From: Alphaproteobacteria bacterium
GTDB taxonomy: Bacteria > Pseudomonadota > Alphaproteobacteria > Micavibrionales > UBA2020
DNA: 64,000 bases
Assembly (NCBI GenBank): GCA_025934695.1
Contig: JAICWS010000002.1
Location: 834,230-898,229 of the forward strand
Direction: 5' to 3'
A program made the position numbers and the translations under genes. The notes below the pieces were generated by a model that made no database searches, was not told the origin of the DNA, and saw only the letters and a program-made list of their open reading frames with translations. This document shows positions 1 to 64,000 of the stretch, piece by piece (position 1 is the first letter of the stretch; the number at the start of each line of letters is the position of its first letter).

Positions 1-1067
1 CGCGCCAGCGCCTCCGTGGCCTGCCGAACGGTTTCCTCGGGCAGGTTTTCGAATTTCTCCGGCTGGGTCGTGGTTTCCGCGCCGGTCCGCATATTCTCGG
101 TGATGATCAGCCTTTCGCGTCCGGCAAAATTAAAGACTTCCGTGATCCTGCGGCCGATAGCCGGATAAACGCCCACATGCGCGGCTTTGCCGGGCGCCAA
201 CAGCAGCCAGTTCTCGCCGCCGTCAACCGTATCCGCGGGCGGCGCGGTGATGGGCGTTGTGACGGGCCCGGGAAGGGCCTGCGCCTTTTTCTCCGCCGCC
301 TCGAGGAGGCGGATTGCCTGCTCGCAATTCCGTTCGCGCGCGCGCCCAAGCGGGGTGGATCCGCTGGAATTTTCAATCGTTGTCGATGCACTCCGCGACA
401 GCAGGAACTCGATCGAGACGATGTTACTGTTGTCGACGGCCCAATGCAGCGGCGCATTGCCGTAGCAATCGCGGGCATTGATGTCCGCGCCTTTGTCGAG
501 GAGCGCCTTCAGCACGTCGATCTGGCCCTGCTGCGCGGCGTAATGGACGGGCTGGCGGTAATTGCCGCGGTGCTGGTCGGGCTTGGCGCCTTTTTCCAGG
601 AGCGCGAGGGCATTCTCGGGCCGGTTATATTCCGTGGCGCCCACCAGCGGCTTGTTTTGCGTGTCAATCCGCGCGCCGGCATCCAGCAGCGCCTTCAGCG
701 GCGCGGGGCTCGCAAGGCAGGCTGCCGCGTCGAGCGGCAGTTGTCCGTTCTTGTCCGGAATGTTCGGGTCCGCGCCCGCGGCCAGCAGGATTTTGACCGC
801 CTCGGCGTTGCCGTACTGCACGGCCACGGCGAGCGGCGTTTCGCCGTCTTTGTTGCGCGCATTGACATCCGCGCAGCCGCTGATGAATTCCGACAGGATG
901 CCGAACAGGGCGCCGCGCACCAAAAAATGCAGGGCCGAGTTGCTGTCTTTGTCGCGCATGTCGAGGCACCCGCGGGTCCCGTTCCAGCGCAGATGTTTGC
1001 GGACGAGAGCTTCGTCGCCTTCCTTGCAGGCGTTCATGAAACCTTTGACGGTATGGATCAGCGGCAT
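1..1067 (-). CDS. Ankyrin-repeat protein, C-terminus cut by window edge
   Basis: Reading the minus strand from an ATG at 1067 gives an uninterrupted frame to base 1, about 355 residues, so the C-terminus is missing. Ankyrin-like units are clear: KDGETPLAVAVQYGN, then ILLAAGADPNIPDKNG, then PVHYAAQQGQIDVLKALL and YGNAPLHWAVDN. After the repeats comes a proline/alanine linker and a non-ankyrin tail that includes LIITENMRTG. Ankyrin repeats bind protein partners, and nothing here names the partner. No signal peptide is visible, so it is probably cytoplasmic. A promoter-like pair lies just upstream at 1101-1129. Confidence 0.8.
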   Translation of the reverse strand, partial: MPLIHTVKGFMNACKEGDEALVRKHLRWNGTRGCLDMRDKDSNSALHFLVRGALFGILSEFISGCADVNARNKDGETPLAVAVQYGNAEAVKILLAAGADPNIPDKNGQLPLDAAACLASPAPLKALLDAGARIDTQNKPLVGATEYNRPENALALLEKGAKPDQHRGNYRQPVHYAAQQGQIDVLKALLDKGADINARDCYGNAPLHWAVDNSNIVSIEFLLSRSASTTIENSSGSTPLGRARERNCEQAIRLLEAAEKKAQALPGPVTTPITAPPADTVDGGENWLLLAPGKAAHVGVYPAIGRRITEVFNFAGRERLIITENMRTGAETTTQPEKFENLPEETVRQATEALA

Positions 1068-1100
1068 GTCGTTCGGGAATAATTAGGTTAAATCTTTGAC

Positions 1101-1129
1101 AATATGGCAAATTTAAAAAGGATCGTCAA
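1101..1129 (-). promoter_or_regulatory. Candidate sigma-70 promoter of the ankyrin gene
   Basis: On the minus strand a TTGACG -35 and a CATATT -10 are separated by exactly 17 bases, ending about 34 bases before the ATG at 1067. This is a visual match only. Confidence 0.45.
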
Positions 1130-1176
1130 GAAGTCCCTTCGGCAGAACAAGGTCCTGAAATTTATGAAACTTTGCC

Positions 1177-1205
1177 TTGACAGAACAGGCCGCTGTAAGT
1201 ATTAT
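1177..1205 (+). promoter_or_regulatory. Candidate sigma-70 promoter of the 1263 gene
   Basis: A perfect -35 TTGACA and a near-perfect -10 TATTAT are separated by 17 bases. This would start transcription near 1212, about 50 bases before the start codon at 1263. Confidence 0.7.
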
Positions 1206-1262
1206 GGCAAATAATTTAAACGGTGTGTTATCACTTCAAACGGTAAAACGAGGGAGATGAAA

Positions 1263-1991
1263 ATGACAGACAAGGCAATTGATGCAGCGGAATATTACAA
1301 CCAGCATGCGGCAGAAGAGCGCGAATATGTGCGCGTATACTGCGCGCTGCCGGCGAAGGAAGGCGATCATTGGGTCGCCAGTCTTGGCGGCCTGAATATC
1401 CAGCAAAGCGCCGACGAAGCAGGCTATATCCTGAAAGCCTATACCGGGATGCAGAACCATAGCGAAGAATTCCTGACCGCCGACGAGTTCAAGAACAACA
1501 CCGCGGATGCCAGCAAGCTCGCGACCTCTTTGCCCCGCTCAGATGTTTCGGAAGATGACGCAAAGGCGCTGACGCCCGTGAAGAAAGGCAAGCGCATCGT
1601 CGTGAACGTCGGCCTGCCCCTCGCGACGACAGCCGATTGTGACGGCTTCCTGTACAAAACCGACAGTGGCAACGTGTTCCTCTCCAATTATTCAGTCTCG
1701 GCGGCATTCAACTACGCCGGCCAGAAGGCACAGTCGCACGAAGAATTCGTCGTCACCAAGAAAGATGAGCCGGCAATCAAGGGCATCATTCTGAATGAAG
1801 ACGTGACCTTCAACTTCAAGTCCGGCCCCTACGAAGCGAAGAAGGGCGCCTTCCTTTCGCCCAACGCGCAAGACGAAGACGGCTATACGGCCTATCCGCC
1901 GGGCTTCGCTGCTTTCGGCCTGCGCCAGAACCAGGAAGAACAACCCAAGCCCGCGGCAGCGGCGCCGAAACAGTCGGCTCCGAGCGCGTAA
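1263..1991 (+). CDS. Unrecognised acidic protein
   Basis: A protein of about 242 residues that I do not recognise. The frame also has an ATG at 1257, but the GGGAG at 1250-1254 is better spaced from the ATG at 1263. It has no signal peptide or membrane segment. The middle (about residues 100-210) alternates short hydrophobic strands with acidic stretches. The last 30 residues are rich in Q, P and A and look disordered. It is a single-gene unit with its own strong promoter (1177-1205) and a good terminator (2013-2040), which suggests steady independent expression. Confidence 0.75.
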   Translation: MTDKAIDAAEYYNQHAAEEREYVRVYCALPAKEGDHWVASLGGLNIQQSADEAGYILKAYTGMQNHSEEFLTADEFKNNTADASKLATSLPRSDVSEDDAKALTPVKKGKRIVVNVGLPLATTADCDGFLYKTDSGNVFLSNYSVSAAFNYAGQKAQSHEEFVVTKKDEPAIKGIILNEDVTFNFKSGPYEAKKGAFLSPNAQDEDGYTAYPPGFAAFGLRQNQEEQPKPAAAAPKQSAPSA

Positions 1992-2012
1992 AGTTTTAAT
2001 CCAGAAACGAAG

Positions 2013-2040
2013 GGCGGCGCCTTGGGCGCCGCCTTTTTTC
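2013..2040 (+). terminator. Rho-independent terminator
   Basis: An 8-bp GC stem (GGCGGCGC with GCGCCGCC) closes a 5-base loop and is followed by six T residues. It ends the 1263 gene. Confidence 0.85.
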
Positions 2041-2057
2041 TTTTATACGATTGCGAT

Positions 2058-3404
2058 TCAAGCCGGCGTCGGGCCGTGTTTTTTCGGCTTGTGATTGCCG
2101 GCGACGCGGGACGCGCTGGCCGGTTGTTCCGGCTCGAAGATCCGGTTTTCGGTGAAGCTCGCATTGAAGCCGGCGTTGACCTCGGCGAAGCTTTTCGCCC
2201 TTTTTCCTTCGAAGAACACCGGCTGGTTGCCGCCGTGCGTGTAGGACGAGGGCAGCGCGGGCGCCGCCGGCGCATCCGGCGTGTGCATCAACCCGTTCTC
2301 GTAAATGCGGCCGGTCGTGGGTCCCAGCAGCTGGTAAGCGTAGAGCGCGCCCTGGTCGTCGCGCAACGATGCTGGCAGCTGCGCCTTATTATCCGCCTGC
2401 AAATGCGCGCCCAATAGGGCGTTCAGCCTGGGATCGTCGCGCAGGGACATGGCGTAGTTATATGTGGTTTTGTCCCGCAGGTGATAATAGCCGTCGGCGC
2501 CGGTGATCTGGTTGGCGAGATTGCCAAGACCGTATTGCGCGCCATGCTGCTTGATGGCGCCGAGCCAGGTCATCGGAATGATCTGGTACAGGCCCCGCGC
2601 CACTTTCGGGTTACCCGGATCGGGAGAATTGGTGGGATCAAAGCTGCTTTCGCGCTGCACCGTCTGCATTAAATAGGAATAGCTCATGTTCGACGCGTTC
2701 GCGCCGTTACGCACGGCGTTCGCGACGGCGGGCGTCATCTGGATATTGTGCCGCGCGTATTTCGCGGTGTCCGCCAGCGCGTTTTGCGCGGCCTGGTGCA
2801 GCCGCGCTGCTTCGGTCTGCGGCGTCACGGGAGGCCGCGTCTGCTGGATGAATTCCTTTAAGGACGCCTGCGTCAGCGCGTCGTTGATCCCATGCGCCTG
2901 GTGCGAGCCGATGTCGTAGCCCAATGTCATCAGGTCCCGCTGCATTCGCGCGATATTGCCGTCAGGCCGCGCGTTCGTCCCGGCGTAGGAGACGTTGGGA
3001 ATATTGATGTGATGATGCTTCGTGTAGGCGGTTGAAATTTTCGGCTGCAGGCCCGGCGCGTCGCGCAGCGCCAGGATTTCGCGCAGCATGGCGGGATCGT
3101 CGACATGGGCGCTGATCTGCCCGTTTTTCACGTTCAACTGGATGCTGTCGGCATAGCGCTGCAGGCCGAAACCGTGGCCTTCCGTTTTCATCAACAGCAG
3201 CCAGGTCGGCGCATTGAAATGCTGCGGATTTTGCGGATCAGTCACCGAATAATGCGCAGGCTGCGGCCTGGCTCCCGCCAGATGCGGCAGTTGATGCGGC
3301 AGCTGGTGCGGCGCCTGGCGATGCGGCGGCGGTGCGCTCTGCCCGAAAGCGCGAGATAGCATGCCTTCCAGTTGTGAGAGCGGATCTTGCGGTGCGTTTG
3401 CCAA
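2058..3404 (-). CDS. Lytic transglycosylase-like protein with peptidoglycan-binding-like region
   Basis: A 448-residue protein. The C-terminal half carries a soluble lytic transglycosylase signature: QRESSFDPTN, with the likely catalytic Glu at about 252, followed by ARGLYQIIPMTW, which matches the family GLxQxxP block. Residues about 150-190 resemble a peptidoglycan-binding helical bundle (IARMQRDLMTLGYDIG). Lysozyme-fold enzymes of this type cut the glycan strand between MurNAc and GlcNAc. No signal peptide is visible, which is unusual for a wall hydrolase; the first 60 residues are rich in P, H and Q. The start given is a TTG, and an ATG at 3359 is the alternative. A TATAAT-like element lies at 3456-3461. 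Confidence 0.72.
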   Translation of the reverse strand: MANAPQDPLSQLEGMLSRAFGQSAPPPHRQAPHQLPHQLPHLAGARPQPAHYSVTDPQNPQHFNAPTWLLLMKTEGHGFGLQRYADSIQLNVKNGQISAHVDDPAMLREILALRDAPGLQPKISTAYTKHHHINIPNVSYAGTNARPDGNIARMQRDLMTLGYDIGSHQAHGINDALTQASLKEFIQQTRPPVTPQTEAARLHQAAQNALADTAKYARHNIQMTPAVANAVRNGANASNMSYSYLMQTVQRESSFDPTNSPDPGNPKVARGLYQIIPMTWLGAIKQHGAQYGLGNLANQITGADGYYHLRDKTTYNYAMSLRDDPRLNALLGAHLQADNKAQLPASLRDDQGALYAYQLLGPTTGRIYENGLMHTPDAPAAPALPSSYTHGGNQPVFFEGKRAKSFAEVNAGFNASFTENRIFEPEQPASASRVAGNHKPKKHGPTPA

Positions 3405-3540
3405 ACCCTTAACCCCGATTTTAGAAGTAACCCCAAAACAGTATCGCTATACACAATTATACATAAAAATCGGGATTTGTGCTCGGGCGAAAGAAAAAGC
3501 AACGTAATTACAAAGGCTTAAAATTGAACGCCAGCGCGAC

Positions 3541-5613
3541 TCAGAGGCAGAATTTCGGCAACGTCCTGGGTTTGCCCGGACCGTGATTGAGCGGCTCGGT
3601 CGCCTTCTCGAGGAAGGCGAGGGCGGCAGGGTCGGACTTCAGCAGCGGCGCGATATTCTTTCGCACTTCGGCATGGTAATCGTTCAGCCAGTTCAGCTCT
3701 TCCTTGGTCAGCAGCGAAGGCTCGATCAGGTTGCGGTCGATGGGCGCCTGCGTCAGCGTTTTGAAGGCCAGCAGTTGCTTGCAGTCCTTGTCCTTTTTGC
3801 CAGTATCGACGACCGTCACGAGGTTCTCGATGCGAATGCCGTAAGCGCCTTCTTTATAAAAGCCGGGCTCGTTCGAGATGATCATGCCCGGTTCCAGCGG
3901 CACAGTCGTCGAAAGAGGAGAAATTCCGCAGGGACCCTCGTGCACCGACAGGTAGCTTCCCACTCCATGGCCCGTGCCATGCGCGTAGTCGAGACCGACT
4001 TCCTTCAACGGCGCGCGCGCCTTGTCGTCGAGCTCCTTGCCCACGGTGCCAGCGGGGAAAACGGACATGGCGACGTCGATATGCCCTTTGAGGACGCGGG
4101 TGAAATGTTCCTTCATTTCCGCCGTCACATTGTCGACCGCCACGGTGCGTGTGATGTCAGTCGTGCCATCAAGATACTGCGCGCCCGAGTCAACGAGGTA
4201 AATTGGCCCGGTCGTCAGCGGCTTGTTGGTGCGCGGCGAGGAACGATAATGGACGATCGCCCCGTTGCCGCCCGCGCCCGATATGGTGTCGAAGCTCAAG
4301 CCGCGGAAATTCTGGCCTTCCTCGCGGAACTTCTGGAGCAGGTCGGCGGCGGTGAGTTCGTCATATTTTGCCGCCGCACTCTGCCCCGAAATGGCGGCGA
4401 GGAATTTTGTCACGGCCACGCCGTCGCGGATATGCGCGTCGATGCTGCCCTGGATTTCCACGGCATTCTTCTTCGCCTTCATCAGTTGCAGGGGGCTTTT
4501 CTCACTGAGCACGCTGCCGCCGGCGGCGATCACGATATCCTGCGCCTTTACCGGGGCGGAGCCGGGATCGACCCAGATTTTCTTGCCCTTCGCCGTGGCG
4601 GCGAGGCTGCTCGCGAATTCCGACAGATCGTGGAGGCGCACATCCGCGCCGATCCACTGTTTGGTTTCTTCCGTCACCTTGCGCTGGTCGATGAACCAGT
4701 CGACGCTGCCGTCCTTGTGCGCAATGGCGTAAGAGAGGGCGAAAGGCGTGCAGGGCACATCCCCGCCGCGCACGTTCAGCATCCAGCAGATTTCCTCGGG
4801 CAGCGTGATGGCGATAGCGTCGGCGCCTTTGGCGGCCAGCACCGCCGACAGGTCATCGCGCTTGTCTTCCGAGGATTTGCCGGCGAACTTCAGCGGCTGC
4901 GGCACGACGGGCGACAGGGGCGCGGGCGGCTGGTTCTTCCAGGCAGCATCGAGTGGATTGTCGTTCAGCAGCACCAGCGTCCCGCCGGCCTTTTCGACCG
5001 CATCCTTGATGCGCTTCATGTCGGCGGGCGTATGCACCCAGGGATCGATGCCGAATTTTCCGCCCTTGGGCAAGTTTTTCTCAAGCCACTCGGTCGGCTT
5101 CATTGTGGGCACCGGACCCTGTTTTTCGGAGATACTACAGATGTCGAAATCCTTCGCATTCACCTGGTCGTGCGCCTGCAGGGTATAGCGCCCGTCGGTA
5201 AAGAAAGCGGCCTTGTCCTTCAGGACGATGGCGGAGCCGGCGGAACCGGTGAAATTCGTGATCCAGGCCAGGCGCTCCGCGCGCGGCGGTACATATTCGC
5301 CCTGGAATTCGTCGGCCCGCGGGATGAAGAAACCGTCGACGCCGCGCTTCGCCAGTTCGGCGCGCAGGTCGGCCAGCTTGTTTTGCGTGACGCTGTTCTG
5401 GTTGGCGGCCAGCTGCTCTTTGAGCGCGGCAAGCTGCTGCACGATTTCCTTGTTGTCATTCGTCTTGAAAAGCCTGGTCCAGCGCTGGGGCTCGCCGAGG
5501 TCGGCGGGAGCGGCGTTGATGCCCTTGAGCGTTTCCTTCACGTCGTCGACGCTGCGGCTTTCGCCCGCGGCGGTCAGCAGGGATTTCAGGTGCTCGTCGC
5601 CTTTATAGGTCAT
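3541..5613 (-). CDS. pepP: Xaa-Pro aminopeptidase (aminopeptidase P, M24B)
   Basis: A 690-residue enzyme that removes N-terminal residues preceding proline, cytosolic and dimetal-dependent. The pita-bread catalytic domain is intact: VDSGAQYLDGTTDITRT supplies two Asp ligands (about 475 and 486), then HGTGHGVGSYLSVHEGP, NEPGFY and GIRIEN supply the His and Glu ligands. The sequence follows the eukaryotic-type XPNPEP1 layout with two N-terminal creatinase-like domains. About 75 extra N-terminal residues precede the first creatinase domain. The start is supported by a GGAG inside the end of the upstream methyltransferase gene, 3 bases away, so the two are probably co-translated. The symbol is the generic family name. 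Confidence 0.9.
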   Translation of the reverse strand: MTYKGDEHLKSLLTAAGESRSVDDVKETLKGINAAPADLGEPQRWTRLFKTNDNKEIVQQLAALKEQLAANQNSVTQNKLADLRAELAKRGVDGFFIPRADEFQGEYVPPRAERLAWITNFTGSAGSAIVLKDKAAFFTDGRYTLQAHDQVNAKDFDICSISEKQGPVPTMKPTEWLEKNLPKGGKFGIDPWVHTPADMKRIKDAVEKAGGTLVLLNDNPLDAAWKNQPPAPLSPVVPQPLKFAGKSSEDKRDDLSAVLAAKGADAIAITLPEEICWMLNVRGGDVPCTPFALSYAIAHKDGSVDWFIDQRKVTEETKQWIGADVRLHDLSEFASSLAATAKGKKIWVDPGSAPVKAQDIVIAAGGSVLSEKSPLQLMKAKKNAVEIQGSIDAHIRDGVAVTKFLAAISGQSAAAKYDELTAADLLQKFREEGQNFRGLSFDTISGAGGNGAIVHYRSSPRTNKPLTTGPIYLVDSGAQYLDGTTDITRTVAVDNVTAEMKEHFTRVLKGHIDVAMSVFPAGTVGKELDDKARAPLKEVGLDYAHGTGHGVGSYLSVHEGPCGISPLSTTVPLEPGMIISNEPGFYKEGAYGIRIENLVTVVDTGKKDKDCKQLLAFKTLTQAPIDRNLIEPSLLTKEELNWLNDYHAEVRKNIAPLLKSDPAALAFLEKATEPLNHGPGKPRTLPKFCL

Positions 5614-5616
5614 GGC

Positions 5617-6519
5617 TTATTTCTCCAGACAGAACCAGGTGATTTCATGCTTGTTGTTATACATATGGGCAGCATAAGACCCCGGTATGTCAAGAAAGTT
5701 CTTGATCGCGCCGAAGTCGGTATCTCCTTGAAATTTAATAGTCGTCACAAAGTTCCGCGCCAACCCGCTGTCGCGCCATTCAGTCACGAGACGCAGGAGC
5801 CTTTCCGGATAACAGATGATATCGGAAAACAGCCAGTCCACGGCACCGACATCGGAAGGCTTCAGCGCGAAAGCGCTCTGTTCCATATGCTTCACGCGCG
5901 GCAGTTTCGCGATATGCGGGGCGAGGGGCGCCTTGTCGACGCTGATGACGGACGCACCCAGCGATTGCAGCACCCAGGTCCAGCCGCCGGGCGATGCGCC
6001 GAGGTCGAGGCAGGTGTCGCCTTGCCCGGGCATCTTGCCGCAGCGCGTCAGCGCCTCCCAGAGTTTGAGATAAGCGCGGTTCGGCGGCTCGGTCTTGTTC
6101 TCGACGAAGATATAAGCGCCGTTTGGAACGGTTTCCGAACAGGCGGGTGAAGCGAGGATCAGGTTTTCCTTCACCAATGTCCAGGAGCCCAAGGGGGCCG
6201 TAATCAAGGGTTTTCCGAACTGCAAAGGTTTCGCTGAAACATGCGGCAGTTTTTCGACGATCAGCTTCGCGCGGCGGTGAAAGTCGAGATCATACAGCGC
6301 CCAGTTGCGCTGAATGACTTTCAGCTTCTTCGCCGCGTCCCCGATGGACTCGATCTCAATCCACTGCGGGTTCAGCCAGGTATTCTCGGCCCAGACGGTC
6401 CTGCGCGGTTTGCCCGGCGCCAGCAGCAAACGGCCATAGGCGTCTGTGACGTCGCCCAGTTCCGTCGCCAGATCCTGCTCGAACCCCTCGGGTGCCAGAT
6501 AGGCGGTCACATCCGTCAT
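5617..6519 (-). CDS. rlmM: RlmM-type FtsJ-fold rRNA 2'-O-methyltransferase
   Basis: A 300-residue SAM-dependent methyltransferase. Motif I is explicit (LDLGASPGGW), followed by VISVDKAPL and a VDWLFSDI strand typical of the RrmJ/FtsJ fold. The N-terminal region resembles the THUMP-like half of RlmM (YgdE), which 2'-O-methylates C2498 of 23S rRNA in E. coli. Family assignment rests on the arrangement of N-terminal domain, FtsJ core and C-terminal EITWFCLEK, and the exact target here is inferred. The start overlaps the stop of the upstream gene by 4 bases (ATGA), which implies translational coupling. Confidence 0.78.
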   Translation of the reverse strand: MTDVTAYLAPEGFEQDLATELGDVTDAYGRLLLAPGKPRRTVWAENTWLNPQWIEIESIGDAAKKLKVIQRNWALYDLDFHRRAKLIVEKLPHVSAKPLQFGKPLITAPLGSWTLVKENLILASPACSETVPNGAYIFVENKTEPPNRAYLKLWEALTRCGKMPGQGDTCLDLGASPGGWTWVLQSLGASVISVDKAPLAPHIAKLPRVKHMEQSAFALKPSDVGAVDWLFSDIICYPERLLRLVTEWRDSGLARNFVTTIKFQGDTDFGAIKNFLDIPGSYAAHMYNNKHEITWFCLEK

Positions 6520-7073
6520 GGGGATTTCGGCATCATCCTGAAGGATGGTTTATTCAGGGTATGGGGCTTGTCGAAGGCATCCGCGATATCGTGCCGGAAG
6601 ACGACATCGTTGCGCGCCGCCATCCGCAGCACTTCGTCCTGGAATTTCACCAGCGCGTCTTCGTCGTTCTTGAGATCGTAGATTTGGGCGCGCACTTTAT
6701 TGTCGAGCTTCCCCTCGGTAACAGTCCCGTCCGCGCCGTTGAAGCGGATGTCGAACTCCGACATGGCCAGCTTCAGCACCGGCTTGTCCTCGATGCGCAC
6801 CGCGAAGGCGAACAGCCGCTGAATGGGGCCGATGTGGAGAATGCCGGTGACGGGTGTGCGGATGGAGGATGAGTTGAACAGGGCGAAGCTGAGCTCCGAC
6901 GCGTCGCCGAAAATCTCCACCGACAAATCGAGGCCATAGGTCTTGAGGTCGCGGATCGCGACGCTGAAAGCTTCCACCGCCTGGTCGAGCCCGTGCTTTT
7001 CGCAATCGTCCGCGAACTGCCGGCGCCTGGCGTTGAAGGTATCGCTGATCTGGTGCGGGTCCATCCGCCGCAT
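6516..7073 (-). CDS. Unrecognised 185-residue protein
   Basis: I do not recognise this family. It is an alpha/beta-looking cytoplasmic protein with no signal peptide, cysteine cluster or nucleotide motif. An AAGGA lies 8 bases upstream of the ATG at 7073 and supports that start. It is the first gene of the operon with the RlmM-type methyltransferase and aminopeptidase P, overlapping the former by 4 bases, so a role linked to translation or peptide turnover is possible but is only a context inference. Confidence 0.75.
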   Translation of the reverse strand: MRRMDPHQISDTFNARRRQFADDCEKHGLDQAVEAFSVAIRDLKTYGLDLSVEIFGDASELSFALFNSSSIRTPVTGILHIGPIQRLFAFAVRIEDKPVLKLAMSEFDIRFNGADGTVTEGKLDNKVRAQIYDLKNDEDALVKFQDEVLRMAARNDVVFRHDIADAFDKPHTLNKPSFRMMPKSP

Positions 7074-7233
7074 GGGTGAGGTCCTTCATGTTCCTTGAAA
7101 CCGCGCCAGCATAGCAAAAAGATTCAAGGTGGCAATATGAAAAGACGCGCCCCCATTATGCCTCTCGCAGAGTTGGTGTTTTGTCGCTATAAAAAGAAAC
7201 CGCCGTTTAAGGGCAAAGACAGCAGGCGCATTT

Positions 7234-8655
7234 ATGAAAAAAGAAACCGCAGTGCCGAAACCCGGACAACTGACCCACACGTTCCATCCCAGCATCCTGC
7301 GCGAATACGACATTCGCGGCACCGTCGGCAACACGCTGAACGACGAGGACTGCTATTTCATCGGCCGCGCCTTCGGCACGATGGTGAAGCGCCAGCAGAA
7401 GGGCAAGACGGTCGTCGTTGGCTTCGACGGGCGCGAAAGCTCTCCGTCTTTTGCCAAAAATATCATCCGCGGCCTCAATGAATGCGGCCTCGACGTCGAG
7501 AATATCGGCCTCGGCCCCACGCCCATGACCTATTTCGCGATGAAATCGCGCGGTGCGGATGCGGCCGTCATGATTACGGGCTCGCACAGCCCGCTGTCGT
7601 ATAACGGCATCAAGATGGCCTATAAATCCGGGCCCTTCTTTGGCGCCATGGTGCAGGAACTGGGCCGCATCGCGGCCGCCGGCGATTTTGAACAGGGCAG
7701 CGGCAAGACGGTGCAGGCCGACGTGCAGGACGCTTACATCGACCGTATGCTGCAGGATTATCACGGCAAGAAAGCGCTGAAAGTCGCCTGGGATATCGGC
7801 AACGGCGCGACCGGCGAGATCATCCGCCGCCTCGTCAAAAAACTGCCGGGCGAACACACGCTGCTGTTCGACAAGATCGACGGTACCTTCCCGAACCATC
7901 ACCCCGATCCCACGGTCGAGAAGAACCTGAAGGACCTGCAGAAGACCGTGCGCGAAAAAGGCTGCGATATCGGGATCGGTTTTGACGGCGACGGCGACCG
8001 CATCGGCGTTGTGGACGAGAAGGGTAATATCCTCTGGGCCGATTTGCTGCTCGCGCTTTACGCGGGCGAAGTGCTCAAAGAACATCCCGGCGCGCCCATC
8101 ATCGCCGACGTCAAATGCAGCCGCGTGCTGTTCGATGAGGTCAAGCGCCTGGGCGGGCAGGCGATCATGTGGAACACCGGCCATTCGCTGATCAAGGCGA
8201 AGATGCAGGAGACCAAATCGCCGCTCGCGGGCGAGCTTGCGGGGCACATCTGCTTCGCCGACAAATATTACGGCTTCGACGACGCACCTTATTGCGCGGT
8301 GCGCATCCTGAATATCCTCAGCCTGTCGGGCAGAAAATTTTCGGAGCTCGCAGCACATCTGCCGAAGATGCACAATACGCCCGAGGTGCGCTTCCACGTG
8401 CCCGCCGACCGCAAGTTCGGCATCGCGCCGGAGATCAAGAACCGCCTGAAGGCCGAGAACAAGAAAGAGGTCGAGATCAACGATATCGATGGCGTGCGCG
8501 TCACGACGCCGGACGGCTGGTGGCTCATGCGCCCCTCGAACACCGAGGACGTGCTGACCATCCGCGCCGAAGGATTCACGGAAGAGGGGCTGGGCCGGCT
8601 GAAGAACCAGCTCATCGACCAGCTCAAGCAAAGCGGCATCTCGTCGCCGTTCTAA
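7234..8655 (+). CDS. Phosphomannomutase/phosphoglucomutase
   Basis: A 473-residue alpha-D-phosphohexomutase interconverting hexose 6-phosphate and 1-phosphate for surface polysaccharide precursors. All four active-site loops are visible: the phosphoserine loop TGSHSP (115-120, Ser117), the metal loop DGDGDR (about 251-256), the sugar loop GELAGH, and the phosphate loop RPSNTED (about 433). The usual Asn after the catalytic Ser-His (TASHNP) is Ser here. It resembles the AlgC/XanA branch in length. It is followed after 22 bases by chpT on the same strand. Confidence 0.93.
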   Translation: MKKETAVPKPGQLTHTFHPSILREYDIRGTVGNTLNDEDCYFIGRAFGTMVKRQQKGKTVVVGFDGRESSPSFAKNIIRGLNECGLDVENIGLGPTPMTYFAMKSRGADAAVMITGSHSPLSYNGIKMAYKSGPFFGAMVQELGRIAAAGDFEQGSGKTVQADVQDAYIDRMLQDYHGKKALKVAWDIGNGATGEIIRRLVKKLPGEHTLLFDKIDGTFPNHHPDPTVEKNLKDLQKTVREKGCDIGIGFDGDGDRIGVVDEKGNILWADLLLALYAGEVLKEHPGAPIIADVKCSRVLFDEVKRLGGQAIMWNTGHSLIKAKMQETKSPLAGELAGHICFADKYYGFDDAPYCAVRILNILSLSGRKFSELAAHLPKMHNTPEVRFHVPADRKFGIAPEIKNRLKAENKKEVEINDIDGVRVTTPDGWWLMRPSNTEDVLTIRAEGFTEEGLGRLKNQLIDQLKQSGISSPF

Positions 8656-8677
8656 ATTACTTTTGGGGGAAGAAAAT

Positions 8678-9322
8678 ATGGACGTCATGCTGCATCCGCG
8701 GGTGCTTGAACTGATCGCCTCGCGCATCTGCCACGATCTCGTGAGCCCGGTCGGCGCCGTCAACAACGGGGTCGAACTCATGCAGGAGCTGGGCGAGGAC
8801 GCGGGGGACGAGGCGGTCAAGCTGATCTCCGACTCCGCGCAGCAGGCCTCGATCCGCCTCAAGGCGTTCCGCCTGTCCTACGGCGCCGCCGGCACCGACA
8901 AGAACATCGGCTTCAAGGAAATCCGCGAGGCTTTCACCGACCTTCTGAAGGCGGGACGGGTGCAGGCGGAATTCGAGCCTGACATCGGCATCAAGTTCTC
9001 GATGCCGCCGCGCGGTTTCTTCAAGTGCATGCTGAACCTTCTCGTGCTGGCCGAGGAATGCAACCACGGCGAGGGCAAGATCACCGTCTCGGCGCTGGAA
9101 GGCAACAAGGGCATTAAGGTCCTTGTGACCGGCAAGAATCCCGGCTTCCGGGAAGGGGCCGAGTCGGCGCTGAAAGGCGATACCCAGCCCGACAATCTCG
9201 ATCCGCGCTCGGTCCATGCCTATATCACGGGCCGTTTTGCCGCTTATTTCGGCTTCAACCTGGGCTGGCAGGCGCAGCCGGACTTCGGCCGGGTCGAGTT
9301 TTCCCTGTCCTTCCAGCCCTGA
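8678..9322 (+). CDS. chpT: ChpT-like histidine phosphotransferase
   Basis: A protein of about 214 residues matching the ChpT/DUF2328 family that passes phosphate from CckA to CtrA and CpdR in alphaproteobacteria. The phospho-accepting helix is visible near the N-terminus (ICHDLVSPVGAVNNG, His19), followed by a second helix and a degenerate ATPase-like C-terminal domain. A TTG at 8663 extends the frame, but GGGGGAAG at 8665-8672 is correctly spaced for the ATG at 8678. ctrA itself lies 2.4 kb downstream on the other strand, so one locus carries two steps of the phosphorelay. Confidence 0.9.
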   Translation: MDVMLHPRVLELIASRICHDLVSPVGAVNNGVELMQELGEDAGDEAVKLISDSAQQASIRLKAFRLSYGAAGTDKNIGFKEIREAFTDLLKAGRVQAEFEPDIGIKFSMPPRGFFKCMLNLLVLAEECNHGEGKITVSALEGNKGIKVLVTGKNPGFREGAESALKGDTQPDNLDPRSVHAYITGRFAAYFGFNLGWQAQPDFGRVEFSLSFQP

Positions 9323-9323
9323 T

Positions 9324-9352
9324 TTGACATAGTCGCGGCGCGCTGCTAAGAC
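9324..9352 (+). promoter_or_regulatory. Candidate sigma-70 promoter of the 9381 ankyrin gene
   Basis: TTGACA and TAAGAC are separated by 17 bases immediately after the chpT stop. The CTGCTAAGACT around the -10 resembles the CTGCTAGACT at the promoter of the other ankyrin gene (14476-14504). Confidence 0.55.
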
Positions 9353-9380
9353 TCGTCTCACCATCAGGAGACGAGGATTC

Positions 9381-9917
9381 ATGTCCGTAAAATCCGCCAT
9401 CGACGACAAGCAGGCGCGCGACCTGGGCGAAGGACTTTTCCAGCAGATGTCCCGCCAGCATGTCGACGTGCCCGACCTGCTCTGGCTGATCCGCAACGGC
9501 GCCAGCATGCATGTGACGGACAAAGACGGCATGACGCCGCTCCTGCGCGCCATGGGCTGGGGCAACGCCTTGATTATCGGCGAAATGATCGGCCACGGGG
9601 CGGATGTGAATTATGCCGGCGGCCGGCACGCCATCACCGCGGTGCAGATTGCGGCGTCGGGCAGCAATCCCGACATTATGCGCATGATGATCGATGCAGG
9701 CGGCGACTTCCTGAAGAAAAATGCCTCCGGCGCCAATGCGCTCGAGATCGCGCGGCGCACCAATGCGCCGACAGTGCTGCCACTGGTCGAGGCGCGCGCG
9801 CAGGTTCAGCAGGCGGCCGCAGATGCATCGGCTGCGCATAGCCGCGCGCTGAATGAAGGACTGCCCGTCGAAAAGGCCTTCCGGCCTATGAAACGGATCA
9901 CGCTGCGCCCGCATTAG
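9381..9917 (+). CDS. Small ankyrin-repeat protein
   Basis: A 178-residue cytoplasmic protein with three or four ankyrin units: DKDGMTPLLRAMGWGNALII, then GADVNYAGGRHAITAVQIAA, then a unit ending in ANALEIARRTNA. An alanine/glutamine-rich helix follows the repeats. It sits between chpT and the cheY-like/cheR pair with its own promoter and a GGAG-type ribosome site. The partner is unknown; a role in signalling or motility is a position-based guess. Confidence 0.8.
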   Translation: MSVKSAIDDKQARDLGEGLFQQMSRQHVDVPDLLWLIRNGASMHVTDKDGMTPLLRAMGWGNALIIGEMIGHGADVNYAGGRHAITAVQIAASGSNPDIMRMMIDAGGDFLKKNASGANALEIARRTNAPTVLPLVEARAQVQQAAADASAAHSRALNEGLPVEKAFRPMKRITLRPH

Positions 9918-10019
9918 TACGCTGGAAATACAACCCTTGGCTATTATCTGGATAGGCGGTAAAATCGCCAAATCCGCCTTATATCACGGTTTCGCGGACA
10001 AGAAGGTACATCCAGCCGC

Positions 10020-10385
10020 ATGAAAACCTGCCTTATCGTCGACGACAGCCGCGTGGTGCGCAAGCTCGCCCGCCTCATGCTGGAGGGCTTAGGCTTTGAC
10101 TGCCGCGAAGTCGACGATGGCCCGCAGGCGATCGACGCCTGCCGGGAGTCGATGCCGGACGTCGTTTTCATGGACTGGAACATGCCCCTTTCCACGGGCA
10201 TCGAAACCATGCACAAATTGCGCGCGCTCCCGGGTGGCCCTGCGGCCAAGGTCATTTTCTGCACCGTCTATAACGAGATGAATTACATCCGCGAGGCGCT
10301 CGACGCGGGCGCGGACGAGTACATCATGAAGCCCTTCGACGCCGATATCGTCACCTCAAAGCTTCAGATCGCGGGCGTGCTGTAG
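10020..10385 (+). CDS. CheY-like single-domain response regulator
   Basis: A 121-residue stand-alone receiver. The acid pair (VDDS, 8-9), the phospho-acceptor Asp52 in MDWNMP and the conserved Lys in YIMKPFD are all present, so it should be phosphorylatable. It ends one base before the cheR start, so the two form an operon; in alphaproteobacteria such a pair acts in chemotaxis-like or motility control. The absence of a che cluster here leaves open whether it is a true CheY or a cell-cycle receiver. Confidence 0.88.
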   Translation: MKTCLIVDDSRVVRKLARLMLEGLGFDCREVDDGPQAIDACRESMPDVVFMDWNMPLSTGIETMHKLRALPGGPAAKVIFCTVYNEMNYIREALDAGADEYIMKPFDADIVTSKLQIAGVL

Positions 10386-10386
10386 C

Positions 10387-11199
10387 ATGGGCGGCCATCC
10401 CGATGTCAATTTCATCGAAGAACTCGTCAAGCGCGAGGCCGGCATCGTGCTGCCGCCCGACAAAGGATATCTTCTGGAGACGCGCCTTTTGCCCGTCGCC
10501 TATAAGCACGGGCTCGACGGACTTCCCGCAATGGCCTCGCGCTTAAGGGCGGCGAACGACCCCGAGCTTTTGCGCGAAGTGGTCGAGGCCATGGCGGCCG
10601 GCGACACGTGCTTCTTCCGTGACTACACGCCGTTCGAGAAATTCCGCACCGAGATCCTGCCGGGTATGATCATGACGCGGGCCGGCATGAAACGCCTGCG
10701 CATCTGGTCCGCCGCCTGCGCGACCGGGCAGGAGCCTTATTCCATCGCCATGCTGCTGCTGGAGTCCGGGCTCGTCCTGAGCGACTGGAAGATCGAGGTC
10801 CTGGCAACCGATATTTCGCAGGAGGCGATCGGCTATGCCCGCGCCGCCGCCTATACGCAGCTGGAGGTGCAGCGCGGCCTGCCCGCGCGCTATCTGGTGC
10901 GTTATTTCGCCCAGGAGGGACAGCGCTGGCGCCTGCAGCCGGAAGTGGCTGAAAGGGTGCAGTTCTCGCCCCTGAACCTCGTGTCAGGCTTTGGCGAGAT
11001 CAGCGCCTGCGACATCATCCTGTGCCGCTATGCCCTGCAGAATTTTGATGCGCCGATGCAGGCGAAGGTGCTGAAATCGCTCAAAGCCGCGCTGGCGCCC
11101 GATGGGGTGCTGTTCTTAGGATTGGGCGAAGATCCGCTGGGGCTCTTCACCCCCATCGACCCGGCGCTCGGGATTTTCGGGAACCAGAATACTCCTTAA
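10387..11199 (+). CDS. cheR: CheR-type protein-glutamate methyltransferase
   Basis: A 270-residue SAM-dependent methyltransferase that would methylate receptor glutamates. It has the N-terminal helical CheR domain, the AGDTCFFRD segment (family T-x-FFR), the SAM-binding SAACATGQEPYSIAM and a later LATDIS acidic strand, then LCRYALQNFD corresponding to the family RNVLIYF block. It starts immediately after the receiver gene. No CheB, CheA or receptor gene is in view. Confidence 0.9.
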   Translation: MGGHPDVNFIEELVKREAGIVLPPDKGYLLETRLLPVAYKHGLDGLPAMASRLRAANDPELLREVVEAMAAGDTCFFRDYTPFEKFRTEILPGMIMTRAGMKRLRIWSAACATGQEPYSIAMLLLESGLVLSDWKIEVLATDISQEAIGYARAAAYTQLEVQRGLPARYLVRYFAQEGQRWRLQPEVAERVQFSPLNLVSGFGEISACDIILCRYALQNFDAPMQAKVLKSLKAALAPDGVLFLGLGEDPLGLFTPIDPALGIFGNQNTP

Positions 11200-11385
11200 G
11201 AGTTAGGGTGTTGTTGCTAGGGTTTTCGGAATAATTTTAAGCGAACATCCTGTTTCATTTCAGGAACTGCTCTTTTTAAAATCGAACGTTTAAAAACCGC
11301 GAATGCCGGTAAAACCCCGATAATCCTGATTTTTTGACTGGCATGCGATTTGAAATGCCAAGCGTCAGCAGGGGGAGATACAAGC

Positions 11386-11637
11386 ATGATCATCGCCGCA
11401 CCCGGGAAAAACGGGCTTCACGCCGACCCCGACGGGACAAGATACTGGTATAAGAACGGATTATTGCATCGCGAAGACGGCCCGGCTATCGAAAGGCAGG
11501 ACGGCTCGAAAGAATGGTGGCTGCATGGCGAGCTGCACCGCGAAAGCGGCCCCGCCATCGAGCGCGCGGACGGCACCGTGGAATGGTGGCGCGACGGAGA
11601 ACAGCTGAATAACACAGGACAGCCCACCGGGCTGTGA
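11386..11637 (+). CDS. Small HREDGPA-repeat protein
   Basis: An 83-residue protein built from two tandem copies of a unit reading LHREDGPAIER-DGS-EWW-HGE and LHRESGPAIERADGTVEWW-DGE. These MORN-like W/G-rich beta-hairpin repeats occur in phage and bacterial proteins of unknown function. A TTG at 11350 extends the frame, but GGGGGAG about 8 bases upstream of the ATG at 11386 favours this start. It lies alone between cheR and ctrA with a strong terminator after it. Confidence 0.7.
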   Translation: MIIAAPGKNGLHADPDGTRYWYKNGLLHREDGPAIERQDGSKEWWLHGELHRESGPAIERADGTVEWWRDGEQLNNTGQPTGL

Positions 11638-11662
11638 TCTTTACCCTACCTTGGGGGAAAGC

Positions 11663-11697
11663 AAGAGCCGGCGGTTGATGATGCCGCCGGCTCTTTT
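11663..11697. terminator. Strong hairpin terminator between convergent genes
   Basis: A 12-bp perfect stem (11663-11674 with 11684-11695) is followed by T residues on the plus strand, and the complementary A/T edge could serve the convergent ctrA transcript. Confidence 0.8.
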
Positions 11698-11718
11698 GTA
11701 TCTTGGAAGGTAATCGCT

Positions 11719-12438
11719 TTAAGCGTTCGCGCTTTCCTTGCTGGAAGGGACGGACGCGCCGTTCGGGTCGCGCAGCACATAGCCGCGGCCCCAGACGGTT
11801 TCGATGCAGTTGCCGCCTTCGGGCGAGATTTTCTCGATCTTCTTGCGCAGCTTGCAGATGAACACGTCGATGATCTTTACTTCCGGCTCGTCCATGCCGC
11901 CGTAGAGATGGTTCAGGAACATCTCTTTCGTCAGCGTCGAGCCCTTGCGGAGAGAGAGAAGCTCGATGATGCCGTATTCCTTCGAAGTCAGATGCAGCTG
12001 CTTGTTGTCGACGTCGACCGTGCGGGCGTCCAGGTTGACGGTGATCGGGCCGGTCTTGATGACGCTCTGGCTGTGGCCTTTCGAGCGGCGGACGATCGCC
12101 TGGATGCGGGCCATCAGTTCGCGCTTGTCGAAGGGCTTGGTGAGATAATCGTCGGCGCCGAAGCCGAGGCCCTTGAGCTTGCTGTCGAGCTCGGAAAGGC
12201 CCGAAAGGATGAGGATGGGGGTTTCGACCTTGGCCGCGCGCAGGCGCTTGAGCACTTCATAGCCGTCGAGGTCGGGCAGCATAAGGTCGAGGATGATGAT
12301 GTCGTATTCGTAGAGCTTGCCGATCTCAAGGCCGTCCTCGCCCATGTCGGTGGTATCCACCACATAGCCGTCGGACTTGAGCATCAATTCGATGCTCTTG
12401 GCTGTTGACTGATCGTCTTCGATTAGCAGAACCCGCAT
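11719..12438 (-). CDS. ctrA: CtrA cell-cycle response regulator
   Basis: A 239-residue OmpR-family regulator, the master regulator of cell-cycle and flagellar genes in alphaproteobacteria. The receiver has EDD (7-9), phospho-acceptor Asp51 in ILDLMLPD and the switch Lys in YLTKPFD. The winged-helix domain contains [17 protein letters not shown] and [10 protein letters not shown], closely matching the CtrA recognition region. The C-terminal tail is not AA: it ends ESANA, so ClpXP turnover, if present, must use another signal or an NA tail. A TTAA-N7-TTAG site lies in its promoter (12453-12467), suggesting autoregulation. Confidence 0.95.
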
Positions 12439-12452
12439 GTGCCTGTTTCCCC

Positions 12453-12467
12453 TTAATGATTGCTTAG
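12453..12467. promoter_or_regulatory. CtrA-box-like site upstream of ctrA
   Basis: TTAA-TGATTGC-TTAG matches the CtrA consensus TTAA-N7-TTAA at 7 of 8 positions and lies 15 bases before the ctrA start. A direct autoregulatory role is inferred. Confidence 0.5.
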
Positions 12468-12603
12468 TGGAGGTGAATCACTATTTAACCAATATCTAGA
12501 CTATACCATGATTGTTAATAAAGGTTAAAAGATGTTGGACGGTATTGCCATAAGTTAAAAATTTTTATAGCGATTTCAAGGGAAAAGAAGTTTTCATTTT
12601 GTT

Positions 12604-12618
12604 TTAAAAATATCTTAT
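12604..12618. promoter_or_regulatory. CtrA-box-like site upstream of fliI
   Basis: TTAA-AAATATC-TTAT is a 7 of 8 match to the CtrA consensus about 28 bases before the fliI start. The 200-base AT-rich ctrA/fliI gap also holds TTAA-N6-TTAA near 12514-12527, which has the wrong spacing. The site is suggestive only. Confidence 0.35.
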
Positions 12619-12645
12619 AATTGGTTAAGGGGCGAGGGGTTTGGC

Positions 12646-14028
12646 ATGGGAGCGGCACACCATTTTATCGAAAACCTAGGCGACAGCATCAAAGAACTGG
12701 CTGATTTTCAGCTCTTTGGGCGGGTCACCAAGATTCTCGGCATGCTGGTCGAAATCGGCGGCGTGGAGAAGGAACTGGCGATCGGCGACCGGTGCAATCT
12801 GATGCCGCGCGGGGCCGATCCGGTGCCCTGCGAGGTGGTCGGATTTCGCGACGGGCACGCGCTGGTGATGCCTTTCAAGCCGCTTGACCGGGTGGGCCTG
12901 GGCTGCCGCGCGGAAGTGACGACGGCGCAGCCTGCCGTTTATCCGAGCTTCGCCTGGCTGGGGCGCGTCATCAACGCCTTCGGCGACCCCATCGACGGCA
13001 AGGGGCCGCTGATGCAGGGCGAAGAGCATATGCTGCTCAAGAACCATCCGCCCGCGGCCCACGACCGCAAGCGCCTGGGTTCCAAGCTCGACCTCGGCGT
13101 GCGCGCCATCAACACATTCTTATCGACCACTCGCGGTCAGCGCATGGGCATTTTCTCGGGCTCCGGCGTCGGCAAGTCCGTCCTGATGTCGATGCTGGCG
13201 CGCAATACGGAAGCCGAAGTCAGCGTCATCGGCCTGATCGGCGAGCGTGGCCGCGAAGTGCAGGAATTCCTCGAAGACGAGCTGGGCCCGCAGGGCCTCA
13301 AGAAAAGCGTTGTCATCGTTTCAACGTCCGATGAATCCCCGCTCATGCGCCGCCAGGGCGCATATCTCACGCTGGCCGTTGCCGAATATTTCCGCGACCA
13401 GGGCAAGCAGGTGCTTTGCATGATGGATTCCATCACGCGTTTCGCCATGGCGCAGCGCGAGATCGGCCTGTCCGCGGGCGAGCCGCCGACAAGCAAGGGT
13501 TATCCGCCCACGACTTTCTCGGAACTGGCGCGGCTGCTGGAGCGCGCAGGACCCGGCACCAAGGGCAAGGGCGATATCACGGGTTACTTCTCGGTCCTCG
13601 TCGAAGGCGATGATCATAACGAGCCGATTTCGGACGCGGTGCGCGGCATTATCGACGGCCACGTTGTGCTGGAACGCGCGATCGCCGACCGCGGGCGCTA
13701 TCCCGCCATCAACGTGCTGCGCAGCATTTCGCGCTCGATGCCGCGCTGTCTCACGCCCGAGCAGGCGGCCCTCGTGCAGCGCGGGCGCGAAGTCATGGCG
13801 ACTTATGAAGACATGGCGGAACTTATCCGTCTCGGCGCCTATCGCCGCGGCTCTGATCCCAAGGTCGACGAGGCGATTGCGATTTATCCGAAGATCGAGG
13901 CCTTTCTCGCGCAGAAGCCGACCGAAAAAACCTCGCTTGAGGACGGCTATAAAATGCTCGCGCAGGCGCTCGGCATGCCCATGCAACAACAGCCCGCCGC
14001 GCCCCAGCAGCCGCCGAAAAAGAAATGA
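12646..14028 (+). CDS. fliI: Flagellar export ATPase FliI
   Basis: A 460-residue homolog of the F1-beta-like ATPase energising the flagellar type III export gate. It has the Walker A GSGVGKS in the block GIFSGSGVGKSVLMSMLAR, then GLIGERGREVQEF, the Walker B region LCMMDSITRFAMAQREIGL and GYPPTTFSELARLLERAG. Length and motifs are those of the family. The C-terminus ends in an unusual Q/P/K-rich tail. fliJ follows after 17 bases. Confidence 0.96.
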   Translation: MGAAHHFIENLGDSIKELADFQLFGRVTKILGMLVEIGGVEKELAIGDRCNLMPRGADPVPCEVVGFRDGHALVMPFKPLDRVGLGCRAEVTTAQPAVYPSFAWLGRVINAFGDPIDGKGPLMQGEEHMLLKNHPPAAHDRKRLGSKLDLGVRAINTFLSTTRGQRMGIFSGSGVGKSVLMSMLARNTEAEVSVIGLIGERGREVQEFLEDELGPQGLKKSVVIVSTSDESPLMRRQGAYLTLAVAEYFRDQGKQVLCMMDSITRFAMAQREIGLSAGEPPTSKGYPPTTFSELARLLERAGPGTKGKGDITGYFSVLVEGDDHNEPISDAVRGIIDGHVVLERAIADRGRYPAINVLRSISRSMPRCLTPEQAALVQRGREVMATYEDMAELIRLGAYRRGSDPKVDEAIAIYPKIEAFLAQKPTEKTSLEDGYKMLAQALGMPMQQQPAAPQQPPKKK

Positions 14029-14045
14029 ACGGGTAAGCGCCGCCC

Positions 14046-14462
14046 ATGGCCGACCTTTCCGTCCTGATCCGCCTGCAAAAACACGAACTCGATGAAAAAC
14101 GCCGCGTGCTGGGCGAGCTTTATGCCGCGCTCGCCGAGCTTGAACGAAAAAAGCGCGAGCTGGAGCGGGAGTTCGAGCGGGAAAAGCAATCGCTCAAAAA
14201 CAGCAGCGACGTGCATTACACCTTCGCCCAGTACACCGACTCCGTCATCAAAAAGCGCAAAGAGTTCGCGGAGGCCGAGGCCGAGCTCGAGAAAAATATC
14301 GAGAAGGCGAAGCTGAGCCTCCTCGACACCTTCAGCGAACTCAAGAAATTCGAAATGACGCAGGAAGAGCGCGAGCGTATCGAGGCCGAAGAGCAGCTGT
14401 TCCGCGAGAACCAGGACATGGACGCCATCGGTCTTGAAGGATTCCGGCGCAAGGAAGATTAG
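14046..14462 (+). CDS. fliJ: Flagellar export protein FliJ
   Basis: A 138-residue, almost entirely helical, highly charged coiled-coil protein (ELERKKRELEREFEREK and KKRKEFAEAEAELEKNIEK). FliJ is the stalk-like general chaperone that couples FliI to the FlhA export gate. Assignment rests on size, coiled-coil character and its place directly after fliI rather than on sequence motifs. Confidence 0.88.
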   Translation: MADLSVLIRLQKHELDEKRRVLGELYAALAELERKKRELEREFEREKQSLKNSSDVHYTFAQYTDSVIKKRKEFAEAEAELEKNIEKAKLSLLDTFSELKKFEMTQEERERIEAEEQLFRENQDMDAIGLEGFRRKED

Positions 14463-14475
14463 TTTTCCATAACCA

Positions 14476-14504
14476 TTGACTTTACCATTTTCCACTGCTA
14501 GACT
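14476..14504 (+). promoter_or_regulatory. Candidate sigma-70 promoter of the 14611 ankyrin gene
   Basis: TTGACT and TAGACT are separated by 17 bases. The leader to the start at 14611 would be about 100 bases. Confidence 0.5.
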
Positions 14505-14610
14505 TCGGAGGCTTTCTCGGCTCCAGGAGACAGTGACGACGGCAAATGGTTGAAGAAATAATTATTAATTTCAATCGGTTATTAAATGACTGGCAGGGAC
14601 GGAAAGCCTG

Positions 14611-15117
14611 ATGTCGAATTCATCCATTTCTTCCGCCGATCTGATGGCCCTCGACAAAGGGGAAGACCTGCTTGATGAAGTCATGAAGGACGCGCCCAAC
14701 CGGAACTGGGTCGTGGCCGCGATCAAAGGCAATTACCCGCTCAACCAGGAAGACGGCAAGGGGCGCAACGTGCTGCTATGGGCCGCCGCGAAGGGCTTCG
14801 CGCCCGAGGTGCGGCTGATGCTCGGGCGCGGCGCACGCGTGGACAAAGCGGATGATCAGGGCAAGACGCCGCTCATCCTCGCGGCCGAAGGCGGGCATCT
14901 CGAACTCGTGGAGATTTTTGTCGCCGCACGCGCCGCCGTCGACGCGTGCGACAAGGAAGGGCATACGGCAGCCGAATGCGCGCTGAGCAAAGGCTTTAAT
15001 GAAGTAACCGCTTGCCTCGTCGCTGCTGGCGCCACGCCGCCGCCGGTCGATACCGACACGGAACTCAAACAGCCGGCGAAAGTCTTTTCCCGGCCGCTCG
15101 CGCTGCGGAAGCCTTAA
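14611..15117 (+). CDS. Small ankyrin-repeat protein
   Basis: A 168-residue cytoplasmic protein. Ankyrin units are seen in GKGRNVLLWAAAKGFAPEVR, in DKADDQGKTPLILAAEGGHL and in a third unit beginning CDKEGHTAAECALSKG. The C-terminal 30 residues are P/T/K-rich. It is convergent with the next gene, 4 bases apart. This is the third ankyrin gene in the first 15 kb, so the family seems expanded in this genome. Confidence 0.82.
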   Translation: MSNSSISSADLMALDKGEDLLDEVMKDAPNRNWVVAAIKGNYPLNQEDGKGRNVLLWAAAKGFAPEVRLMLGRGARVDKADDQGKTPLILAAEGGHLELVEIFVAARAAVDACDKEGHTAAECALSKGFNEVTACLVAAGATPPPVDTDTELKQPAKVFSRPLALRKP

Positions 15118-15121
15118 GCGC

Positions 15122-15646
15122 TCATTTCGCGCGGTGCTGGCGCACGTCCTCGATAAATGCCGCGATTTCCCGCTTCACCCGGTCCGGCGTCAATTCGTCG
15201 ATGGCGATATCGGCGACCTTGGCTTCGACCAGCGTCCGCGTCACGCGCACGTCCCGCTTGCGGGTGTCGGTAAAGGCGAAGGTGATGAAGGGTCCCTTGT
15301 AGTCGGCTTTGCCATAGATATTGAGCCGCGCAGTTTCGCCCGCCCATTCCTCATCCGTGGATTTCCCCACATGCGCGCGGCCGCCGTGCTTGGTGAAGAG
15401 GGCGATCGTCTCCTCGAAGGCGGGAAGGATGACGATGTCGCGCAGCTTGCGGAAATCCTCGAGGTTCTTGCGCTGCGCATCGCCCAGCTGGGCCTTGAGC
15501 GCGGCGGATGAAGCGGCCTGCGCCTTGTCCTGCTGCGCTAACCCTGCGACCGCCTGTTCGAGCGGGTGCGGCGTGGGGATGGGTGGCGCTTGGGGCGGCT
15601 CGGCTGGAGGCTCCTGCTTGCCGCCGAAAAGTTTTTTGAAAACCAT
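15122..15646 (-). CDS. Unrecognised protein downstream of the flagellar operon
   Basis: A 174-residue protein that I do not recognise. It starts with a basic MVFKKLFGGK followed by a proline-rich stretch (residues 10-30), then a helical segment, and an alpha/beta C-terminal half. It is 18 bases after the FliK-like gene on the same strand, so it is probably the last gene of the fliF-flhG operon. A flagellar or polar role is inferred from position only. Confidence 0.7.
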   Translation of the reverse strand: MVFKKLFGGKQEPPAEPPQAPPIPTPHPLEQAVAGLAQQDKAQAASSAALKAQLGDAQRKNLEDFRKLRDIVILPAFEETIALFTKHGGRAHVGKSTDEEWAGETARLNIYGKADYKGPFITFAFTDTRKRDVRVTRTLVEAKVADIAIDELTPDRVKREIAAFIEDVRQHRAK

Positions 15647-15664
15647 GTTTGCGTCTTCTCCCTT

Positions 15665-17668
15665 TTAAGCGAGCATGCCGCGTTGCGGCAGCGCGACCGT
15701 CACCCAGTTGCCGGCCCGGGGCTGGAAGCTGACGGCGCCCTGCATGTCCGCCTGCCGCAAGCCACTCTGGAAGCTTTGCATGATATCCTGCCGCATCGCC
15801 GCGGAGAGTGGCGCAGAGCTGCGCAGGATCAGGTCGAGCCGCCGCTGGTTCACCAGCCCGTCCAGCTGCATATCGCCCAGGCGCGACAAGCGCAGGTTCA
15901 GGATAAAGCGCGTCACCGGACGCACTCCGTCCTCTTCGTCCTTTTTCCGGCCCTGCTGACCCTGCTGCTGGCGCACGAAAATCTGGATCTGGCTGATGCC
16001 GTCGTCATGACGCATCGGCAGCGAGGTCGCCTTCCAGCCGTCGGCCACGGTTTCCTTCGTTTGATTGGACAAGCGGGCAAAATCCTCGGTCAGGCGCTGG
16101 ACCAGCGCCGTCTTTCCCGCCCCTTTCAGCGCCTGAAGAACTGGCTCGCCCAGCCAGTTTGCGACGTCGCCGGTGCGGGCAGCGGCGAGGAAGAACAGCG
16201 CGGCAGGCGCCATACTCTGCGTGGGCGAAGGAATAAGGTCGCGCAGGGCCTGGGCCATCATCGGCGCTGAAGAAGATATCGTCTGCATTGCTTCCTGCAA
16301 TGCGGGCCAACTGCCGCTGGTCAGCGGGTCAAACCAGTCCGGCGTTGCCGCCTTGACAACGGCGGTTACGATCGCTTGGTTGGGGCTCAGCGGCTGTGCT
16401 TCGAAAACGACCGTGCTGCCGGTCGGTACCGTCGACTGCGTCTTCAGGATAAATGTGCTATCCGGCGCGCGCACAACGGGGTAGCCGCTGGGCGATATGG
16501 ATTCCACGATGCCCTGCTGCGCGCCGGCAGGAACAGGTTCCGGCTGCGCGCCGGGCGGCAGGATGGAGAGGATCTTCACCTGGTACATCGATTGCGGCAT
16601 CTGCGCCGCCAACGGCTGGCCGGGGGGCAGACCTTGCGGCATGGCAAAGGGGCTGAGCGTCATGGAAGACGGGGTTTCCGGCTCCAGCGTCTCGAGCAGC
16701 GGCAGCAGGCTCTTCATGACGGCAAGCGCCGCAGGCGCCTGCGATACTGACGGAACAGCGGGCGGGACCGCGTTCGCTTGCAACGTCGGCTCCTGCGCCA
16801 CCCGGCTTCCTTGAGCGCCCACGATTTGCACCAGGTCTTCGTCCGAAGTGCCTGCCTGTGGCGGCGGCATGGGCACCGCGCCGAAATTTGGGGCCTGTTG
16901 CGGCGTATCCGACGCGGGTTCCGCCGGATCGGCGGCGGCAATGCTCCGCATGATATCGGGCGGCAGGACGCGTTTGAGGATCTCGGTCACGTCGGGGCGC
17001 GCCATGAAGGCGATGATCTGCGCCTGCTGGATCGGCTCGAGGTTTAGGAGCGCGGCGAGCGTGTCCGGCGCTGTCGCGATCTGCGCCAGCGCCGGCGCTG
17101 AGACGGGGAGGGGCTGCGGCAGCTGCGTAATTGCCGTGGGCGGAAAATTCGCGATCACCTGCGCCGCCTCCACCAGTGATGGCGGGGGCGCCGACAGGGG
17201 CGACGGGACTGGCGCGGCAGCGGTGTTTAGCGGCTCCGGAATCAGAATGGCTTGTACCGTCTCGCCCGGCTGGAGCGGCGGCTGCGTGCTCTGCGGCGCC
17301 GCAAGCTGTTCTTCCAGCTGCGCCACTTCTGCCTGCTGGCGCAGGAGTGCGATCGTCGCGATCTCTTGGCCCTTTTGCATGGCGAGATCGACGGTGACCG
17401 GCGTATCCGGAGGCAGATTGGCGGAGGACTGCACGACAACCGTGCCGCTCGCGGTGTTAATGCGCAGCTCCTGCGTCTGCGGGTTGCTGGAAATCACCGT
17501 ACCCTGCACGCGGATGGTTTGCGGCGGGTTTTGCAGCGCCGGCGGTGCCTGGCGGACGGGCAGGTTGCTTAACGCCGCGCGCGATCCGACCGGCGCGGCG
17601 GCACTGCCTTGCTGTGTTGACGAGGGGACGTTGACGGGCCTGGCGGCGGGGATTGGCTGGTCTGTCAC
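15665..17668 (-). CDS. FliK C-terminal-domain-like protein
   Basis: A 667-residue protein dominated by P, A and Q (residues about 110-460 look disordered). The C-terminal block, RFILNLRLSRLGDMQLDG followed by LILRSSAPLSAAMRQDI, resembles the FliK/hook-length-control C-terminal domain that flips export specificity. A true FliK is encoded at 39502-41085, so this would be a second, divergent member. Near residues 50-100 there is a beta-rich segment (VQGTVISSNPQTQELRI). It starts at a GTG with GGAGG well spaced upstream, 17 bases after flhG. Confidence 0.6.
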   Translation of the reverse strand: MTDQPIPAARPVNVPSSTQQGSAAAPVGSRAALSNLPVRQAPPALQNPPQTIRVQGTVISSNPQTQELRINTASGTVVVQSSANLPPDTPVTVDLAMQKGQEIATIALLRQQAEVAQLEEQLAAPQSTQPPLQPGETVQAILIPEPLNTAAAPVPSPLSAPPPSLVEAAQVIANFPPTAITQLPQPLPVSAPALAQIATAPDTLAALLNLEPIQQAQIIAFMARPDVTEILKRVLPPDIMRSIAAADPAEPASDTPQQAPNFGAVPMPPPQAGTSDEDLVQIVGAQGSRVAQEPTLQANAVPPAVPSVSQAPAALAVMKSLLPLLETLEPETPSSMTLSPFAMPQGLPPGQPLAAQMPQSMYQVKILSILPPGAQPEPVPAGAQQGIVESISPSGYPVVRAPDSTFILKTQSTVPTGSTVVFEAQPLSPNQAIVTAVVKAATPDWFDPLTSGSWPALQEAMQTISSSAPMMAQALRDLIPSPTQSMAPAALFFLAAARTGDVANWLGEPVLQALKGAGKTALVQRLTEDFARLSNQTKETVADGWKATSLPMRHDDGISQIQIFVRQQQGQQGRKKDEEDGVRPVTRFILNLRLSRLGDMQLDGLVNQRRLDLILRSSAPLSAAMRQDIMQSFQSGLRQADMQGAVSFQPRAGNWVTVALPQRGMLA

Positions 17669-17685
17669 ATGTCCCCTCCGTTTTT

Positions 17686-18486
17686 TTATGCCAGGATTTC
17701 GCCCGCGACGCGCGCGGCGATTTTTTCAATATCGTTCGCGGTCTCGGAATTGGGCGAGCGCGTCAGGAATGGCGTCTGCGCCCTTATCGCCTCGCGCACC
17801 TTCTTGTCCTGCCGAATGATTCCGAGCAAGGGCGGCGAGATTTTTAGGAAATTTCTGCAGGCTTTCAGGATCGTATTATATGTGCCTTCGCCTTCCTTCT
17901 CGCTGCCGGTCATGTTGACGACGACCTGGATATTGTCGCCGTGGCCAGCCGCATGGCTAAGCTTGATAAAGGCATAGGCGTCGGTCAGCGACGTGGGCTC
18001 GTCGGTCGTCACGACGAAGGTGGTGTCGGCCGCGGCCGCCATGAAGCGTACCGTCTTGTCGATGCCGGCGCCCAGGTCGATGATGGCCGCGTCATAATTC
18101 TTCAGGACGCCGCGCATCTGTTCCATCAGCTCGCTGAGGCGCGGCAGCGGCAGTGCGGCCAGCGATCCGTGGCCCGAGCGGCCGGCGATCACGTCGAAAC
18201 CGCCGTCGGCGTAATGCTCGATCACGCGGTCGAGCGTGATATTGCCTTCGATGACGTCGTTGAGGTCGCGCTTGGCCATCAGGCCCAGTTGTACGTCGAT
18301 ATTCGCCAAACCCAGATCGCCGTCAAACAGCACGACTTTCTTGCCCTGTTTCGTCAAGGCATGGGCGAGCGTGATTGAGAACCAGGTTTTGCCGACACCG
18401 CCCTTGCCGGAGGCCACCGCGATGAGCTTTCGCGGGCTGCCGTGCGCGGGCGTTTTCGAAGAAGGTCTCTCGGTTTTCGTGGTCAT
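17686..18486 (-). CDS. flhG: FlhG/FleN (MinD-like) flagellar number ATPase
   Basis: A 266-residue ParA/MinD ATPase. It has the deviant Walker A ASGKGGVGKT, the DGDLGLANIDVQLG segment and DLGAG as Walker B. With FlhF it sets flagellar number and place. The start overlaps flhF by 4 bases (ATGA), a diagnostic neighbour. The N-terminus has a basic 20-residue extension but not the DQAxxLR FlrA-contact motif of gammaproteobacterial FlhG, so that contact may be absent. Confidence 0.92.
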   Translation of the reverse strand: MTTKTERPSSKTPAHGSPRKLIAVASGKGGVGKTWFSITLAHALTKQGKKVVLFDGDLGLANIDVQLGLMAKRDLNDVIEGNITLDRVIEHYADGGFDVIAGRSGHGSLAALPLPRLSELMEQMRGVLKNYDAAIIDLGAGIDKTVRFMAAAADTTFVVTTDEPTSLTDAYAFIKLSHAAGHGDNIQVVVNMTGSEKEGEGTYNTILKACRNFLKISPPLLGIIRQDKKVREAIRAQTPFLTRSPNSETANDIEKIAARVAGEILA

Positions 18487-19481
18487 GCTCTGCCTTTCTT
18501 CGTTTTCGTCCGGGCTTTTTCTTTTTTCGGCACGTGCGGAAGGATGATGTTGGACAAGGCCGCCGCGTCGAGCGCGAGGATGCCGTTCGCCACCTGCGGC
18601 GTATGGCTGGCCTCCGCGAAGGCCAGGCCGCCGCGGTCCGCGGCGCTTAAAATTCCGCCGATGCGCCGCGCAAAGTCGAGGCGCGTCGGGATCAGCCGCC
18701 GCACGCCCAGGATTTCGAAGGTGAGGGCGATTTCGGCGCTCTCCTCGGCATCCACGCCGGCCGGCAGCACGAGGGCCGCATCCATTTCGGCGGACGCCAT
18801 TAATCGCGCGAGCGTCTTCATTTCCTGCGGGTCGAAGGGGTTGAGGCCGCCGGTGTCGACAATGACATGCGAGGCCCCCTTGGCCTCGGCCAGCGCGAGT
18901 TTGAGCGATTTTGGGTCCTGCGCCTGCCCGAGCGGCAGGTTCAGGATGTTCAGGAAGGCCGAAAGTTGCTCGATGCCGCCCGCACGCTGGATATCCGTGG
19001 TGATGACGGCGGGGCGATGGCCATCCATGACCGCCTTGGCCGCCAGCTTCGCCGCCATAAGGGTCTTCCCGGCCCCTGGCGGGCCCACCAGCATAATCGG
19101 GCGCGCGGGGCGCTTGGCCGGCTGCATGAAGGTGAAAGTCTTCTCCAAGGCCCGCTGGAGCGCTTCCTGAGGGTCGCCGGTCGCCTGGATGATGGCGGCG
19201 GCGACGATTTTTTCGCTGACCATGCCCGGCACCCGGTGCTTGAGCAGCGCGTCGGTGACCAGTTCGATGATCTCTTCGCCCGAATATTGGCCGGCGCCAT
19301 GGTCCTCGGCCTCCAGCACCTCATCGAACGAGGGATTCTGCTGTTCGACCGCCGCGGTCACGCGCACCGAGCCGCCGGGGCCGTCGCGGGAGCTCACGAT
19401 GATTGCGTCCTCGCCGAGCGCGTCCTTGATCTGGCGCATGGCCTCGGTCATCGTTCTTGCCTGGAAAGTCTTCAGTCTCAT
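18483..19481 (-). CDS. flhF: FlhF SRP-type GTPase
   Basis: A 332-residue SRP-family GTPase that marks the pole for flagellar assembly. The short N-terminal domain reads MRLKTFQARTMTEAMRQIKD, then the NG domain has the P-loop GPPGAGKT, the DIQRAGGIEQL region and VDTGG in place of the usual DTAG of G3. TRLD is the G4 element. It lies between flhA and flhG, the conserved order. Confidence 0.93.
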   Translation of the reverse strand: MRLKTFQARTMTEAMRQIKDALGEDAIIVSSRDGPGGSVRVTAAVEQQNPSFDEVLEAEDHGAGQYSGEEIIELVTDALLKHRVPGMVSEKIVAAAIIQATGDPQEALQRALEKTFTFMQPAKRPARPIMLVGPPGAGKTLMAAKLAAKAVMDGHRPAVITTDIQRAGGIEQLSAFLNILNLPLGQAQDPKSLKLALAEAKGASHVIVDTGGLNPFDPQEMKTLARLMASAEMDAALVLPAGVDAEESAEIALTFEILGVRRLIPTRLDFARRIGGILSAADRGGLAFAEASHTPQVANGILALDAAALSNIILPHVPKKEKARTKTKKGRA

Positions 19482-19488
19482 GGGATCG

Positions 19489-21576
19489 TCAGGTTATCTG
19501 GGCAAAGGTGCGGATTTTGGCGCGCGGATGGATCTCGTTCTGCGACATCACGATCGTCTGCGGCCGGAAACGCTCGATAATCGAGCGCACGTAGGGACGG
19601 ATGCCCGGGCTCGTCAGCAGCACCGGAGTTTCGCCCTTCATGGCCATGTCCTCGTAGGTGGCGCGCACGGACTGGATAAACTGCTGCAGCCGTGTGGGCG
19701 GCATGGCGAGTTGCTTGTCGTCGCCTTGGCCGACGAGGGCCTGGGCGAAGGACTGTTCCCATTCGCCCGAGAGCGTGATGAGCGGCACGAAACCCGTCTT
19801 GTTCGTGTACTGGTCGCAGATCTGGCGCGACAGGCGCGCGCGGACATGCTCGGTGATCATCGTGATATTCGTGGTAAAGCCGGTGGCCTCGGCAACGCCT
19901 TCCAGGATGGTGGGCAGGTCGCGGATCGACACGCGCTCGGAAACCAGGTTCTGCAATACTCTTTGGAGGCCGGTGACCGTGATTTTGGACGGGATGACGT
20001 CGGCCACCAGTTTCTGGTGCGACTTGGGCAGCTCGTCCAGCAGTTTCTGCGTCTCGGCGTAGGAGAGCAGGTCCTGCATATTGTCCTTGATGATCTCGGT
20101 GATATGCGTGGTGACAACGGTCGAGGGATCGACGACCGTATAGCCGCGGAAATGCGCTTCCTCGCGGTAGTCGGGGTTGATCCACATCGCCGGCAATCCG
20201 AACGTCGGCTCGCGCGTCTGTTCGCCGGGCAGGTCGATCTTGTCGCCTTGCGGGTTCATGCACAGCAGCATCTCGGGACGGATATCGCCGCGGCCCGCCT
20301 CGATTTCCTTGATGCGCACGACGTAGGTGTTGGCGGGAAGCTGCAGATTGTCCTGGATGCGCACGGAGGGCAGGATAAAGCCCATGTCCTCGGCCAGCTG
20401 ACGGCGCAGGCCCTTGATCTGCTCGGTCAGCTTGCCCTTTTCAGGATTGTTCACGAGCGGCAGTAGCCCATAGCCCAGCTCGACGCGGATATTGTCGATG
20501 GCGAGCGCCTTCGAAATCGGCTCCTCGGCAACGGGCGCCTTGGCGGCAGCCGCCTTTTCCGCCTGGACCTTCGCGACTTCCGCTTTGCTGCGGGTCTGCA
20601 GGGTCTGATAACCAAAGAAGCCCGCCAGCGCGCCCATCACGAGGAAGGGGAAGGCGGGGATGCCCGGCACAAGCGCGAGAACCACCATGAGCCCCGAGCT
20701 CATGACCAGGGCCTGCGGGTATTTGCTGAGCTGCGCGAATAAAGCCTTGTCCGACGAACCCTGCACGCCCGCCTTCGACACGAGCATGCCCGAGGCGACC
20801 GAGACGATGAGCGCGGGGATCTGTGTGACGAGACCGTCGCCGATCGTCAGGTGCGTGTAGAAATTCGCAGCATCGTCAAAGGACAGGTCTTTCTGAACCA
20901 TCCCGATGATCATGCCGGCGATGATGTTGATGAAGACGATGAGCAGGCCTGCGACCGCGTCTCCGCGCACGAATTTCGCCGCGCCGTCCATGGAGCCGAA
21001 GAAGGTGCTTTCCTGCTCGAGGTTCGAGCGGCGCTGGCGGGCCTCCTTCTCGTCGATCAGGCCGGCGGACAGGTCGGCGTCGATGGCCATCTGCTTGCCG
21101 GGCATCGCGTCCAGGCTGAAGCGCGCCGCGACTTCGGCGATGCGGCCGGCACCCTTGGTGATGACCACGAAGTTCACGATGGTCAGGATCGAGAAGACGA
21201 TCACCCCAATGACGAAATTATCCTGCATCACGAAGCCGCCGAAGGCCTCGATGACGTGGCCGGCGGCCGATTTGCCTTCATAGCCGTGCGCCAAAATCAG
21301 GCGCGTGGAGGCGAGGTTCAGCGACAGGCGGATCATCGTCGCGACGAGCAGGATGGTCGGAAAGGAGCTTAAATCCAGCGGCCGCTCGATGAACAGCACG
21401 GTCATCAGGATCAGGACCGAGAAAGTCAGCGATAGGGCGAGGCAGGCGTCCAGCAGCCAAGAGGGCAAGGGCAGGACGAGCGCGATCAGGATCCCGATGA
21501 CGCCCGCTGCGAAGATAATGTCGCCCCGGAGGCGAAAGCCTCCGCTCGAACCGTTCGTGGCTGCCGCTTCAGCCAT
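19489..21576 (-). CDS. flhA: Flagellar export gate protein FlhA
   Basis: A 695-residue inner-membrane export gate component. The N-terminal half has seven or eight hydrophobic segments around the FHIPEP-type block (MPGKQMAIDADLSAGLIDE and QESTFFGSMDGAAKFVRGD). The C-terminal half is the cytosolic ring that receives export chaperones. It overlaps none of its neighbours but is only 3-7 bases from flbD and flhF, so it belongs to one operon. Confidence 0.97.
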   Translation of the reverse strand: MAEAAATNGSSGGFRLRGDIIFAAGVIGILIALVLPLPSWLLDACLALSLTFSVLILMTVLFIERPLDLSSFPTILLVATMIRLSLNLASTRLILAHGYEGKSAAGHVIEAFGGFVMQDNFVIGVIVFSILTIVNFVVITKGAGRIAEVAARFSLDAMPGKQMAIDADLSAGLIDEKEARQRRSNLEQESTFFGSMDGAAKFVRGDAVAGLLIVFINIIAGMIIGMVQKDLSFDDAANFYTHLTIGDGLVTQIPALIVSVASGMLVSKAGVQGSSDKALFAQLSKYPQALVMSSGLMVVLALVPGIPAFPFLVMGALAGFFGYQTLQTRSKAEVAKVQAEKAAAAKAPVAEEPISKALAIDNIRVELGYGLLPLVNNPEKGKLTEQIKGLRRQLAEDMGFILPSVRIQDNLQLPANTYVVRIKEIEAGRGDIRPEMLLCMNPQGDKIDLPGEQTREPTFGLPAMWINPDYREEAHFRGYTVVDPSTVVTTHITEIIKDNMQDLLSYAETQKLLDELPKSHQKLVADVIPSKITVTGLQRVLQNLVSERVSIRDLPTILEGVAEATGFTTNITMITEHVRARLSRQICDQYTNKTGFVPLITLSGEWEQSFAQALVGQGDDKQLAMPPTRLQQFIQSVRATYEDMAMKGETPVLLTSPGIRPYVRSIIERFRPQTIVMSQNEIHPRAKIRTFAQIT

Positions 21577-21579
21577 CTA

Positions 21580-22953
<1,374 letters not shown>

Positions 22954-22979
22954 GGTTTATTCCCCCTCATCCCGCCAGT

Positions 22980-23309
22980 CTATTGCGGCGACTTGTCGGA
23001 CTTCACGATTTCCGTCATCGTCACGCCCAGGCGGTCTTCGACGACGATGACTTCGCCGCGCGCGACGAGGCGGTTGTTGACGTAGATGTCGATGGCCTCG
23101 CCGACCTTGCGGTCCAGCTCGACGACTGCGCCGCGGCCCAGTTTCAGCAGCTGGCTCACCTGCATCGTCGATTTGCCGAGCACGGCGGAAATCTGCACGG
23201 GAATATCGTAGATCGCGTCGATGTCCTTCTTGCGGACCTCGGTCGTCACATGGGGCTCGACTTCCTCGAGGACCACATGCGGGTTCTTGGGATCGTTGGG
23301 GTTTGCCAT
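22980..23309 (-). CDS. fliN: Flagellar switch protein FliN
   Basis: A 109-residue C-ring protein. The SpoA domain is complete (DIPVQISAVLGKSTMQVSQL and LGRGAVVELDRKVGEAIDI, then NNRLVARGEVIVVEDRLG). FliN forms the base of the C-ring and binds FliH for export. It lies in the usual fliG-fliH-fliN-flbD order. Confidence 0.96.
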   Translation of the reverse strand: MANPNDPKNPHVVLEEVEPHVTTEVRKKDIDAIYDIPVQISAVLGKSTMQVSQLLKLGRGAVVELDRKVGEAIDIYVNNRLVARGEVIVVEDRLGVTMTEIVKSDKSPQ

Positions 23310-23334
23310 TTCTCTCTCCGGTTAATAAAAGTGG

Positions 23335-23985
23335 TTATTTCTTCATGTCTTTCAGCGTCGCCTGCATGCCCGCGATGGCCTTGGCGAATTCCGCCTCGAC
23401 CTGGCTGAACAGGCGCTCGTACAGCCGCTCCGCCCCGCCATCGGCCCATTCGACGCGGCAGTCGGTGGGCGCCAGGTTGTCGTCGGCGATGATGATCAGC
23501 TTGCCGGCATAGCCTTTTTCGTGCGCGAGCTGGTCGATCCTGCCCTTCAGCGCCTCCAGGTGCACGGTCGGCACGATGATGGCGATGCGCGGCTCTTCGC
23601 GGCGCGTTTCTATGGACTGTAAAACAACACGCTCGATCTCCTCGAGCGAAAAGCGCTGCGCGAACTGCGGCAGCAGTTTGTGCGCCACCTGCATGGCGAG
23701 CTTGGTGGCCGCGATCATCTGCTCCACGTCGCGCACGCCCTCAGCCGCGACGAGCTTTTCGCAGGCGAGGCCCATCTGTGCGAGGCACTTGGCGATCTGC
23801 TCTTCCTGGCGCTGCGTGGCTTCCTTCAGGCCTTCGGCCTTGCCCTGCGCCTGCGCCTGCATTTTCGCGACAATGAGCTGCTCCTCGGTGAAGACCGGCT
23901 TGGCCGCTTCTTCCCGCTCCCTGTCGAAATCGTGCGCGTCGAACAGGAATTTCTTCACTTCACCGTCCTTAGTAGATGAGCTCAT
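23335..23985 (-). CDS. fliH: FliH/FlbE-type export ATPase regulator
   Basis: A protein of about 216 residues with a charged N-terminus, a Q/E/A-rich coiled coil (about 40-110) and a C-terminal domain with [20 protein letters not shown] and [20 protein letters not shown], matching the FliH/V-type stator fold. FliH restrains FliI and docks it to FliN. An ATG at 23991 is possible, but GAAGG is better placed for 23985. It overlaps the end of fliG by 17 bases. Confidence 0.85.
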
Positions 23986-24985
23986 CTTCATCCTTCGATG
24001 TGACTACGGTGATCTCGCCGCGGTCGGCGAGGTCCTTGGCCACGGAAACCAGGTGCGACTGCGCCTCTTCGACGTCTTTCAGGCGCACGGGGCCCATGGC
24101 GCCCATGTCTTCTTTCATGATCTTGGCCGCGCGCTCGGACATGTTCGAGAAGAACAGGTCTTTCATCGCGTCGGAAGCGCCCTTGAGCGCGATCGGCATC
24201 TTTTCCTTGTCGGCGGTGCGGATGATCGTCTGGATCGCCGACGGGTCGAGGCGGCCCAGGTCCTCGAAGGTGAACATGAGGCTGCGGATCTTCTCGGCCG
24301 CGTCGGGGTTGCGCTCTTCCAGCGAAGTCATGAACTTGCCCTCGACCGAGCGCTCGAGGTTGTTGAAGATCTCGGCCATGATCTCGTGGCTGTCGCGGCG
24401 GCTGGTGCGGGCGAGGTTGGTCATGAATTCGGTGCGCAGCGTGCGTTCGACGTCGTCGAGGACGTCTTTCTGCACCGCTTCCATGCGCAGCATGCGCATC
24501 ACGACTTCCATTGCGAAGCCTTCGGGCAAGAGGGCCAGCACGCGGGCCGCGTGTTCGGGCGTGATTTTGGACAGCACGACGGCCACGGTCTGCGGATATT
24601 CCTTCTGCAGGTAGTTGGCGAGGATATCCTCGTTCACGTTGGACAGTTTTTCCCACATGGTGCGGCCGGCGGGACCGCGGATCTCTTCCATGATGTTGTC
24701 GACCTTGTCCTTGCCCAGCACCTTGGCGAGCAGGCGTTCGGTCGAATCCATCGTGCCGACGAGTGAGCTGGTGGACGTCATGTTCTCGGCGAATTCGATG
24801 AACAGGCGCTCGATGACGCCCGACGACACCTTGCCGAGGTTCGACATGGTTTGCGAGAGGATGAGGATCTCGTCCTCGTCCAGCTGCTCGAAGATCTTGG
24901 CGGTATATTCCTCGCCGATGGAAAGCAACAGGATGGAGGCCTTTTCGGCCCCGCTCAGGGTGCGGTAATCTTCACGGACGCGCAT
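23969..24985 (-). CDS. fliG: Flagellar motor switch protein FliG
   Basis: A 338-residue rotor protein with the N-terminal domain ([20 protein letters not shown]), the middle domain containing EEYPQT-like [16 protein letters not shown], and the C-terminal torque helix with charged residues ([20 protein letters not shown]). It links the MS-ring FliF to FliM/FliN. A ribosome site AAGGAG lies 11 bases before the ATG. Confidence 0.97.
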
Positions 24986-25006
24986 CTATGTGCGTACTCC
25001 TTCTTA

Positions 25007-26695
25007 TCAGCCTTCCTGCGACATCCACTGGCGGATGACGGAGACGGTTTCGTTCGGATGGTTGGTCACGAGCTCCGAAATCTTCTGCACGCTCGAGGCC
25101 TTCACCTTGCCCTCGACCGACGACATGTCGATCATGCTCTCAAGCTCCGACTGGCTCTGCGGCCCGCCCAGCATGCCCGTCACCGGCGAACCGGGAAGCT
25201 GCTGCTGCTGCGACCCGGGCAGGAGGGACTGGTCGTCCTGGGCGCTGGCGATCGCGTTGCGCGTCGAAACGGCGAAATGCACCGCCAAGGGGCGCAGGAC
25301 GAGCAGGATAATCAGGACCGCCACGACGCTGAGCGTCAGCGTCTCGGCCACGCCCAAGAGGTCCGCCTTCGCGAAGCCGAATAGCGTATCGTCCTTCAGC
25401 GGCGTGTCGTAAGTGTCGCTTTCGGCGAAGGGCATGTTCACGACCTCGACCTTGTCGCCGCGCTTTTCATCATAGCCGACGGCCGACTTCACGAGGGTCG
25501 AAATCTGGTCCAGCTCGTCCTTGGTGCGGGGCATGTATTTCTTGGGCGCCTGCCAGTCGGCCTTGGCGTCCTTCGGTTTCTGAGCCGCGGTGTCGGTCAC
25601 GTAAGAACCGTCGACGAGGACGGCAATGGACAGCTTTTGCACCGACCCGCTTTCGCGCACCATGTTCTCGACCGTCTTGCCGATTTCATAGTTGGTGGTT
25701 TCCTCGTTGCGCGCGGTCTTGGAGCCGCCCGGCGTGGTCGAGCTGGCATTATTGGGCAGCCCCGGCAGGTTGTTCTGCACCGCGACCGTCGAGTTCGTGG
25801 CGCCCGAGTTGTCGGCCGAATTGTCCTCGACCGTCTGGGTCGAGCGCACGACCTGCTGGTCGGGGTCGTAGCTTTCCTTGTTCTGCGTCACGGTGTCGAA
25901 GTTCATGTCGGCGGTGACGTTGGCCCGCACCTTGCCGTAGCCCACGATGCGGCCCACCATGTCCTCGATCGAGCGGGTGAGGCGCAGCTCGTACGTCTGG
26001 CGCAGATCCGCGCTGTTGCGGGCGGTGGCGCTGGCGTCGCTGTCGTCTTCGCCGCGGGCCAGCAGGTTGCCGCCCTGGTCGATGATGGCGACGCGGGAGG
26101 GCTTCAGCTGCGGCACGGCGGAAGCGACGAGATGCTGGATGGCCTGCACCTGCTCCTGGCCGATGCCGGCGGAATTGCGCAGGTTCAGGAACACCGAAGC
26201 CGAGGCCGGCTGCTGCTCGCGGCTGAACAATTCTCTTGTCGGGAGAACAAGGTGCACGCGCGCGCCCTTGACCTGGTCGATGGTCGAGATGGTGCGGGCC
26301 AGCTCGCCCTCGAGTGCGCGCAGCGCATTGATGTTCTGCTGGAACGAGGTCGCGCCGAAGCTCTGCTTCTGGTCAAAGATCTCATAGCCCATCGATCCCT
26401 GGTGCGGCAGGCCTTCCTGCGCCAGCAGCAGGCGCGACTTTGCCACGTCCTTGTGCGGCACGGAGATCTTGGTGCCGTCTTCGCTCAAGGAATAGGTGAC
26501 GCCCGCGTTCTCGAGCTTGGCGGCCATTTCGGTCGCGTCGGTCGACGACAAGCCGCCATACAGCAGCGTCAGCGACGGGGCGCTGGAGCGGACGGCGATG
26601 AAAATGAAGAAGATGAGAAGGCCGAAGAAGGTCAGCAGCATCATGGCCAGCCGGCCAGGCCCCAGATTTTTCAGCGTCTCGATCAGAGAGTCCAC
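25007..26695 (-). CDS. fliF: MS-ring protein FliF
   Basis: A 562-residue inner-membrane ring protein. A transmembrane helix lies near the N-terminus (LAMMLLTFFGLLIFFIFIAV) and a second near residue 450 (LTLSVVAVLIILLVLRPLAV), bracketing the periplasmic ring-building motifs (ALEGELARTISTIDQVKGAR). The C-terminal tail binds FliG. Translation starts at a GTG preceded by a G-rich site. It heads the class II-like operon running to 15.1 kb, with a long AT-rich upstream region containing CtrA boxes. Confidence 0.96.
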   Translation of the reverse strand: MDSLIETLKNLGPGRLAMMLLTFFGLLIFFIFIAVRSSAPSLTLLYGGLSSTDATEMAAKLENAGVTYSLSEDGTKISVPHKDVAKSRLLLAQEGLPHQGSMGYEIFDQKQSFGATSFQQNINALRALEGELARTISTIDQVKGARVHLVLPTRELFSREQQPASASVFLNLRNSAGIGQEQVQAIQHLVASAVPQLKPSRVAIIDQGGNLLARGEDDSDASATARNSADLRQTYELRLTRSIEDMVGRIVGYGKVRANVTADMNFDTVTQNKESYDPDQQVVRSTQTVEDNSADNSGATNSTVAVQNNLPGLPNNASSTTPGGSKTARNEETTNYEIGKTVENMVRESGSVQKLSIAVLVDGSYVTDTAAQKPKDAKADWQAPKKYMPRTKDELDQISTLVKSAVGYDEKRGDKVEVVNMPFAESDTYDTPLKDDTLFGFAKADLLGVAETLTLSVVAVLIILLVLRPLAVHFAVSTRNAIASAQDDQSLLPGSQQQQLPGSPVTGMLGGPQSQSELESMIDMSSVEGKVKASSVQKISELVTNHPNETVSVIRQWMSQEG

Positions 26696-27031
26696 AGCTC
26701 ATTCCCCCCTTGCTTTGAACAGCTCAAAGAAGGGAATCCGGGCGTAGAAATAATAATGAAAAACCCGAAACCCCACTTCTCCACAGTAACCAATTTCCCG
26801 CTACTAGGCAAATTTTGCCCGATGGTTTTGCCGCTTTTTTAATCTGCTTACCCATCAACTCAGATTATCCTTCTGAGAACTCTTTATTTTGCGGCTTGGG
26901 AGCTTCCAAGTAATATGGATTGGTTAACCGCTCTTTCTCCATATTAATAAAATAAACTTTACATAGGCATAATAAATGCCTGTTTTTTAAGGGCATTTTA
27001 CGAAATTTAAGTGGTAAAAGTATTGCAAGTA
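26696..27031. other. Gene-free AT-rich region upstream of fliF
   Basis: No coding potential is visible. It contains a palindromic GGTTAACC at 26922-26929 and a small hairpin GGCAT-AATAA-ATGCC followed by T residues at 26965-26988. It presumably carries the fliF promoter, but I cannot place a convincing -35/-10 pair. Confidence 0.5.
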
Positions 27032-27069
27032 TTAACAGTGTACTAACAAAGTAATTAATAAATCGTTAA
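27032..27069. promoter_or_regulatory. Tandem CtrA boxes between fliF and the 27206 gene
   Basis: TTAA-CAGTGTA-CTAA (27032-27046, 7 of 8) is followed by a perfect TTAA-TAAATCG-TTAA (27055-27069). Such paired boxes control class II flagellar operons in Caulobacter. They lie about 340 bases before fliF and about 140 bases before the divergent gene, so either or both could be targets. Confidence 0.7.
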
Positions 27070-27124
27070 CGATTGAATATATGATAAAAGTCAAGTAATC
27101 TACTGTATATACTGGAAATTTTAC

Positions 27125-27153
27125 TTGCAAATTGCCGACGATAGGCGTACTAT
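27125..27153 (+). promoter_or_regulatory. Candidate promoter of the 27206 gene
   Basis: TTGCAA and TACTAT are separated by 17 bases, downstream of the CtrA boxes, with a predicted start near 27160. Confidence 0.45.
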
Positions 27154-27205
27154 AGGAAGTGTAGGAGTAGACTACTTTTCGACTCGTGCAACAGGATCAT
27201 AGAAA

Positions 27206-27670
27206 ATGATTGAGTCTGTCAGCACATTATCCGGTGTAAGCACCGCCTCGAGAATAGCGTCTCAGGGCTCCTCATCCTCGTCACTGCCGCCGATCGCTCC
27301 AGCGCCGCAATATGGCGGCTCCCGCATTTTCGTGAACAACCTGCAGAACGTGGCCGTGCTTCAGGATGTCGACGCCGACGGCCAGGTGACCGCTCAGTAC
27401 CCGACGCCGGCGCAGATCCAGGCGTTCCGCACCGCCGAAAAACTGGCAGCGCAGCAGCAGGAAGTTTCGCAACTCGCTCCCGCCACCTCGGACGGCGGTT
27501 CTTCCGCTTCTAACGGCTCATCGGGTGGCATCGCACAGGCCGCGGCAGCCGCGCAGAGCACGCCTTCGGTGTCGAACATCATTGTGGCCATGACGACCGC
27601 TTCGTACACCTCCAGCGGCGCGCAAAGCGCGCCCAGCGCGCAATCCTCGACGCAGTCAGTCGACGCTTAA
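27206..27670 (+). CDS. Unrecognised Ser/Ala/Gln-rich protein, flagellar context
   Basis: A 154-residue protein that I do not recognise. A short conserved-looking core (RIFVNNLQNVAVLQDVDADG, then QYPTPAQIQAFRTAEKLAAQ, about residues 40-85) is flanked by serine-rich N-terminal and S/A/Q-rich C-terminal tails, a composition like secreted flagellar or low-complexity proteins. There is no classical signal peptide. It is divergent from fliF with CtrA boxes between them, and convergent with flaF and the small basic gene. A flagellar role is inferred from position. Confidence 0.65.
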   Translation: MIESVSTLSGVSTASRIASQGSSSSSLPPIAPAPQYGGSRIFVNNLQNVAVLQDVDADGQVTAQYPTPAQIQAFRTAEKLAAQQQEVSQLAPATSDGGSSASNGSSGGIAQAAAAAQSTPSVSNIIVAMTTASYTSSGAQSAPSAQSSTQSVDA

Positions 27671-27712
27671 TCGCAAATCGATGTAGGATGAGCAGCCTTC
27701 GAACGAGGCATG

Positions 27713-27886
27713 TCAGGAACGCCGTTTTTTCGGCGTTCCGGTTTCTTCCGCAATGTCGGTCAGCATCGATTTCAACGCGGACTTGCGGCGCTTGTCCGGA
27801 ATGACGCGCTGGCGGTGGCGCGGGTCGGCCAGGGCTTGCGCCGCCCGACTCCGGGGAAGTTTCGGCTTCTTCTGTTTGTTTTTCAC
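27713..27886 (-). CDS. Small basic ArfA-like ribosome-rescue protein
   Basis: A 57-residue basic protein read from a GTG at 27886. The ribosome site GAGGAG is 6 bases upstream and overlaps the flaF stop. The segment AAQALADPRHRQRVIPDKRR resembles the ArfA core, which in E. coli reads AL-x-DP-x-FRQRV followed by a basic stretch. ArfA binds ribosomes stalled on non-stop mRNA and recruits RF2. A perfect hairpin spans the last codons before the stop (27716-27739), as expected if the mRNA is cut to give a tmRNA-controlled protein. The family match is short, so a general basic RNA-binding protein is the alternative. It is the third gene of flbT-flaF. Confidence 0.6.
   Translation of the reverse strand: MKNKQKKPKLPRSRAAQALADPRHRQRVIPDKRRKSALKSMLTDIAEETGTPKKRRS
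27716..27739. promoter_or_regulatory. Perfect hairpin covering the end of the ArfA-like gene
   Basis: GGAACGCCG and CGGCGTTCC form a 9-bp perfect stem with a 6-base homopolymer loop, placed immediately before the TGA of the ArfA-like gene. There is no T-run after it on the minus strand. On the plus strand only a weak GGTTTCTTCC follows, so termination of the convergent 27206 gene is a second possible role. Confidence 0.75.
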
Positions 27887-27896
27887 AGAAAGCTCC

Positions 27897-28421
27897 TCAA
27901 ACCAGGCTGTCGGTCGAGCCTTTTTTGCCCGACGGGTTCTCGGTCGGTTTTTCGGGAGCGGTGGACTGCTTTTGCGGCAGCGGTGCGCCTTTCCGGGCGT
28001 CGGCCGGGGCGGGTGGAGGCGGCGGTTTGGGCACCTTCATCAGGCCCGAGGCAATGGTGCGGTTAATGTCGATCATCGGCTGGATTTTCTCAGGCGTCGG
28101 CGTGACCAGCACGGCGATCGAGGTTTTGAACATGAACATCGCCAGCGAAGCGATGTTATTCTTGAGTTCCTTGGGCAGCGGATGGTCCGGGTTTGCGGTG
28201 TCGCTGGCGAAGACCGTCCACAGCTTGCGGTTATAGTCGACAGCCTTGCTGATATCTTCCAGCGGCACTTTTTCGCCCGATTTGATGCGCCGCGACAGCT
28301 CTTCGAGGTGGGCAGCCGCTTTCAACAGCACTTGCCCTTCCAGCGCGCGCGGATCGGCGGTCGAGGCGGTATTGCCGTAGGCGGCGGCGGCGCGGCCGTA
28401 GGGATTATGCTGGTCCGACAT
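27897..28421 (-). CDS. flaF: Flagellin synthesis regulator FlaF
   Basis: A 174-residue homolog of FlaF, the activator or secretion factor for flagellin in alphaproteobacteria. The conserved core begins GRAAAAYGNTASTADPRALEG (about residues 8-28) and continues through KLWTVFASDTANPDHPLP and NNIASLAMFMFKTSI. A P/K-rich tail follows from about residue 130, longer than in typical FlaF. It overlaps flbT by 17 bases, the usual flbT-flaF pair. Confidence 0.9.
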   Translation of the reverse strand: MSDQHNPYGRAAAAYGNTASTADPRALEGQVLLKAAAHLEELSRRIKSGEKVPLEDISKAVDYNRKLWTVFASDTANPDHPLPKELKNNIASLAMFMFKTSIAVLVTPTPEKIQPMIDINRTIASGLMKVPKPPPPPAPADARKGAPLPQKQSTAPEKPTENPSGKKGSTDSLV

Positions 28422-28797
28422 TCGCGATCAACTTCTGTTCGTATTCGATCAGGTGGCGCGCTTCTTTCAAAGCCTTGTAATACTGATCGCCGAGAATGAA
28501 ATCGTTGATCTTCATGAACATGGGGGCGGTGCTGGGCGCCGCATGCTGGACATCCTTCACCTGGCTGAAATAAAGCTCATGCAGCTTCATCGGATCGTCC
28601 GACAGATACATGAGCTGGATCGTGAAATAAATGCGCTTGCAGGGCGAATTGGCATCCTCTTCGCGCAGAATGTCTTTTTCGCGCAGGATGGCGGCATCGC
28701 CTTCGATATGAAGGCGCGCGCGCGTCGCGTCGTTCGTGATCAGCGCGTTGCCGATGATCACGCGCTCCTTGGGTTTAAGGTCGATGATGAGGGCCAT
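28405..28797 (-). CDS. flbT: Flagellin mRNA regulator FlbT
   Basis: A 130-residue homolog of FlbT, which binds flagellin mRNA leaders and represses translation until the hook is complete. Recognised from MALIIDLKPKERVIIGNALI, REKDILREEDANSPCKRIY and the NDFILGDQYYKALKEARHLI end. The open frame extends to 28971, but that part runs through an intergenic repeat; the ATG at 28797 has a GGAG 9 bases upstream. A sigma-54 promoter lies at 28874-28889. Confidence 0.92.
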   Translation of the reverse strand: MALIIDLKPKERVIIGNALITNDATRARLHIEGDAAILREKDILREEDANSPCKRIYFTIQLMYLSDDPMKLHELYFSQVKDVQHAAPSTAPMFMKINDFILGDQYYKALKEARHLIEYEQKLIANVGPA

Positions 28798-28873
28798 AGA
28801 GATTCTCTCCTTTACATAAATGGAATTCTTCCAATGCCTGTCGATGGGTATTATCCCATATCGGGAATATAGG

Positions 28874-28889
28874 AGCAAATACCGTGCCA
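28874..28889 (-). promoter_or_regulatory. Sigma-54 promoter of flbT-flaF
   Basis: On the minus strand TGGCACGGTATTTGCT gives the -24 GG and -12 GC separated by 10 bases, an exact match to the sigma-54 consensus, 77 bases before the flbT start. It is probably activated by FlbD. Confidence 0.8.
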
Positions 28890-28896
28890 GCCAGAT

Positions 28897-28976
28897 CGTC
28901 ATTCCCGCGCAAGCGGGAATCTCCCGACATTCGGAAACGCTCCGTCGGCACAGGATTCCCGCTTTCGCCAATGACG
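28897..28976. repeat. Intergenic inverted repeat, family 1 copy A
   Basis: CGTCATTCCCGCGCAAGCGG opens the element and ATTCCCGCTTTCGCCAATGA lies near its end. It shares both arms with copies at 43335-43402 and 62945-63010. The right arm here is partly degraded. Confidence 0.8.
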
Positions 28977-28983
28977 AATGAGC

Positions 28984-29014
28984 AAAAAAAGAACCGGCGG
29001 CTTCTGCCGCCGGC
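28984..29014 (-). terminator. Terminator of flagellin gene 1
   Basis: An 8-bp GC stem (28994-29001 with 29006-29013) with a 4-base loop is followed on the minus strand by TTCTTTTTTT. It resembles the terminator of flagellin gene 2 in sequence. Confidence 0.85.
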
Positions 29015-29040
29015 CCTTTTTTGTTTTCGTTTTCCTGCTG

Positions 29041-29883
29041 TTACGGGAACAGGCGGAGAATCGACTGGTTGGCTTGCGACGCAAGAGACAGGGACGTGAT
29101 GCCCAACTGCTGCGTGGTCTGCAGTGCCAGCAGTTTGGCGCCTTCCTCGTTCTTGTCGGCCACCGTCAGGTCGTTCGCGCCGGCCTGAAGGGTATTAACC
29201 AGGTCCTGCGTGAAGGACTGGCGGGTCTGGATGATACTCAGATTATTGGCGAGGCTCGAAGCGTCGTTACGAACCTTGGTGATCGCCGAGTTAAGGGCAT
29301 CAATCGTCGACTGGATAGTGCCAGCATCGCCGGCGACGTTGGAGCCCAGTGTGAGCCCATTAATACTGAGGCCGGTTGCCGTGTCGTCAGTGCCGCTAAT
29401 AGTCAAAGTGTGCGTGTTGGTTTCGTTGAACTGCACTTTCAGAGTACTTGCGGTCCCATTTATCAGAGAAATCCCCTGATAGCTGGAGTCGCCCGCCATA
29501 TTAGTGATCTGCTTCGTAATGGCAGTGAAAGCCGCGTTGTTGGCGACGGCATTAGTGTTAGCACCGGTATGAGCATTGGCGGTCGAGAGCGCATTTTTCG
29601 CGAGCGCCAGGGCCTGCTGCAGAAACGAAGTAATCGACGTAATACCATTATTTCCCGCTTGCACGGTCTGGATCGCTTGGCCCATCGAATCCAGGAGGTT
29701 CGAGAGGTCGCCTGCGCGGTTGTTCAGGCTTTGAGCGGCGAAATACGAACTGGGGTTATCCAGTGCGCTGTTCACTTTCAATCCTGTCGAGAGGCGGAGC
29801 TGGGTTTGATCGAGGAGAGTCTGCGTTTTTTGCAAACTGAGAAGGTTTGCGTTCATTGCAGACGTAAGGGTAACGTTACTCAT
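29041..29883 (-). CDS. Flagellin, copy 1
   Basis: A 280-residue filament protein with conserved N-terminal (SAMNANLLSLQKTQTLLDQT, then RLSTGLKVNSALDNPSSYFA) and C-terminal helices (LALQTTQQLGITSLSLASQA, then NQSILRLF). The short central domain is Asn/Thr-rich with VNNAAFTA-like turns, offering many Ser/Thr residues for modification. The C-terminal 50 residues are almost identical to copy 2 at 36184-37029. A CtrA box lies about 90 bases upstream. Confidence 0.96.
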   Translation of the reverse strand: MSNVTLTSAMNANLLSLQKTQTLLDQTQLRLSTGLKVNSALDNPSSYFAAQSLNNRAGDLSNLLDSMGQAIQTVQAGNNGITSITSFLQQALALAKNALSTANAHTGANTNAVANNAAFTAITKQITNMAGDSSYQGISLINGTASTLKVQFNETNTHTLTISGTDDTATGLSINGLTLGSNVAGDAGTIQSTIDALNSAITKVRNDASSLANNLSIIQTRQSFTQDLVNTLQAGANDLTVADKNEEGAKLLALQTTQQLGITSLSLASQANQSILRLFP

Positions 29884-29971
29884 GGCATTTTCCTTTCCTA
29901 AGGTTATGCGTTATGTATTGAGGCGTCGGGAATACTTCCCTTTGCCATGTCTCATCATTGCATGACTGCGG

Positions 29972-29986
29972 TTAAGAAAGCTTTAA
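29972..29986. promoter_or_regulatory. Perfect CtrA box upstream of flagellin 1
   Basis: On the minus strand TTAA-AGCTTTC-TTAA matches the CtrA consensus at all 8 positions and lies about 90 bases before the flagellin ATG. No sigma-54 element is visible in this gap. Confidence 0.7.
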
Positions 29987-30041
29987 AGGGGCGGTTTACC
30001 GAAAATTAACCGCGATTTTCCCCGTTTTATTGGCGGAAATG

Positions 30042-31568
30042 TTATTCCGGAATGCCGAGCGCGTCGATAAGCGGCTTCAGCTGCTTCTCGTACTTCTTCC
30101 ATTTCTTGACCGAATCCTTGTAAATCGGCTTCCTCACCTGGGCCGAGCTGGCGGTCTGGACGCTGCGCTCGGTTTCATGGAAATTCAGCACGTGGTCAGT
30201 CCAGGGAAGTCGGCAGAACTCGAGCAGCTTGCGCGATTCCCCTTCCTGGTCGGCGACCAGCGTCTCATAGCTCAGATCGTAAATTTCGCCCGGAAAAAGC
30301 CTGTGCCAGTGCGCCATGAGCTTCTGATAGGCCCTGGTGTAACGGCCGATTTCCTTCAGGTCGCTGCTCCAGGGGATATCGTCCGTGAATAAAAGTTTCC
30401 ACATCGAAAAACCGGTATCGACCGGATCGCGGACGGTATGGACGATCTTGCTCTCCGGAAAGGCGAGCCGCAGCAGGCCGACCCAGGCGAAGTTGAACAG
30501 CATCTTGTCGATCACATGGTTCGTCGTTTCGGCGAAAGGCGCCGAAATCGAGCGGTATTTTTTGGCGATATCATCCAGCAATTCGGGATTCAGCGCGTCG
30601 ACGAACTTCCGAGTGACGGACGGGGCGTTCGCCGCGAAGTAATTAGGTATTTCTTCGTTGGGGAACACGGGAATGCAGGCCGGGAGCGCCTTTGATTCGC
30701 CCATGCTGCTTACGTCAGGATGGCTTGAGATGATCTGGTCCACCAGGGTCGAGCCGGACCGCGGCAGGCCGACGATGAATATCGGTATGTTCCTGTCGAC
30801 CGGCGGCTTGCCGCGCAGCCTCTTGACGACATCCTCGCTGAACAGCGAGATCATGCTGTCGAAATATTTCTCCAGATTGTCAATGCTGAACTGATAGGTC
30901 GCGCGCTTCAGGAAATTGCCATCCGCCAGACGGCTGAAACCTTCGTCGACATTTCCGTTTTCCAGCAAAGCGTTGCCGAGGGTAAAATCGAGCCTGATTT
31001 TTTCTTCGAGGGAAATCTTCTGCTCACTTTCTATTTTCAGCAGCGCGTCGATTTCTCCTTGCGTGAACTTGCGCAACTGTTTCAGGTGGTAATAGCCTTC
31101 GATATAGTCAGGCTTCCGTGCGACGGACTGTGAGAGATATTCCCTGGCGCGGTCGAGCTGGCCTGCGTCCATAAACAGAACGCCAATCCGGTTCAGGATT
31201 TGCGGCGAGGGATTTAGTTTCAGGGCCTTTTCCGTCAGGCGAAGGGCTTCTTTCACGTCGGACTGCGCCATCCTGATAACGGCAAGAACAACCACGGCAG
31301 GACAGCTTTTATCATTCAGGCGAAGCGTTTTTTTGACCAGGTTTTCGGCGTCTTTGAGTTTATTGTCACGCACGTAACCGATGCCAAGGTCGACCAGCGC
31401 AACCTCGTTTTCAGGGTCGAATTTCAGTATTTTAAGATAAAGTTGTTCAGCTTCCTCGTACTTATGAACGTTCGTGAGATCCCGCGCGATCTTGATGGCT
31501 TCGCCGGTAATGACGGAGTCGCCCTTTTTGCCTTTGATGCCTTTGGCGCGACGTTCCTGACGATTCAT
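30042..31568 (-). CDS. TPR-sulfotransferase 1
   Basis: A 508-residue protein. The first about 170 residues are TPR helices (EAEQLYLKILKFDPENEVAL). The C-terminal half is a PAPS-dependent sulfotransferase: IPIFIVGLPRSGSTLVDQII carries the 5'-phosphosulfate loop (GLPRSGST, about 267-274) and HTVRDPVDTGFSMWKLLF the 3'-phosphate site. The N-terminus MNRQERRAKG matches its paralogs. The TPRs probably hold the protein substrate. It is the last of four tandem paralogs between two flagellin genes, so flagellin is the obvious candidate substrate (inference). GGAGG lies 8 bases before the ATG. Confidence 0.88.
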   Translation of the reverse strand: MNRQERRAKGIKGKKGDSVITGEAIKIARDLTNVHKYEEAEQLYLKILKFDPENEVALVDLGIGYVRDNKLKDAENLVKKTLRLNDKSCPAVVVLAVIRMAQSDVKEALRLTEKALKLNPSPQILNRIGVLFMDAGQLDRAREYLSQSVARKPDYIEGYYHLKQLRKFTQGEIDALLKIESEQKISLEEKIRLDFTLGNALLENGNVDEGFSRLADGNFLKRATYQFSIDNLEKYFDSMISLFSEDVVKRLRGKPPVDRNIPIFIVGLPRSGSTLVDQIISSHPDVSSMGESKALPACIPVFPNEEIPNYFAANAPSVTRKFVDALNPELLDDIAKKYRSISAPFAETTNHVIDKMLFNFAWVGLLRLAFPESKIVHTVRDPVDTGFSMWKLLFTDDIPWSSDLKEIGRYTRAYQKLMAHWHRLFPGEIYDLSYETLVADQEGESRKLLEFCRLPWTDHVLNFHETERSVQTASSAQVRKPIYKDSVKKWKKYEKQLKPLIDALGIPE

Positions 31569-31637
31569 GCTTCCCCCTCCCGACTACGGTTCTCCATAGT
31601 CTCCCTTGGAATGAATGCAATAATCAAGCCAGATGGT

Positions 31638-33044
31638 TTAAGCGCCGTTGAGGTTCAAGAGCAGGGGCTGCAAGTGCTTGTCATATTTGGCGGATTTGCG
31701 CAGGGAATCTGCATAGATCGGCTGGCGCACCTGCACTTCGCTGGCGGTCGTGACACGGCGTTCGGTTTTGTGGAAATCGAGGCAGCGCTCGTCCCAAGGC
31801 AGGCCGCAGTAATCGAGCAGCTTTGCCGTCTCGCCGCGCTGGTCCGCGATCATGGCTTCATACGGCAAATCGTGGAATTCGCCCGGGAACAGCCGCCGCC
31901 AGTGATCCATCAGCCGGGCATAGCCGCGGTAGTACCGCGCAATCTCCGCCTGATCGTAAGCCCAGGGGAGATTGGCGGAAAAATGGGTGCGCCAGATCGA
32001 CAGGCCAAGATCGGCGGGATCGCGGCTGCAATGGACGATCTTCGCCCCCGGCAGGGCGAGGCGGATCAGTCCGACCCACAGGTAATTGAACAGCATTTTG
32101 TCCACAACGCGCCGCGCATCCTGTGCAAAAGGCGCCGTCGCCGCGAGATACTTCTGGCCAATATCGCCGAGCATCGCGCCATCCAGCCTATCGATGAAGG
32201 CTTTCGAAAGGACGGGGACCTTGCCGCTGTCGCCCGCCTCGGGAATGACGGGGATGGACTGCTGAAGGAATTTCGCCTCGCCCAGGCTGCGGACATCCGG
32301 GTGGCTCGCGAGAATCTGGTCGGCCAGCGTCGAGCCCGAGCGGAACATCCCGATGATGAAAATCGGCTGATCGTTCATCACGGCGCTCTTGCCGCGCAGA
32401 CGGCGCACCGTTGCAGCATCGAAATTCAGGATGATGTGGTCGATGTACGTCTCGAAAGTCGAGATATCATACGTATAAGTCGTACGCTTCAGCGCATTGC
32501 CTTTGGCCAGATGCGCGAAACCGCGGTCGGCGTCGCCTGCGTCGATATAGGCTTTGCCGAGAATGAATTCGAGATAGATGCGGTCCTGTGGCGAAAGACC
32601 TGGCTTCGCGGCCAGAGTTTCCAGCTTGACCAGGTCGGTGTCACCAGGCGCGAAGGTCTTGAGATTGTGCATGCTGAACCAGGCCATGACATAGTCCGGC
32701 TTTTTCACCAGCGCCTGCCGCAGGTGCTGGCGCGCGCGATCCAGCTGCCCCGCTTCCTTGTACAGGTGCCCGAGCTTGGCCAGCACTTCGGGCGGGCAGT
32801 CGAGGCGCTGCGCCTTTTCGGCGAGCTTCAGCGCGGCGGGAAGATCCTGCTGTTCCATCCGCACCACCGCCAGGCCGATAAGCGCCCAGGGGTTCTTCGG
32901 GTCCGCGGCGGCCGCCTGTTCCAGCAGTGGCGCCGCGCCCGCAATGTCGTTGCGCTCGACCGCGGCGATGCCCGCTGCGATCAGACCCGCCGTCTTGCCG
33001 CCGCCGGACGAGCTTCCGCCCGCGCGCCGCTGCTTGCGGTTCAT
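31638..33044 (-). CDS. TPR-sulfotransferase 2
   Basis: A 468-residue paralog of its neighbours, N-terminus MNRKQRRAGG, TPR half then sulfotransferase half. The phosphosulfate loop reads GMFRSGST (about 232-239): the Pro found in the three paralogs is Phe here, so activity or specificity may differ. The 3'-phosphate site CSRDPADLGLSIWRTHF is intact. It overlaps the previous gene by 4 bases with GGAGG inside that gene's end, which shows translational coupling; the next paralog follows after 69 bases. Confidence 0.87.
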   Translation of the reverse strand: MNRKQRRAGGSSSGGGKTAGLIAAGIAAVERNDIAGAAPLLEQAAAADPKNPWALIGLAVVRMEQQDLPAALKLAEKAQRLDCPPEVLAKLGHLYKEAGQLDRARQHLRQALVKKPDYVMAWFSMHNLKTFAPGDTDLVKLETLAAKPGLSPQDRIYLEFILGKAYIDAGDADRGFAHLAKGNALKRTTYTYDISTFETYIDHIILNFDAATVRRLRGKSAVMNDQPIFIIGMFRSGSTLADQILASHPDVRSLGEAKFLQQSIPVIPEAGDSGKVPVLSKAFIDRLDGAMLGDIGQKYLAATAPFAQDARRVVDKMLFNYLWVGLIRLALPGAKIVHCSRDPADLGLSIWRTHFSANLPWAYDQAEIARYYRGYARLMDHWRRLFPGEFHDLPYEAMIADQRGETAKLLDYCGLPWDERCLDFHKTERRVTTASEVQVRQPIYADSLRKSAKYDKHLQPLLLNLNGA

Positions 33045-34567
33045 CGTGCAGCCTCCAGCGTTTCGATCAGCGCCTGCAGGTATTTGGCGTATTTCCTTCC
33101 GCTGCCCACCGAGTCTTTATATACGGGTTTGCGCACCTGCACGAAGCTGGCGGTGGAAATGCGGCGGCCGGCCGCGTAAAAATTCAGGCAGCGCTCGTCC
33201 CACGGCAGGCCGCAATATTCCAGGAGCTTGCGCGTTTCCGCTTCCTGGTCTGCCACCATCGCCTCATAAGACAGGTCGTAAATCTCACCCGGGAACAGCC
33301 GGTGCCAATGCGCCATCAGCCGCTGGTAAGCGTGGTAATAACGCCCGATATCTTTCTGGTCGTAAGCCCAGGGAACATTGCCCGCGAAATGCATGCGCCA
33401 GATGGACAGGCCCATGTCGAGCGGGTCACGCGCGCAATGGATGATGCGCGCCTTGGGGAAGGCGAGGCGGATAAGGCCGGTCCATACGAAGTTGAACAGC
33501 ATCTTGTCGACCACGCGCGCGGCGTCATTCACCTCGTTTGCCGCAAGATATTTTGTCGCGATGTCGCCGAAAACGTCCGGCGCCAGTTGTTCGATGAATC
33601 TTTTCGAAATGCTGGCGGTCTGCGCTGAAAAATATCCGGCGCGGACCTCGGCGTTAGGCACGACCGGCACCGCGTCCTGGAACGCCCGCGATTCGCCGAT
33701 GCTCGCGGCGGCGGGATGGCTCGCGAGGATCTGATCCACCAGCGTCGAGCCCGAGCGTGGCATGCCGACGATGAATATTGGCCGTTCGCTACCGCTCGCC
33801 GCCATATGCCGCAGACGGCGGACTGCATTTTCGTCAAAATGGGCGATGATGTTTTCAATGTACTGCTCAAAGTTCGCGATGTCATAAGCAACGGCGCCGC
33901 GCTTCATCGCATTGGCTTTCGCGTAATGATCGAAAGCGCGGTCGGTGTCTCCAGCGTCTAACCAGGCCTTGCCCAACACAAACTGCAGCTGCGCCTGCTG
34001 GCGGGCCGGCAGCGCGCCGCTTTTCGCCACAACGGCGTCAAGCCGGTCAAGATCGGGATCAGCGGGCGAAAATTTCTTGAGGTCGCGCAGGTTGAACCAG
34101 GCCATGACCAGTTCGGGCTTCTTGTCGACCGCCTTGCGCAGGCAAGAGGCTGCGCGGTCGAGATATCCTGTTTCCTTGTAAAACAGGCCGAGCTTGGTCA
34201 GCGCTTCGGCCGACGGGTCGAGCTTCTCCGCCTTTTCGCACAGGGCGAGAGCCGCGTCGCCGTCGCGCTGCTCCATCTTCACGACGGCCAGCGCCATCAG
34301 CGCCCAGGGGTTTTCCGGCGACAGGCGCGCGGCCTTTTCCAGCAGCGGTGCCGCCGCCGCGATATCCTTGCGTTCGAGCGCTGCGACGCCGAGGTCGAGC
34401 AGCGCGCCCGCATTATCTGGATCGTCTTTCAAAATTTGCTCGTAAAGGAAATGCGCCTCCGCCAGCGCGCCTTTGACGACAAGCTCGCGCGCCCGGCGCA
34501 GCAGTGCCGCCAAATTCCCGCCGCCGGTTGGCCCGGCGCCTTTCTCCCTGCGCTCCTTACGGTTCAT
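33041..34567 (-). CDS. TPR-sulfotransferase 3
   Basis: A 508-residue paralog from the ATG at 34567, which matches the MNRKERREKG start of its neighbours and overlaps the previous stop by 4 bases; an upstream ATG at 34624 would add 19 unrelated residues. TPR units (EAHFLYEQILKDDPDNAGAL, AAAPLLEKAARLSPENPWAL) precede the sulfotransferase domain with GMPRSGSTLVDQILASHP and CARDPLDMGLSIWRMHF. The predicted location is cytoplasmic. Confidence 0.87.
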   Translation of the reverse strand: MNRKERREKGAGPTGGGNLAALLRRARELVVKGALAEAHFLYEQILKDDPDNAGALLDLGVAALERKDIAAAAPLLEKAARLSPENPWALMALAVVKMEQRDGDAALALCEKAEKLDPSAEALTKLGLFYKETGYLDRAASCLRKAVDKKPELVMAWFNLRDLKKFSPADPDLDRLDAVVAKSGALPARQQAQLQFVLGKAWLDAGDTDRAFDHYAKANAMKRGAVAYDIANFEQYIENIIAHFDENAVRRLRHMAASGSERPIFIVGMPRSGSTLVDQILASHPAAASIGESRAFQDAVPVVPNAEVRAGYFSAQTASISKRFIEQLAPDVFGDIATKYLAANEVNDAARVVDKMLFNFVWTGLIRLAFPKARIIHCARDPLDMGLSIWRMHFAGNVPWAYDQKDIGRYYHAYQRLMAHWHRLFPGEIYDLSYEAMVADQEAETRKLLEYCGLPWDERCLNFYAAGRRISTASFVQVRKPVYKDSVGSGRKYAKYLQALIETLEAAR

Positions 34568-36096
34568 GGCCCCGGCCCGATGGTTTCGATCAACGGCTGA
34601 AGATAACGCTCGTATTTCTTCCACTTTTTGACGGCGTCTTTATATATCGGTTGCCGGACCTGCGTCGCGCTCCAGGTCGTCACGGTGCGTTCGGTCTCGT
34701 GGAAGTTCAGGCAGCGCGCGTCCCAGGGCAGGTTGCAGGCCGCCAGCAGCCGGCGCGTCTCGCCTTCCTGGTCGGCGATCATCCGTTCGTAATTGGCCTC
34801 ATAAATTTCGCCCGGAAAAACACGGTTCCAGTGATCCATGAGTTTCTTATAGGCGAGGTAGTAACGGCCGATCTCGCGCTGGTCGTAGGCCCAGAGCGTG
34901 CCGTCGCTGAACAGCAGCTGCCAGATCGACAGGCCGGTATCGACGGGATCGCGCGTACAGTGGATGATCTTTGCCTCCGGCAGCGCGAGGCGGATGATGC
35001 CGATCCAGAAATAATTGTACAGCATCTTGTCGACGAGGTGTTTCGCGCCTTTCGCGACGGGGTCGGTGACGTCGAGATATCTCTTCGCGATTCCGGACAG
35101 CATGGACGGCGCCATGCCGTCGATAAGCTCCTTCGTGATCGCGGGCGCCGCCGCTTGCATCAGCTGCGGACTGTCCCCCTGCACGAAGGCGGGAATGCAG
35201 CTGCTCCACAGCTTGGTCTCGCCCGCCGAACGCACGTCCGGATGACTGGAGAGGATCTGGTCGGTCAGCGTCGACCCCGAGCGCGGCATGCCCACGATAA
35301 AGATCGGACGCGGATCATTCACGCCTTTGCCGCGATGCTTGTGGACGACGTCTTCGCTGAACAACGCGATAATATTATCGACATGCCGTTCGAGCGCCGT
35401 GGCATCATAGGTGAAGCTGGCGCGCTTGATGCGGTTGGCCTCCGCGAATTCGGCAAAGCCCTGTTCCGCGTCGCCCTGATCGGTGAGCGCCCGGCCGAGC
35501 GCGAAATGAAGCGCCGCGCGGTCTTCGGCGCTCAAAGTTTCCGCCTTGTCTTTCAGCTTCAGCAGCTGTCTGAACTCGGGCTCGTCCGCCTTGAATTTGC
35601 GGATGGTGCCGAGGTTGAACCAGGCCGGCACGTGATCGGGCTTGATGCGGATGGCGCGCTCATAGCAATCCTGGGCGCGCGCGAACTGGCCCGCGTCGCG
35701 AAATAGTCCTCCCATGCGCTGGAGCACGCCGACAGACGGCGGCAGCGCGACGGCCTTTACCGCGCAATCGAGCGCGCCGTCGACATCGCCCCGGCTCATT
35801 TTTACGGTCGCGAGGATTGAGACGGGCACGCTGTCGGCCGGCGCCAGCGCCGCGGCGCGTGTCAGGAAACCGTCGGCTTCCGCGAGCTCGCCCTTTTCGA
35901 TCGCCAGCAGCCCAAGGCCCACGAGCGCGGGAAGGGCGCGCGGGTCTTTTTTCAGGATATTCCGGTACATCGTTTCGGCGTCGGCGCGGCGGCCCTGGCG
36001 GACAAGCTCCCGCGCGGCGCGCAGGCTGTCGCTCCCGTCGCGCGGCGGCGTCGCGCCCAATCCTGTTTTTTTCCCTCTCATGCCTTTTAATGTCAT
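34564..36096 (-). CDS. TPR-sulfotransferase 4
   Basis: A protein of about 510 residues, first of the four tandem paralogs. Starts at 36117 (TTG), 36096 (ATG) or 36081 (ATG) are possible and none has a well-spaced ribosome site. TPR helices (AETMYRNILKKDPRALPALV) precede GMPRSGSTLTDQILSSHP and CTRDPVDTGLSIWQLLF. The U-run of the flagellin-2 terminator lies within about 10 bases of the earliest start, so expression may come from read-through of the flagellin transcript. Confidence 0.86.
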   Translation of the reverse strand: MTLKGMRGKKTGLGATPPRDGSDSLRAARELVRQGRRADAETMYRNILKKDPRALPALVGLGLLAIEKGELAEADGFLTRAAALAPADSVPVSILATVKMSRGDVDGALDCAVKAVALPPSVGVLQRMGGLFRDAGQFARAQDCYERAIRIKPDHVPAWFNLGTIRKFKADEPEFRQLLKLKDKAETLSAEDRAALHFALGRALTDQGDAEQGFAEFAEANRIKRASFTYDATALERHVDNIIALFSEDVVHKHRGKGVNDPRPIFIVGMPRSGSTLTDQILSSHPDVRSAGETKLWSSCIPAFVQGDSPQLMQAAAPAITKELIDGMAPSMLSGIAKRYLDVTDPVAKGAKHLVDKMLYNYFWIGIIRLALPEAKIIHCTRDPVDTGLSIWQLLFSDGTLWAYDQREIGRYYLAYKKLMDHWNRVFPGEIYEANYERMIADQEGETRRLLAACNLPWDARCLNFHETERTVTTWSATQVRQPIYKDAVKKWKKYERYLQPLIETIGPGP

Positions 36097-36120
36097 GCAG
36101 GGGGATGAAGGAATCAAGCC

Positions 36121-36152
36121 TAAAAAGAACGACCGGAGACTTCTGCCTCCGG
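36121..36152 (-). terminator. Terminator of flagellin gene 2
   Basis: CCGGAG and CTCCGG form the stem around an 8-base loop, followed on the minus strand by TTCTTTTT. The loop core GCAGAAG is shared with the flagellin-1 terminator, which suggests that the terminator was duplicated with the gene. Confidence 0.75.
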
Positions 36153-36183
36153 CCGCTTTGTCTTAAGTTCAGGTATCGGTAAA

Positions 36184-37029
36184 TTATCCGAAGAGCTTGA
36201 GGATCGACTGGTTCGCCTGCGACGCGAGGGACAGCGATGTGATGCCCAGCTGCTGCGTGGTCTGCAGTGCCAGCAATTTGGCGCCCTCCTCGTTCTTGTC
36301 GGCCACCGTCAGGTCATTCGCGCCGGTCGTCAGCGTATTGATGATGTTCTTCGTGAAATCCTGCCGGGTCTGGATGATGCTGAGGTTGTTCGCGAAGCTC
36401 GTCGCATCGTTGCGGACCTGGGTGATGGCGGCATCGATTGCCTTGATGGCGTTGTTAATGTCGGTTGTATTGTCCAGTTTCAGCGTGCCGCTGGTGCCGG
36501 CGGTGATGTTTAGGCCGGTCGGCGTCAGGTCGACACCGGTCAGCGTCAAAGCGGACGTCGTGTTCGCTTCGCTGAACACCACTTTCAGCTTGTTGCTGGC
36601 GCCGTTGAGCAGCGCGACGCCCTGGTAGTTGGAATCGGCCGCCATGTGGGTGATCTGGCCGGTGAGGCTGGCCAACGTTGACGAGTCCGCCGCGGCGTTG
36701 GTGTTGTTGCCGCTGTGCGCCTGCGCGTTGGCGAGCGACGTGCGCGCCTGGGCGAGGGCCTGCTGCAGGAAGCTGGTGATCGCGGTGATACCGTTGTTGG
36801 CGGCCTGCACCGTCTGGATCGCCTGGCCCATCGAGTCGAGCAGGTTGGACAGGTCGGACGCGCGGTTGTTGAGGCCTTGCGCGGAGAAATATTCGACCGG
36901 GTTGTCCAGCGCGCTGTTCACCTTGAGGCCCGTGGCGAGGCGCAGCTGGGTCTGGTCGAGGAGTTTCTGGGTGTTCTGCAGGCTCAGCAGGTTCGCCTGC
37001 ATTGCGGATGTAAGAACGATGTCAGACAT
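36184..37029 (-). CDS. Flagellin, copy 2
   Basis: A 281-residue filament protein, paralog of copy 1. Both ends are conserved (SAMQANLLSLQNTQKLLDQT and LALQTTQQLGITSLSLASQA), while the central 110-200 region diverges and is rich in Thr, Asn and Leu. It lies 42 bases downstream of flgE with no visible promoter of its own, so it is probably transcribed from the flgE sigma-54 promoter. Confidence 0.96.
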   Translation of the reverse strand: MSDIVLTSAMQANLLSLQNTQKLLDQTQLRLATGLKVNSALDNPVEYFSAQGLNNRASDLSNLLDSMGQAIQTVQAANNGITAITSFLQQALAQARTSLANAQAHSGNNTNAAADSSTLASLTGQITHMAADSNYQGVALLNGASNKLKVVFSEANTTSALTLTGVDLTPTGLNITAGTSGTLKLDNTTDINNAIKAIDAAITQVRNDATSFANNLSIIQTRQDFTKNIINTLTTGANDLTVADKNEEGAKLLALQTTQQLGITSLSLASQANQSILKLFG

Positions 37030-37071
37030 GATAAATATCCTTTCTTAAGACAAAGAAGTTGAATTCAGGGG

Positions 37072-38676
37072 TTACGGGTTGATTTGCAAGAGGGTTTGAG
37101 TCATCTGATCTGCGGTCTGGATCACCTTGCTGTTGGCCGAATAGGCCTGCTGGGTGACGATCATCTTGGAAAACTCGTCGGCGATATCCACGTTCGATTC
37201 CTCGAGCGCGCCGCCTTGGACGGTGCCGGCGCCGCCGGCGTTCGCCGCGTTCAGCACCACGTTGCCCGACGTGTCCGAAACGCGGAAGACGTTGCCGGTC
37301 ACCGGCGACAGCCCGTTGGTGTCGGGGAAGGTGCCGAGGGCGAGCTGATAAACGTCGCGGGACAGGCCGTTTGAGAACTGCACGTTCACCTTGCCGTCGG
37401 AGCCGACCGAGACGCCGGTCTTGTAGCCGAGCGGCGTGCCGTTCTGGTCGACGGAGGCGACGTTATAGGGGCCGGAGTTCTGGTTGATGTTGGCCATGTT
37501 GAACATGATCGTCTGCGGGCTCGAGCTGTTGCCCCAGTTGATGGTGCCCAGCTGGACGTTGACGTTGCCGCTGAGGTCTTTTGCCGCGTTCAGCGATCCG
37601 TCGCTGTTGAAGTTGACGTTGCCGAGCACGGTGTTCGTGCCCACGCCCTGGTCGACGAAGGAAACCTGCCACCAGCCGTCGGAGGTGGTGGGCTGGTTCG
37701 GCGTGACGCCGGAAAGTTCATTGGTCGTGTAATCCGTGGGCAAATAGGTGTTAGGCGTGATGCCGAGCTGGGTTTCAAGCGGCGTATCCGGTGTATCATC
37801 CGTGAGCGTCAGGCCGCTGGGGTCGCCGGTCGTGTCCTCGATGACGAGATGATTGGTGGCATCAAGGTGAGCGGCGATGCCCGATATTGCGTTCAGGTCC
37901 GTCAGGAGCTTGTTTACGTCGCCGTCGAGCGTGACGGTCGTGGTGCCGTTGACGTTCGTGACGTCGAAGCTGTCGGTGCCGGGCTGGAAGGTGCCGCCGT
38001 TGAGCGAGGACAGGTCCACTGTGCCGACCGTGTTCGCGTCCGCGGGAGAAAGCTTCTGGAATTGCGCCGTCAGCGTGTGGGCATCGCCCAGGCTGTCGTA
38101 AACGGTGATGTCGCGCGAAAAGTCGGTGATGCCGTCCGCGCCTTGGGTCGAGTCGAGGTTCGCGGTCATCGACACCGTGGAGGTCGGCTGCGTCAGGCCG
38201 TTCGGGAAGGCGACATTGACGGGAACGAGCGACGACACGCTGCTGGACGAGCCGACGATGGCGCCGTTCTGGTCGAGCTGGTAGCCGTAGAGATTATAGC
38301 CAGCCGTGTTGACGAGGTTGCCGTTCTGGTCTTCGGAGAAGGAGCCAGCGCGGGTGAAGAGCGTTTCGGCGTTCGGATCGGTGGTCGAGCTCTTCACGAC
38401 GAAGAAGCCGTTGCCCGAGATCGCGAGGTCGGTGGCCGACGAGCTCTGCTGCAGGATGCCCTGCAGGTCGATGCGGTTGTTCTGCGTCACGTTGACCGCG
38501 CCCGAGGAATATTCGGTCGACTGGCTTTGGTTTGTCACGAGGCTGGAGAAGCTCGCGTCGGTGCGCTTGTAGCCGACCGTGGAAATATTCGCGATGTTGT
38601 TCGAGATCATGCCCATCGCCTGGCTCTGCGCGGAGAGGCCCGACACCGCCGTGAAAAGCGCACCAAAGACACTCAT
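37072..38676 (-). CDS. flgE: Flagellar hook protein FlgE
   Basis: A 534-residue hook subunit. N-terminal rod/hook signature AVSGLSAQSQAMGMISNNIA and NISTVGYKRTDASF; C-terminal signature SNVDIADEFSKMIVTQQAYS with NSKVIQTADQM. The large beta-rich middle is longer than in E. coli, as in other alphaproteobacteria. A sigma-54 promoter lies 68-83 bases upstream of the start, separating its control from flgD. Confidence 0.96.
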   Translation of the reverse strand: MSVFGALFTAVSGLSAQSQAMGMISNNIANISTVGYKRTDASFSSLVTNQSQSTEYSSGAVNVTQNNRIDLQGILQQSSSATDLAISGNGFFVVKSSTTDPNAETLFTRAGSFSEDQNGNLVNTAGYNLYGYQLDQNGAIVGSSSSVSSLVPVNVAFPNGLTQPTSTVSMTANLDSTQGADGITDFSRDITVYDSLGDAHTLTAQFQKLSPADANTVGTVDLSSLNGGTFQPGTDSFDVTNVNGTTTVTLDGDVNKLLTDLNAISGIAAHLDATNHLVIEDTTGDPSGLTLTDDTPDTPLETQLGITPNTYLPTDYTTNELSGVTPNQPTTSDGWWQVSFVDQGVGTNTVLGNVNFNSDGSLNAAKDLSGNVNVQLGTINWGNSSSPQTIMFNMANINQNSGPYNVASVDQNGTPLGYKTGVSVGSDGKVNVQFSNGLSRDVYQLALGTFPDTNGLSPVTGNVFRVSDTSGNVVLNAANAGGAGTVQGGALEESNVDIADEFSKMIVTQQAYSANSKVIQTADQMTQTLLQINP

Positions 38677-38743
38677 GTTAGTCTCCTTCCATTTTTCTGC
38701 CGGACTTTTTTGCCGGCGCTAAAATCAAACTCAAAACTTCTCT

Positions 38744-38759
38744 TGCAACGCCCGTGCCA
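38744..38759 (-). promoter_or_regulatory. Sigma-54 promoter of flgE
   Basis: On the minus strand TGGCACGGGCGTTGCA is an exact -24/-12 match (GG-N10-GC), sitting 5 bases after the flgD stop. An imperfect GCCGG hairpin follows in the leader. Confidence 0.85.
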
Positions 38760-38763
38760 GTTT

Positions 38764-39477
38764 TCAAGAGGCGGGTGAAGAAACTTCGCGCACGTCCGTC
38801 ATCGGGACGAGGTTGTTGTTGACGTTGAGCATCAGCGTGCCGTCGTCGGCGGTCTCGAGGCTCGTTACGCGCCCCGGAACGAAGCCGGTCGTGTTGATCG
38901 CGTTGCCGCTCGCGTCGAGCGCGCTGACAGTCAATGTATATGTGCCCGCGGGCGCCGCCGTGCCGTCGAGGTTCGTGCCATTCCACGAGAAGTCGTGCGT
39001 GCCCGTCGCGAGGTTGATCGGCTGGTTGAAGACGACGTTGCCGTTCGCGTCGGTGATCGCGATGGTGCCCTTGGCCGCCGTCGTGGGCAGGCTGTAGGCA
39101 AGAGCTGACGTGCTGCCGCCGCCGCCGGTGAAGGTCGAGCCCGCGGCCTGGACATCTTTGCCGATGAAGCTGACGCCCAGCGCGGTGGTGTTGACCGACT
39201 GCATGGAAAGCAACGAGCTCAGGGTGCTGTTGGTTTTCAGTTGCTGTTCGACCTGGCTGAACATGACCAGCTGCTGGGTGAACTGCGCCGTATCCATCGG
39301 GTTCAGCGGGTCCTGGTTCTGCAGCTGCGTCGTCAGCATCGACAGGAACTGGTTGAAGTTCTGGTCGAGCGCCGCGGCATCGGTGCCGGTGCCGGTCGAG
39401 CTCGGAGTCGACGCGCTCGAAGACGCAGCCGGCGTTGTCGCGGCAGGGGTCGGTGTGTTTGATACTGCGCTCGTCAT
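38764..39477 (-). CDS. flgD: Hook-cap protein FlgD
   Basis: A 237-residue hook assembly scaffold. The N-terminal export region carries the family block NFNQFLSMLTTQLQNQDPLN and PMDTAQFTQQLVMFSQVEQQ. The C-terminal half is an Ig/tudor-like hybrid with FLGD-type repeats (PAGTYTLTVSALDASGN). The first 40 residues are T/A/S-rich. It follows fliK by 24 bases and is presumably co-transcribed with it. Confidence 0.93.
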   Translation of the reverse strand: MTSAVSNTPTPAATTPAASSSASTPSSTGTGTDAAALDQNFNQFLSMLTTQLQNQDPLNPMDTAQFTQQLVMFSQVEQQLKTNSTLSSLLSMQSVNTTALGVSFIGKDVQAAGSTFTGGGGSTSALAYSLPTTAAKGTIAITDANGNVVFNQPINLATGTHDFSWNGTNLDGTAAPAGTYTLTVSALDASGNAINTTGFVPGRVTSLETADDGTLMLNVNNNLVPMTDVREVSSPAS

Positions 39478-39501
39478 TTTGACGTACTCCTTATATAACC
39501 C

Positions 39502-41085
39502 TTAGACCATGATGTTGACGCCACCCTGGCGGATATACCCCGCCGACTGGATGGCAATGTTCGCGTTGATCGTGTCGGTCGGCACGAGCGTGTCAGCGTA
39601 TGGCGACGCCTGGCCCGCGCCGCTGTAAGAGGGGTTGCTGCCCTGCTGCTGGCCCTGCTGGCGCAGGTCGAAGCTGAGCGAATTTTCGTCCGCGTCGAGT
39701 CCCGTCTGCTGGAGGATGCGGTGAATCTGCGCGGAGTCGTTTTTCAGTGCGGTCAGCGTCTCCGGCTTGTCCGCGATCAGGTGGGCCTTGATGCCGCCGT
39801 CGCGGTCGAACTTCAGGCGCACCTCGAGGCGGCCGAGCTCGGCGGGTTCCAGCTGCATCGTGAAAGTGGTGATGCCCTGCTGGGCGTTCTGCTGGATCTG
39901 CAGTGCGATGTTCTGGACCGTCGCGGGCGTCGTCGTGGCGGCCACAGCGGGGGCCGAATTCATGAAGTTGATGAAGCTCAAGGAATTCGCCGCAACGGCG
40001 TTCGGCGTCAGGCTGGCGGCGTTCACCTGGCCGCCCGCGTTCTGCGACGCCTGCTGGTCACTGCTGCCGGAATTGCCGAAAGCGTCGTTGCCCTGCGACT
40101 GGTTCATGGCGAGGAAATGCAGCGCGGCCGCGGGCAGCGGCTTCGCCTCGGACGCGGTGTTGGAAGCTTGCGAAGGCGCAGGCGTTGCCGCATCGTCATC
40201 GGCGCCTTGTGAAAGCGCCGCCTGCTTGTCCGCGCCATGCGCTTGCGCTTTTGTCTGCTGGTCGGCGTTCGCCTTCTTGTCGGCCTGCATCTCCTGAGAT
40301 TTGGAGGTAGCCGCAGCGGTATCGGTTGCCGGAGAGGCGGGCAGGCCTTCTGCCTGCGCTTGCGTCTTCGGCGATTGTGTTTCGTCGCCATCATCCGCGG
40401 CGGTTGCCGTCGCGGAGGAATTATTGGAGGAACTCGCCTGCGTCGTGGCGGACACGGTCGCGGAATCGGGCGAAGGCTGAGCCGCGGCGATCTCCTGGTC
40501 CGACACCGGCATTGCGAGCTGCGCTGCGAGCTGGGTCGACAGCGCGTTTCCGGCGGTGTTGGCGAGCGAGACGAGATAATCGTCCATCGCGGAGGCATCG
40601 ACGCCCTTGCTCTTCATATAAGAGATTGCGTCATTGCGGAACTGCGCCAGTTTGTCCGCCGTAACCGGCCCCTGCTGCGTCAGGCCATCCAGCTTTTGCT
40701 GCAGGTGAGACATAATGTCGGGATTTTCCTGCAGTCCCGGCGCGAAGGTCGAGGAAAGATCGCTTGTCAGCGTCGCCTTGACGGTCGCGGCATCCGGCGT
40801 TCCAGCTTCAAGTTGCGTGACCGCCTGCTGGATCTGGCTGGTGCTGGCGTTCGGATAGAGCTTTTGCAACAGGGCGGTCAGATCGTCCGCGCCGGCCGCG
40901 CCGTTTTTCAGGATCGAGGCAATTTTTGCCGCGAGATCATTGCCCGGAGGAGCGCTGCCGCCCTGGCCCATCAGCACATTGAGGAAGGCCATCAGCCCGT
41001 CCTGGGCTGAGCCTGCCCCTTGCGCCGGCGCGGTTTTCGCGCCCGCCTGGGGGACTTGTCCTGCAATGTTGAGTATCGAAGCCAA
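39502..41085 (-). CDS. fliK: Hook-length control protein FliK
   Basis: A 527-residue secreted ruler. The long A/Q/S/D-rich disordered middle (about 190-350) is typical. The C-terminal switch domain is explicit: TFTMQLEPAELGRLEVRLKF, then ALKNDSAQIHRILQQTGLDA. It tells the export gate to change from hook to filament substrates. A sigma-54 promoter is just upstream, and flgD follows. Confidence 0.92.
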   Translation of the reverse strand: MASILNIAGQVPQAGAKTAPAQGAGSAQDGLMAFLNVLMGQGGSAPPGNDLAAKIASILKNGAAGADDLTALLQKLYPNASTSQIQQAVTQLEAGTPDAATVKATLTSDLSSTFAPGLQENPDIMSHLQQKLDGLTQQGPVTADKLAQFRNDAISYMKSKGVDASAMDDYLVSLANTAGNALSTQLAAQLAMPVSDQEIAAAQPSPDSATVSATTQASSSNNSSATATAADDGDETQSPKTQAQAEGLPASPATDTAAATSKSQEMQADKKANADQQTKAQAHGADKQAALSQGADDDAATPAPSQASNTASEAKPLPAAALHFLAMNQSQGNDAFGNSGSSDQQASQNAGGQVNAASLTPNAVAANSLSFINFMNSAPAVAATTTPATVQNIALQIQQNAQQGITTFTMQLEPAELGRLEVRLKFDRDGGIKAHLIADKPETLTALKNDSAQIHRILQQTGLDADENSLSFDLRQQGQQQGSNPSYSGAGQASPYADTLVPTDTINANIAIQSAGYIRQGGVNIMV

Positions 41086-41119
41086 GGATGAACCTCGCGT
41101 AATTATCCGAGGCTATCCT

Positions 41120-41135
41120 TGCAGGACCCGTGCCA
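41120..41135 (-). promoter_or_regulatory. Sigma-54 promoter of fliK-flgD
   Basis: On the minus strand TGGCACGGGTCCTGCA keeps GG-N10-GC spacing with one deviation in the -12 (CTGC for TTGC), 35 bases before the fliK start. Confidence 0.75.
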
Positions 41136-41237
41136 GTTTTTTCGGGGAGGGGATTTTTTCTGTTCAGAAATATATGCGCGCATGCAAAATCCCGCGCAGC
41201 AAAAACGGTGCGCGGCACGGAAACGCGAACCTCCGAT

Positions 41238-41266
41238 GGGCTGCCCGTTGGGAAAACGGGCAGCCC
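41238..41266. terminator. Strong hairpin downstream of flgN
   Basis: A perfect 12-bp stem (GGGCTGCCCGTT with its complement) with a 5-base loop. No T-run follows on either strand, so it may be a 3'-end stabiliser rather than an intrinsic terminator for the flgI-flgJ-flgN transcript. Confidence 0.5.
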
Positions 41267-41305
41267 GCTTGGGAGGGAGTGGTAGTACTCTTTAGTTCTG
41301 TTCCG

Positions 41306-41773
41306 TTATAGTTTCTGGTCCACCGACAAAGACAAGGTCGAGGTTTTATAGGCCTGCGCCTTTCCGCCGGAGGTGTAGTTGGTCTGCTTCTCGTCGACGA
41401 CCGTCTTGCGGGCGGCGTCGAGAATTCTGGAGACGAGGCGGCGCGCGCTGCGCTTGGCCGTCTCGAGAGCCTTGAGGTTGTCGCCCAGGATGATCGTGAA
41501 ACCCGTGCGCGCCTTGACGAGCCGCTCGCGCGAGGTGATGTCGAGCCCGCCGATTTCGCCCTTGCGCGCGCTGAGCGCGACGACCAGGTTCTGGTATTGC
41601 AGCGCCATCTGGCGCTTGGCGGGCTGGAGCGTGTCCACCGCGCGGAAATCCGCTTTCTTGAGCGCCGCGGTTTCGCGCAGCAGCAGGGCGCCGAAGTCCT
41701 CGATTAACGACATGATGTCCGTGATGTCGCTCGCCAGCGGGCGCTTGACCGCGGAGGTGTTTGCCGTGCTCAT
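41306..41773 (-). CDS. flgN: FlgN-like flagellar chaperone
   Basis: A 155-residue helical, Leu/Ala/Lys-rich protein (DITDIMSLIEDFGALLLRET, LQPAKRQMALQYQNLVVALS) fitting the FlgN family that chaperones hook-associated proteins FlgK and FlgL. Position is supportive: it follows flgJ with a 4-base overlap at the end of flgI-flgJ, as in other alphaproteobacteria. A Ser/Thr-rich C-terminus carries no obvious motif. The sequence evidence is modest. Confidence 0.75.
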   Translation of the reverse strand: MSTANTSAVKRPLASDITDIMSLIEDFGALLLRETAALKKADFRAVDTLQPAKRQMALQYQNLVVALSARKGEIGGLDITSRERLVKARTGFTIILGDNLKALETAKRSARRLVSRILDAARKTVVDEKQTNYTSGGKAQAYKTSTLSLSVDQKL

Positions 41774-42084
41774 GCTTTCTTTCCTTCCTGCATTTGAATC
41801 ATCATTTTCTGCAACTGGTCGGAGATGCCGATGCCGTGGCCCTGCGCCATCATCTTGCCGTATTGCTGGACCAGCATGCCGCGGAACATCTTTTCGCCTT
41901 GGCCGCCGCCGAACATCGGATCGACATTGAGGCCTTCGAACATGTGCGAGAACATCTCGGACAGGAACACGGCCTCGAAGTCCTTGGCCGCGGCCGCCGT
42001 TTTCGGATCGGCCGTTTTGGCGGCCTGGCCGAGGCCCTGCATGGCGGCAGTCGAGGCGAGAGGGGTTGCGGACATCGCGGTCAT
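41770..42084 (-). CDS. flgJ: Rod-binding protein FlgJ (N-terminal domain only)
   Basis: A protein of about 104 residues with the rod-capping domain: KDFEAVFLSEMFSHMFEGLN, then GQGEKMFRGMLVQQYGKMMA. The muramidase domain of enterobacterial FlgJ is absent, as is normal in alphaproteobacteria, where a separate enzyme opens the wall. The ATG at 42084 has GAGG 7 bases upstream and overlaps the flgI stop as TGATG; a GTG one codon earlier is possible. Confidence 0.92.
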   Translation of the reverse strand: MTAMSATPLASTAAMQGLGQAAKTADPKTAAAAKDFEAVFLSEMFSHMFEGLNVDPMFGGGQGEKMFRGMLVQQYGKMMAQGHGIGISDQLQKMMIQMQEGKKA

Positions 42085-43259
42085 CACATCACCTCGATGT
42101 CGGCTTGCAGCGCGCCCGCCGCCTTGATGGACTGGAGGATGGTGATGATGTCGCGGGGGCCGACGCCCAGCGCATTGAGGCTGGTGACGAGGGCCTGCAG
42201 GCTCACGCCCTCGGGCAGCACGGCGATCTTGTTGCCGGTCTGCTGGTCGACCTGGAGGTCGGTGCGCGGCACGACGACGGTGTCGCCTTGCTGCGAGAAG
42301 GGCGCGGGCTGCGACACCTGCGGCGTTTCGGTGATGCGGATGGTCAGGTTGCCTTGCGCCAGCGCCACGGTCGAGATACGCACGTCCTTGCCCATCACGA
42401 TGACGCCCGAGCGCTCGTCGATGACGACTTTGGCTTCTTCGTCGGGGTTGATGCGCAGCTGTTCGATGTCGGTGATCAGGTTGACGATGCCCGCCTTGTA
42501 GCCGGGAGGCACCTGCAGCGCAACGGAAGCGGGGTTTTCGGCCCGGGCGGCCGGGTATTGCAGGTAGTTGTTGATCGCGAGCTCGATGCGGCGGGCGGTC
42601 GTGAAATCGGGGTTGCGCAGGCCCAGGCGCGTCTGCGTCATATGATCCATGGTGAAGGGCACTTCGCGCTCGACGATGGCGCCCGACGAAATGCGGCCCG
42701 TGGTGGGAATATTCTGCGTGACCGAGGAGCCGGCCTGTCCTGCGGCCGCGAAGCCGGCGACGGCGACGGGGCCCTGCGCCACCGCATAGACCTGGCTGTC
42801 GGCGCCGAGCAGCGGGGTGACGAGCAACGTGCCGCCCTGCAGGCTCTTCGCGTCGCCCATGGCCGAAATCGTGGCATCGATGCGCGAGCCCTGGTTGGTG
42901 AAGGGCGGCAGCGTGGCCGTGACCATGACGGCGGCGATGTTCTTGGTGTTCAGCTTGTCGTCGCGGACGTTGACGCCTAAACGTTCCAACATACCGATGA
43001 TCGACTGTTCAGTGAAAGGCGAGTTGTTGAGCGTATCGCCCGAGCCGTTGAGGCCGACGACGAGGCCGTAGCCGACCAGCATGTTGTCGCGCACGCCCTC
43101 GATATTGACGATGTCCTTGATGCGCGTCGATCCCTGCGCCATCGCGGGCACCGCCATGAGCGGCGCGGCCACCGGCTTTTTAGAGGCGGCAAAGGAGGAA
43201 GTGCTGGCGACGACCGCCGCCAGCACGACCACAATGAAACTTTTCCAGACCCTGTTCAT
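42084..43259 (-). CDS. flgI: Flagellar P-ring protein FlgI
   Basis: A 391-residue periplasmic ring protein. From the ATG at 43259 it has a signal peptide (VWKSFIVVVLAAVVASTSSF, cleavage near Ala) and then the family start STRIKDIVNIEGVRDNMLVG, GYGLVVGLNGSGDTL. The frame stays open to 43454, but that part reads through an intergenic repeat and would hide the signal peptide. A sigma-54 promoter lies 45-60 bases upstream. Confidence 0.96.
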   Translation of the reverse strand: MNRVWKSFIVVVLAAVVASTSSFAASKKPVAAPLMAVPAMAQGSTRIKDIVNIEGVRDNMLVGYGLVVGLNGSGDTLNNSPFTEQSIIGMLERLGVNVRDDKLNTKNIAAVMVTATLPPFTNQGSRIDATISAMGDAKSLQGGTLLVTPLLGADSQVYAVAQGPVAVAGFAAAGQAGSSVTQNIPTTGRISSGAIVEREVPFTMDHMTQTRLGLRNPDFTTARRIELAINNYLQYPAARAENPASVALQVPPGYKAGIVNLITDIEQLRINPDEEAKVVIDERSGVIVMGKDVRISTVALAQGNLTIRITETPQVSQPAPFSQQGDTVVVPRTDLQVDQQTGNKIAVLPEGVSLQALVTSLNALGVGPRDIITILQSIKAAGALQADIEVM

Positions 43260-43303
43260 AATTCCTACCCATCCCAAAAGGCAGTTCTTCCCGCAGATGT
43301 CGT

Positions 43304-43319
43304 TGCGAAATCCGTGCCA
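43304..43319 (-). promoter_or_regulatory. Sigma-54 promoter of flgI-flgJ-flgN
   Basis: On the minus strand TGGCACGGATTTCGCA keeps GG-N10-GC with the -12 reading TCGC. It falls between flgI and the divergent fliX. Confidence 0.72.
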
Positions 43320-43334
43320 GCCCAAACCCTTCGG

Positions 43335-43402
43335 CGTCATTCCCGCGAAAGCGGGAATCCCGCCGAAATACCAACGGGATCCCCGCTTTCGCGGGGATGA
43401 CG
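43335..43402. repeat. Intergenic inverted repeat, family 1 copy B
   Basis: The arms CGTCATTCCCGCGAAAGCGG and CCGCTTTCGCGGGGATGACG flank a 20-base centre. It is the most complete copy of the family. Confidence 0.85.
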
Positions 43403-43478
43403 TAAAAAGCGGAGGAGCTGGAGAAAGGCAAATATTGCCGACTGGTTTCTGCATAATAAGCGGCGTATAATATATAGA

Positions 43479-43907
43479 ATGAAAATCGAAGGCCCGAAAA
43501 AGTCATCCCCGTCCACGGGACCGTCCAAAGCCGGCGGCGCGAAGCCGTCCGGGGATTCGACCTTCAGCGGCATGATCGACGACACGGAAGAGGCCTCTGG
43601 CCATAAAGCGGTCAGCGGCGTTATGCAAATCGGTCAGCTGGATGCGCTTCTGTCCATCCAGGAAGCCGCCGACAGCGGCTCGGAAGAGGCCGCCAAGAAA
43701 GGCCGCCGCCGCGCGGCGCAATTGCTCGACCAGCTCGACCAGGTGCGCCTCGGGCTTTTGTCGGGCGGCATTCCGGTTGCTACCCTCAACCAGCTCGCGC
43801 GCACCATCGCCAGCCATCGCGACAATGTGCTGGATCCGCAATTGCAGTCCTTGCTCGACGACATCGACCTGCGCGTCCAGGTCGAGCTCGCGAAGCTCGG
43901 GCGTTAA
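43479..43907 (+). CDS. fliX: Flagellar assembly regulator FliX
   Basis: A 142-residue homolog of FliX, which couples class II assembly to FlbD activity in alphaproteobacteria. Recognised from the helical second half (MQIGQLDALLSIQEAADSGS, then LLDQLDQVRLGLLSGGIP and LDDIDLRVQVELAKLGR). The first 30 residues are S/P/K/G-rich. The divergent arrangement with flgI matches Caulobacter. Confidence 0.92.
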   Translation: MKIEGPKKSSPSTGPSKAGGAKPSGDSTFSGMIDDTEEASGHKAVSGVMQIGQLDALLSIQEAADSGSEEAAKKGRRRAAQLLDQLDQVRLGLLSGGIPVATLNQLARTIASHRDNVLDPQLQSLLDDIDLRVQVELAKLGR

Positions 43908-43923
43908 ATCCGTCAAAGATCTT

Positions 43924-44008
43924 TGTCATGCTGAGCGCAGCGAAGCATCTCCCTTCCTGATTGCGGCAAAGGGAGATTCTTCGGTCGCTACGCTCCCTCA
44001 GAATGACA
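43924..44008. repeat. Intergenic inverted repeat, family 2 copy A
   Basis: TGTCATGCTGAGCGCAGCGA at one end and a matching inverted arm ending TCAGAATGACA. Its outer core GAGCGCAGCGA is shared with the element at 45650-45736; the arms here have diverged. Confidence 0.75.
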
Positions 44009-44025
44009 TTCTACTTTTAGCGCCT

Positions 44026-44844
44026 TTACTTCGGCTTGTTGTCGAGCGCCGTTTTGACGAGCGCCGCCAGCGACGTGAGCTTGTTCTTTTCGAGAAGCTC
44101 GACGTCCTTGGCGTCCAGCTTGTCGACATTGACAAGGCCGGCCAGTTCCGCATCGGTGCCGACGCGGCGGGCGACGCGCATGAAGACATCGGTCGCCGTC
44201 AGCGACGCCAGGGCGGCCTCGGGTTCGGATTTATATAGCAGGCCTTTCAGCGCGGCTTTTTGCTCGGCGTTGTCGGCGTCGGTCGCTGCCGCCGCGAAAG
44301 CCTGGATTTTACCGGCGTTGTTGAAATGCTCTTTCACGCCGACAGTGACGCGCCAGCCGAAAGCGTCCTGGATCTTCATGAGGCGCTCATTTTCCTCCAG
44401 TTGCGGGCCGAAGGTCTTCTGCAGCGTATCGAACACGGCGCCATAGACCGCGTTTTCGGTCTCGGTCTGCTCCTTGGTCAGCTTGGAGAGTTCGTCGGCC
44501 AGCGTCTTGAGTAGCGGGTCCGCGGCATCGCCTTTCGCCTTCACGACCTGTAGGATGATGACGGTGAGCGCCTGTTCTTCGTTGACGGCGGCGACGGGAT
44601 CGGGGGCGCGGATGCCCATGAATTTCTTGCGGGCGCGCGTCAGGCCTTCGTCTTCCACCATGGCTTGAAAGTTGCCGATGAGGGCGAGCGCGTCTTTCTC
44701 CAGCCGGTCGATGACGAAGCTGCGGGCCTTTTCATCGCGCGCGGCCAGCGCGGCGAATTGCGCTTCGGTTTGTTCCTTGCACACCAGTTCGGCCATTTCT
44801 TTGGCAATGACGGGGGCAGGCTTGCCGTCAAACATGTCGGACAT
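44026..44844 (-). CDS. Unrecognised helical protein
   Basis: A 272-residue protein that I do not recognise. It is helical and A/L/K/E-rich with no signal peptide or membrane segment, and a single Cys in the N-terminal helix (ELVCKEQTEAQF). It stands alone between a family-2 repeat and the dksA gene, transcribed away from dksA. A TTGACA box with a poor -10 lies upstream near 44905. It ends 18 bases from the repeat. Confidence 0.75.
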   Translation of the reverse strand: MSDMFDGKPAPVIAKEMAELVCKEQTEAQFAALAARDEKARSFVIDRLEKDALALIGNFQAMVEDEGLTRARKKFMGIRAPDPVAAVNEEQALTVIILQVVKAKGDAADPLLKTLADELSKLTKEQTETENAVYGAVFDTLQKTFGPQLEENERLMKIQDAFGWRVTVGVKEHFNNAGKIQAFAAAATDADNAEQKAALKGLLYKSEPEAALASLTATDVFMRVARRVGTDAELAGLVNVDKLDAKDVELLEKNKLTSLAALVKTALDNKPK

Positions 44845-45053
44845 CTTTTTCTCCTATATGATTTCGAATTTGGTGATTACCGTAATATTGACCCAAGGGT
44901 ATGTCAAATAAAAATGCGGCCTGAACAGGCGTTCTTCTTTTACGAAAGATGTGGAAAACCTGCCCCAGATCAGGAGTTTTTCCCGTAAAACGCGTTTTTT
45001 GCTGGTATTTCCGCTTCTTTTTCATTAATGAAGGGCGATTCTGCAGTCCACAA

Positions 45054-45082
45054 TTGTTTATTAAGGACTGCGGGATTATAAT
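45054..45082 (+). promoter_or_regulatory. Sigma-70 promoter of dksA
   Basis: TTGTTT and a perfect TATAAT are separated by 17 bases, with a predicted start about 25 bases before the ATG at 45114. Confidence 0.65.
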
Positions 45083-45113
45083 TTAAGACATGCTGAAATC
45101 TTAAGGTAAACAC

Positions 45114-45557
45114 ATGAGCGCACTGTCCGAAACCTCATCGACCATTCTGCCGCCGGATTACCGTCCTTCCGAAAAAGAGAAGTTCATGAATCCGGTGATG
45201 CTGGAATATTTCCGCCAGAAACTCATCCGCTGGCGCGCCGAGCTGCTCAATGAATCCACAGAGACGATCAAGGAAATGCAGGAAGACAATCTGCAGAAGC
45301 CCGACATCGCCGACCGCGCCTCGGCCGAGACCGACCACGCGCTCGAGCTGCGCACCCGCGACCGCGAACGCAAGCTGATCTCGAAAATCAACGCCGCCCT
45401 CGAAAAGATCGAGGAAGGCAACTACGGCTATTGCGAGGAAACCGGCGAACCCATCTCCATCGCCCGCCTCGAAGCCCGGCCTATTGCCACTCTTTCGTTA
45501 GAGGCCCAGGAACGCCACGAACGGAAAGAACGTACGCAACGGGATATGCGGGAGTAG
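45114..45557 (+). CDS. dksA: DksA-type RNA polymerase-binding regulator
   Basis: A 147-residue protein of the DksA/TraR family that enters the RNA polymerase secondary channel and works with ppGpp. The coiled coil (FRQKLIRWRAELLNESTETI) carries a DxxDxA tip (PDIADRASAETDHA). The zinc-finger region reads GYCEETGEPIS with only one Cys in the protein, so the four-Cys zinc site of E. coli DksA is lost, as in several alphaproteobacterial homologs. AAGG precedes the ATG by 8 bases, and a strong terminator follows. Confidence 0.93.
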   Translation: MSALSETSSTILPPDYRPSEKEKFMNPVMLEYFRQKLIRWRAELLNESTETIKEMQEDNLQKPDIADRASAETDHALELRTRDRERKLISKINAALEKIEEGNYGYCEETGEPISIARLEARPIATLSLEAQERHERKERTQRDMRE

Positions 45558-45577
45558 TTTTTACTTTTGCGCTTTCA

Positions 45578-45612
45578 ACAAAAATGCCTCCGCTGGTCGG
45601 AGGCATTTTTGT
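45578..45612 (+). terminator. Terminator of dksA
   Basis: A 15-bp stem including ATGCCTCCG/CGGAGGCAT with a 5-base loop and a T-run built into its 3' arm. Confidence 0.9.
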
Positions 45613-45649
45613 TTTGAAGCAGGGGGTGCTGTAGGCGCAGCATGTAACA

Positions 45650-45736
45650 ATTGTCATTCCGAGCGCAGCGAGGAATCTTTTCAAGCGCGGAAATCGGATG
45701 ATTGGGAAGATTCCTCGCTGCGCTCGGAATGACAAT
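45650..45736. repeat. Intergenic inverted repeat, family 2 copy B
   Basis: Two perfect 30-base inverted arms (45650-45679 and 45707-45736; core CCGAGCGCAGCGAGGAATC) flank a 27-base centre. The perfection of the arms suggests recent origin or conversion. Confidence 0.88.
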
Positions 45737-46132
45737 GAGGAGAGAAAGCCGACTCGAAACGACTCGATGGACGTGCAGCGCGACAGACGAGATCCCCATC
45801 CTAAAAGAATACTTCCCATAACAAAAATTATTACGAAAAACTCACGCGAGGATTTTCCCCCATACCGCTCCGAACGTTCATTTTAGTCACGTTTTTATGG
45901 CATTTCTGACGTTTCCGGAAAAATGATTTTCCAGTACATTATGTGCTGCGCCGCAAAAATTTTTGAAACAATTCATGCGAATTTGGCAGGGGATCGTGCC
46001 CGAAGTTGCATTTTTAGTATTTGTCCCTTTTACAAAAAATGCTAACTTCGACCTCGATCAAAAACGCCCTCTATCAGGTCGATTCCGAACGCCGTTCTTC
46101 CGGCAAAGGTGGCGCGTTGATGAAAAACGATG
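45737..46132. other. Gene-free region upstream of the VWA/AAA operon
   Basis: No convincing coding sequence is visible. The stretch is AT-rich after 45820. A weak TTGTCC/TAACTT pair lies near 46021-46048. A 26-codon frame starting near 46120 overlaps the VWA start out of frame, and I do not regard it as a gene. Confidence 0.5.
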
Positions 46133-46147
46133 TTAACGAACTTTTAA
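46133..46147. promoter_or_regulatory. Perfect CtrA box before the VWA/AAA operon
   Basis: TTAA-CGAACTT-TTAA matches the CtrA consensus at all 8 positions, and a further TTAA lies at 46151-46154. It ends 22 bases before the start at 46169, a position from which CtrA could repress or, with a nearby promoter, activate. Confidence 0.65.
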
Positions 46148-46168
46148 CTGTTAAAGGCGACGTTATAT

Positions 46169-49100
46169 ATGGCCGACCCGAAAGACAGACGGAAGATTGA
46201 GAATATCCTGCGCGAGCCGCTGACGCGCCACCGTCTGTTCCTGAATGCCAAACTGCGCGCCGCACAGAATCCCGAAAATCCGCAGCCCTTCACGGTCGAC
46301 AACCTGCGCGACTTTATGGCGGCGCTGCCGAACAATTCGGAAGAATACAAAAAAGAAACGCTCAACGTCCTCGAGGCCGTCACCACCGGCAAGGCTCCGC
46401 AGGAACCGAAATTCGACAGCCCCGAAAAGCAGCTGATCTGGGGCGCCGCGATCGCGTTCCTCACGCTCAACCCGGACCAGATGAAAACCTGGGCCAAGCC
46501 GCCCGCCGAAGGCGTGCCGCTGCAGGGCACCGAGCTGTGGCAGCAGGTGACGACGACGGAATTCGCCTATCAGGAACTGCTCAGCCACGCGCACTACATC
46601 CGCGAAGCCCTGCGCGACAAGGACATGAAATACGCCTGGGGCCAGCCGGGTTCGAACTTTACCTATGACCGCACGAAGAAGGTCATCAACATCGACTTCA
46701 TGCAGTCGCTGATCGTGGGCTTCGAGCACGCGCGCGCCGACGTGAACCGCGAGATCGGTCACTCGATGCTCTCGGTCTCCTACCCCAAGCGCATGCGCGA
46801 AGTTTACAAGGAGATGCAGCCGCTGATGAAGCGCGCGCGCCTTGCGCAGGAGAAGAAGGGCCCGCAGCTCAAGCCTGATGAGTACAAGAAACTGCGCATG
46901 CTCTCGGCCGAATGGCAGCTGCGCCACATGATGTTCTCCGCGGCGGAAGAAAACGTCGCGAACAAGTTCGTTTCCAACCTCGGCCAGCAGGTGCTGCAGG
47001 ACTTCGGCGTTTCGCTGAACAACACGGCCGTGACCTTCCGCGGCGTGGGCCTCATGCGCCTGCCCGAAGACGGCATGCAGGACGAGCTGCGCCGCTACAT
47101 GAACCTCTGCAATGCGGTTCAGCTGAGCTTCTTCGCGAACAACGAATTGTTCGAAGACACCGACAAGGGCTGGGACAAGGTCGGCATCGATCCGAACCTG
47201 ATCCGCAAGACCTCGACGCTCAGCAGCCGCCCCGAAGGGCAGAAGGACGATACGGACGGCATCAGCCATCCCGACTTCCAGTACCTGCGCGAACTCTGCG
47301 GCGGCCCGAAAGGCCTCGAGAACCTCCAGCCCAAGCAGCACGAGCGCCTGTTCGGCTGGGCCAACCTCGCCAACCGCGTGCAGCGCGCCGATGAAGACCG
47401 CAAGGCGATCATCGAGGAGATCTGGAAGCTTTATGCCGAAGACCTCATTCAAAAGGTCCTCCAGCAGACCAATGATCAGGTCGATCAGCAGCTGAAAGAC
47501 GCCCAGCAAAAGCAACAGCAGCAGGGCCAGGACGGCGAAGACCAGGATGGCCAAGAAGGCGATGACGGCCAGGACCAGGACGGTCAGGAAGGCCAGGGTC
47601 AAGGTCAGGGCAAAGGCAAGGGTAAAGGAAAAGGCAAGGGCAAGCCGCAACGGGGCAAACCCCAGGGCGATCCTTCCGATGGCGATGATTCCGACGGCGA
47701 AGAATCCGACGGCCAGGATCAGGACGGCCAGCAGGGTCAAAAAGGCGACAAGCAGAAAAAAGACAAAGGCAAAAAGCAAAAAGGCGACAAGGGCGATAAA
47801 GGCGACAAGGGAGACGAGCAGGGCGAAGACCAGGACGGCCAGGGCGGCGACGAACAGGACGCCGATGCCGACAAGGACGGCCAGGGTCAGGGCAAAGGCA
47901 AGGAAGGCGATCTCGGCGCGGATGAGGAAGAAACCGTTCCCGTCGAAGGCGCCGGCGACATGCCCGCACCCAACAACGCCAATGAAGTCCCCGCTGACGA
48001 AGTCGACCCGAACGGCAATGGCCAGGACGGCGAAGACGCCGATGGCGAAGATGCCGACGGCCAGGACGCGGACGGCGACGATGCGGACGGCGATGGCGAC
48101 GACGGCATGACCGCCGACGAGCTCGAAAAAGAGCTCGAGAAGCAAAAACAAAAAGGCCAGGATGGCGAGGGCGACGACGCCGACGGCCAGGACGGCGACG
48201 GCGATGCCGACGGCCAGAAGAAGGGCAAGAACGGCAAGCAGAAGGGCAAATCCTCCAAGCAGGCGGGTCATGGCGACGGCCGTTCGCTGGAAGAGCTCTC
48301 CAAGCTCGACTGGACCGAGTACGGCAAGCGCGTGGCGGAGCTCGCCGGTCCCATCAGCCGCGTGCGCAAATTATTCAAGGACGTGCAGGAGCGCCAGCTC
48401 CAGCGCAAGCGCGCCATGTCCCAGACGCTCGACATCCTCCCCGAAAACGGCGAGGTAAAGGACCGTTTCAACCAGGAAGCGCACAAGAACCTGACCATCA
48501 AGAAGCTCACCAACCAGGTGGAAGAGGGCGATCTCAAGCGCTTCCACAAGGACGAGGTGAAGATGGTGCCGACCGAGATCGACATCGTCATCATGATCGA
48601 CGGCTCGGGCTCCATGAACGGCACGCCGCTCAACTCGGCCCTTCAGTCTGCGGCCATCATGTTCGAAGCCGCCTCCGGCAAGGACATGAAGATGAACGTT
48701 TACGTGGGCATGTGGGGCGACAGCGATCCGCCGATGCTCATCACCCCGGGCGCGGACCGCGTCGAGATCGGCAAGGCGATGGCCAAAGCGCAGAAGGGCC
48801 TCAATTCGGGCACCGACCTCGCCCCCGCGATCAAGAAAGTCGCGCAGACGATCGGCGAGCAACGCGGCAGGAGCGGGACCTTAAGCGGGTTCACGCACGT
48901 CCTTATCCTTTCCGACGGCGACATGTTCGACAACGGCGTCGCGAAAGACAAGATCTACACCATGTTCGAATACTGCGACAAGGTGACGGTGGATGTCGCC
49001 ATCATCGGCCGCAAGGGCACGAGCATGGAACAGATGGCCAAGAGCATCAAGGGGCACAAGAGCTTCCAGGACGTTGGGGTTACGGTTGGAAGCGACCCGA

Positions 49101-49234
49101 ACCAGGTGCCGATGGACATTGTCGGGCTCTTGCTCGAAAAGGTGCGGAAATGCGGTTCGTTCACCGCCGTTCCGAACAGTCAGAAACGCAGAGCCATGCA
49201 AAAAGCTCATAACAAAATGGATAGGAAGCCATGA
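46169..49234 (+). CDS. Giant VWA-domain partner of a MoxR-like ATPase
   Basis: A 1021-residue protein in three parts. Residues 1-440 form a helical domain that includes ADVNREIGHSMLS (about 191-202), like the HExxH of VWA-linked zincin domains but with Arg for the first His, so probably catalytically dead. Residues about 445-705 are an extreme D/G/Q/K-rich low-complexity linker. Residues about 720-1021 contain a VWA domain with a complete MIDAS: DGSGS at 811-815, Thr882 and the ILSDGDMFD loop. The plan resembles CobT, but the N-terminus and ATPase partner differ. Its stop overlaps the ATPase start by 4 bases. AAAGG lies 11 bases upstream of the ATG. Confidence 0.88.
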   Translation: MADPKDRRKIENILREPLTRHRLFLNAKLRAAQNPENPQPFTVDNLRDFMAALPNNSEEYKKETLNVLEAVTTGKAPQEPKFDSPEKQLIWGAAIAFLTLNPDQMKTWAKPPAEGVPLQGTELWQQVTTTEFAYQELLSHAHYIREALRDKDMKYAWGQPGSNFTYDRTKKVINIDFMQSLIVGFEHARADVNREIGHSMLSVSYPKRMREVYKEMQPLMKRARLAQEKKGPQLKPDEYKKLRMLSAEWQLRHMMFSAAEENVANKFVSNLGQQVLQDFGVSLNNTAVTFRGVGLMRLPEDGMQDELRRYMNLCNAVQLSFFANNELFEDTDKGWDKVGIDPNLIRKTSTLSSRPEGQKDDTDGISHPDFQYLRELCGGPKGLENLQPKQHERLFGWANLANRVQRADEDRKAIIEEIWKLYAEDLIQKVLQQTNDQVDQQLKDAQQKQQQQGQDGEDQDGQEGDDGQDQDGQEGQGQGQGKGKGKGKGKGKPQRGKPQGDPSDGDDSDGEESDGQDQDGQQGQKGDKQKKDKGKKQKGDKGDKGDKGDEQGEDQDGQGGDEQDADADKDGQGQGKGKEGDLGADEEETVPVEGAGDMPAPNNANEVPADEVDPNGNGQDGEDADGEDADGQDADGDDADGDGDDGMTADELEKELEKQKQKGQDGEGDDADGQDGDGDADGQKKGKNGKQKGKSSKQAGHGDGRSLEELSKLDWTEYGKRVAELAGPISRVRKLFKDVQERQLQRKRAMSQTLDILPENGEVKDRFNQEAHKNLTIKKLTNQVEEGDLKRFHKDEVKMVPTEIDIVIMIDGSGSMNGTPLNSALQSAAIMFEAASGKDMKMNVYVGMWGDSDPPMLITPGADRVEIGKAMAKAQKGLNSGTDLAPAIKKVAQTIGEQRGRSGTLSGFTHVLILSDGDMFDNGVAKDKIYTMFEYCDKVTVDVAIIGRKGTSMEQMAKSIKGHKSFQDVGVTVGSDPNQVPMDIVGLLLEKVRKCGSFTAVPNSQKRRAMQKAHNKMDRKP
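47512..48260 (+). repeat. Degenerate tandem repeats encoding the acidic linker
   Basis: Short repeats built on GGCCAGGACGGC and GACGGCGAC variants encode runs such as GQDGEDQDGQEG, KGKGKGKGKGK and DADGEDADGQDADG. The pattern implies slippage-prone, length-variable DNA within the VWA gene. Confidence 0.85.
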
Positions 49235-51888
49235 CCAAAGAAAAACCCTCGCTGCTGAAGACGAAACTGAAGGACCTGACGCCCGACGAGCTCCAGTCGC
49301 TGGAAAAGCCCCTCGGCACGTCCGACCGCCCGTTCCCGATGTGGGGTTCGCAGCGCGTCGAGCAGAACGGCCGCTCCGATCTCGAGCAGGTTCTCTCGGT
49401 CATCGCCGACGACACCTATCCGATGAAGGTTTTCTCCGAGCGCCCCTATAAAGAGGTGATCGCGCTTGCCTATGGCGACATGCCGACGCCCTCGATGCTG
49501 CCGCTCTTCTTCGACGGCCTCGAGCGCCGCAAGCCGGATTCGACCAACCGCACCCAGATGATGATCGGCGACCCCGGCGCGGGTAAGTCGTTCCTGGGCG
49601 CCCTGCAGGGCCGCCTGCGCACGAAAGAGCCGATCGAGGTCCTGGACTGCGGCGGCAAGAACATGCGCGAACTGCTGTTCGAGATGGTTCTCGACTTCGG
49701 CGCGGGCGAAGCGCTGCCACGCGCAATCGACAAGCGCCTCGCGGCCGGCACGCTCGAGCCCCTCTCGCTCGGCCTGCTCAAGCAGCTGCCCGACACCGCC
49801 GTGACGAAAGACACCGACGGCAATCTCCAGGGCATCGACTGGAACGCGCTGAAGTCGGCCGGCAACGACAAGGTCGAAGCCGCTTTCGAAACGCTGAAGA
49901 AGGTTTCGAAGATCGAAGGCCTCGACAATGCCGGCGGCAACGCGCTCGGCATGAACTCGCAATACGGCCCGCTGATCCAGAAGTTCATCAAGGGCGAAGA
50001 AATCGTCCTCGACGAATACAACAAGTCGCGCGAAGGCACGGACGACAACCTGCAGACGGTCTGGCAGTTCTGCATCGGCGAATTGAAAGAGTGCACGGTC
50101 GAAAACCCGCTGAAGAACAAGGACGCGACCTCGGGCCCCTCGACCTTCACCTTCCGCCGCGAAGACACGAAGCCCGGCTTCTTCGTCACCCTCACGGGTA
50201 ACAAAAAAGAAGACGGCGTCACGACCCGCTCGCTCAACAAGTCGGTTTATTCGCGTCTTTCTCCCCAAACGCTCCCCGATCCCGACGTGATCGACTGGCA
50301 GCACCGCATCTGCCAGATGATCGTGGGCATCCCCGTTTCCACGCTCTACACGACCTTCAAGGACCAGGCCGACAAGGATCCCGATGCGTTCGGCGACTGG
50401 CTGCTGTGGCTGCGCCGCACGAAAGCCGAGTCCGAAGGCGGCAAGGTGCCGGAACTGCAGGAAACGCTGCTCACCAACTGGAAGAACGTCGTCAATTCGT
50501 CCGAAAAACTCGCCCGCTTCTACGACAAGTGGTCGAAGATGACGAACTCGGAAGCGATCACCTCCAACGGCAACGCCGACCTGGTGGAAGAAGTCGACGA
50601 CGAATACTCGAAAAAAGAAGGCATCGACTTCCGCAAGATCAAGCAGCACCTCGAAGAGGCGATTCCAATCCGCCCGCGCATGCAGAAGGAAGACGCGCCG
50701 CGCTTCCTCGACACCAAGGCGTGGGACAAGGCGCCGAAACTGGGCGAAGCGATCCCCGAGAACCCCTCGCTCAACTTGGGCACGCGCCTCACCGAGTTCC
50801 TCGAGCGCATGGTCTACGAAAAGTCCGGCGCCGTCGGCAAGCACAAGCTCTACGACAAGCTGACGAAGTCGATGCAGGAATTCGCCCTGCGCGACATCAC
50901 TCTGCAGGAAGCCGCGCGCTCCAAGCAGCGCTCGGTCGAGGAAGACCTGAACATCTCGGCCTTCAACGACCGCGACCTGAACAAGCAGGCCAACATGGCC
51001 CGCAAGGTGTTCTGTGAGTGGCTCCGCCAGGAAAATCCGGAGATCAAGGCAACCGACGACGAGATCGCGACGCCCCGCACCTTCCGCACCGCGATCGAAC
51101 AGGTCGCCGCCGCGAAGGATTCGGCCGCGAAGAACGAGTTGTTCGTCGCCAACCGCGATCCCGAGACGCTCTATGCCGGCCAGCCGCTGATGTCCGCGAT
51201 CATCAAGGACGCGGCGGTCTATGTCGCGCAGTCGAAAGAGATCGATTTCACGCTGCAGGACCTCGTCCACCACGACGATTTCCTCGCGTCTCTCGCGCTG
51301 CCGACCGTTTCGGCCAAGAACCTGTCCTCGGTCTGGGAGCAGAACATCCGCCCCCTGACGCGCAGCGAACCCGCCAACGACAGGGGCGCGGCCGCTTCCG
51401 CGCCTGCTTCGGGCGGCTCGATCCTCGACCACGACGAGGCGCTGTACATCGCCGAGAACAAGTCGGACAAGAAGATCGCGACCACCAGCCTGCAGGTGCT
51501 GTGGTCCGACGAACAGGGCGAGCGCCCGGTTTCCGTGCACATCGTGCGGAACGAAGCGCGCGGCAAGACCCTGGTCGTGTCGGAGCACGCGCCCTCCAAG
51601 CTCTTGTCGGCCTTCAAGGAAGCCGGCGTTACGCACGTCGACCGTCACGACCCGAACGCCCAGACGAAGGTCGAGGCGGCCCTGGCGGACATCACGCGCG
51701 GCATGCCCGGCTCCGTCAAGGACCGCCTGGTCGATGCGTTCAAGTACCGCAATGACGTGGATCTGCCCCATCTCAAGGGCAAGAACCCCGGCCTCGCGGA
51801 CCTGCTCGTCGACGAGAAGATCGACATGATGTACGCCAAGTACCTCGTGAAGAACGATAAGAAAAAAGCCGCCGGCGGCCCCGGTTAA
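49231..51888 (+). CDS. MoxR-like AAA+ ATPase with large novel C-terminus
   Basis: An 885-residue protein. The AAA+ core has Walker A GDPGAGKS (113-120), Walker B EIVLDEYNKS (257-266), a sensor-1 Asn in TLTGNKKEDG (about 324) and Arg residues at RSLNKSVYSRLSP (about 333-345), the MoxR layout. MoxR rings remodel or activate targets delivered by a VWA partner, here encoded immediately upstream with a 4-base overlap. An insertion of about 100 residues lies between Walker A and B. The C-terminal about 500 residues are unlike short MoxR/CobS/RavA proteins; I see helices but no recognised domain. Confidence 0.88.
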   Translation: MTKEKPSLLKTKLKDLTPDELQSLEKPLGTSDRPFPMWGSQRVEQNGRSDLEQVLSVIADDTYPMKVFSERPYKEVIALAYGDMPTPSMLPLFFDGLERRKPDSTNRTQMMIGDPGAGKSFLGALQGRLRTKEPIEVLDCGGKNMRELLFEMVLDFGAGEALPRAIDKRLAAGTLEPLSLGLLKQLPDTAVTKDTDGNLQGIDWNALKSAGNDKVEAAFETLKKVSKIEGLDNAGGNALGMNSQYGPLIQKFIKGEEIVLDEYNKSREGTDDNLQTVWQFCIGELKECTVENPLKNKDATSGPSTFTFRREDTKPGFFVTLTGNKKEDGVTTRSLNKSVYSRLSPQTLPDPDVIDWQHRICQMIVGIPVSTLYTTFKDQADKDPDAFGDWLLWLRRTKAESEGGKVPELQETLLTNWKNVVNSSEKLARFYDKWSKMTNSEAITSNGNADLVEEVDDEYSKKEGIDFRKIKQHLEEAIPIRPRMQKEDAPRFLDTKAWDKAPKLGEAIPENPSLNLGTRLTEFLERMVYEKSGAVGKHKLYDKLTKSMQEFALRDITLQEAARSKQRSVEEDLNISAFNDRDLNKQANMARKVFCEWLRQENPEIKATDDEIATPRTFRTAIEQVAAAKDSAAKNELFVANRDPETLYAGQPLMSAIIKDAAVYVAQSKEIDFTLQDLVHHDDFLASLALPTVSAKNLSSVWEQNIRPLTRSEPANDRGAAASAPASGGSILDHDEALYIAENKSDKKIATTSLQVLWSDEQGERPVSVHIVRNEARGKTLVVSEHAPSKLLSAFKEAGVTHVDRHDPNAQTKVEAALADITRGMPGSVKDRLVDAFKYRNDVDLPHLKGKNPGLADLLVDEKIDMMYAKYLVKNDKKKAAGGPG

Positions 51889-51906
51889 GCTTTTTAGGGC
51901 AAGGTC

Positions 51907-52251
51907 ATGAGCAACACCGGCAAGAAGGCATCGCACCTGATGTCGACAGACACGCTGGAAGAAGTCGGCGCAGCCGTTGCGCAGCAGAAAGCCATGGAGC
52001 GGGGACCCAAGTTCCTGCCCCACGGCTGCCGGCTCTTCGAAGTGGCGTCGGGCTGGGAAAGCAACATGATCCGCCGCGACAAGGGCGTTGCGAGCGCGTC
52101 CACAATGCTCGAGCTCGAGGACGCGATCCGCAGCCCGGATGTCAAAATCGTGTTCATTCCGCTGGACGCCATGGTGACCGCCCCGGATATCGAGAAAATC
52201 TGCCAACGGAACGGCGTCGCGAAGACGCTTTTTAAAGAGGTGAGAGAATGA
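51907..52251 (+). CDS. Small unrecognised protein of the VWA/AAA operon
   Basis: A 114-residue protein that I do not recognise. Predicted alpha/beta: SASTMLELEDAIRSPDVKIV followed by FIPLDAMVTAPDIEKICQRN. There is no signal peptide and a single mid-protein Cys (PHGCRLFE). It starts 18 bases after the ATPase and its stop overlaps the next start by 4 bases, so it belongs to the complex or regulates it. A substrate or adaptor role is inferred. Confidence 0.78.
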   Translation: MSNTGKKASHLMSTDTLEEVGAAVAQQKAMERGPKFLPHGCRLFEVASGWESNMIRRDKGVASASTMLELEDAIRSPDVKIVFIPLDAMVTAPDIEKICQRNGVAKTLFKEVRE

Positions 52252-53774
52252 GCGGGGAACGGTATATCAAGCAGGCGCTCATCGCGTCGATGGTCGACCA
52301 TCCCGATCAGGAAAAATACCGCACGCGCGCCTTTTCCGGCGAGAACCTGGAAAAAGTCGTGGAAGTCCTGGCCGAGCAGAAGAACAAGCTGACCAAGGCC
52401 GACTTCCTCGCGCCCGACGACGAGGGCCGCTATATTATCGACACCCCCGGCTTCTGGAAGAACTTTTCCAAGATCCTCGATATCGTGACCAAGGCGGGCG
52501 ACAAGTTCACCTTCGATGATTTCACCAAATCAGTGGCGCGCGACGACGCCCGCGAGCCGCGCGACCTGCTCGATTCCGCGCGCGCCAACGGCGGTCTGGC
52601 TAAAATCTTCGCGGCCGACGTCTGGACCGGACGCTATGACGAGATGGAGCGCCTCTGGTACCGCGTGCCGGTGCCCTCGCGCCGCGACCTGTTCAAGAAC
52701 GACGGCTTGCTCGATCCGTCCCTCAAGCGCACGCTGCTCGCCGCCGAAGGCAAGCAGATGCCCGAAGACGGCCTTTCCGCCGCGGGCGTGACGACGGGCG
52801 ATCTGTTCGCCGCCTTCCGCGAGCGCGGCAATTACGAAGAGCTCAACCGCAAGCTCGCGCAGAACAACGATTACCTGCGCAAAGACTATCTGCTGCTGCC
52901 CGACAGTTCGGGCGACACGGTGTTCTATTATCAGGGCGCCTGGGATAAGTTCGCCGACATCACGAAAAATCTCGCCGCGCACGGCGAACGTTTCGAAGTG
53001 GCGGATTACCTGCGCCAGGTCGGCCGCCAGCCGAACATCCTGACGCGCGCCGCCGAGCGCAAGACGCTCGACAAGGTCTTCGCCGCCGACAACTGGGTCG
53101 ACCGCCTGCCTGAAATGCTCGAACTCTGGGGCCAGGTGCGCGAGGGCTGGAAAACCTCGACCATGACTGCGCGCGACTTCGACAATTCTTACGCCGAGGC
53201 CGAAAGCAAGACCTACGGCAAGCTCGTCGACTTCACGGCTATCCATGGCAAGCAGGACCTGTTCACGCCGCTGAATGCGACCCAGTCCGCGGGAGCGCCG
53301 GTGCTGCCGCTCGGCCTGAAATCCTTCTGGGATAATTATGCCGAGGCGGACAAGCGCCTTTCCGAAACGGGCGGCAAACTGTCCATCACCGACCTGCGCC
53401 AGAACAGCGGCTTCCTCGGCTCGACCGTGCTGATGAGCGCGGTGAAATTCGGCCAGTTCGAAAAAGTCGTCGATATTTCGCGCAAATCGGGCGAGCCCGT
53501 GACGCTCGACGATTTCCTGTCGAAAGATCGCCACGGGAACACGCTTTTGAACATTCTTGCCGACCGCAATCAACTGTCTCTCGCATTCTCGCCCGACCTC
53601 TGGGCGGGCCGCGTCGGCGACATGAAAACGCTCTGGACCCACGTGCGCATCAACGACCGCGCGCAGGTCGACTTCCCGCAGGCCGAAGTGGCCGCCAAGC
53701 AGGCGACGCTGAAGATGCAGGCGAAGGATAAATTCAAGCTCAAGCCCAACCGCCAGACTCCCGGCGCCGGCTAA
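52248..53774 (+). CDS. Protein with three FxxDxWxxR...LW repeats, VWA/AAA operon
   Basis: A 508-residue protein that I do not recognise. Three internal repeats end in the same block: IFAADVWTGRYDEMERLWYR (120-139), VFAADNWVDRLPEMLELWGQ (277-296) and AFSPDLWAGRVGDMKTLWTH (446-465). Each is preceded by FW/W-DKF and a DDF/ADY/LDDFL turn, giving a helical solenoid distantly like ankyrin repeats (DRHGNTLLNILADRN). It is cytoplasmic, without signal peptide. It is the last gene of the operon, followed by a terminator. It may be the scaffold or target-recognition subunit (inference). Confidence 0.8.
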   Translation: MSGERYIKQALIASMVDHPDQEKYRTRAFSGENLEKVVEVLAEQKNKLTKADFLAPDDEGRYIIDTPGFWKNFSKILDIVTKAGDKFTFDDFTKSVARDDAREPRDLLDSARANGGLAKIFAADVWTGRYDEMERLWYRVPVPSRRDLFKNDGLLDPSLKRTLLAAEGKQMPEDGLSAAGVTTGDLFAAFRERGNYEELNRKLAQNNDYLRKDYLLLPDSSGDTVFYYQGAWDKFADITKNLAAHGERFEVADYLRQVGRQPNILTRAAERKTLDKVFAADNWVDRLPEMLELWGQVREGWKTSTMTARDFDNSYAEAESKTYGKLVDFTAIHGKQDLFTPLNATQSAGAPVLPLGLKSFWDNYAEADKRLSETGGKLSITDLRQNSGFLGSTVLMSAVKFGQFEKVVDISRKSGEPVTLDDFLSKDRHGNTLLNILADRNQLSLAFSPDLWAGRVGDMKTLWTHVRINDRAQVDFPQAEVAAKQATLKMQAKDKFKLKPNRQTPGAG

Positions 53775-53820
53775 AAGCGATTAGGACTTTTTAGGGGATA
53801 CGCCTGATTTGATTAGGGAC

Positions 53821-53855
53821 AAAACCGGAGCCGCAAGGTTCCGGTTTTTCTTTTT
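53821..53855 (+). terminator. Terminator of the VWA/AAA operon
   Basis: A 9-bp stem AAAACCGGA/TCCGGTTTT around a 10-base loop, then TCTTTTT, 47 bases after the last stop. Confidence 0.85.
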
Positions 53856-53906
53856 CCCGCGCATATCGAAGCGCGCAATTGAAGAGGTAGGAGTTTTATA
53901 AACTGG

Positions 53907-53926
53907 ACCCCGACCTTCGTCGGGGT
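53907..53926. repeat. Short palindrome of the ACCCCGAC type
   Basis: ACCCCGAC-CTTC-GTCGGGGT is an 8-bp perfect hairpin without a T-run, in the gap between the VWA operon terminator and cysQ. It may be a third small repeat family. Confidence 0.5.
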
Positions 53927-54000
53927 GGTTTGTCGGCATAAGTGGAAATTCGTGCTTATTCGTGTCCATTCGTGGTTCAAATCACGGAGGACGCATAATA

Positions 54001-54846
54001 TTAGGGCGCCGGATTTTTCGGTCCTTTCGGCGTGATGGTCGCCGCGCGGTTGGGACTGATGTTGACGAGCGGGGGAACCTGGAAGTCTTCGGCATCGTAA
54101 ATCACCGGCTTGCCATCCAGCGTTTCGACCTTGCCGCCGGCCGCTTCGACGATGGCGTGGCCGGGGGCCACATCCCACCATTTGCTGCGGCCTTCGCGGC
54201 GGATCGGGCATATAAACGACATATCCGCCATATTGTCCGCCACCTGGCAGGCACGCAGGATCCCGGGCTTTGAATCGATTTTTGCCGCGACATCGTTGAA
54301 CTTCTCGCTCAGGAAGCCTTTCACCTTCGGCATATTGGTGCGCTCTTCCGCCATCAGCACGCGCATATTCTTGTCTGCATCCGCATCGATGCCGAGCGGC
54401 ACGGTTTTATCATCCGGACCGGTGCGCGTGGCGGTGCCGGGACCGGCCGCGGAATACATGATGCCGAGAGCGGGATGATAAATGACGCCAAGCACCGGCT
54501 TGTTGTCCACCACCAGCGAGATCGCGACGACGAACGCGCCCGTGCGGTCGATGAATTCCTGCGTGCCGTCGAGCGGATCGACGGTCCAGAAAGTGCCCTT
54601 GCTGACATCGGGCCTGTATCCCGCCGAGACGGCTTCTTCCGACACGATGGGCACGCCCTGGAGCAGGGCGGCCAAGCGGGGGAGGATCAATTGTTCCGCC
54701 GCGAAGTCCGCGTCGGTCACCGGGCTCTCGTCGGCCTTCACGTAAGAAGCCGTCTTACCGCCCTCATAGAACTTCATAATTTCAGCGCCTGCGTCGCGCG
54801 CGACTTGCTCCACTTGCGGCAGCAGGCTGTCCAGATCCAGTTTCAT
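54001..54846 (-). CDS. cysQ: 3'(2'),5'-bisphosphate nucleotidase CysQ
   Basis: A 281-residue inositol-monophosphatase-fold enzyme that hydrolyses PAP to AMP, relieving inhibition by the product of PAPS-dependent reactions. Metal ligands are visible in VSEEAV, DPLDGTQEFI and WWDVAPGHAIVEAAGG. It is relevant because four PAPS-type sulfotransferases lie in the same window. The promoter (54855-54883) would start the mRNA within a few bases of the ATG, and no ribosome site is visible, so the message may be leaderless. Confidence 0.92.
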   Translation of the reverse strand: MKLDLDSLLPQVEQVARDAGAEIMKFYEGGKTASYVKADESPVTDADFAAEQLILPRLAALLQGVPIVSEEAVSAGYRPDVSKGTFWTVDPLDGTQEFIDRTGAFVVAISLVVDNKPVLGVIYHPALGIMYSAAGPGTATRTGPDDKTVPLGIDADADKNMRVLMAEERTNMPKVKGFLSEKFNDVAAKIDSKPGILRACQVADNMADMSFICPIRREGRSKWWDVAPGHAIVEAAGGKVETLDGKPVIYDAEDFQVPPLVNISPNRAATITPKGPKNPAP

Positions 54847-54854
54847 GGGGTAAT

Positions 54855-54883
54855 TTTATATCATATATGAATTATGTAAACAA
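54855..54883 (-). promoter_or_regulatory. Promoter of cysQ, probably leaderless
   Basis: On the minus strand TTGTTT and TATAAA are 17 bases apart. A start 7 bases past the -10 falls near 54848, two bases before the ATG at 54846. Confidence 0.65.
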
Positions 54884-54941
54884 GGGCAATTTACAATAAT
54901 TTTCAAAACCGCGAAAAGATTCAACTCGTTAAGGTCGTGTA

Positions 54942-54970
54942 TTGACGGGACTCCTGAGGAATCTTATCCT
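54942..54970 (+). promoter_or_regulatory. Promoter of the zapA operon
   Basis: TTGACG and TATCCT are 17 bases apart, with a predicted start about 53 bases before the ATG at 55030. Confidence 0.6.
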
Positions 54971-55029
54971 GTTCTCATAACCAAAAACATCATCGTCGCC
55001 ACGACATCGAAGCATCAGGGATTTTTCCT

Positions 55030-55242
55030 ATGAAATCTGTACTTAAACCGGCGCTCGAGAATCTGGATAAGGCTTTGGGGCGCCTCGAATCGGCTGTGGA
55101 GAAAAGCCTCTCGCACACCAAACGGGTGAAACAAGAGCCGCAACTCGAGCTGCAGCGCAACGAGCGGGACGTCAACCGCAAGATCGCCGCCAAGCTCGAC
55201 CAGACCATCAACCGCCTTGAAATGCTGCTCAGCGAGGAATAA
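55030..55242 (+). CDS. Small coiled-coil protein upstream of zapA
   Basis: A 70-residue, highly charged helical protein (LENLDKALGRLESAVEKSL and RKIAAKLDQTINRLEMLLSE). It looks like a short coiled coil of the kind found next to zapA in alphaproteobacteria (DUF4164-like). It ends 3 bases before zapA, so the two are co-translated. A role at the division ring is suggested by position only. Confidence 0.75.
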   Translation: MKSVLKPALENLDKALGRLESAVEKSLSHTKRVKQEPQLELQRNERDVNRKIAAKLDQTINRLEMLLSEE

Positions 55243-55245
55243 GCC

Positions 55246-55599
55246 ATGGCAGAAGTGACCATCACCCTCAACGGGCGCGCCTATGAAATCGCCTGTGATC
55301 CGGGGCAGGAAGGCAGGGTCGTCGACCTTGCCTCCTATATCGACCAGAGGCTGCAGGGCATCGCCCGTTCGGGCGGCGCCTATAACGATGCGCATCTCCT
55401 TGTCCTGACGGCGCTTGTGCTGGCAGACGAGCTCTATGAGGCGCGCGAGGACGAAGCCCGCACCCGCATGGCGGTTAAAACCGGCGCCGTGGCGCAGGCT
55501 TTACCCCAGAACAAGGAAGAGGAAGCTCTCCTCGTCCGGTTGCTGGGCGACCTCGCCAAACGCATCGATGGTATTGCCCAGCGCGTTCAGGCAGCCTAG
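55246..55599 (+). CDS. zapA: Cell-division protein ZapA
   Basis: A 117-residue homolog of ZapA, which cross-links FtsZ filaments. Family features: VTITLNGRAYEIACDPGQEG and VVDLASYIDQRL in the globular head, LLVLTALVLADELYEA in the helix, and a C-terminal amphipathic coiled coil. It precedes the 6S RNA gene, the conserved order also seen in E. coli. Confidence 0.93.
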   Translation: MAEVTITLNGRAYEIACDPGQEGRVVDLASYIDQRLQGIARSGGAYNDAHLLVLTALVLADELYEAREDEARTRMAVKTGAVAQALPQNKEEEALLVRLLGDLAKRIDGIAQRVQAA

Positions 55600-55609
55600 A
55601 TTAGGCTCC

Positions 55610-55771
55610 GGAAGGCGGCTGCGGCGGCTCGTGTAGGCAGCACTGTCCCAGAGGCCGATGAAAATCGCTAGGGAGCTGTCCCTGACCGGACCCTGGTCCG
55701 GTCATATGGCGCCCACCTGTAACCCAGGGCCTAGCGGATAACCCCGCCCACGGCGCAGGCGGCTGCCTTCC
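55610..55771 (+). ncRNA. ssrS: 6S RNA
   Basis: The non-coding gap between zapA and the 5-formyl-THF cyclo-ligase gene is the conserved 6S RNA locus. The terminal stem GGAAGGC (55610-55616) pairs with GCCTTCC (55765-55771). Inside lie complementary GC stems such as GACCGGACC/GGTCCGGTC and an interrupted middle consistent with the open bubble that mimics a promoter. 6S RNA binds sigma-70 RNA polymerase in stationary phase. The ends are estimated from the closing stem. Confidence 0.8.
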
Positions 55772-55817
55772 ACGCTATCTTCGCCATCCACGGCTAGAAA
55801 GAGACGCTATACCCATT

Positions 55818-56408
55818 TTGGCTTCGCCCGTTTTCAGCAAGCAATCTTTGCGCGACGCGGCCTTCCGCCGCCGCAATGCGATTGCGCCCGAAGAGCGGAT
55901 CAGGGCGGCGGAAGGTTTGCGCGACAACTTCATCAAATCCGTTTACCTGCCCACGGGCGCGTCCGTCGCCGGCTACATGCCGGTCAAGTCCGAGATTAAT
56001 GTATTGCCGCTGCTCGACGCGCTGATCGCCCGCGGCTACCCGGTCCTGATGCCGCGCATCATTCCCAACGACACGCAGATGGAATTCCGCCGCTGGGACC
56101 GCAACGTCCCCACCTTGCGCAATCTCTACGGCATCGAGGAGCCCGACCCGATGAAGTCGGAAGCCGGAATCCCCGATTTCTTCATCGTGCCGCTGCTCGC
56201 TTTCGACGCGTCCGGAAACCGCCTGGGGTATGGCGCGGGCTATTACGACCAGACGTTTTCGAAGCTGCGCGGCAAGGTCCCATTCACCGCCATCGGCGCG
56301 GCCTATGAATCGCAGCGTTACGAGCATGTGCCGCACGAAGGACACGACCACCGGCTCGACATGTGCGTCACCGAAGCCGCCACCTATACGTTCAGGAGCA
56401 ATACATGA
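55818..56408 (+). CDS. 5-formyltetrahydrofolate cyclo-ligase
   Basis: A 196-residue ATP-dependent enzyme making 5,10-methenyl-THF. The N-terminal SKQSLRDAAFRRRNAI and the C-terminal GNRLGYGAGYYDQTF ATP/phosphate block are diagnostic of the family. The only plausible start is a TTG at 55818 with a weak ribosome site, so translation may be limited. Position after 6S RNA is conserved, and processing of the 6S precursor may couple their expression. The next gene overlaps by 4 bases. Confidence 0.92.
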   Translation: MASPVFSKQSLRDAAFRRRNAIAPEERIRAAEGLRDNFIKSVYLPTGASVAGYMPVKSEINVLPLLDALIARGYPVLMPRIIPNDTQMEFRRWDRNVPTLRNLYGIEEPDPMKSEAGIPDFFIVPLLAFDASGNRLGYGAGYYDQTFSKLRGKVPFTAIGAAYESQRYEHVPHEGHDHRLDMCVTEAATYTFRSNT

Positions 56409-57220
56409 GAATTCTCTTTCTCGGCGACGTGGTGGGGCGCGGGGCGCGCGACGCGATCACCTCGCAGATGAAAAATTTCCGCGCCACATACGCGCTCGAC
56501 GCCGTCGTGGTGAACATCGAGAACGCGGCGCATGGTTTCGGCGTGACCGCGCAGATCTGCGATGATTTCTACAAGGCGGGCGTCGATTGCCTGACGACCG
56601 GCAACCACGTCTGGGACCAGCGCGAGATCATTCCCTACATCGACAAGGACCCGAAACTCCTGCGTCCCCTGAATTATCCGGAAGGCACGCCGGGCAAGGG
56701 CGCCTATGTCGTCGAAACCGCACGCAGCGAAAAACTGCTCGTCTGCAACGTCATGGCGCGGCTGTTCATGGAATCGCTCGACGATCCTTTCCAGGCGGTG
56801 GACAAGCTTTTAAAGAGCTACAATCTCGGCAAAACCGTCAATGCTATCCTCATCGACTTCCACGGCGAGGCCTCGTCGGAAAAGCAGGCGATGGGCATCT
56901 TCTGCGACGGGCGCGCGTCTTTTGTCGTCGGCACGCATACCCATGTGCCGACGGCCGACCAGCGCATCCTGCCCAAGGGCACCGGTTACATGACCGACGC
57001 CGGCATGTGCGGGGCGTATGACAGCGTCATCGGCATGGACAAGACGCTGGCCACCGCGCGCTTCGTGCGCCGCATGCCGGGCGAAAAGCTTTATCCCGCC
57101 GACGGACCGGTCACGCTCTGCGGCGTCATTTTCGACGTGGATTCCAAAACCGGTCTCTGTACGCGGGTCGAGCCATTTCGTTCGGGCGGCGCGGTGGCGC
57201 AGGCCCTGCCGGCATTTTGA
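56405..57220 (+). CDS. ymdB: YmdB-type metallophosphoesterase (TIGR00282)
   Basis: A 271-residue calcineurin-like phosphodiesterase. Metal ligands: LFLGDVVGRG at the N-terminus, NIENAAHGFG, TTGNHVWD, DFHGEASSEK and VGTHTHVPTADQRI. Characterised relatives hydrolyse cyclic nucleotides and affect RNA turnover and biofilm choices. The ATG at 56405 overlaps the previous stop (ATGA); an upstream in-frame start at 56363 lies inside that gene. Confidence 0.92.
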   Translation: MRILFLGDVVGRGARDAITSQMKNFRATYALDAVVVNIENAAHGFGVTAQICDDFYKAGVDCLTTGNHVWDQREIIPYIDKDPKLLRPLNYPEGTPGKGAYVVETARSEKLLVCNVMARLFMESLDDPFQAVDKLLKSYNLGKTVNAILIDFHGEASSEKQAMGIFCDGRASFVVGTHTHVPTADQRILPKGTGYMTDAGMCGAYDSVIGMDKTLATARFVRRMPGEKLYPADGPVTLCGVIFDVDSKTGLCTRVEPFRSGGAVAQALPAF

Positions 57221-57234
57221 GAAAAGGTCATTTC

Positions 57235-57741
57235 ATGACGGATGTCACAACCAAGCATAAAATCATCGCCGGCGGCCTGACCCTGTGCCTGCTGGCCGGG
57301 GGAGGCTTCATGCTCCAGCGTTGCGCCAATGGTGAGGAACTCAAAAGCGGCCTGCCGGTCGAAAAACTCACCGTGCAGGAAAAAGACGGCAAGGAAGTCA
57401 CCTTCAACGTCGAAATCGCCGCCAAGCCGGTCGACCTGCACGTCGGCCTGATGTTTCGCAAGGAAATGCCGAAAGACCACGGCATGCTGTTCGAATTCCC
57501 GGCCGCGGCCGAACAGAGCTTCTGGATGAAGGACACGCTGATCCCGCTCGATATGCTGTTCGTGGCCGCCGACGGGCGCATTGTCAATATCCACCGCAAC
57601 GCGCGGCCCGAAGATACGACGCCGATCCCCTCAATCGAGCCGGTGACCGGCGTCATCGAGCTCAACGGCGGCATGGCCGACGAGGCCGGCATCAAGATCG
57701 GTGACCTGGTCGTTCATCCGTTCTTCACGCCCGCAAAATAA
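57235..57741 (+). CDS. DUF192 family exported protein
   Basis: A protein of 168 residues with an N-terminal hydrophobic segment (IIAGGLTLCLLAGGGFMLQR) acting as signal or anchor, then the DUF192 core: HVGLMFRKEMPKDHGMLFEF, SFWMKDTLIPLDMLFV and RNARPEDTTPIPS. The function of the family is unknown. The ATG at 57235 has AAAGG 7 bases upstream; the TTG at 57217 is less likely. It ends 6 bases from the convergent sigma-54 regulator. Confidence 0.88.
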   Translation: MTDVTTKHKIIAGGLTLCLLAGGGFMLQRCANGEELKSGLPVEKLTVQEKDGKEVTFNVEIAAKPVDLHVGLMFRKEMPKDHGMLFEFPAAAEQSFWMKDTLIPLDMLFVAADGRIVNIHRNARPEDTTPIPSIEPVTGVIELNGGMADEAGIKIGDLVVHPFFTPAK

Positions 57742-57747
57742 GGCTGA

Positions 57748-59154
57748 TTACCTTTCTGCCTTTTGCCGCTGTTCTTCGAGCTTACGGTAAAAGGTGGATT
57801 TCGACATGCCCAGCGCATTTGCCGCGCGGGTGATGTTGTTGTTCGTGTGAACGAGACTGAAGGCGATGGCTTCGCGCTCGATCTCGGCCAGGGATTTAAG
57901 CTCGCCCTTGTCGTCGGTCAAGCGCAGGATCCCCGCCTGCGCCGACATCGCATTGTCCTGTAACGTCGCGGCGGAAAGGCGCGAAACCTGGAAATCCGCG
58001 GGCTCCAGCATTTTTCCTTCCGACAGCAGCATCGCGCGCTGGATCGTATTCTCAAGTTCGCGGATATTGCCCGGCCAGTCGGCCGCGCTTAAGGCATCGA
58101 GCGCCTCGGGAGAGACGGCTTTCAGCGGCCGCGAATCCGCGGCGGCGCAGCGTTCGATGAAATGCTGGACGAGGGCGGGAATGTCGCGTCGACGGTCCCG
58201 CAAGGACGGCATGCGGATCTGCAGAACGTTCAGGCGGAAGTAAAGGTCGCCGCGAAAGCGCCCGGCGGCGACTTCGGCTTCCAGATTGCGGTTGGTCGCG
58301 GAAATGATGCGCGCGTCGATATGCACGGGCTTCGCGGCGCCGACCGGCACGACTTCCTTCTGCTGCAGCGCCCGCAAAAGCTTGACCTGCGCGTCGAGCG
58401 GAAGCTCGCCGATCTCGTCGAGAAAGATCGTGCCGCCTTCCGCCTCACGGAAGCGGCCCACGGCTCTCGCGATGGCCCCGGTGAAGGCGCCCTTTTCATG
58501 ACCGAACAGCGTGCTTTCGACCAGGTTTTCCGGTATCGCGCCGCAGTTGACGGCGATGAAGGGCTTTCCGGTGCGCCCGCTCTGGCCGTGGATCGCGCGC
58601 GCCAGCACTTCCTTGCCGACGCCGGTTTCGCCGGTGATCAGGACCGGTATGTCCGACTGCGCTGCCTTGCGGGCCACCTTCACGACGTCGGACAGGCCGC
58701 TGTCGCAACCGATGAGATTGGCGAAGGAATAGGCGCCGTCCTCGTGTTTCTTCAGGCGCGTGACCTCTTTTTCCAGCGCGCTGACGCGCAGAGCGTTGGC
58801 GATCGATACCTTCAGCCGCTCGGGCTCCGGCGGCTTGTTGAGGAAATCATGCGCGCCCTGCTTCATCGCCTGCACAACGTGCCCGGTGTCGTGGCTGCTG
58901 GTCAGCATCAGCACGGGCAGGCGCGGATATTTGCGGCGCATCACCTCGAGCGCCTCGAGGCCCCCCATGACGGGCATGTTGACATCCATGATAACGAGGC
59001 GGATTTCTTCCGGCGCGCATTCCTCGAGGATCGAGAGCGCAACGCGCCCATCGGACGCCTGCACCGCTTCGAGCCCGGGCTGCTTTTCAATGAGCTTCGC
59101 GATCATCTGCCGCTGGAGCGGATCGTCCTCGGCCAGGAGGATTTTGGTCTTCAT
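57748..59154 (-). CDS. NtrC-family sigma-54 response regulator
   Basis: A 468-residue regulator. Receiver with EDD (9-11), phospho-acceptor Asp in VIMDVNMP and Lys in FLNKPPEP; AAA+ core with GETGVGKE, GAFTGA and GGTIFLDEIG; Fis-type helix-turn-helix at the C-terminus (NNITRAANALGMSKSTFYRK). Unlike FlbD the receiver is complete. It is divergent from a small module carrying two sigma-54-like promoters (59317 and 60240), its likely targets. A 17-base perfect palindrome sits 15 bases before its start and may be an autoregulatory operator. Confidence 0.93.
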   Translation of the reverse strand: MKTKILLAEDDPLQRQMIAKLIEKQPGLEAVQASDGRVALSILEECAPEEIRLVIMDVNMPVMGGLEALEVMRRKYPRLPVLMLTSSHDTGHVVQAMKQGAHDFLNKPPEPERLKVSIANALRVSALEKEVTRLKKHEDGAYSFANLIGCDSGLSDVVKVARKAAQSDIPVLITGETGVGKEVLARAIHGQSGRTGKPFIAVNCGAIPENLVESTLFGHEKGAFTGAIARAVGRFREAEGGTIFLDEIGELPLDAQVKLLRALQQKEVVPVGAAKPVHIDARIISATNRNLEAEVAAGRFRGDLYFRLNVLQIRMPSLRDRRRDIPALVQHFIERCAAADSRPLKAVSPEALDALSAADWPGNIRELENTIQRAMLLSEGKMLEPADFQVSRLSAATLQDNAMSAQAGILRLTDDKGELKSLAEIEREAIAFSLVHTNNNITRAANALGMSKSTFYRKLEEQRQKAER

Positions 59155-59168
59155 TTTTTTATTGCCTC

Positions 59169-59185
59169 TTACGGTTGTACCGTAA
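59169..59185. promoter_or_regulatory. Palindromic operator before the NtrC-like gene
   Basis: TTACGGT-TGT-ACCGTAA is a perfect 7-3-7 inverted repeat, a typical dimer-binding size, directly upstream of the regulator start. Confidence 0.5.
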
Positions 59186-59215
59186 ATCCAATTCTAGCCG
59201 CACTTCCTTAAGAAA

Positions 59216-59253
59216 GCGTCTTAAAATGAAAGCGGGTCTTTAAAAAGACTCCC
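59216..59253. promoter_or_regulatory. Candidate activator sites upstream of the 59317 promoter
   Basis: GCGTCTTAAAATGAAAGCG is followed by GTCTTT-AA-AAAGAC. The core AAAATGAAA is repeated in the palindrome at 60171-60185. The distance of 65-100 bases from the -24 element is normal for NtrC-type enhancers. Confidence 0.4.
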
Positions 59254-59316
59254 AATTTGAGACGGAAGGAGCGACGGCGATCGGGGCCAAATCCCTGATA
59301 AACCTTGGGTTGCCGG

Positions 59317-59332
59317 TGGCACGCGTCTTGAA
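59317..59332 (+). promoter_or_regulatory. Sigma-54-like promoter of the 59551 gene
   Basis: TGGCACGCGTCTTGAA has the -24 TGGCACG and a -12 reading TTGA instead of TTGC at the correct spacing. The leader to 59551 is about 210 bases and includes a GGCAATC/GATTGCC hairpin at about 59480-59507. Confidence 0.6.
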
Positions 59333-59550
59333 ATGTATCTGTCATAAGAAATAAAAACTCCGATTTTGCGTAAACAGCAAGCCGCAAGGGACAGCTACAT
59401 ACAAGAGTAATCACTTGGCGGTATGGCGGGATTAACAGGATACGAGACAGAAACAATCAGCAACACCAATAACATGCGATGGCAATCCTGATGAAAACGG
59501 AGATTGCCAGACTGGCAGCCGCATGTCCGTCCAACGAAAGGGCATTTCAC

Positions 59551-59838
59551 ATGAAAAGAGGCATCTCGAATTTCAAAACTGTCCTGATCGCCCTCTCGTT
59601 GGTGGCCGTTTCGGGCGCCGCTTTCGCTGAAAATATTTCCATCGATGCAGGCCGTTACGACCTGTCCCGCGCGCATAATGAGCGCATGATCATCTTCTTC
59701 GGCCAGGATGTTTCCTTCAAGCGCTATGCGGTGGTCGACATGCTGCACCAGTACTTCACCGTCGCCGCCGATGTGCGGGGCGGCGTGCGCCACACCATTC
59801 GCGACACTGGAGGCGAAAAGACGCTTGTCATTGAATAA
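59551..59838 (+). CDS. Small exported protein of the sigma-54 module
   Basis: A 95-residue protein with a clear signal peptide (FKTVLIALSLVAVSGAAFA, cleavage after AFA near residue 26) and a 70-residue mature part (DAGRYDLSRAHNERMIIFFG) that I do not recognise. Upstream in-frame ATGs at 59479 and 59491 would hide the signal; AAAGGG lies 9 bases before 59551. It is the first gene after the sigma-54-like promoter and precedes the pseudo-HPt gene by 27 bases. Confidence 0.75.
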   Translation: MKRGISNFKTVLIALSLVAVSGAAFAENISIDAGRYDLSRAHNERMIIFFGQDVSFKRYAVVDMLHQYFTVAADVRGGVRHTIRDTGGEKTLVIE

Positions 59839-59865
59839 GCTCGCTGGAACCTGGGGAGGAATACC

Positions 59866-60138
59866 ATGGAACAATATAGGGCCCTGGTGCAGCCCTTCGT
59901 CCGCCTCTGCGCCGAATGCCTGGCAACGCTAAAGGAGCATGTTGACGGCCGGCGCAGCATTGCCGACTGGCAAAAGGCCGCCCGGACACTGAAAGAAGCA
60001 GCGAACACACACGGCGCGCACCGCCTGGCTGTCATCTGCCAATCCGCGATTGAGCGTGCCGCCGCCGGCGCGGAGGAAAAGCGCGTCATCCTGGGCCAGG
60101 TGGAAGATTACTTCTTTGAAATACAGGCGCTTTTCTAA
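59866..60138 (+). CDS. Pseudo-HPt protein
   Basis: A 90-residue four-helix-type protein. The helix AARTLKEAANTHGAHRLAVI (38-57) aligns with the HPt signature (A-H-x-LKG-A-x-N-x-GA-x-x-LA), but the phospho-accepting His is Arg40 and the following Gly is Glu, so it should not carry phosphate at the usual place. A decoy or scaffold binding the neighbouring receivers is a reasonable inference. GGGAGG lies upstream. Confidence 0.65.
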   Translation: MEQYRALVQPFVRLCAECLATLKEHVDGRRSIADWQKAARTLKEAANTHGAHRLAVICQSAIERAAAGAEEKRVILGQVEDYFFEIQALF

Positions 60139-60170
60139 CCATCTCAAAACAAGAACCTGACATGGCAGGC

Positions 60171-60185
60171 GTTTCAAAATGAAAC
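60171..60185. promoter_or_regulatory. Palindromic activator site upstream of the 60240 promoter
   Basis: GTTTCA-AAA-TGAAAC is a perfect 6-3-6 inverted repeat about 55 bases before the -24 element and shares AAAATGAAA with the 59216 site. Confidence 0.45.
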
Positions 60186-60239
60186 ACCTGGGAGAAGACC
60201 ACCTATGGGACAAGTCCTTGGAATAATGGAATCTTTATC

Positions 60240-60255
60240 TGGTACGCTTTTTGAA
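60240..60255 (+). promoter_or_regulatory. Sigma-54-like promoter of the receiver genes
   Basis: TGGTACGCTTTTTGAA keeps the -24 GG, 10-base spacing and the same TTGAA -12 variant as the promoter at 59317, followed in both by AT. Confidence 0.55.
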
Positions 60256-60297
60256 ATACATAAAGCATCAGCAAGTTTTTAGGGACGGGAGAATAAA

Positions 60298-60684
60298 ATG
60301 CCGGCGGCAAACATGAAGAACCTGAGAATCCTGGTCATCGAAGACGACACGCTGACACGCCTGTCGTTATGCAGCCTCCTGAGGAAGATGGATTACGAGA
60401 CGATCGAAGCCTGCAACGGCCACATGGGCCTGCGCCAGTTCCGCCGCGAGCGCCCAGACGTCGTCATTACCGACATTCTCATGCCGGACCGCGGCGGTCT
60501 TGCAACCATCGCGGAGATCCGGGCGATCGACCCGAATGCGCGCATCATCGCCATGTCGGGCGGCAACGCCGGTAATCCAGTCGATGTCCTGCAGCTGGCC
60601 GAGGATATGGGCGCGGTACGCACGCTGAAAAAACCTTTTTATCCCGCAGACGTCGGCGCGCTGATGGCCGGGCTGAAAGCCTAA
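60298..60684 (+). CDS. Single-domain response regulator A
   Basis: A 128-residue receiver with EDD (15-17), phospho-acceptor Asp59 in VITDILMPD and Lys in LKKPFYP, all intact, with no output domain. GGACGGGAG precedes the start. It is 22 bases before a close paralog. Confidence 0.9.
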   Translation: MPAANMKNLRILVIEDDTLTRLSLCSLLRKMDYETIEACNGHMGLRQFRRERPDVVITDILMPDRGGLATIAEIRAIDPNARIIAMSGGNAGNPVDVLQLAEDMGAVRTLKKPFYPADVGALMAGLKA

Positions 60685-60706
60685 CTGTTAACAGGGGAGA
60701 AGTCAT

Positions 60707-61099
60707 ATGCAAGAACAGGAAAACCAGGGTCTCAAGGTTCTCGTCATCGACGACGATCCGTTCATCCGCATCGCTCTCTGCGGCATCCTGCGCCGCATGA
60801 ACTGCCGGACCTGCGTGGCGGACGAAGGCGTGAAGGGCGTCGCGATGTTCAGGGCCGAGCGCCCGGACGTCGTCATCACCGACCTGCTGATGCCGTACAA
60901 AGAGGGCTTCGAAACCATCGCCGAAATCCGCGCCATCGACCCGGAAGTGCGCATCATCGCGATGTCGGGCGGCGGCGCCATGAAGAACATGGAGTTCCTG
61001 GGCATGGCGAAGAAACTGGGCGCGGACCGCACCATGGCCAAGCCTTTCGGCGCGAACCATGTCCGCGCGGCGCTGACCGGCGCGCCGGGAGCGCAGTGA
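60707..61099 (+). CDS. Single-domain response regulator B
   Basis: A 130-residue receiver paralogous to regulator A (ERPDVVITDLLMP, Asp59; IRAIDPEVRIIAMSGGGA; MAKPFG). The two share the IAEIRAIDP block and differ mainly at the ends, which indicates tandem duplication. Its stop overlaps a GTG start of the next gene. Confidence 0.9.
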   Translation: MQEQENQGLKVLVIDDDPFIRIALCGILRRMNCRTCVADEGVKGVAMFRAERPDVVITDLLMPYKEGFETIAEIRAIDPEVRIIAMSGGGAMKNMEFLGMAKKLGADRTMAKPFGANHVRAALTGAPGAQ

Positions 61100-62400
61100 G
61101 AATGCCTGCCACGCCGCAAAAAAAACCTGACGGGCTGATAGACACTCTCAGGAAGATATTGTTCCCCCATCACGCCGTCGCGGGATCGAGCCGCGCCCCG
61201 CAGCCGCGTGAGCCTTCGGCGGCCGACCGCCAGCGAGAGGTCGAGGCGCTACTGGCGCAGCTGTTCGCCAAAAAGTCGCTCGTGACATCCGGACGGCTGC
61301 AGATGCTGGGTTTCGACAAGGTGCGCGAGCGCCTCGGCCAGGCTTGGCCGATGATGCAGGCGGCGGTGTACAAGATCACCGACGATACGATCCGCGCGCT
61401 CAAGGCGCCCGAAGATATTTTCCTGCGCTACCACGACGACTATGTGCTGATTTTCCCGCTGGCGGCGCCCGCCGAGGCGCTTGCGCGCGCTGCGCGCATC
61501 GCCGAGGAAATCGGCGAGCGCCTGGAAAAAATCGGCGAGGAGGCGCTCCGCCTCATCAAGGTCGAAGCCCACATTTGCGCCGCCGAAACGGCGCGCTTGG
61601 CGGGCCAGAGCCTGCATGACATTCTGGCCGCGCTTTACGGCATCGTGGAAGCCGACGCGTCAAGAAAAGGCGCGGCCCGCCACGCCGCGGAAGCAAGCGC
61701 CGAAACGGCGCCAGCGTGGGTTCCGGCCTGCGTCTATTTCCCCTTGTGGAGCATTCGCAAGAAGGCCTTGTCCGCCTATCTCTGCGAGCCCGAAGGCAAA
61801 TCCGCGGGCCCACTCGACCGCGACTTCGACCTGCTGCGCGCTGCGAAGGCGGAACTGCCAAAAATGCAGCAGCGGGGCGACGAGCGCATGCTGGTCGTCC
61901 CGGTGCGGCACGGCACGCTTTACAACGTGGATTCCAGCCAGAAATACCAGTCGCTTTACCGCGACATTCCCATGCCGCATCGCCGGCAACTCGTTTTCCT
62001 CGTCACCGGCTATATTGAAGGGTTGCCGGAGAAAGACGCTTTCTGGTTCCTGCCGGCGCTCAAAGCCGCCGGCCAGCATGTCTTCGTCGAGATGCCCCTG
62101 CGCACCAAGGCGAATTTCGCGGCGCTGAAGCAGCTGGGCATCGACGGGCTCGGCGTGACCGCCGACGCCGGGATCGACGAGGCGGTCGTGCTGGGCTACC
62201 TGCAGAATATCGCGGGTCTCGCGCACCAGGCCGGCCTTGCGCAGACCTTTGTCCTGAACATCCCAACGCTCAGTCTCGCGACCTCGGCCAGCTGCATGGG
62301 CTTTTCCTGGATGGGCGGCCCCGCGATCCACGGTCTCGTGCAAGGCCCCGACAAAAGCCATCAATTCCGCTATGCGGAGCTGTTTGCCGGAATAAAGTAA
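61096..62400 (+). CDS. Degenerate GGDEF/EAL-like protein
   Basis: A 434-residue protein. Residues about 85-155 match a GGDEF fold (IFLRYHDDYVLIFPLAAPAE followed by a long helix) with YHDDY where GGDEF should be, so cyclase activity is unlikely. The C-terminal part (FAALKQLGIDGLGVTADAGI and SCMGFSWMGGPAIHGL) is reminiscent of an EAL barrel without the EAL motif. It could still bind c-di-GMP or receivers. The start may be the GTG at 61096, overlapping the receiver stop, or the ATG at 61102. The fold assignment is tentative. Confidence 0.6.
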   Translation: MRMPATPQKKPDGLIDTLRKILFPHHAVAGSSRAPQPREPSAADRQREVEALLAQLFAKKSLVTSGRLQMLGFDKVRERLGQAWPMMQAAVYKITDDTIRALKAPEDIFLRYHDDYVLIFPLAAPAEALARAARIAEEIGERLEKIGEEALRLIKVEAHICAAETARLAGQSLHDILAALYGIVEADASRKGAARHAAEASAETAPAWVPACVYFPLWSIRKKALSAYLCEPEGKSAGPLDRDFDLLRAAKAELPKMQQRGDERMLVVPVRHGTLYNVDSSQKYQSLYRDIPMPHRRQLVFLVTGYIEGLPEKDAFWFLPALKAAGQHVFVEMPLRTKANFAALKQLGIDGLGVTADAGIDEAVVLGYLQNIAGLAHQAGLAQTFVLNIPTLSLATSASCMGFSWMGGPAIHGLVQGPDKSHQFRYAELFAGIK

Positions 62401-62430
62401 AGAGCTGAAAAAGCGAGGAATTCCCGGCGT

Positions 62431-62453
62431 CCCGCGCCTAAAACAGGCGCGGG
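62431..62453 (+). terminator. Hairpin after the signalling module
   Basis: CCCGCGCCT-AAAAC-AGGCGCGGG is a perfect 9-bp stem 30 bases after the stop, but no T-run follows, so termination is uncertain. Confidence 0.45.
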
Positions 62454-62507
62454 GCTGAATCTTAGGTCTTGCCTTCTTCGCCGAAAAACCCTTATAAATC
62501 AAGTGTT

Positions 62508-62584
62508 CGGAGTGTAGCGCAGTCCGGTAGCGCGCCTGTTTTGGGAGCAGGATGTCGGGGGTTCGAATCCCTCCACTCCGACCA
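62508..62584 (+). tRNA. tRNA-Pro (anticodon UGG)
   Basis: A 77-base cloverleaf with a CGGAGTG/CACTCCG acceptor stem, GCGC D-stem, anticodon loop TTTGGGA giving TGG, T-loop GGTTCGAATCC and an encoded CCA end. Confidence 0.95.
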
Positions 62585-62633
62585 ACCTACGCCAAGGCTT
62601 CGGTTGGCAGACCACCCTTCGTCGGAGACAAAA

Positions 62634-62936
62634 GTGAAAGCACGGATCTACAAACCCGCCAAGAACGCGATGCAGTCGGGCCGCGGCAACACCACTGACT
62701 GGGTGCTGGAATACGAACTCGAAACGCCGCGCCGGCCCGAGCCGCTGATGGGCTGGACCTCGTCGGGCGACACGCTCAACGAAGTCGTCATGCGCTTCGA
62801 GAGCCGCGAAGCCGCCATCTCCTTCGCCGAAACCCGCGGCATCGAATATACGCTCGCCAACGACCATCCGCGCAAGGTCAAGCCGCGCAGCTATCTCGAC
62901 AATTTCAAATACCGCCCGTACGAAGAAGAGAAGTGA
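62634..62936 (+). CDS. NDUFS4-like complex I accessory subunit
   Basis: A 100-residue protein of the ETC complex I NDUFS4 family, the alphaproteobacterial counterpart of the mitochondrial 18-kDa subunit. Diagnostic: KARIYKPAKNAMQSGRGNT, LMGWTSSGDTLNEVVMRFES and RSYLDNFKYRP. Translation starts at a GTG at 62634 with GGAG 7 bases upstream; the frame extends back through the tRNA gene and is not coding there. It supports an aerobic, mitochondria-related lineage. Confidence 0.93.
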   Translation: MKARIYKPAKNAMQSGRGNTTDWVLEYELETPRRPEPLMGWTSSGDTLNEVVMRFESREAAISFAETRGIEYTLANDHPRKVKPRSYLDNFKYRPYEEEK

Positions 62937-62944
62937 CGCTTTAG

Positions 62945-63010
62945 CGTCATCCCCGCGAAAGCGGGGATCTCGTGAAGCCGGAGGGGATTCCCGCTTGCGC
63001 GGGAATGACG
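62945..63010. repeat. Intergenic inverted repeat, family 1 copy C
   Basis: The arms CGTCATCCCCGCGAAAGCGG and CCGCTTGCGCGGGAATGACG flank a centre of about 25 bases, between two gene ends. Confidence 0.85.
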
Positions 63011-63017
63011 GCTTTGT

Positions 63018-63479
63018 TTACGGCTTCGGCTTTTGGCTCGCCTTCACGTGCTCGGACAGATTGTCCATGATGTCTTTCGTCGAGCGTCCGATGAAGATCT
63101 TCACGGTGCCGCTCACTGCCGCGTTCATGCCGGTTTCATAGTCCATCTCGAACGTCACATGGGTTTTGCCGGGCGCGACCTCGTTGAAGGTCCAGTGGAT
63201 GTCCATCGACTTGAGCGCGCCGCCGATCGAATGCAGTTTGATGTCGCTGTCGGGCGTCGAGGTCGCGCGCACGGTCTGGCTGGTGGAAGAAAGGAACGCT
63301 GAAATCGCGGGCGGAACTTTAAACGCCATTTCGACATCTGTGGCGGCCGCATCCTGCTTCACGATTTTCGCCGAGCGGATGGACGGAAAAATATCGGGGA
63401 AATGCACATAGTCCGCAACCGCGTTGAAAAGTTCCTTCGGCGAGAAGGGCAGATCGGCTTCCTTGACGACTTTGACCAT
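63018..63479 (-). CDS. SRPBCC (START/COQ10-like) protein
   Basis: A 153-residue protein of the START-like helix-grip fold (LPFSPKELFNAVADYVHFPD at the N-terminus and WTFNEVAPGKTHVTFEMDYE in the sheet), near the COQ10/RatA group that binds quinones or acts at the ribosome. The choice between these roles is not possible from sequence alone. It lies 12 bases after the aldehyde dehydrogenase on the same strand, so they may be co-transcribed. Confidence 0.8.
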   Translation of the reverse strand: MVKVVKEADLPFSPKELFNAVADYVHFPDIFPSIRSAKIVKQDAAATDVEMAFKVPPAISAFLSSTSQTVRATSTPDSDIKLHSIGGALKSMDIHWTFNEVAPGKTHVTFEMDYETGMNAAVSGTVKIFIGRSTKDIMDNLSEHVKASQKPKP

Positions 63480-63491
63480 GTTTTTTAGCTC

Positions 63492-64000
63492 CTAAATGTG
63501 CGGTGATTTCTTCTTGATGATCGTGGATTTGATTTCCTGGTATTCCTCGATGCCGAAGTGCGAATTCTCACGCCCAATGCCGGATTCCTTCACGCCGCCA
63601 AAAGGGATCGCCTCGTCGATAAGCATCGACTCATTGATGCCGACCATGCCGGCCTGCAGCTGTTTCGCCACTTCCGCCGCATGCGCCTCGTCCCTGCCGA
63701 AGACATAGGCGGCGAGGCCATAGCGCGTATCATTGGCCTGCGTGATCACCTCCGCCTCTTCGCGGAACTTGAACAGCGCCGCGACAGGACCGAAGGTTTC
63801 CTGGCTTTTGATTTCCATCTCCGGCGTTGCGTTCTTCAGCACCGTGGGCTCGAAGAACAATGTGCCGGGCTGCGAGACATGCCCGCCGCAGAGGATTTCC
63901 GCGCCTTTTGCAACCGCGTCGTCGACCTGGTGCTGCACCTTGTCGACGGCCTTTTGGTTGATAAGCGGGCCCATCTGCGTGTTGGGATCGAGTCCGTCGC
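63492..64000 (-). CDS. Aldehyde dehydrogenase, C-terminal part (succinate-semialdehyde type)
   Basis: The C-terminal about 169 residues of an NAD(P)-dependent aldehyde dehydrogenase; the N-terminus lies beyond the window. Family blocks: MGPLINQKAVDKVQ, KSQETFGPVAALFKF, YGLAAYVFGRD and FGGVKESGIGRENSHFGIEE, the last typical of GabD-like succinate-semialdehyde dehydrogenases. The catalytic Cys and NAD site are outside the window. Confidence 0.88.
   Translation of the reverse strand, partial: DGLDPNTQMGPLINQKAVDKVQHQVDDAVAKGAEILCGGHVSQPGTLFFEPTVLKNATPEMEIKSQETFGPVAALFKFREEAEVITQANDTRYGLAAYVFGRDEAHAAEVAKQLQAGMVGINESMLIDEAIPFGGVKESGIGRENSHFGIEEYQEIKSTIIKKKSPHI

What the first reader, a model, noticed from the sequence alone, without database searches (positions are those of the whole stretch)
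46169..53774. Four-gene MoxR/VWA operon with an unusually large ATPase and unrecognised partners
The sequence shows a 1021-residue VWA protein and an 885-residue MoxR-like AAA+ ATPase overlapping by 4 bases, then a 114-residue and a 508-residue protein also overlapping by 4 bases, ending in a clear terminator. Known MoxR/VWA pairs (CobS/CobT, RavA/ViaA, CbbQ/CbbO) use ATPases of roughly 300-500 residues and lack these two extra proteins. The about 500-residue ATPase extension and the partners suggest an undescribed protein-remodelling machine. Its target is unknown.
Basis: partly seen in the sequence, partly recalled or inferred. Interest (0 to 1): 0.85.

Follow-up and report, generated by a model that had tools for sequence, protein, structure and literature searches.

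The report
MoxR ATPase machine with ankyrin partner
Four neighbouring genes in a Micavibrio-like bacterium encode a conserved, undescribed protein-remodelling machine: an oversized MoxR motor, a partner whose built-in protease domain has lost a key residue, a small helper and an ankyrin-repeat protein that may choose the target.

Summary
All four are under purifying selection. The operon is conserved in the order Micavibrionales: the ATPase family occurs in 30 of 114 related genomes. The fourth gene occurs in 26 of those 30 and in none of the other 84; the third in 28 of 30 and one other. The same four genes, in order, appear in two genomes outside the order. The ATPase is a MoxR AAA+ protein: its predicted core matches NorQ and CbbQ over their full length (Z about 17). 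The VWA protein has a CobT-like layout: an N-terminal domain with a zincin-like signature (HExxH...E in many relatives, REIGH in the window copy), an acidic Gly/Asp/Gln linker, and a VWA domain with an intact metal site. The 508-residue protein is a divergent ankyrin solenoid. Closest described layout: the metallopeptidase-vWA plus MoxR pair of jumbo phages. It is not cobaltochelatase: no CobN, and a separate CobST exists in the genome. Most likely it is a housekeeping chaperone machine with solenoid target receptors. The client is unknown. New variant of a known kind.

The parts
46169..49234 (+). Gene 1: VWA co-chaperone, 1021 aa, zincin-like N-domain + acidic linker + VWA
   Evidence: Pfam VWA_2 8.8e-8; alignments; N-domain model
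46169..47479 (+). Gene 1 N-domain (residues 1-437), zincin-like helical domain
   Evidence: AlphaFold pLDDT 91; weak but recurrent gluzincin matches; phage CobT-like/VWFA proteins lead the viral matches
46748..46762 (+). REIGH (residues 194-198): position of HExxH; first His replaced by Arg in this lineage
   Evidence: motif table over 28 homologues; intact HELGH in L100 and L101
46946..46948 (+). Glu260, invariant, candidate third zinc ligand
   Evidence: invariant column in A2 and A5
47480..48283 (+). Flexible acidic linker (residues 438-705; 23% Gly, 22% Asp, 15% Gln; net charge -44)
   Evidence: composition
48581..49057 (+). VWA domain (residues 805-963) with intact DxSxS...T...D metal site
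   Evidence: Pfam; invariant D811 S813 S815 D916
49231..51888 (+). Gene 2: 885-aa MoxR AAA+ ATPase
   Evidence: VIA Z 17.2 to NorQ, rmsd 3.1 over 252 of 256 residues; Pfam AAA_5 in 7 of 32 homologues, best 1.5e-6
49567..49590 (+). Walker A GDPGAGKS (residues 113-120)
   Evidence: G113, G118, K119 invariant
49696..49947 (+). About 85-residue insertion (residues 156-239) between the two strands that sit where the MoxR helix-2 hairpin lies
   Evidence: secondary structure of model; alignment; placement inferred
49999..50016 (+). Walker B IVLDE (residues 257-262)
   Evidence: D261, E262 invariant
50200..50256 (+). Sensor 1 N324 to arginine-finger candidate R342
   Evidence: both invariant
50977..51885 (+). 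C-terminal extension of ATPase (residues 583-885): helical part plus alpha/beta domain
   Evidence: model; its last part also occurs as a separate protein in L071 and L072
51907..52251 (+). Gene 3: 114-aa small protein, no known family
   Evidence: no match in four libraries; co-occurs with ATPase
52248..53774 (+). Gene 4: 508-aa divergent ankyrin-repeat solenoid
   Evidence: profile hits in PDB are ankyrin proteins, best E 4.3e-4; Ank_2 in 5 of 20 homologues; ankyrin-type paralogues in own genome
53821..53848 (+). Intrinsic terminator, 12 bp stem, 4-base loop

Best explanation
The operon encodes a cytoplasmic MoxR/VWA remodelling machine of a new subtype. Gene 2 forms the AAA+ ring (fold shown by prediction; hexamer inferred from family). 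Gene 1 is its VWA co-chaperone. The VWA domain docks on the ring, and the long acidic linker transmits force to the N-terminal domain (inferred from NorQ-NorD). That domain is zincin-like. It looks catalytic in sister copies, but in the window copy the first zinc-binding His is replaced by Arg, so it most likely binds a protein, or a protein-bound metal site, instead of cutting. Gene 4 is an ankyrin solenoid that recognises the client, and gene 3 is a small adaptor that couples it to the motor (both inferred). ATP hydrolysis pulls or twists the bound client to mature or disassemble one specific complex. A fixed chromosomal address and purifying selection suggest housekeeping rather than defence. 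Paralogous copies without gene 4, or with a different repeat protein in its place, would serve other clients.
For: MoxR fold: NorQ Z 17.2, CbbQ2 Z 16.6, all ten best rows are MoxR proteins of VWA-paired systems; invariant Walker A, Walker B, sensor 1 and R342. VWA metal site intact. Zincin-like N-domain: HExxH with an invariant downstream Glu in many homologues, gluzincins recurrent among fold matches, and phage CobT-like proteins among the top viral matches although only the N-domain was queried. Ankyrin. Co-occurrence: gene 4 in 26 of 30 ATPase-positive and 0 of 84 negative genomes, gene 3 in 28 of 30 and 1 of 84. Genes 1 and 2 both fall into the same three supported paralogue groups in their trees. 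Fixed neighbourhood dksA - operon - IMPase - zapA - 5-FCL - ymdB across two families. dN/dS 0.13-0.29. No transmembrane segment in any of the four. NorQ-NorD mechanism: PMC13036017.
Against: No biochemical or expression data. The zincin fold matches are weak (best Z 5.8, none significant in Foldseek), and profile comparison of the N-domain with phage CobT failed. Four genomes of one genus keep genes 1-3 without gene 4, and one group of paralogues lacks it throughout, so the ankyrin protein is not indispensable. Gene 3 occurs alone in two genomes. Whether the four proteins form one complex is untested.
Confidence: 0.5

Rival explanations
1. It is a cobalamin-related chelatase: a divergent CobS/CobT pair that drives metal insertion into a corrinoid or another tetrapyrrole.
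For: CobT-like layout (domain, acidic linker, VWA). VWA aligns with phage CobT in profile comparison, E 9e-9. A CobD/CbiB-family membrane protein lies directly upstream in six family genomes.
Against: No CobN in any of 17 family genomes. A canonical CobS-CobT pair exists elsewhere in the genome. Gene 1 does not reach the CobT_C cut-off (12.1 of 21 bits) and has no CobT hit. The upstream protein misses all CbiB cut-offs of NCBIfam and is absent from the window genome.
Confidence: 0.08
2. It is a defence or conflict system like the MoxR-vWA ternary systems described by Kaur et al. 2020: the machine releases an effector on infection.
For: MoxR plus vWA plus extra conserved protein in a strict order, with two or more paralogous systems per genome, are features of those systems (PMC7159879). 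A repeat protein stands where others carry sensors.
Against: No effector domain found, no PADLOC match, fixed chromosomal neighbourhood in two families, purifying selection on all genes, no copies in phage or plasmid records or in viral contigs. No VMAP, iSTAND, FtsH or beta-propeller component was recognised.
Confidence: 0.17
3. It is an ATP-dependent regulatory protease: the N-domain of gene 1 is an active or conditionally active metallopeptidase fed by the MoxR ring, and the ankyrin protein picks substrates.
For: HExxH and downstream Glu intact in sister copies, in basal copies and outside the order. The jumbo-phage relatives are proposed to process structural proteins (PMC7824862). One operon outside the order (L100) is followed by a DUF6782 metallopeptidase gene.
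Against: In the window copy the first zinc His is Arg; in several relatives both His are gone (REIGR, REIGY, REIGK), while the gene stays under purifying selection. So this copy is unlikely to cut.
Confidence: 0.2

Closest known systems
Jumbo-phage MoxR AAA+ with metallopeptidase-vWA co-chaperone (Iyer et al. 2021, PMC7824862) and phage CobS/CobT pairs
   Same: Neighbouring MoxR and VWA genes; VWA protein with an N-terminal zincin domain and an acidic linker; degenerate active sites also occur (L116 has SEIAK where others have HExxH); some phage CobS are long (617 aa in L115).
   Different: Bacterial chromosome at a fixed locus; ATPase of 885 aa with its own C-terminal domains; two extra conserved partners. 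No direct sequence match to phages; N-domain homology not shown by profile.
NorQ/NorD and CbbQ/CbbO
   Same: AAA+ core of gene 2 superimposes on the whole of NorQ and CbbQ; VWA partner next door.
   Different: NorQ is about 270 aa. Gene 1's N-domain, linker and the two partners have no counterpart recognised here.
Cobaltochelatase CobS/CobT (CobN)
   Same: Overall layout of the VWA subunit.
   Different: No CobN in the family genomes; canonical CobST present separately; CobT models not matched.
MoxR-vWA ternary conflict systems (VMAP, iSTAND, FtsH, beta-propeller; Kaur et al. 2020)
   Same: MoxR plus vWA plus further conserved components in a strict order, multiple paralogous systems.
   Different: Third and fourth components are a small unknown protein and an ankyrin solenoid; no effector fused to the vWA protein; syntenic and slowly evolving.
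RavA/ViaA
   Same: MoxR plus VWA two-gene core.
   Different: Known from literature only (PMC10585395, PMC6987120 seen as abstracts); no membership test run here.

Membership tests
MoxR clade of AAA+ ATPases | AAA+ core with Walker A, Walker B, sensor 1 and arginine finger | tested here: met
   Invariant G113, G118, K119, D261, E262, N324, R342 over 32 homologues
MoxR clade of AAA+ ATPases | Fold closest to MoxR members | tested here: met
   Ten best VIA rows are NorQ or CbbQ, Z 15.0-17.2; dynein next at 14.3
MoxR clade of AAA+ ATPases | Insert in helix 2 | tested here: inconclusive
   Model has strands at 150-155 and 240-245 flanking an 85-residue insertion at the expected place; strand pairing could not be inspected
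MoxR clade of AAA+ ATPases | VWA partner encoded next to it | tested here: met
   Gene 1, adjacent in nearly all loci whose contig reaches it
Cobaltochelatase CobNST | Match to CobT (PF06213) and CobT_C (PF11775) over cut-off | tested here: not met
   CobT_C 12.1 bits, cut-off 21; no PF06213 hit; true CobT of the same family scores 352 and 246 bits
Cobaltochelatase CobNST | CobN large subunit in the genome | tested here: not met
   0 of 17 family genomes, controls ring in 5
Gluzincin metallopeptidases | HExxH plus downstream Glu | tested here: not met
   Window copy REIGH, E260 kept; met in type B copies, L049, L050, L066, L067, L100, L101
Gluzincin metallopeptidases | Zincin fold | tested here: inconclusive
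   Neprilysin Z 5.8, IRAP 4.9, selecase 4.6, BlaR1 4.5 among mixed helical matches
Ankyrin-repeat proteins (gene 4) | Ankyrin repeat profile | tested here: met
   Profile search of PDB sequences returns ankyrin and DARPin chains at two places in the protein, best 4.3e-4; single sequence below Pfam cut-off
MoxR-vWA ternary conflict systems | VMAP, iSTAND, FtsH or beta-propeller component | tested here: inconclusive
   No such family among Pfam, NCBIfam or PADLOC matches of the four proteins; presence of each model in the libraries was not verified
Jumbo-phage metallopeptidase-vWA plus MoxR pair | vWA protein with N-terminal metallopeptidase domain beside a MoxR gene | tested here: inconclusive
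   Layout and motif agree; structural matches to phage CobT-like proteins prob 0.96 but E 0.07; profile comparison of N-domains fails
RavA/ViaA | RavA C-terminal LARA domain and ViaA N-domain | not tested
   No RavA or ViaA sequences compared

The most novel reading that the evidence does not exclude
A general-purpose MoxR/VWA chassis with exchangeable solenoid receptors (ankyrin, leucine-rich or none): an ancestral ATP-driven metallopeptidase turned repeatedly into a pseudo-protease chaperone, with the repeat protein deciding which complex is remodelled. This would be the first MoxR/VWA class with dedicated, swappable client receptors.
Probability: 0.3. Interest if true: 0.75.

Novelty: new variant of a known kind. 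Interest (0 to 1): 0.55.

Why it matters
How MoxR/VWA machines choose their clients is poorly understood. This set offers natural variants with one motor design, different repeat proteins, and active or dead zincin-like sites, often in the same genome. That makes client choice and the role of the N-domain testable by swapping parts between paralogues. It also gives a conserved, chromosomally fixed, uncharacterised function to a bacterial family with almost no experimental work, and links bacterial MoxR/VWA systems to the phage CobST-like pairs.

Tried and rejected
Single-sequence searches of Pfam, NCBIfam, PHROGs and PADLOC gave only the VWA domain; hits such as RepA_C, FHIPEP, DDT and Erm are below cut-off and were discarded. 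No relatives in phage or plasmid records and none in viral contigs (a degenerate-pattern search, so distant ones could be missed). Phylum-wide sample: no match besides the own genome. A leucine-rich reading of gene 3, formed by eye, found no support and was dropped. Leucine-rich proteins beside type C paralogues are supported by Pfam only for L067 (LRR_6 1.6e-8); L055 and L064 look similar by eye but match nothing. Relation of gene 3 to the ATPase C-terminus was tested and not found. Profile comparison of the N-domain with phage CobT failed, and ATPase versus phage CobS was weak (E 0.001, probability 21, though the Walker B and sensor 1 regions align). Foldseek alone on the N-domain found nothing significant. 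Terminator-like sites as a whole are not above chance (10 against 14 expected); the one at 53821 is the longest of them and sits at the operon end. No structure was predicted for genes 3 and 4 or for complexes, as the two jobs went to gene 2 and the gene 1 N-domain.
Full report
Observation. Four + strand genes lie at 46169-49234, 49231-51888, 51907-52251 and 52248-53774, with ATGA overlaps between genes 1/2 and 3/4 and a terminator at 53821-53848. The opposite strand carries long ORFs too, so coding was checked: against two relatives dN/dS is 0.13-0.29 in all four genes.

Host. The genome has 4.13 Mb in seven contigs. Its nearest named relatives are alphaproteobacterial MAGs including 'Micavibrio sp. 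UBA2020', so the window belongs to the order GTDB calls Micavibrionales; the GTDB family name UBA2020 is inferred from that record.

Spread and co-occurrence. The ATPase family occurs in 30 of 114 related genomes, in 3 of about 287 other sampled alphaproteobacterial genomes and in none of a phylum-wide sample apart from the own genome. Gene 4 (full-length profile, E <= 1e-20) occurs in 26 genomes, all ATPase-positive; gene 3 in 29, of which 28 are ATPase-positive. Fisher tests give 8e-22 and 4e-23; related genomes are not independent, so these overstate the case. Gene order VWA-ATPase-small-ankyrin is kept in 15 related loci that show all four. It is also kept in two genomes outside the order, L100 and L096, where all four profiles match in order.

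Paralogue groups. Trees of gene 1 (without linker) and gene 2 give the same three groups. Type A is the window operon. Type B has genes 1-3 only. Type C has genes 1 and 2, gene 3 in L055 and L064, and another repeat protein downstream: in L067 a leucine-rich protein by Pfam (LRR_6 1.6e-8), in L055 an ankyrin protein two genes on. The own genome has one copy of each type.

Chromosomal setting. Type A sits between dksA and IMPase-zapA-5-FCL-ymdB in family f1, and between dksA and zapA in f5. This is a fixed address, unlike a mobile defence island. In six family genomes a CobD/CbiB-family membrane protein lies between dksA and gene 1; the window genome lacks it. It does not reach any CbiB equivalog cut-off, so its role is open.

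Gene 2. Seven of 32 homologues match AAA_5, best 1.5e-6. The AlphaFold model (mean pLDDT 83) superimposes on the whole of NorQ (Z 17.2, rmsd 3.1, 252 of 256 residues) and CbbQ2 (Z 16.6); the ten best entries are MoxR proteins of VWA-paired systems. Walker A, Walker B, sensor 1 N324 and R342 are invariant. The extra length is an N-terminal beta part (about 75 residues), an insertion of about 85 residues between strands 150-155 and 240-245, and a C-terminal helical plus alpha/beta region from about 583. The last part also exists as a separate protein in L071 and L072.

Gene 1. The VWA domain is significant in Pfam and its metal site is complete. A 268-residue linker rich in Gly, Asp and Gln carries a net charge of -44. 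The N-domain (pLDDT 91) holds HExxH and, 60-70 residues on, an invariant Glu in type B copies, in L049 and L050, in L066 and L067, and in L100 and L101 outside the order. In the window it is REIGH, and in relatives REIGR, REIGY or REIGK. Intact motifs in several deep branches suggest that the catalytic site was ancestral and was lost more than once (inference). Fold comparison gives weak matches in which gluzincins recur: neprilysin, IRAP, selecase, BlaR1. In the viral library, named phage CobT-like or VWFA proteins are among the few matches with probability above 0.5, though only the N-domain was the query. Phage CobT proteins carry DHEVAH-type motifs and adjacent CobS, and Iyer et al. (PMC7824862) describe such metallopeptidase-vWA plus MoxR pairs. 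Profile comparison shows the VWA link (E 9e-9) but not the N-domain link.

Gene 4. A profile of 20 orthologues against PDB sequences returns ankyrin and DARPin chains at residues about 209-250 and 348-433, best E 4.3e-4. Ank_2 is seen in 5 of 20 members. Own-genome relatives share the C-terminal module and look like ankyrin proteins by eye. Gene 3 matches nothing; W50 is its only invariant residue.

Interpretation. Known steps: MoxR fold, VWA site, co-inheritance, fixed locus, purifying selection. Inferred steps: ring formation, docking of VWA on the ring, force through the linker as reported for NorQ-NorD (PMC13036017), client binding by the pseudo-zincin domain and the ankyrin protein, and an adaptor role for gene 3. 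Cobaltochelatase is excluded as a membership claim: no CobN in 17 of 17 family genomes, and a separate canonical CobST. A conflict-system role is possible but less likely given location and selection. The client is unknown.

Novelty. The layout differs from every MoxR/VWA system found in the papers searched by its partners and the size of its ATPase, and it resembles the phage metallopeptidase-vWA pairs in gene 1. The literature search covers open-licence papers only. I rate it a new variant of a known kind.

Noticed in passing
L042:4468-5439, L047:3641-4666; absent at window 45560-46168: A CobD/CbiB-family (AmpE-like) membrane protein lies directly upstream of the VWA gene in six family genomes but is missing from the window genome.
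   Followed up: partly
G000:C6:151540-154265 (L006): Canonical CobS-CobT pair preceded by a DnaJ-like gene, without CobN in any of 17 family genomes: an orphan CobST of unknown role.
   Followed up: partly
G000:C6:227863-230517 (L054) and G000:C7:23773-26373 (L055): Two further paralogous MoxR/VWA/small-protein sets in the own genome.
   Followed up: yes
L122:8129-8578 and L123:7011-7424: Gene 3-like small proteins without a MoxR/VWA neighbour.
   Followed up: partly
L071:7203-8024 and L072:3495-4364: Free-standing proteins of about 280 aa related to the C-terminal domain of the ATPase.
   Followed up: no
L100:12880-14031: A DUF6782 metallopeptidase gene (HELTH motif) follows the four-gene operon in a genome outside the order.
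   Followed up: no
window 45650-45736: 35-nt near-perfect palindrome between dksA and the operon, likely a dispersed repeat element.
   Followed up: no
G000:C2:97523-102428, 165485 and 301000-302038: A family of ankyrin-like proteins sharing the C-terminal module of gene 4 elsewhere in the genome.
   Followed up: partly
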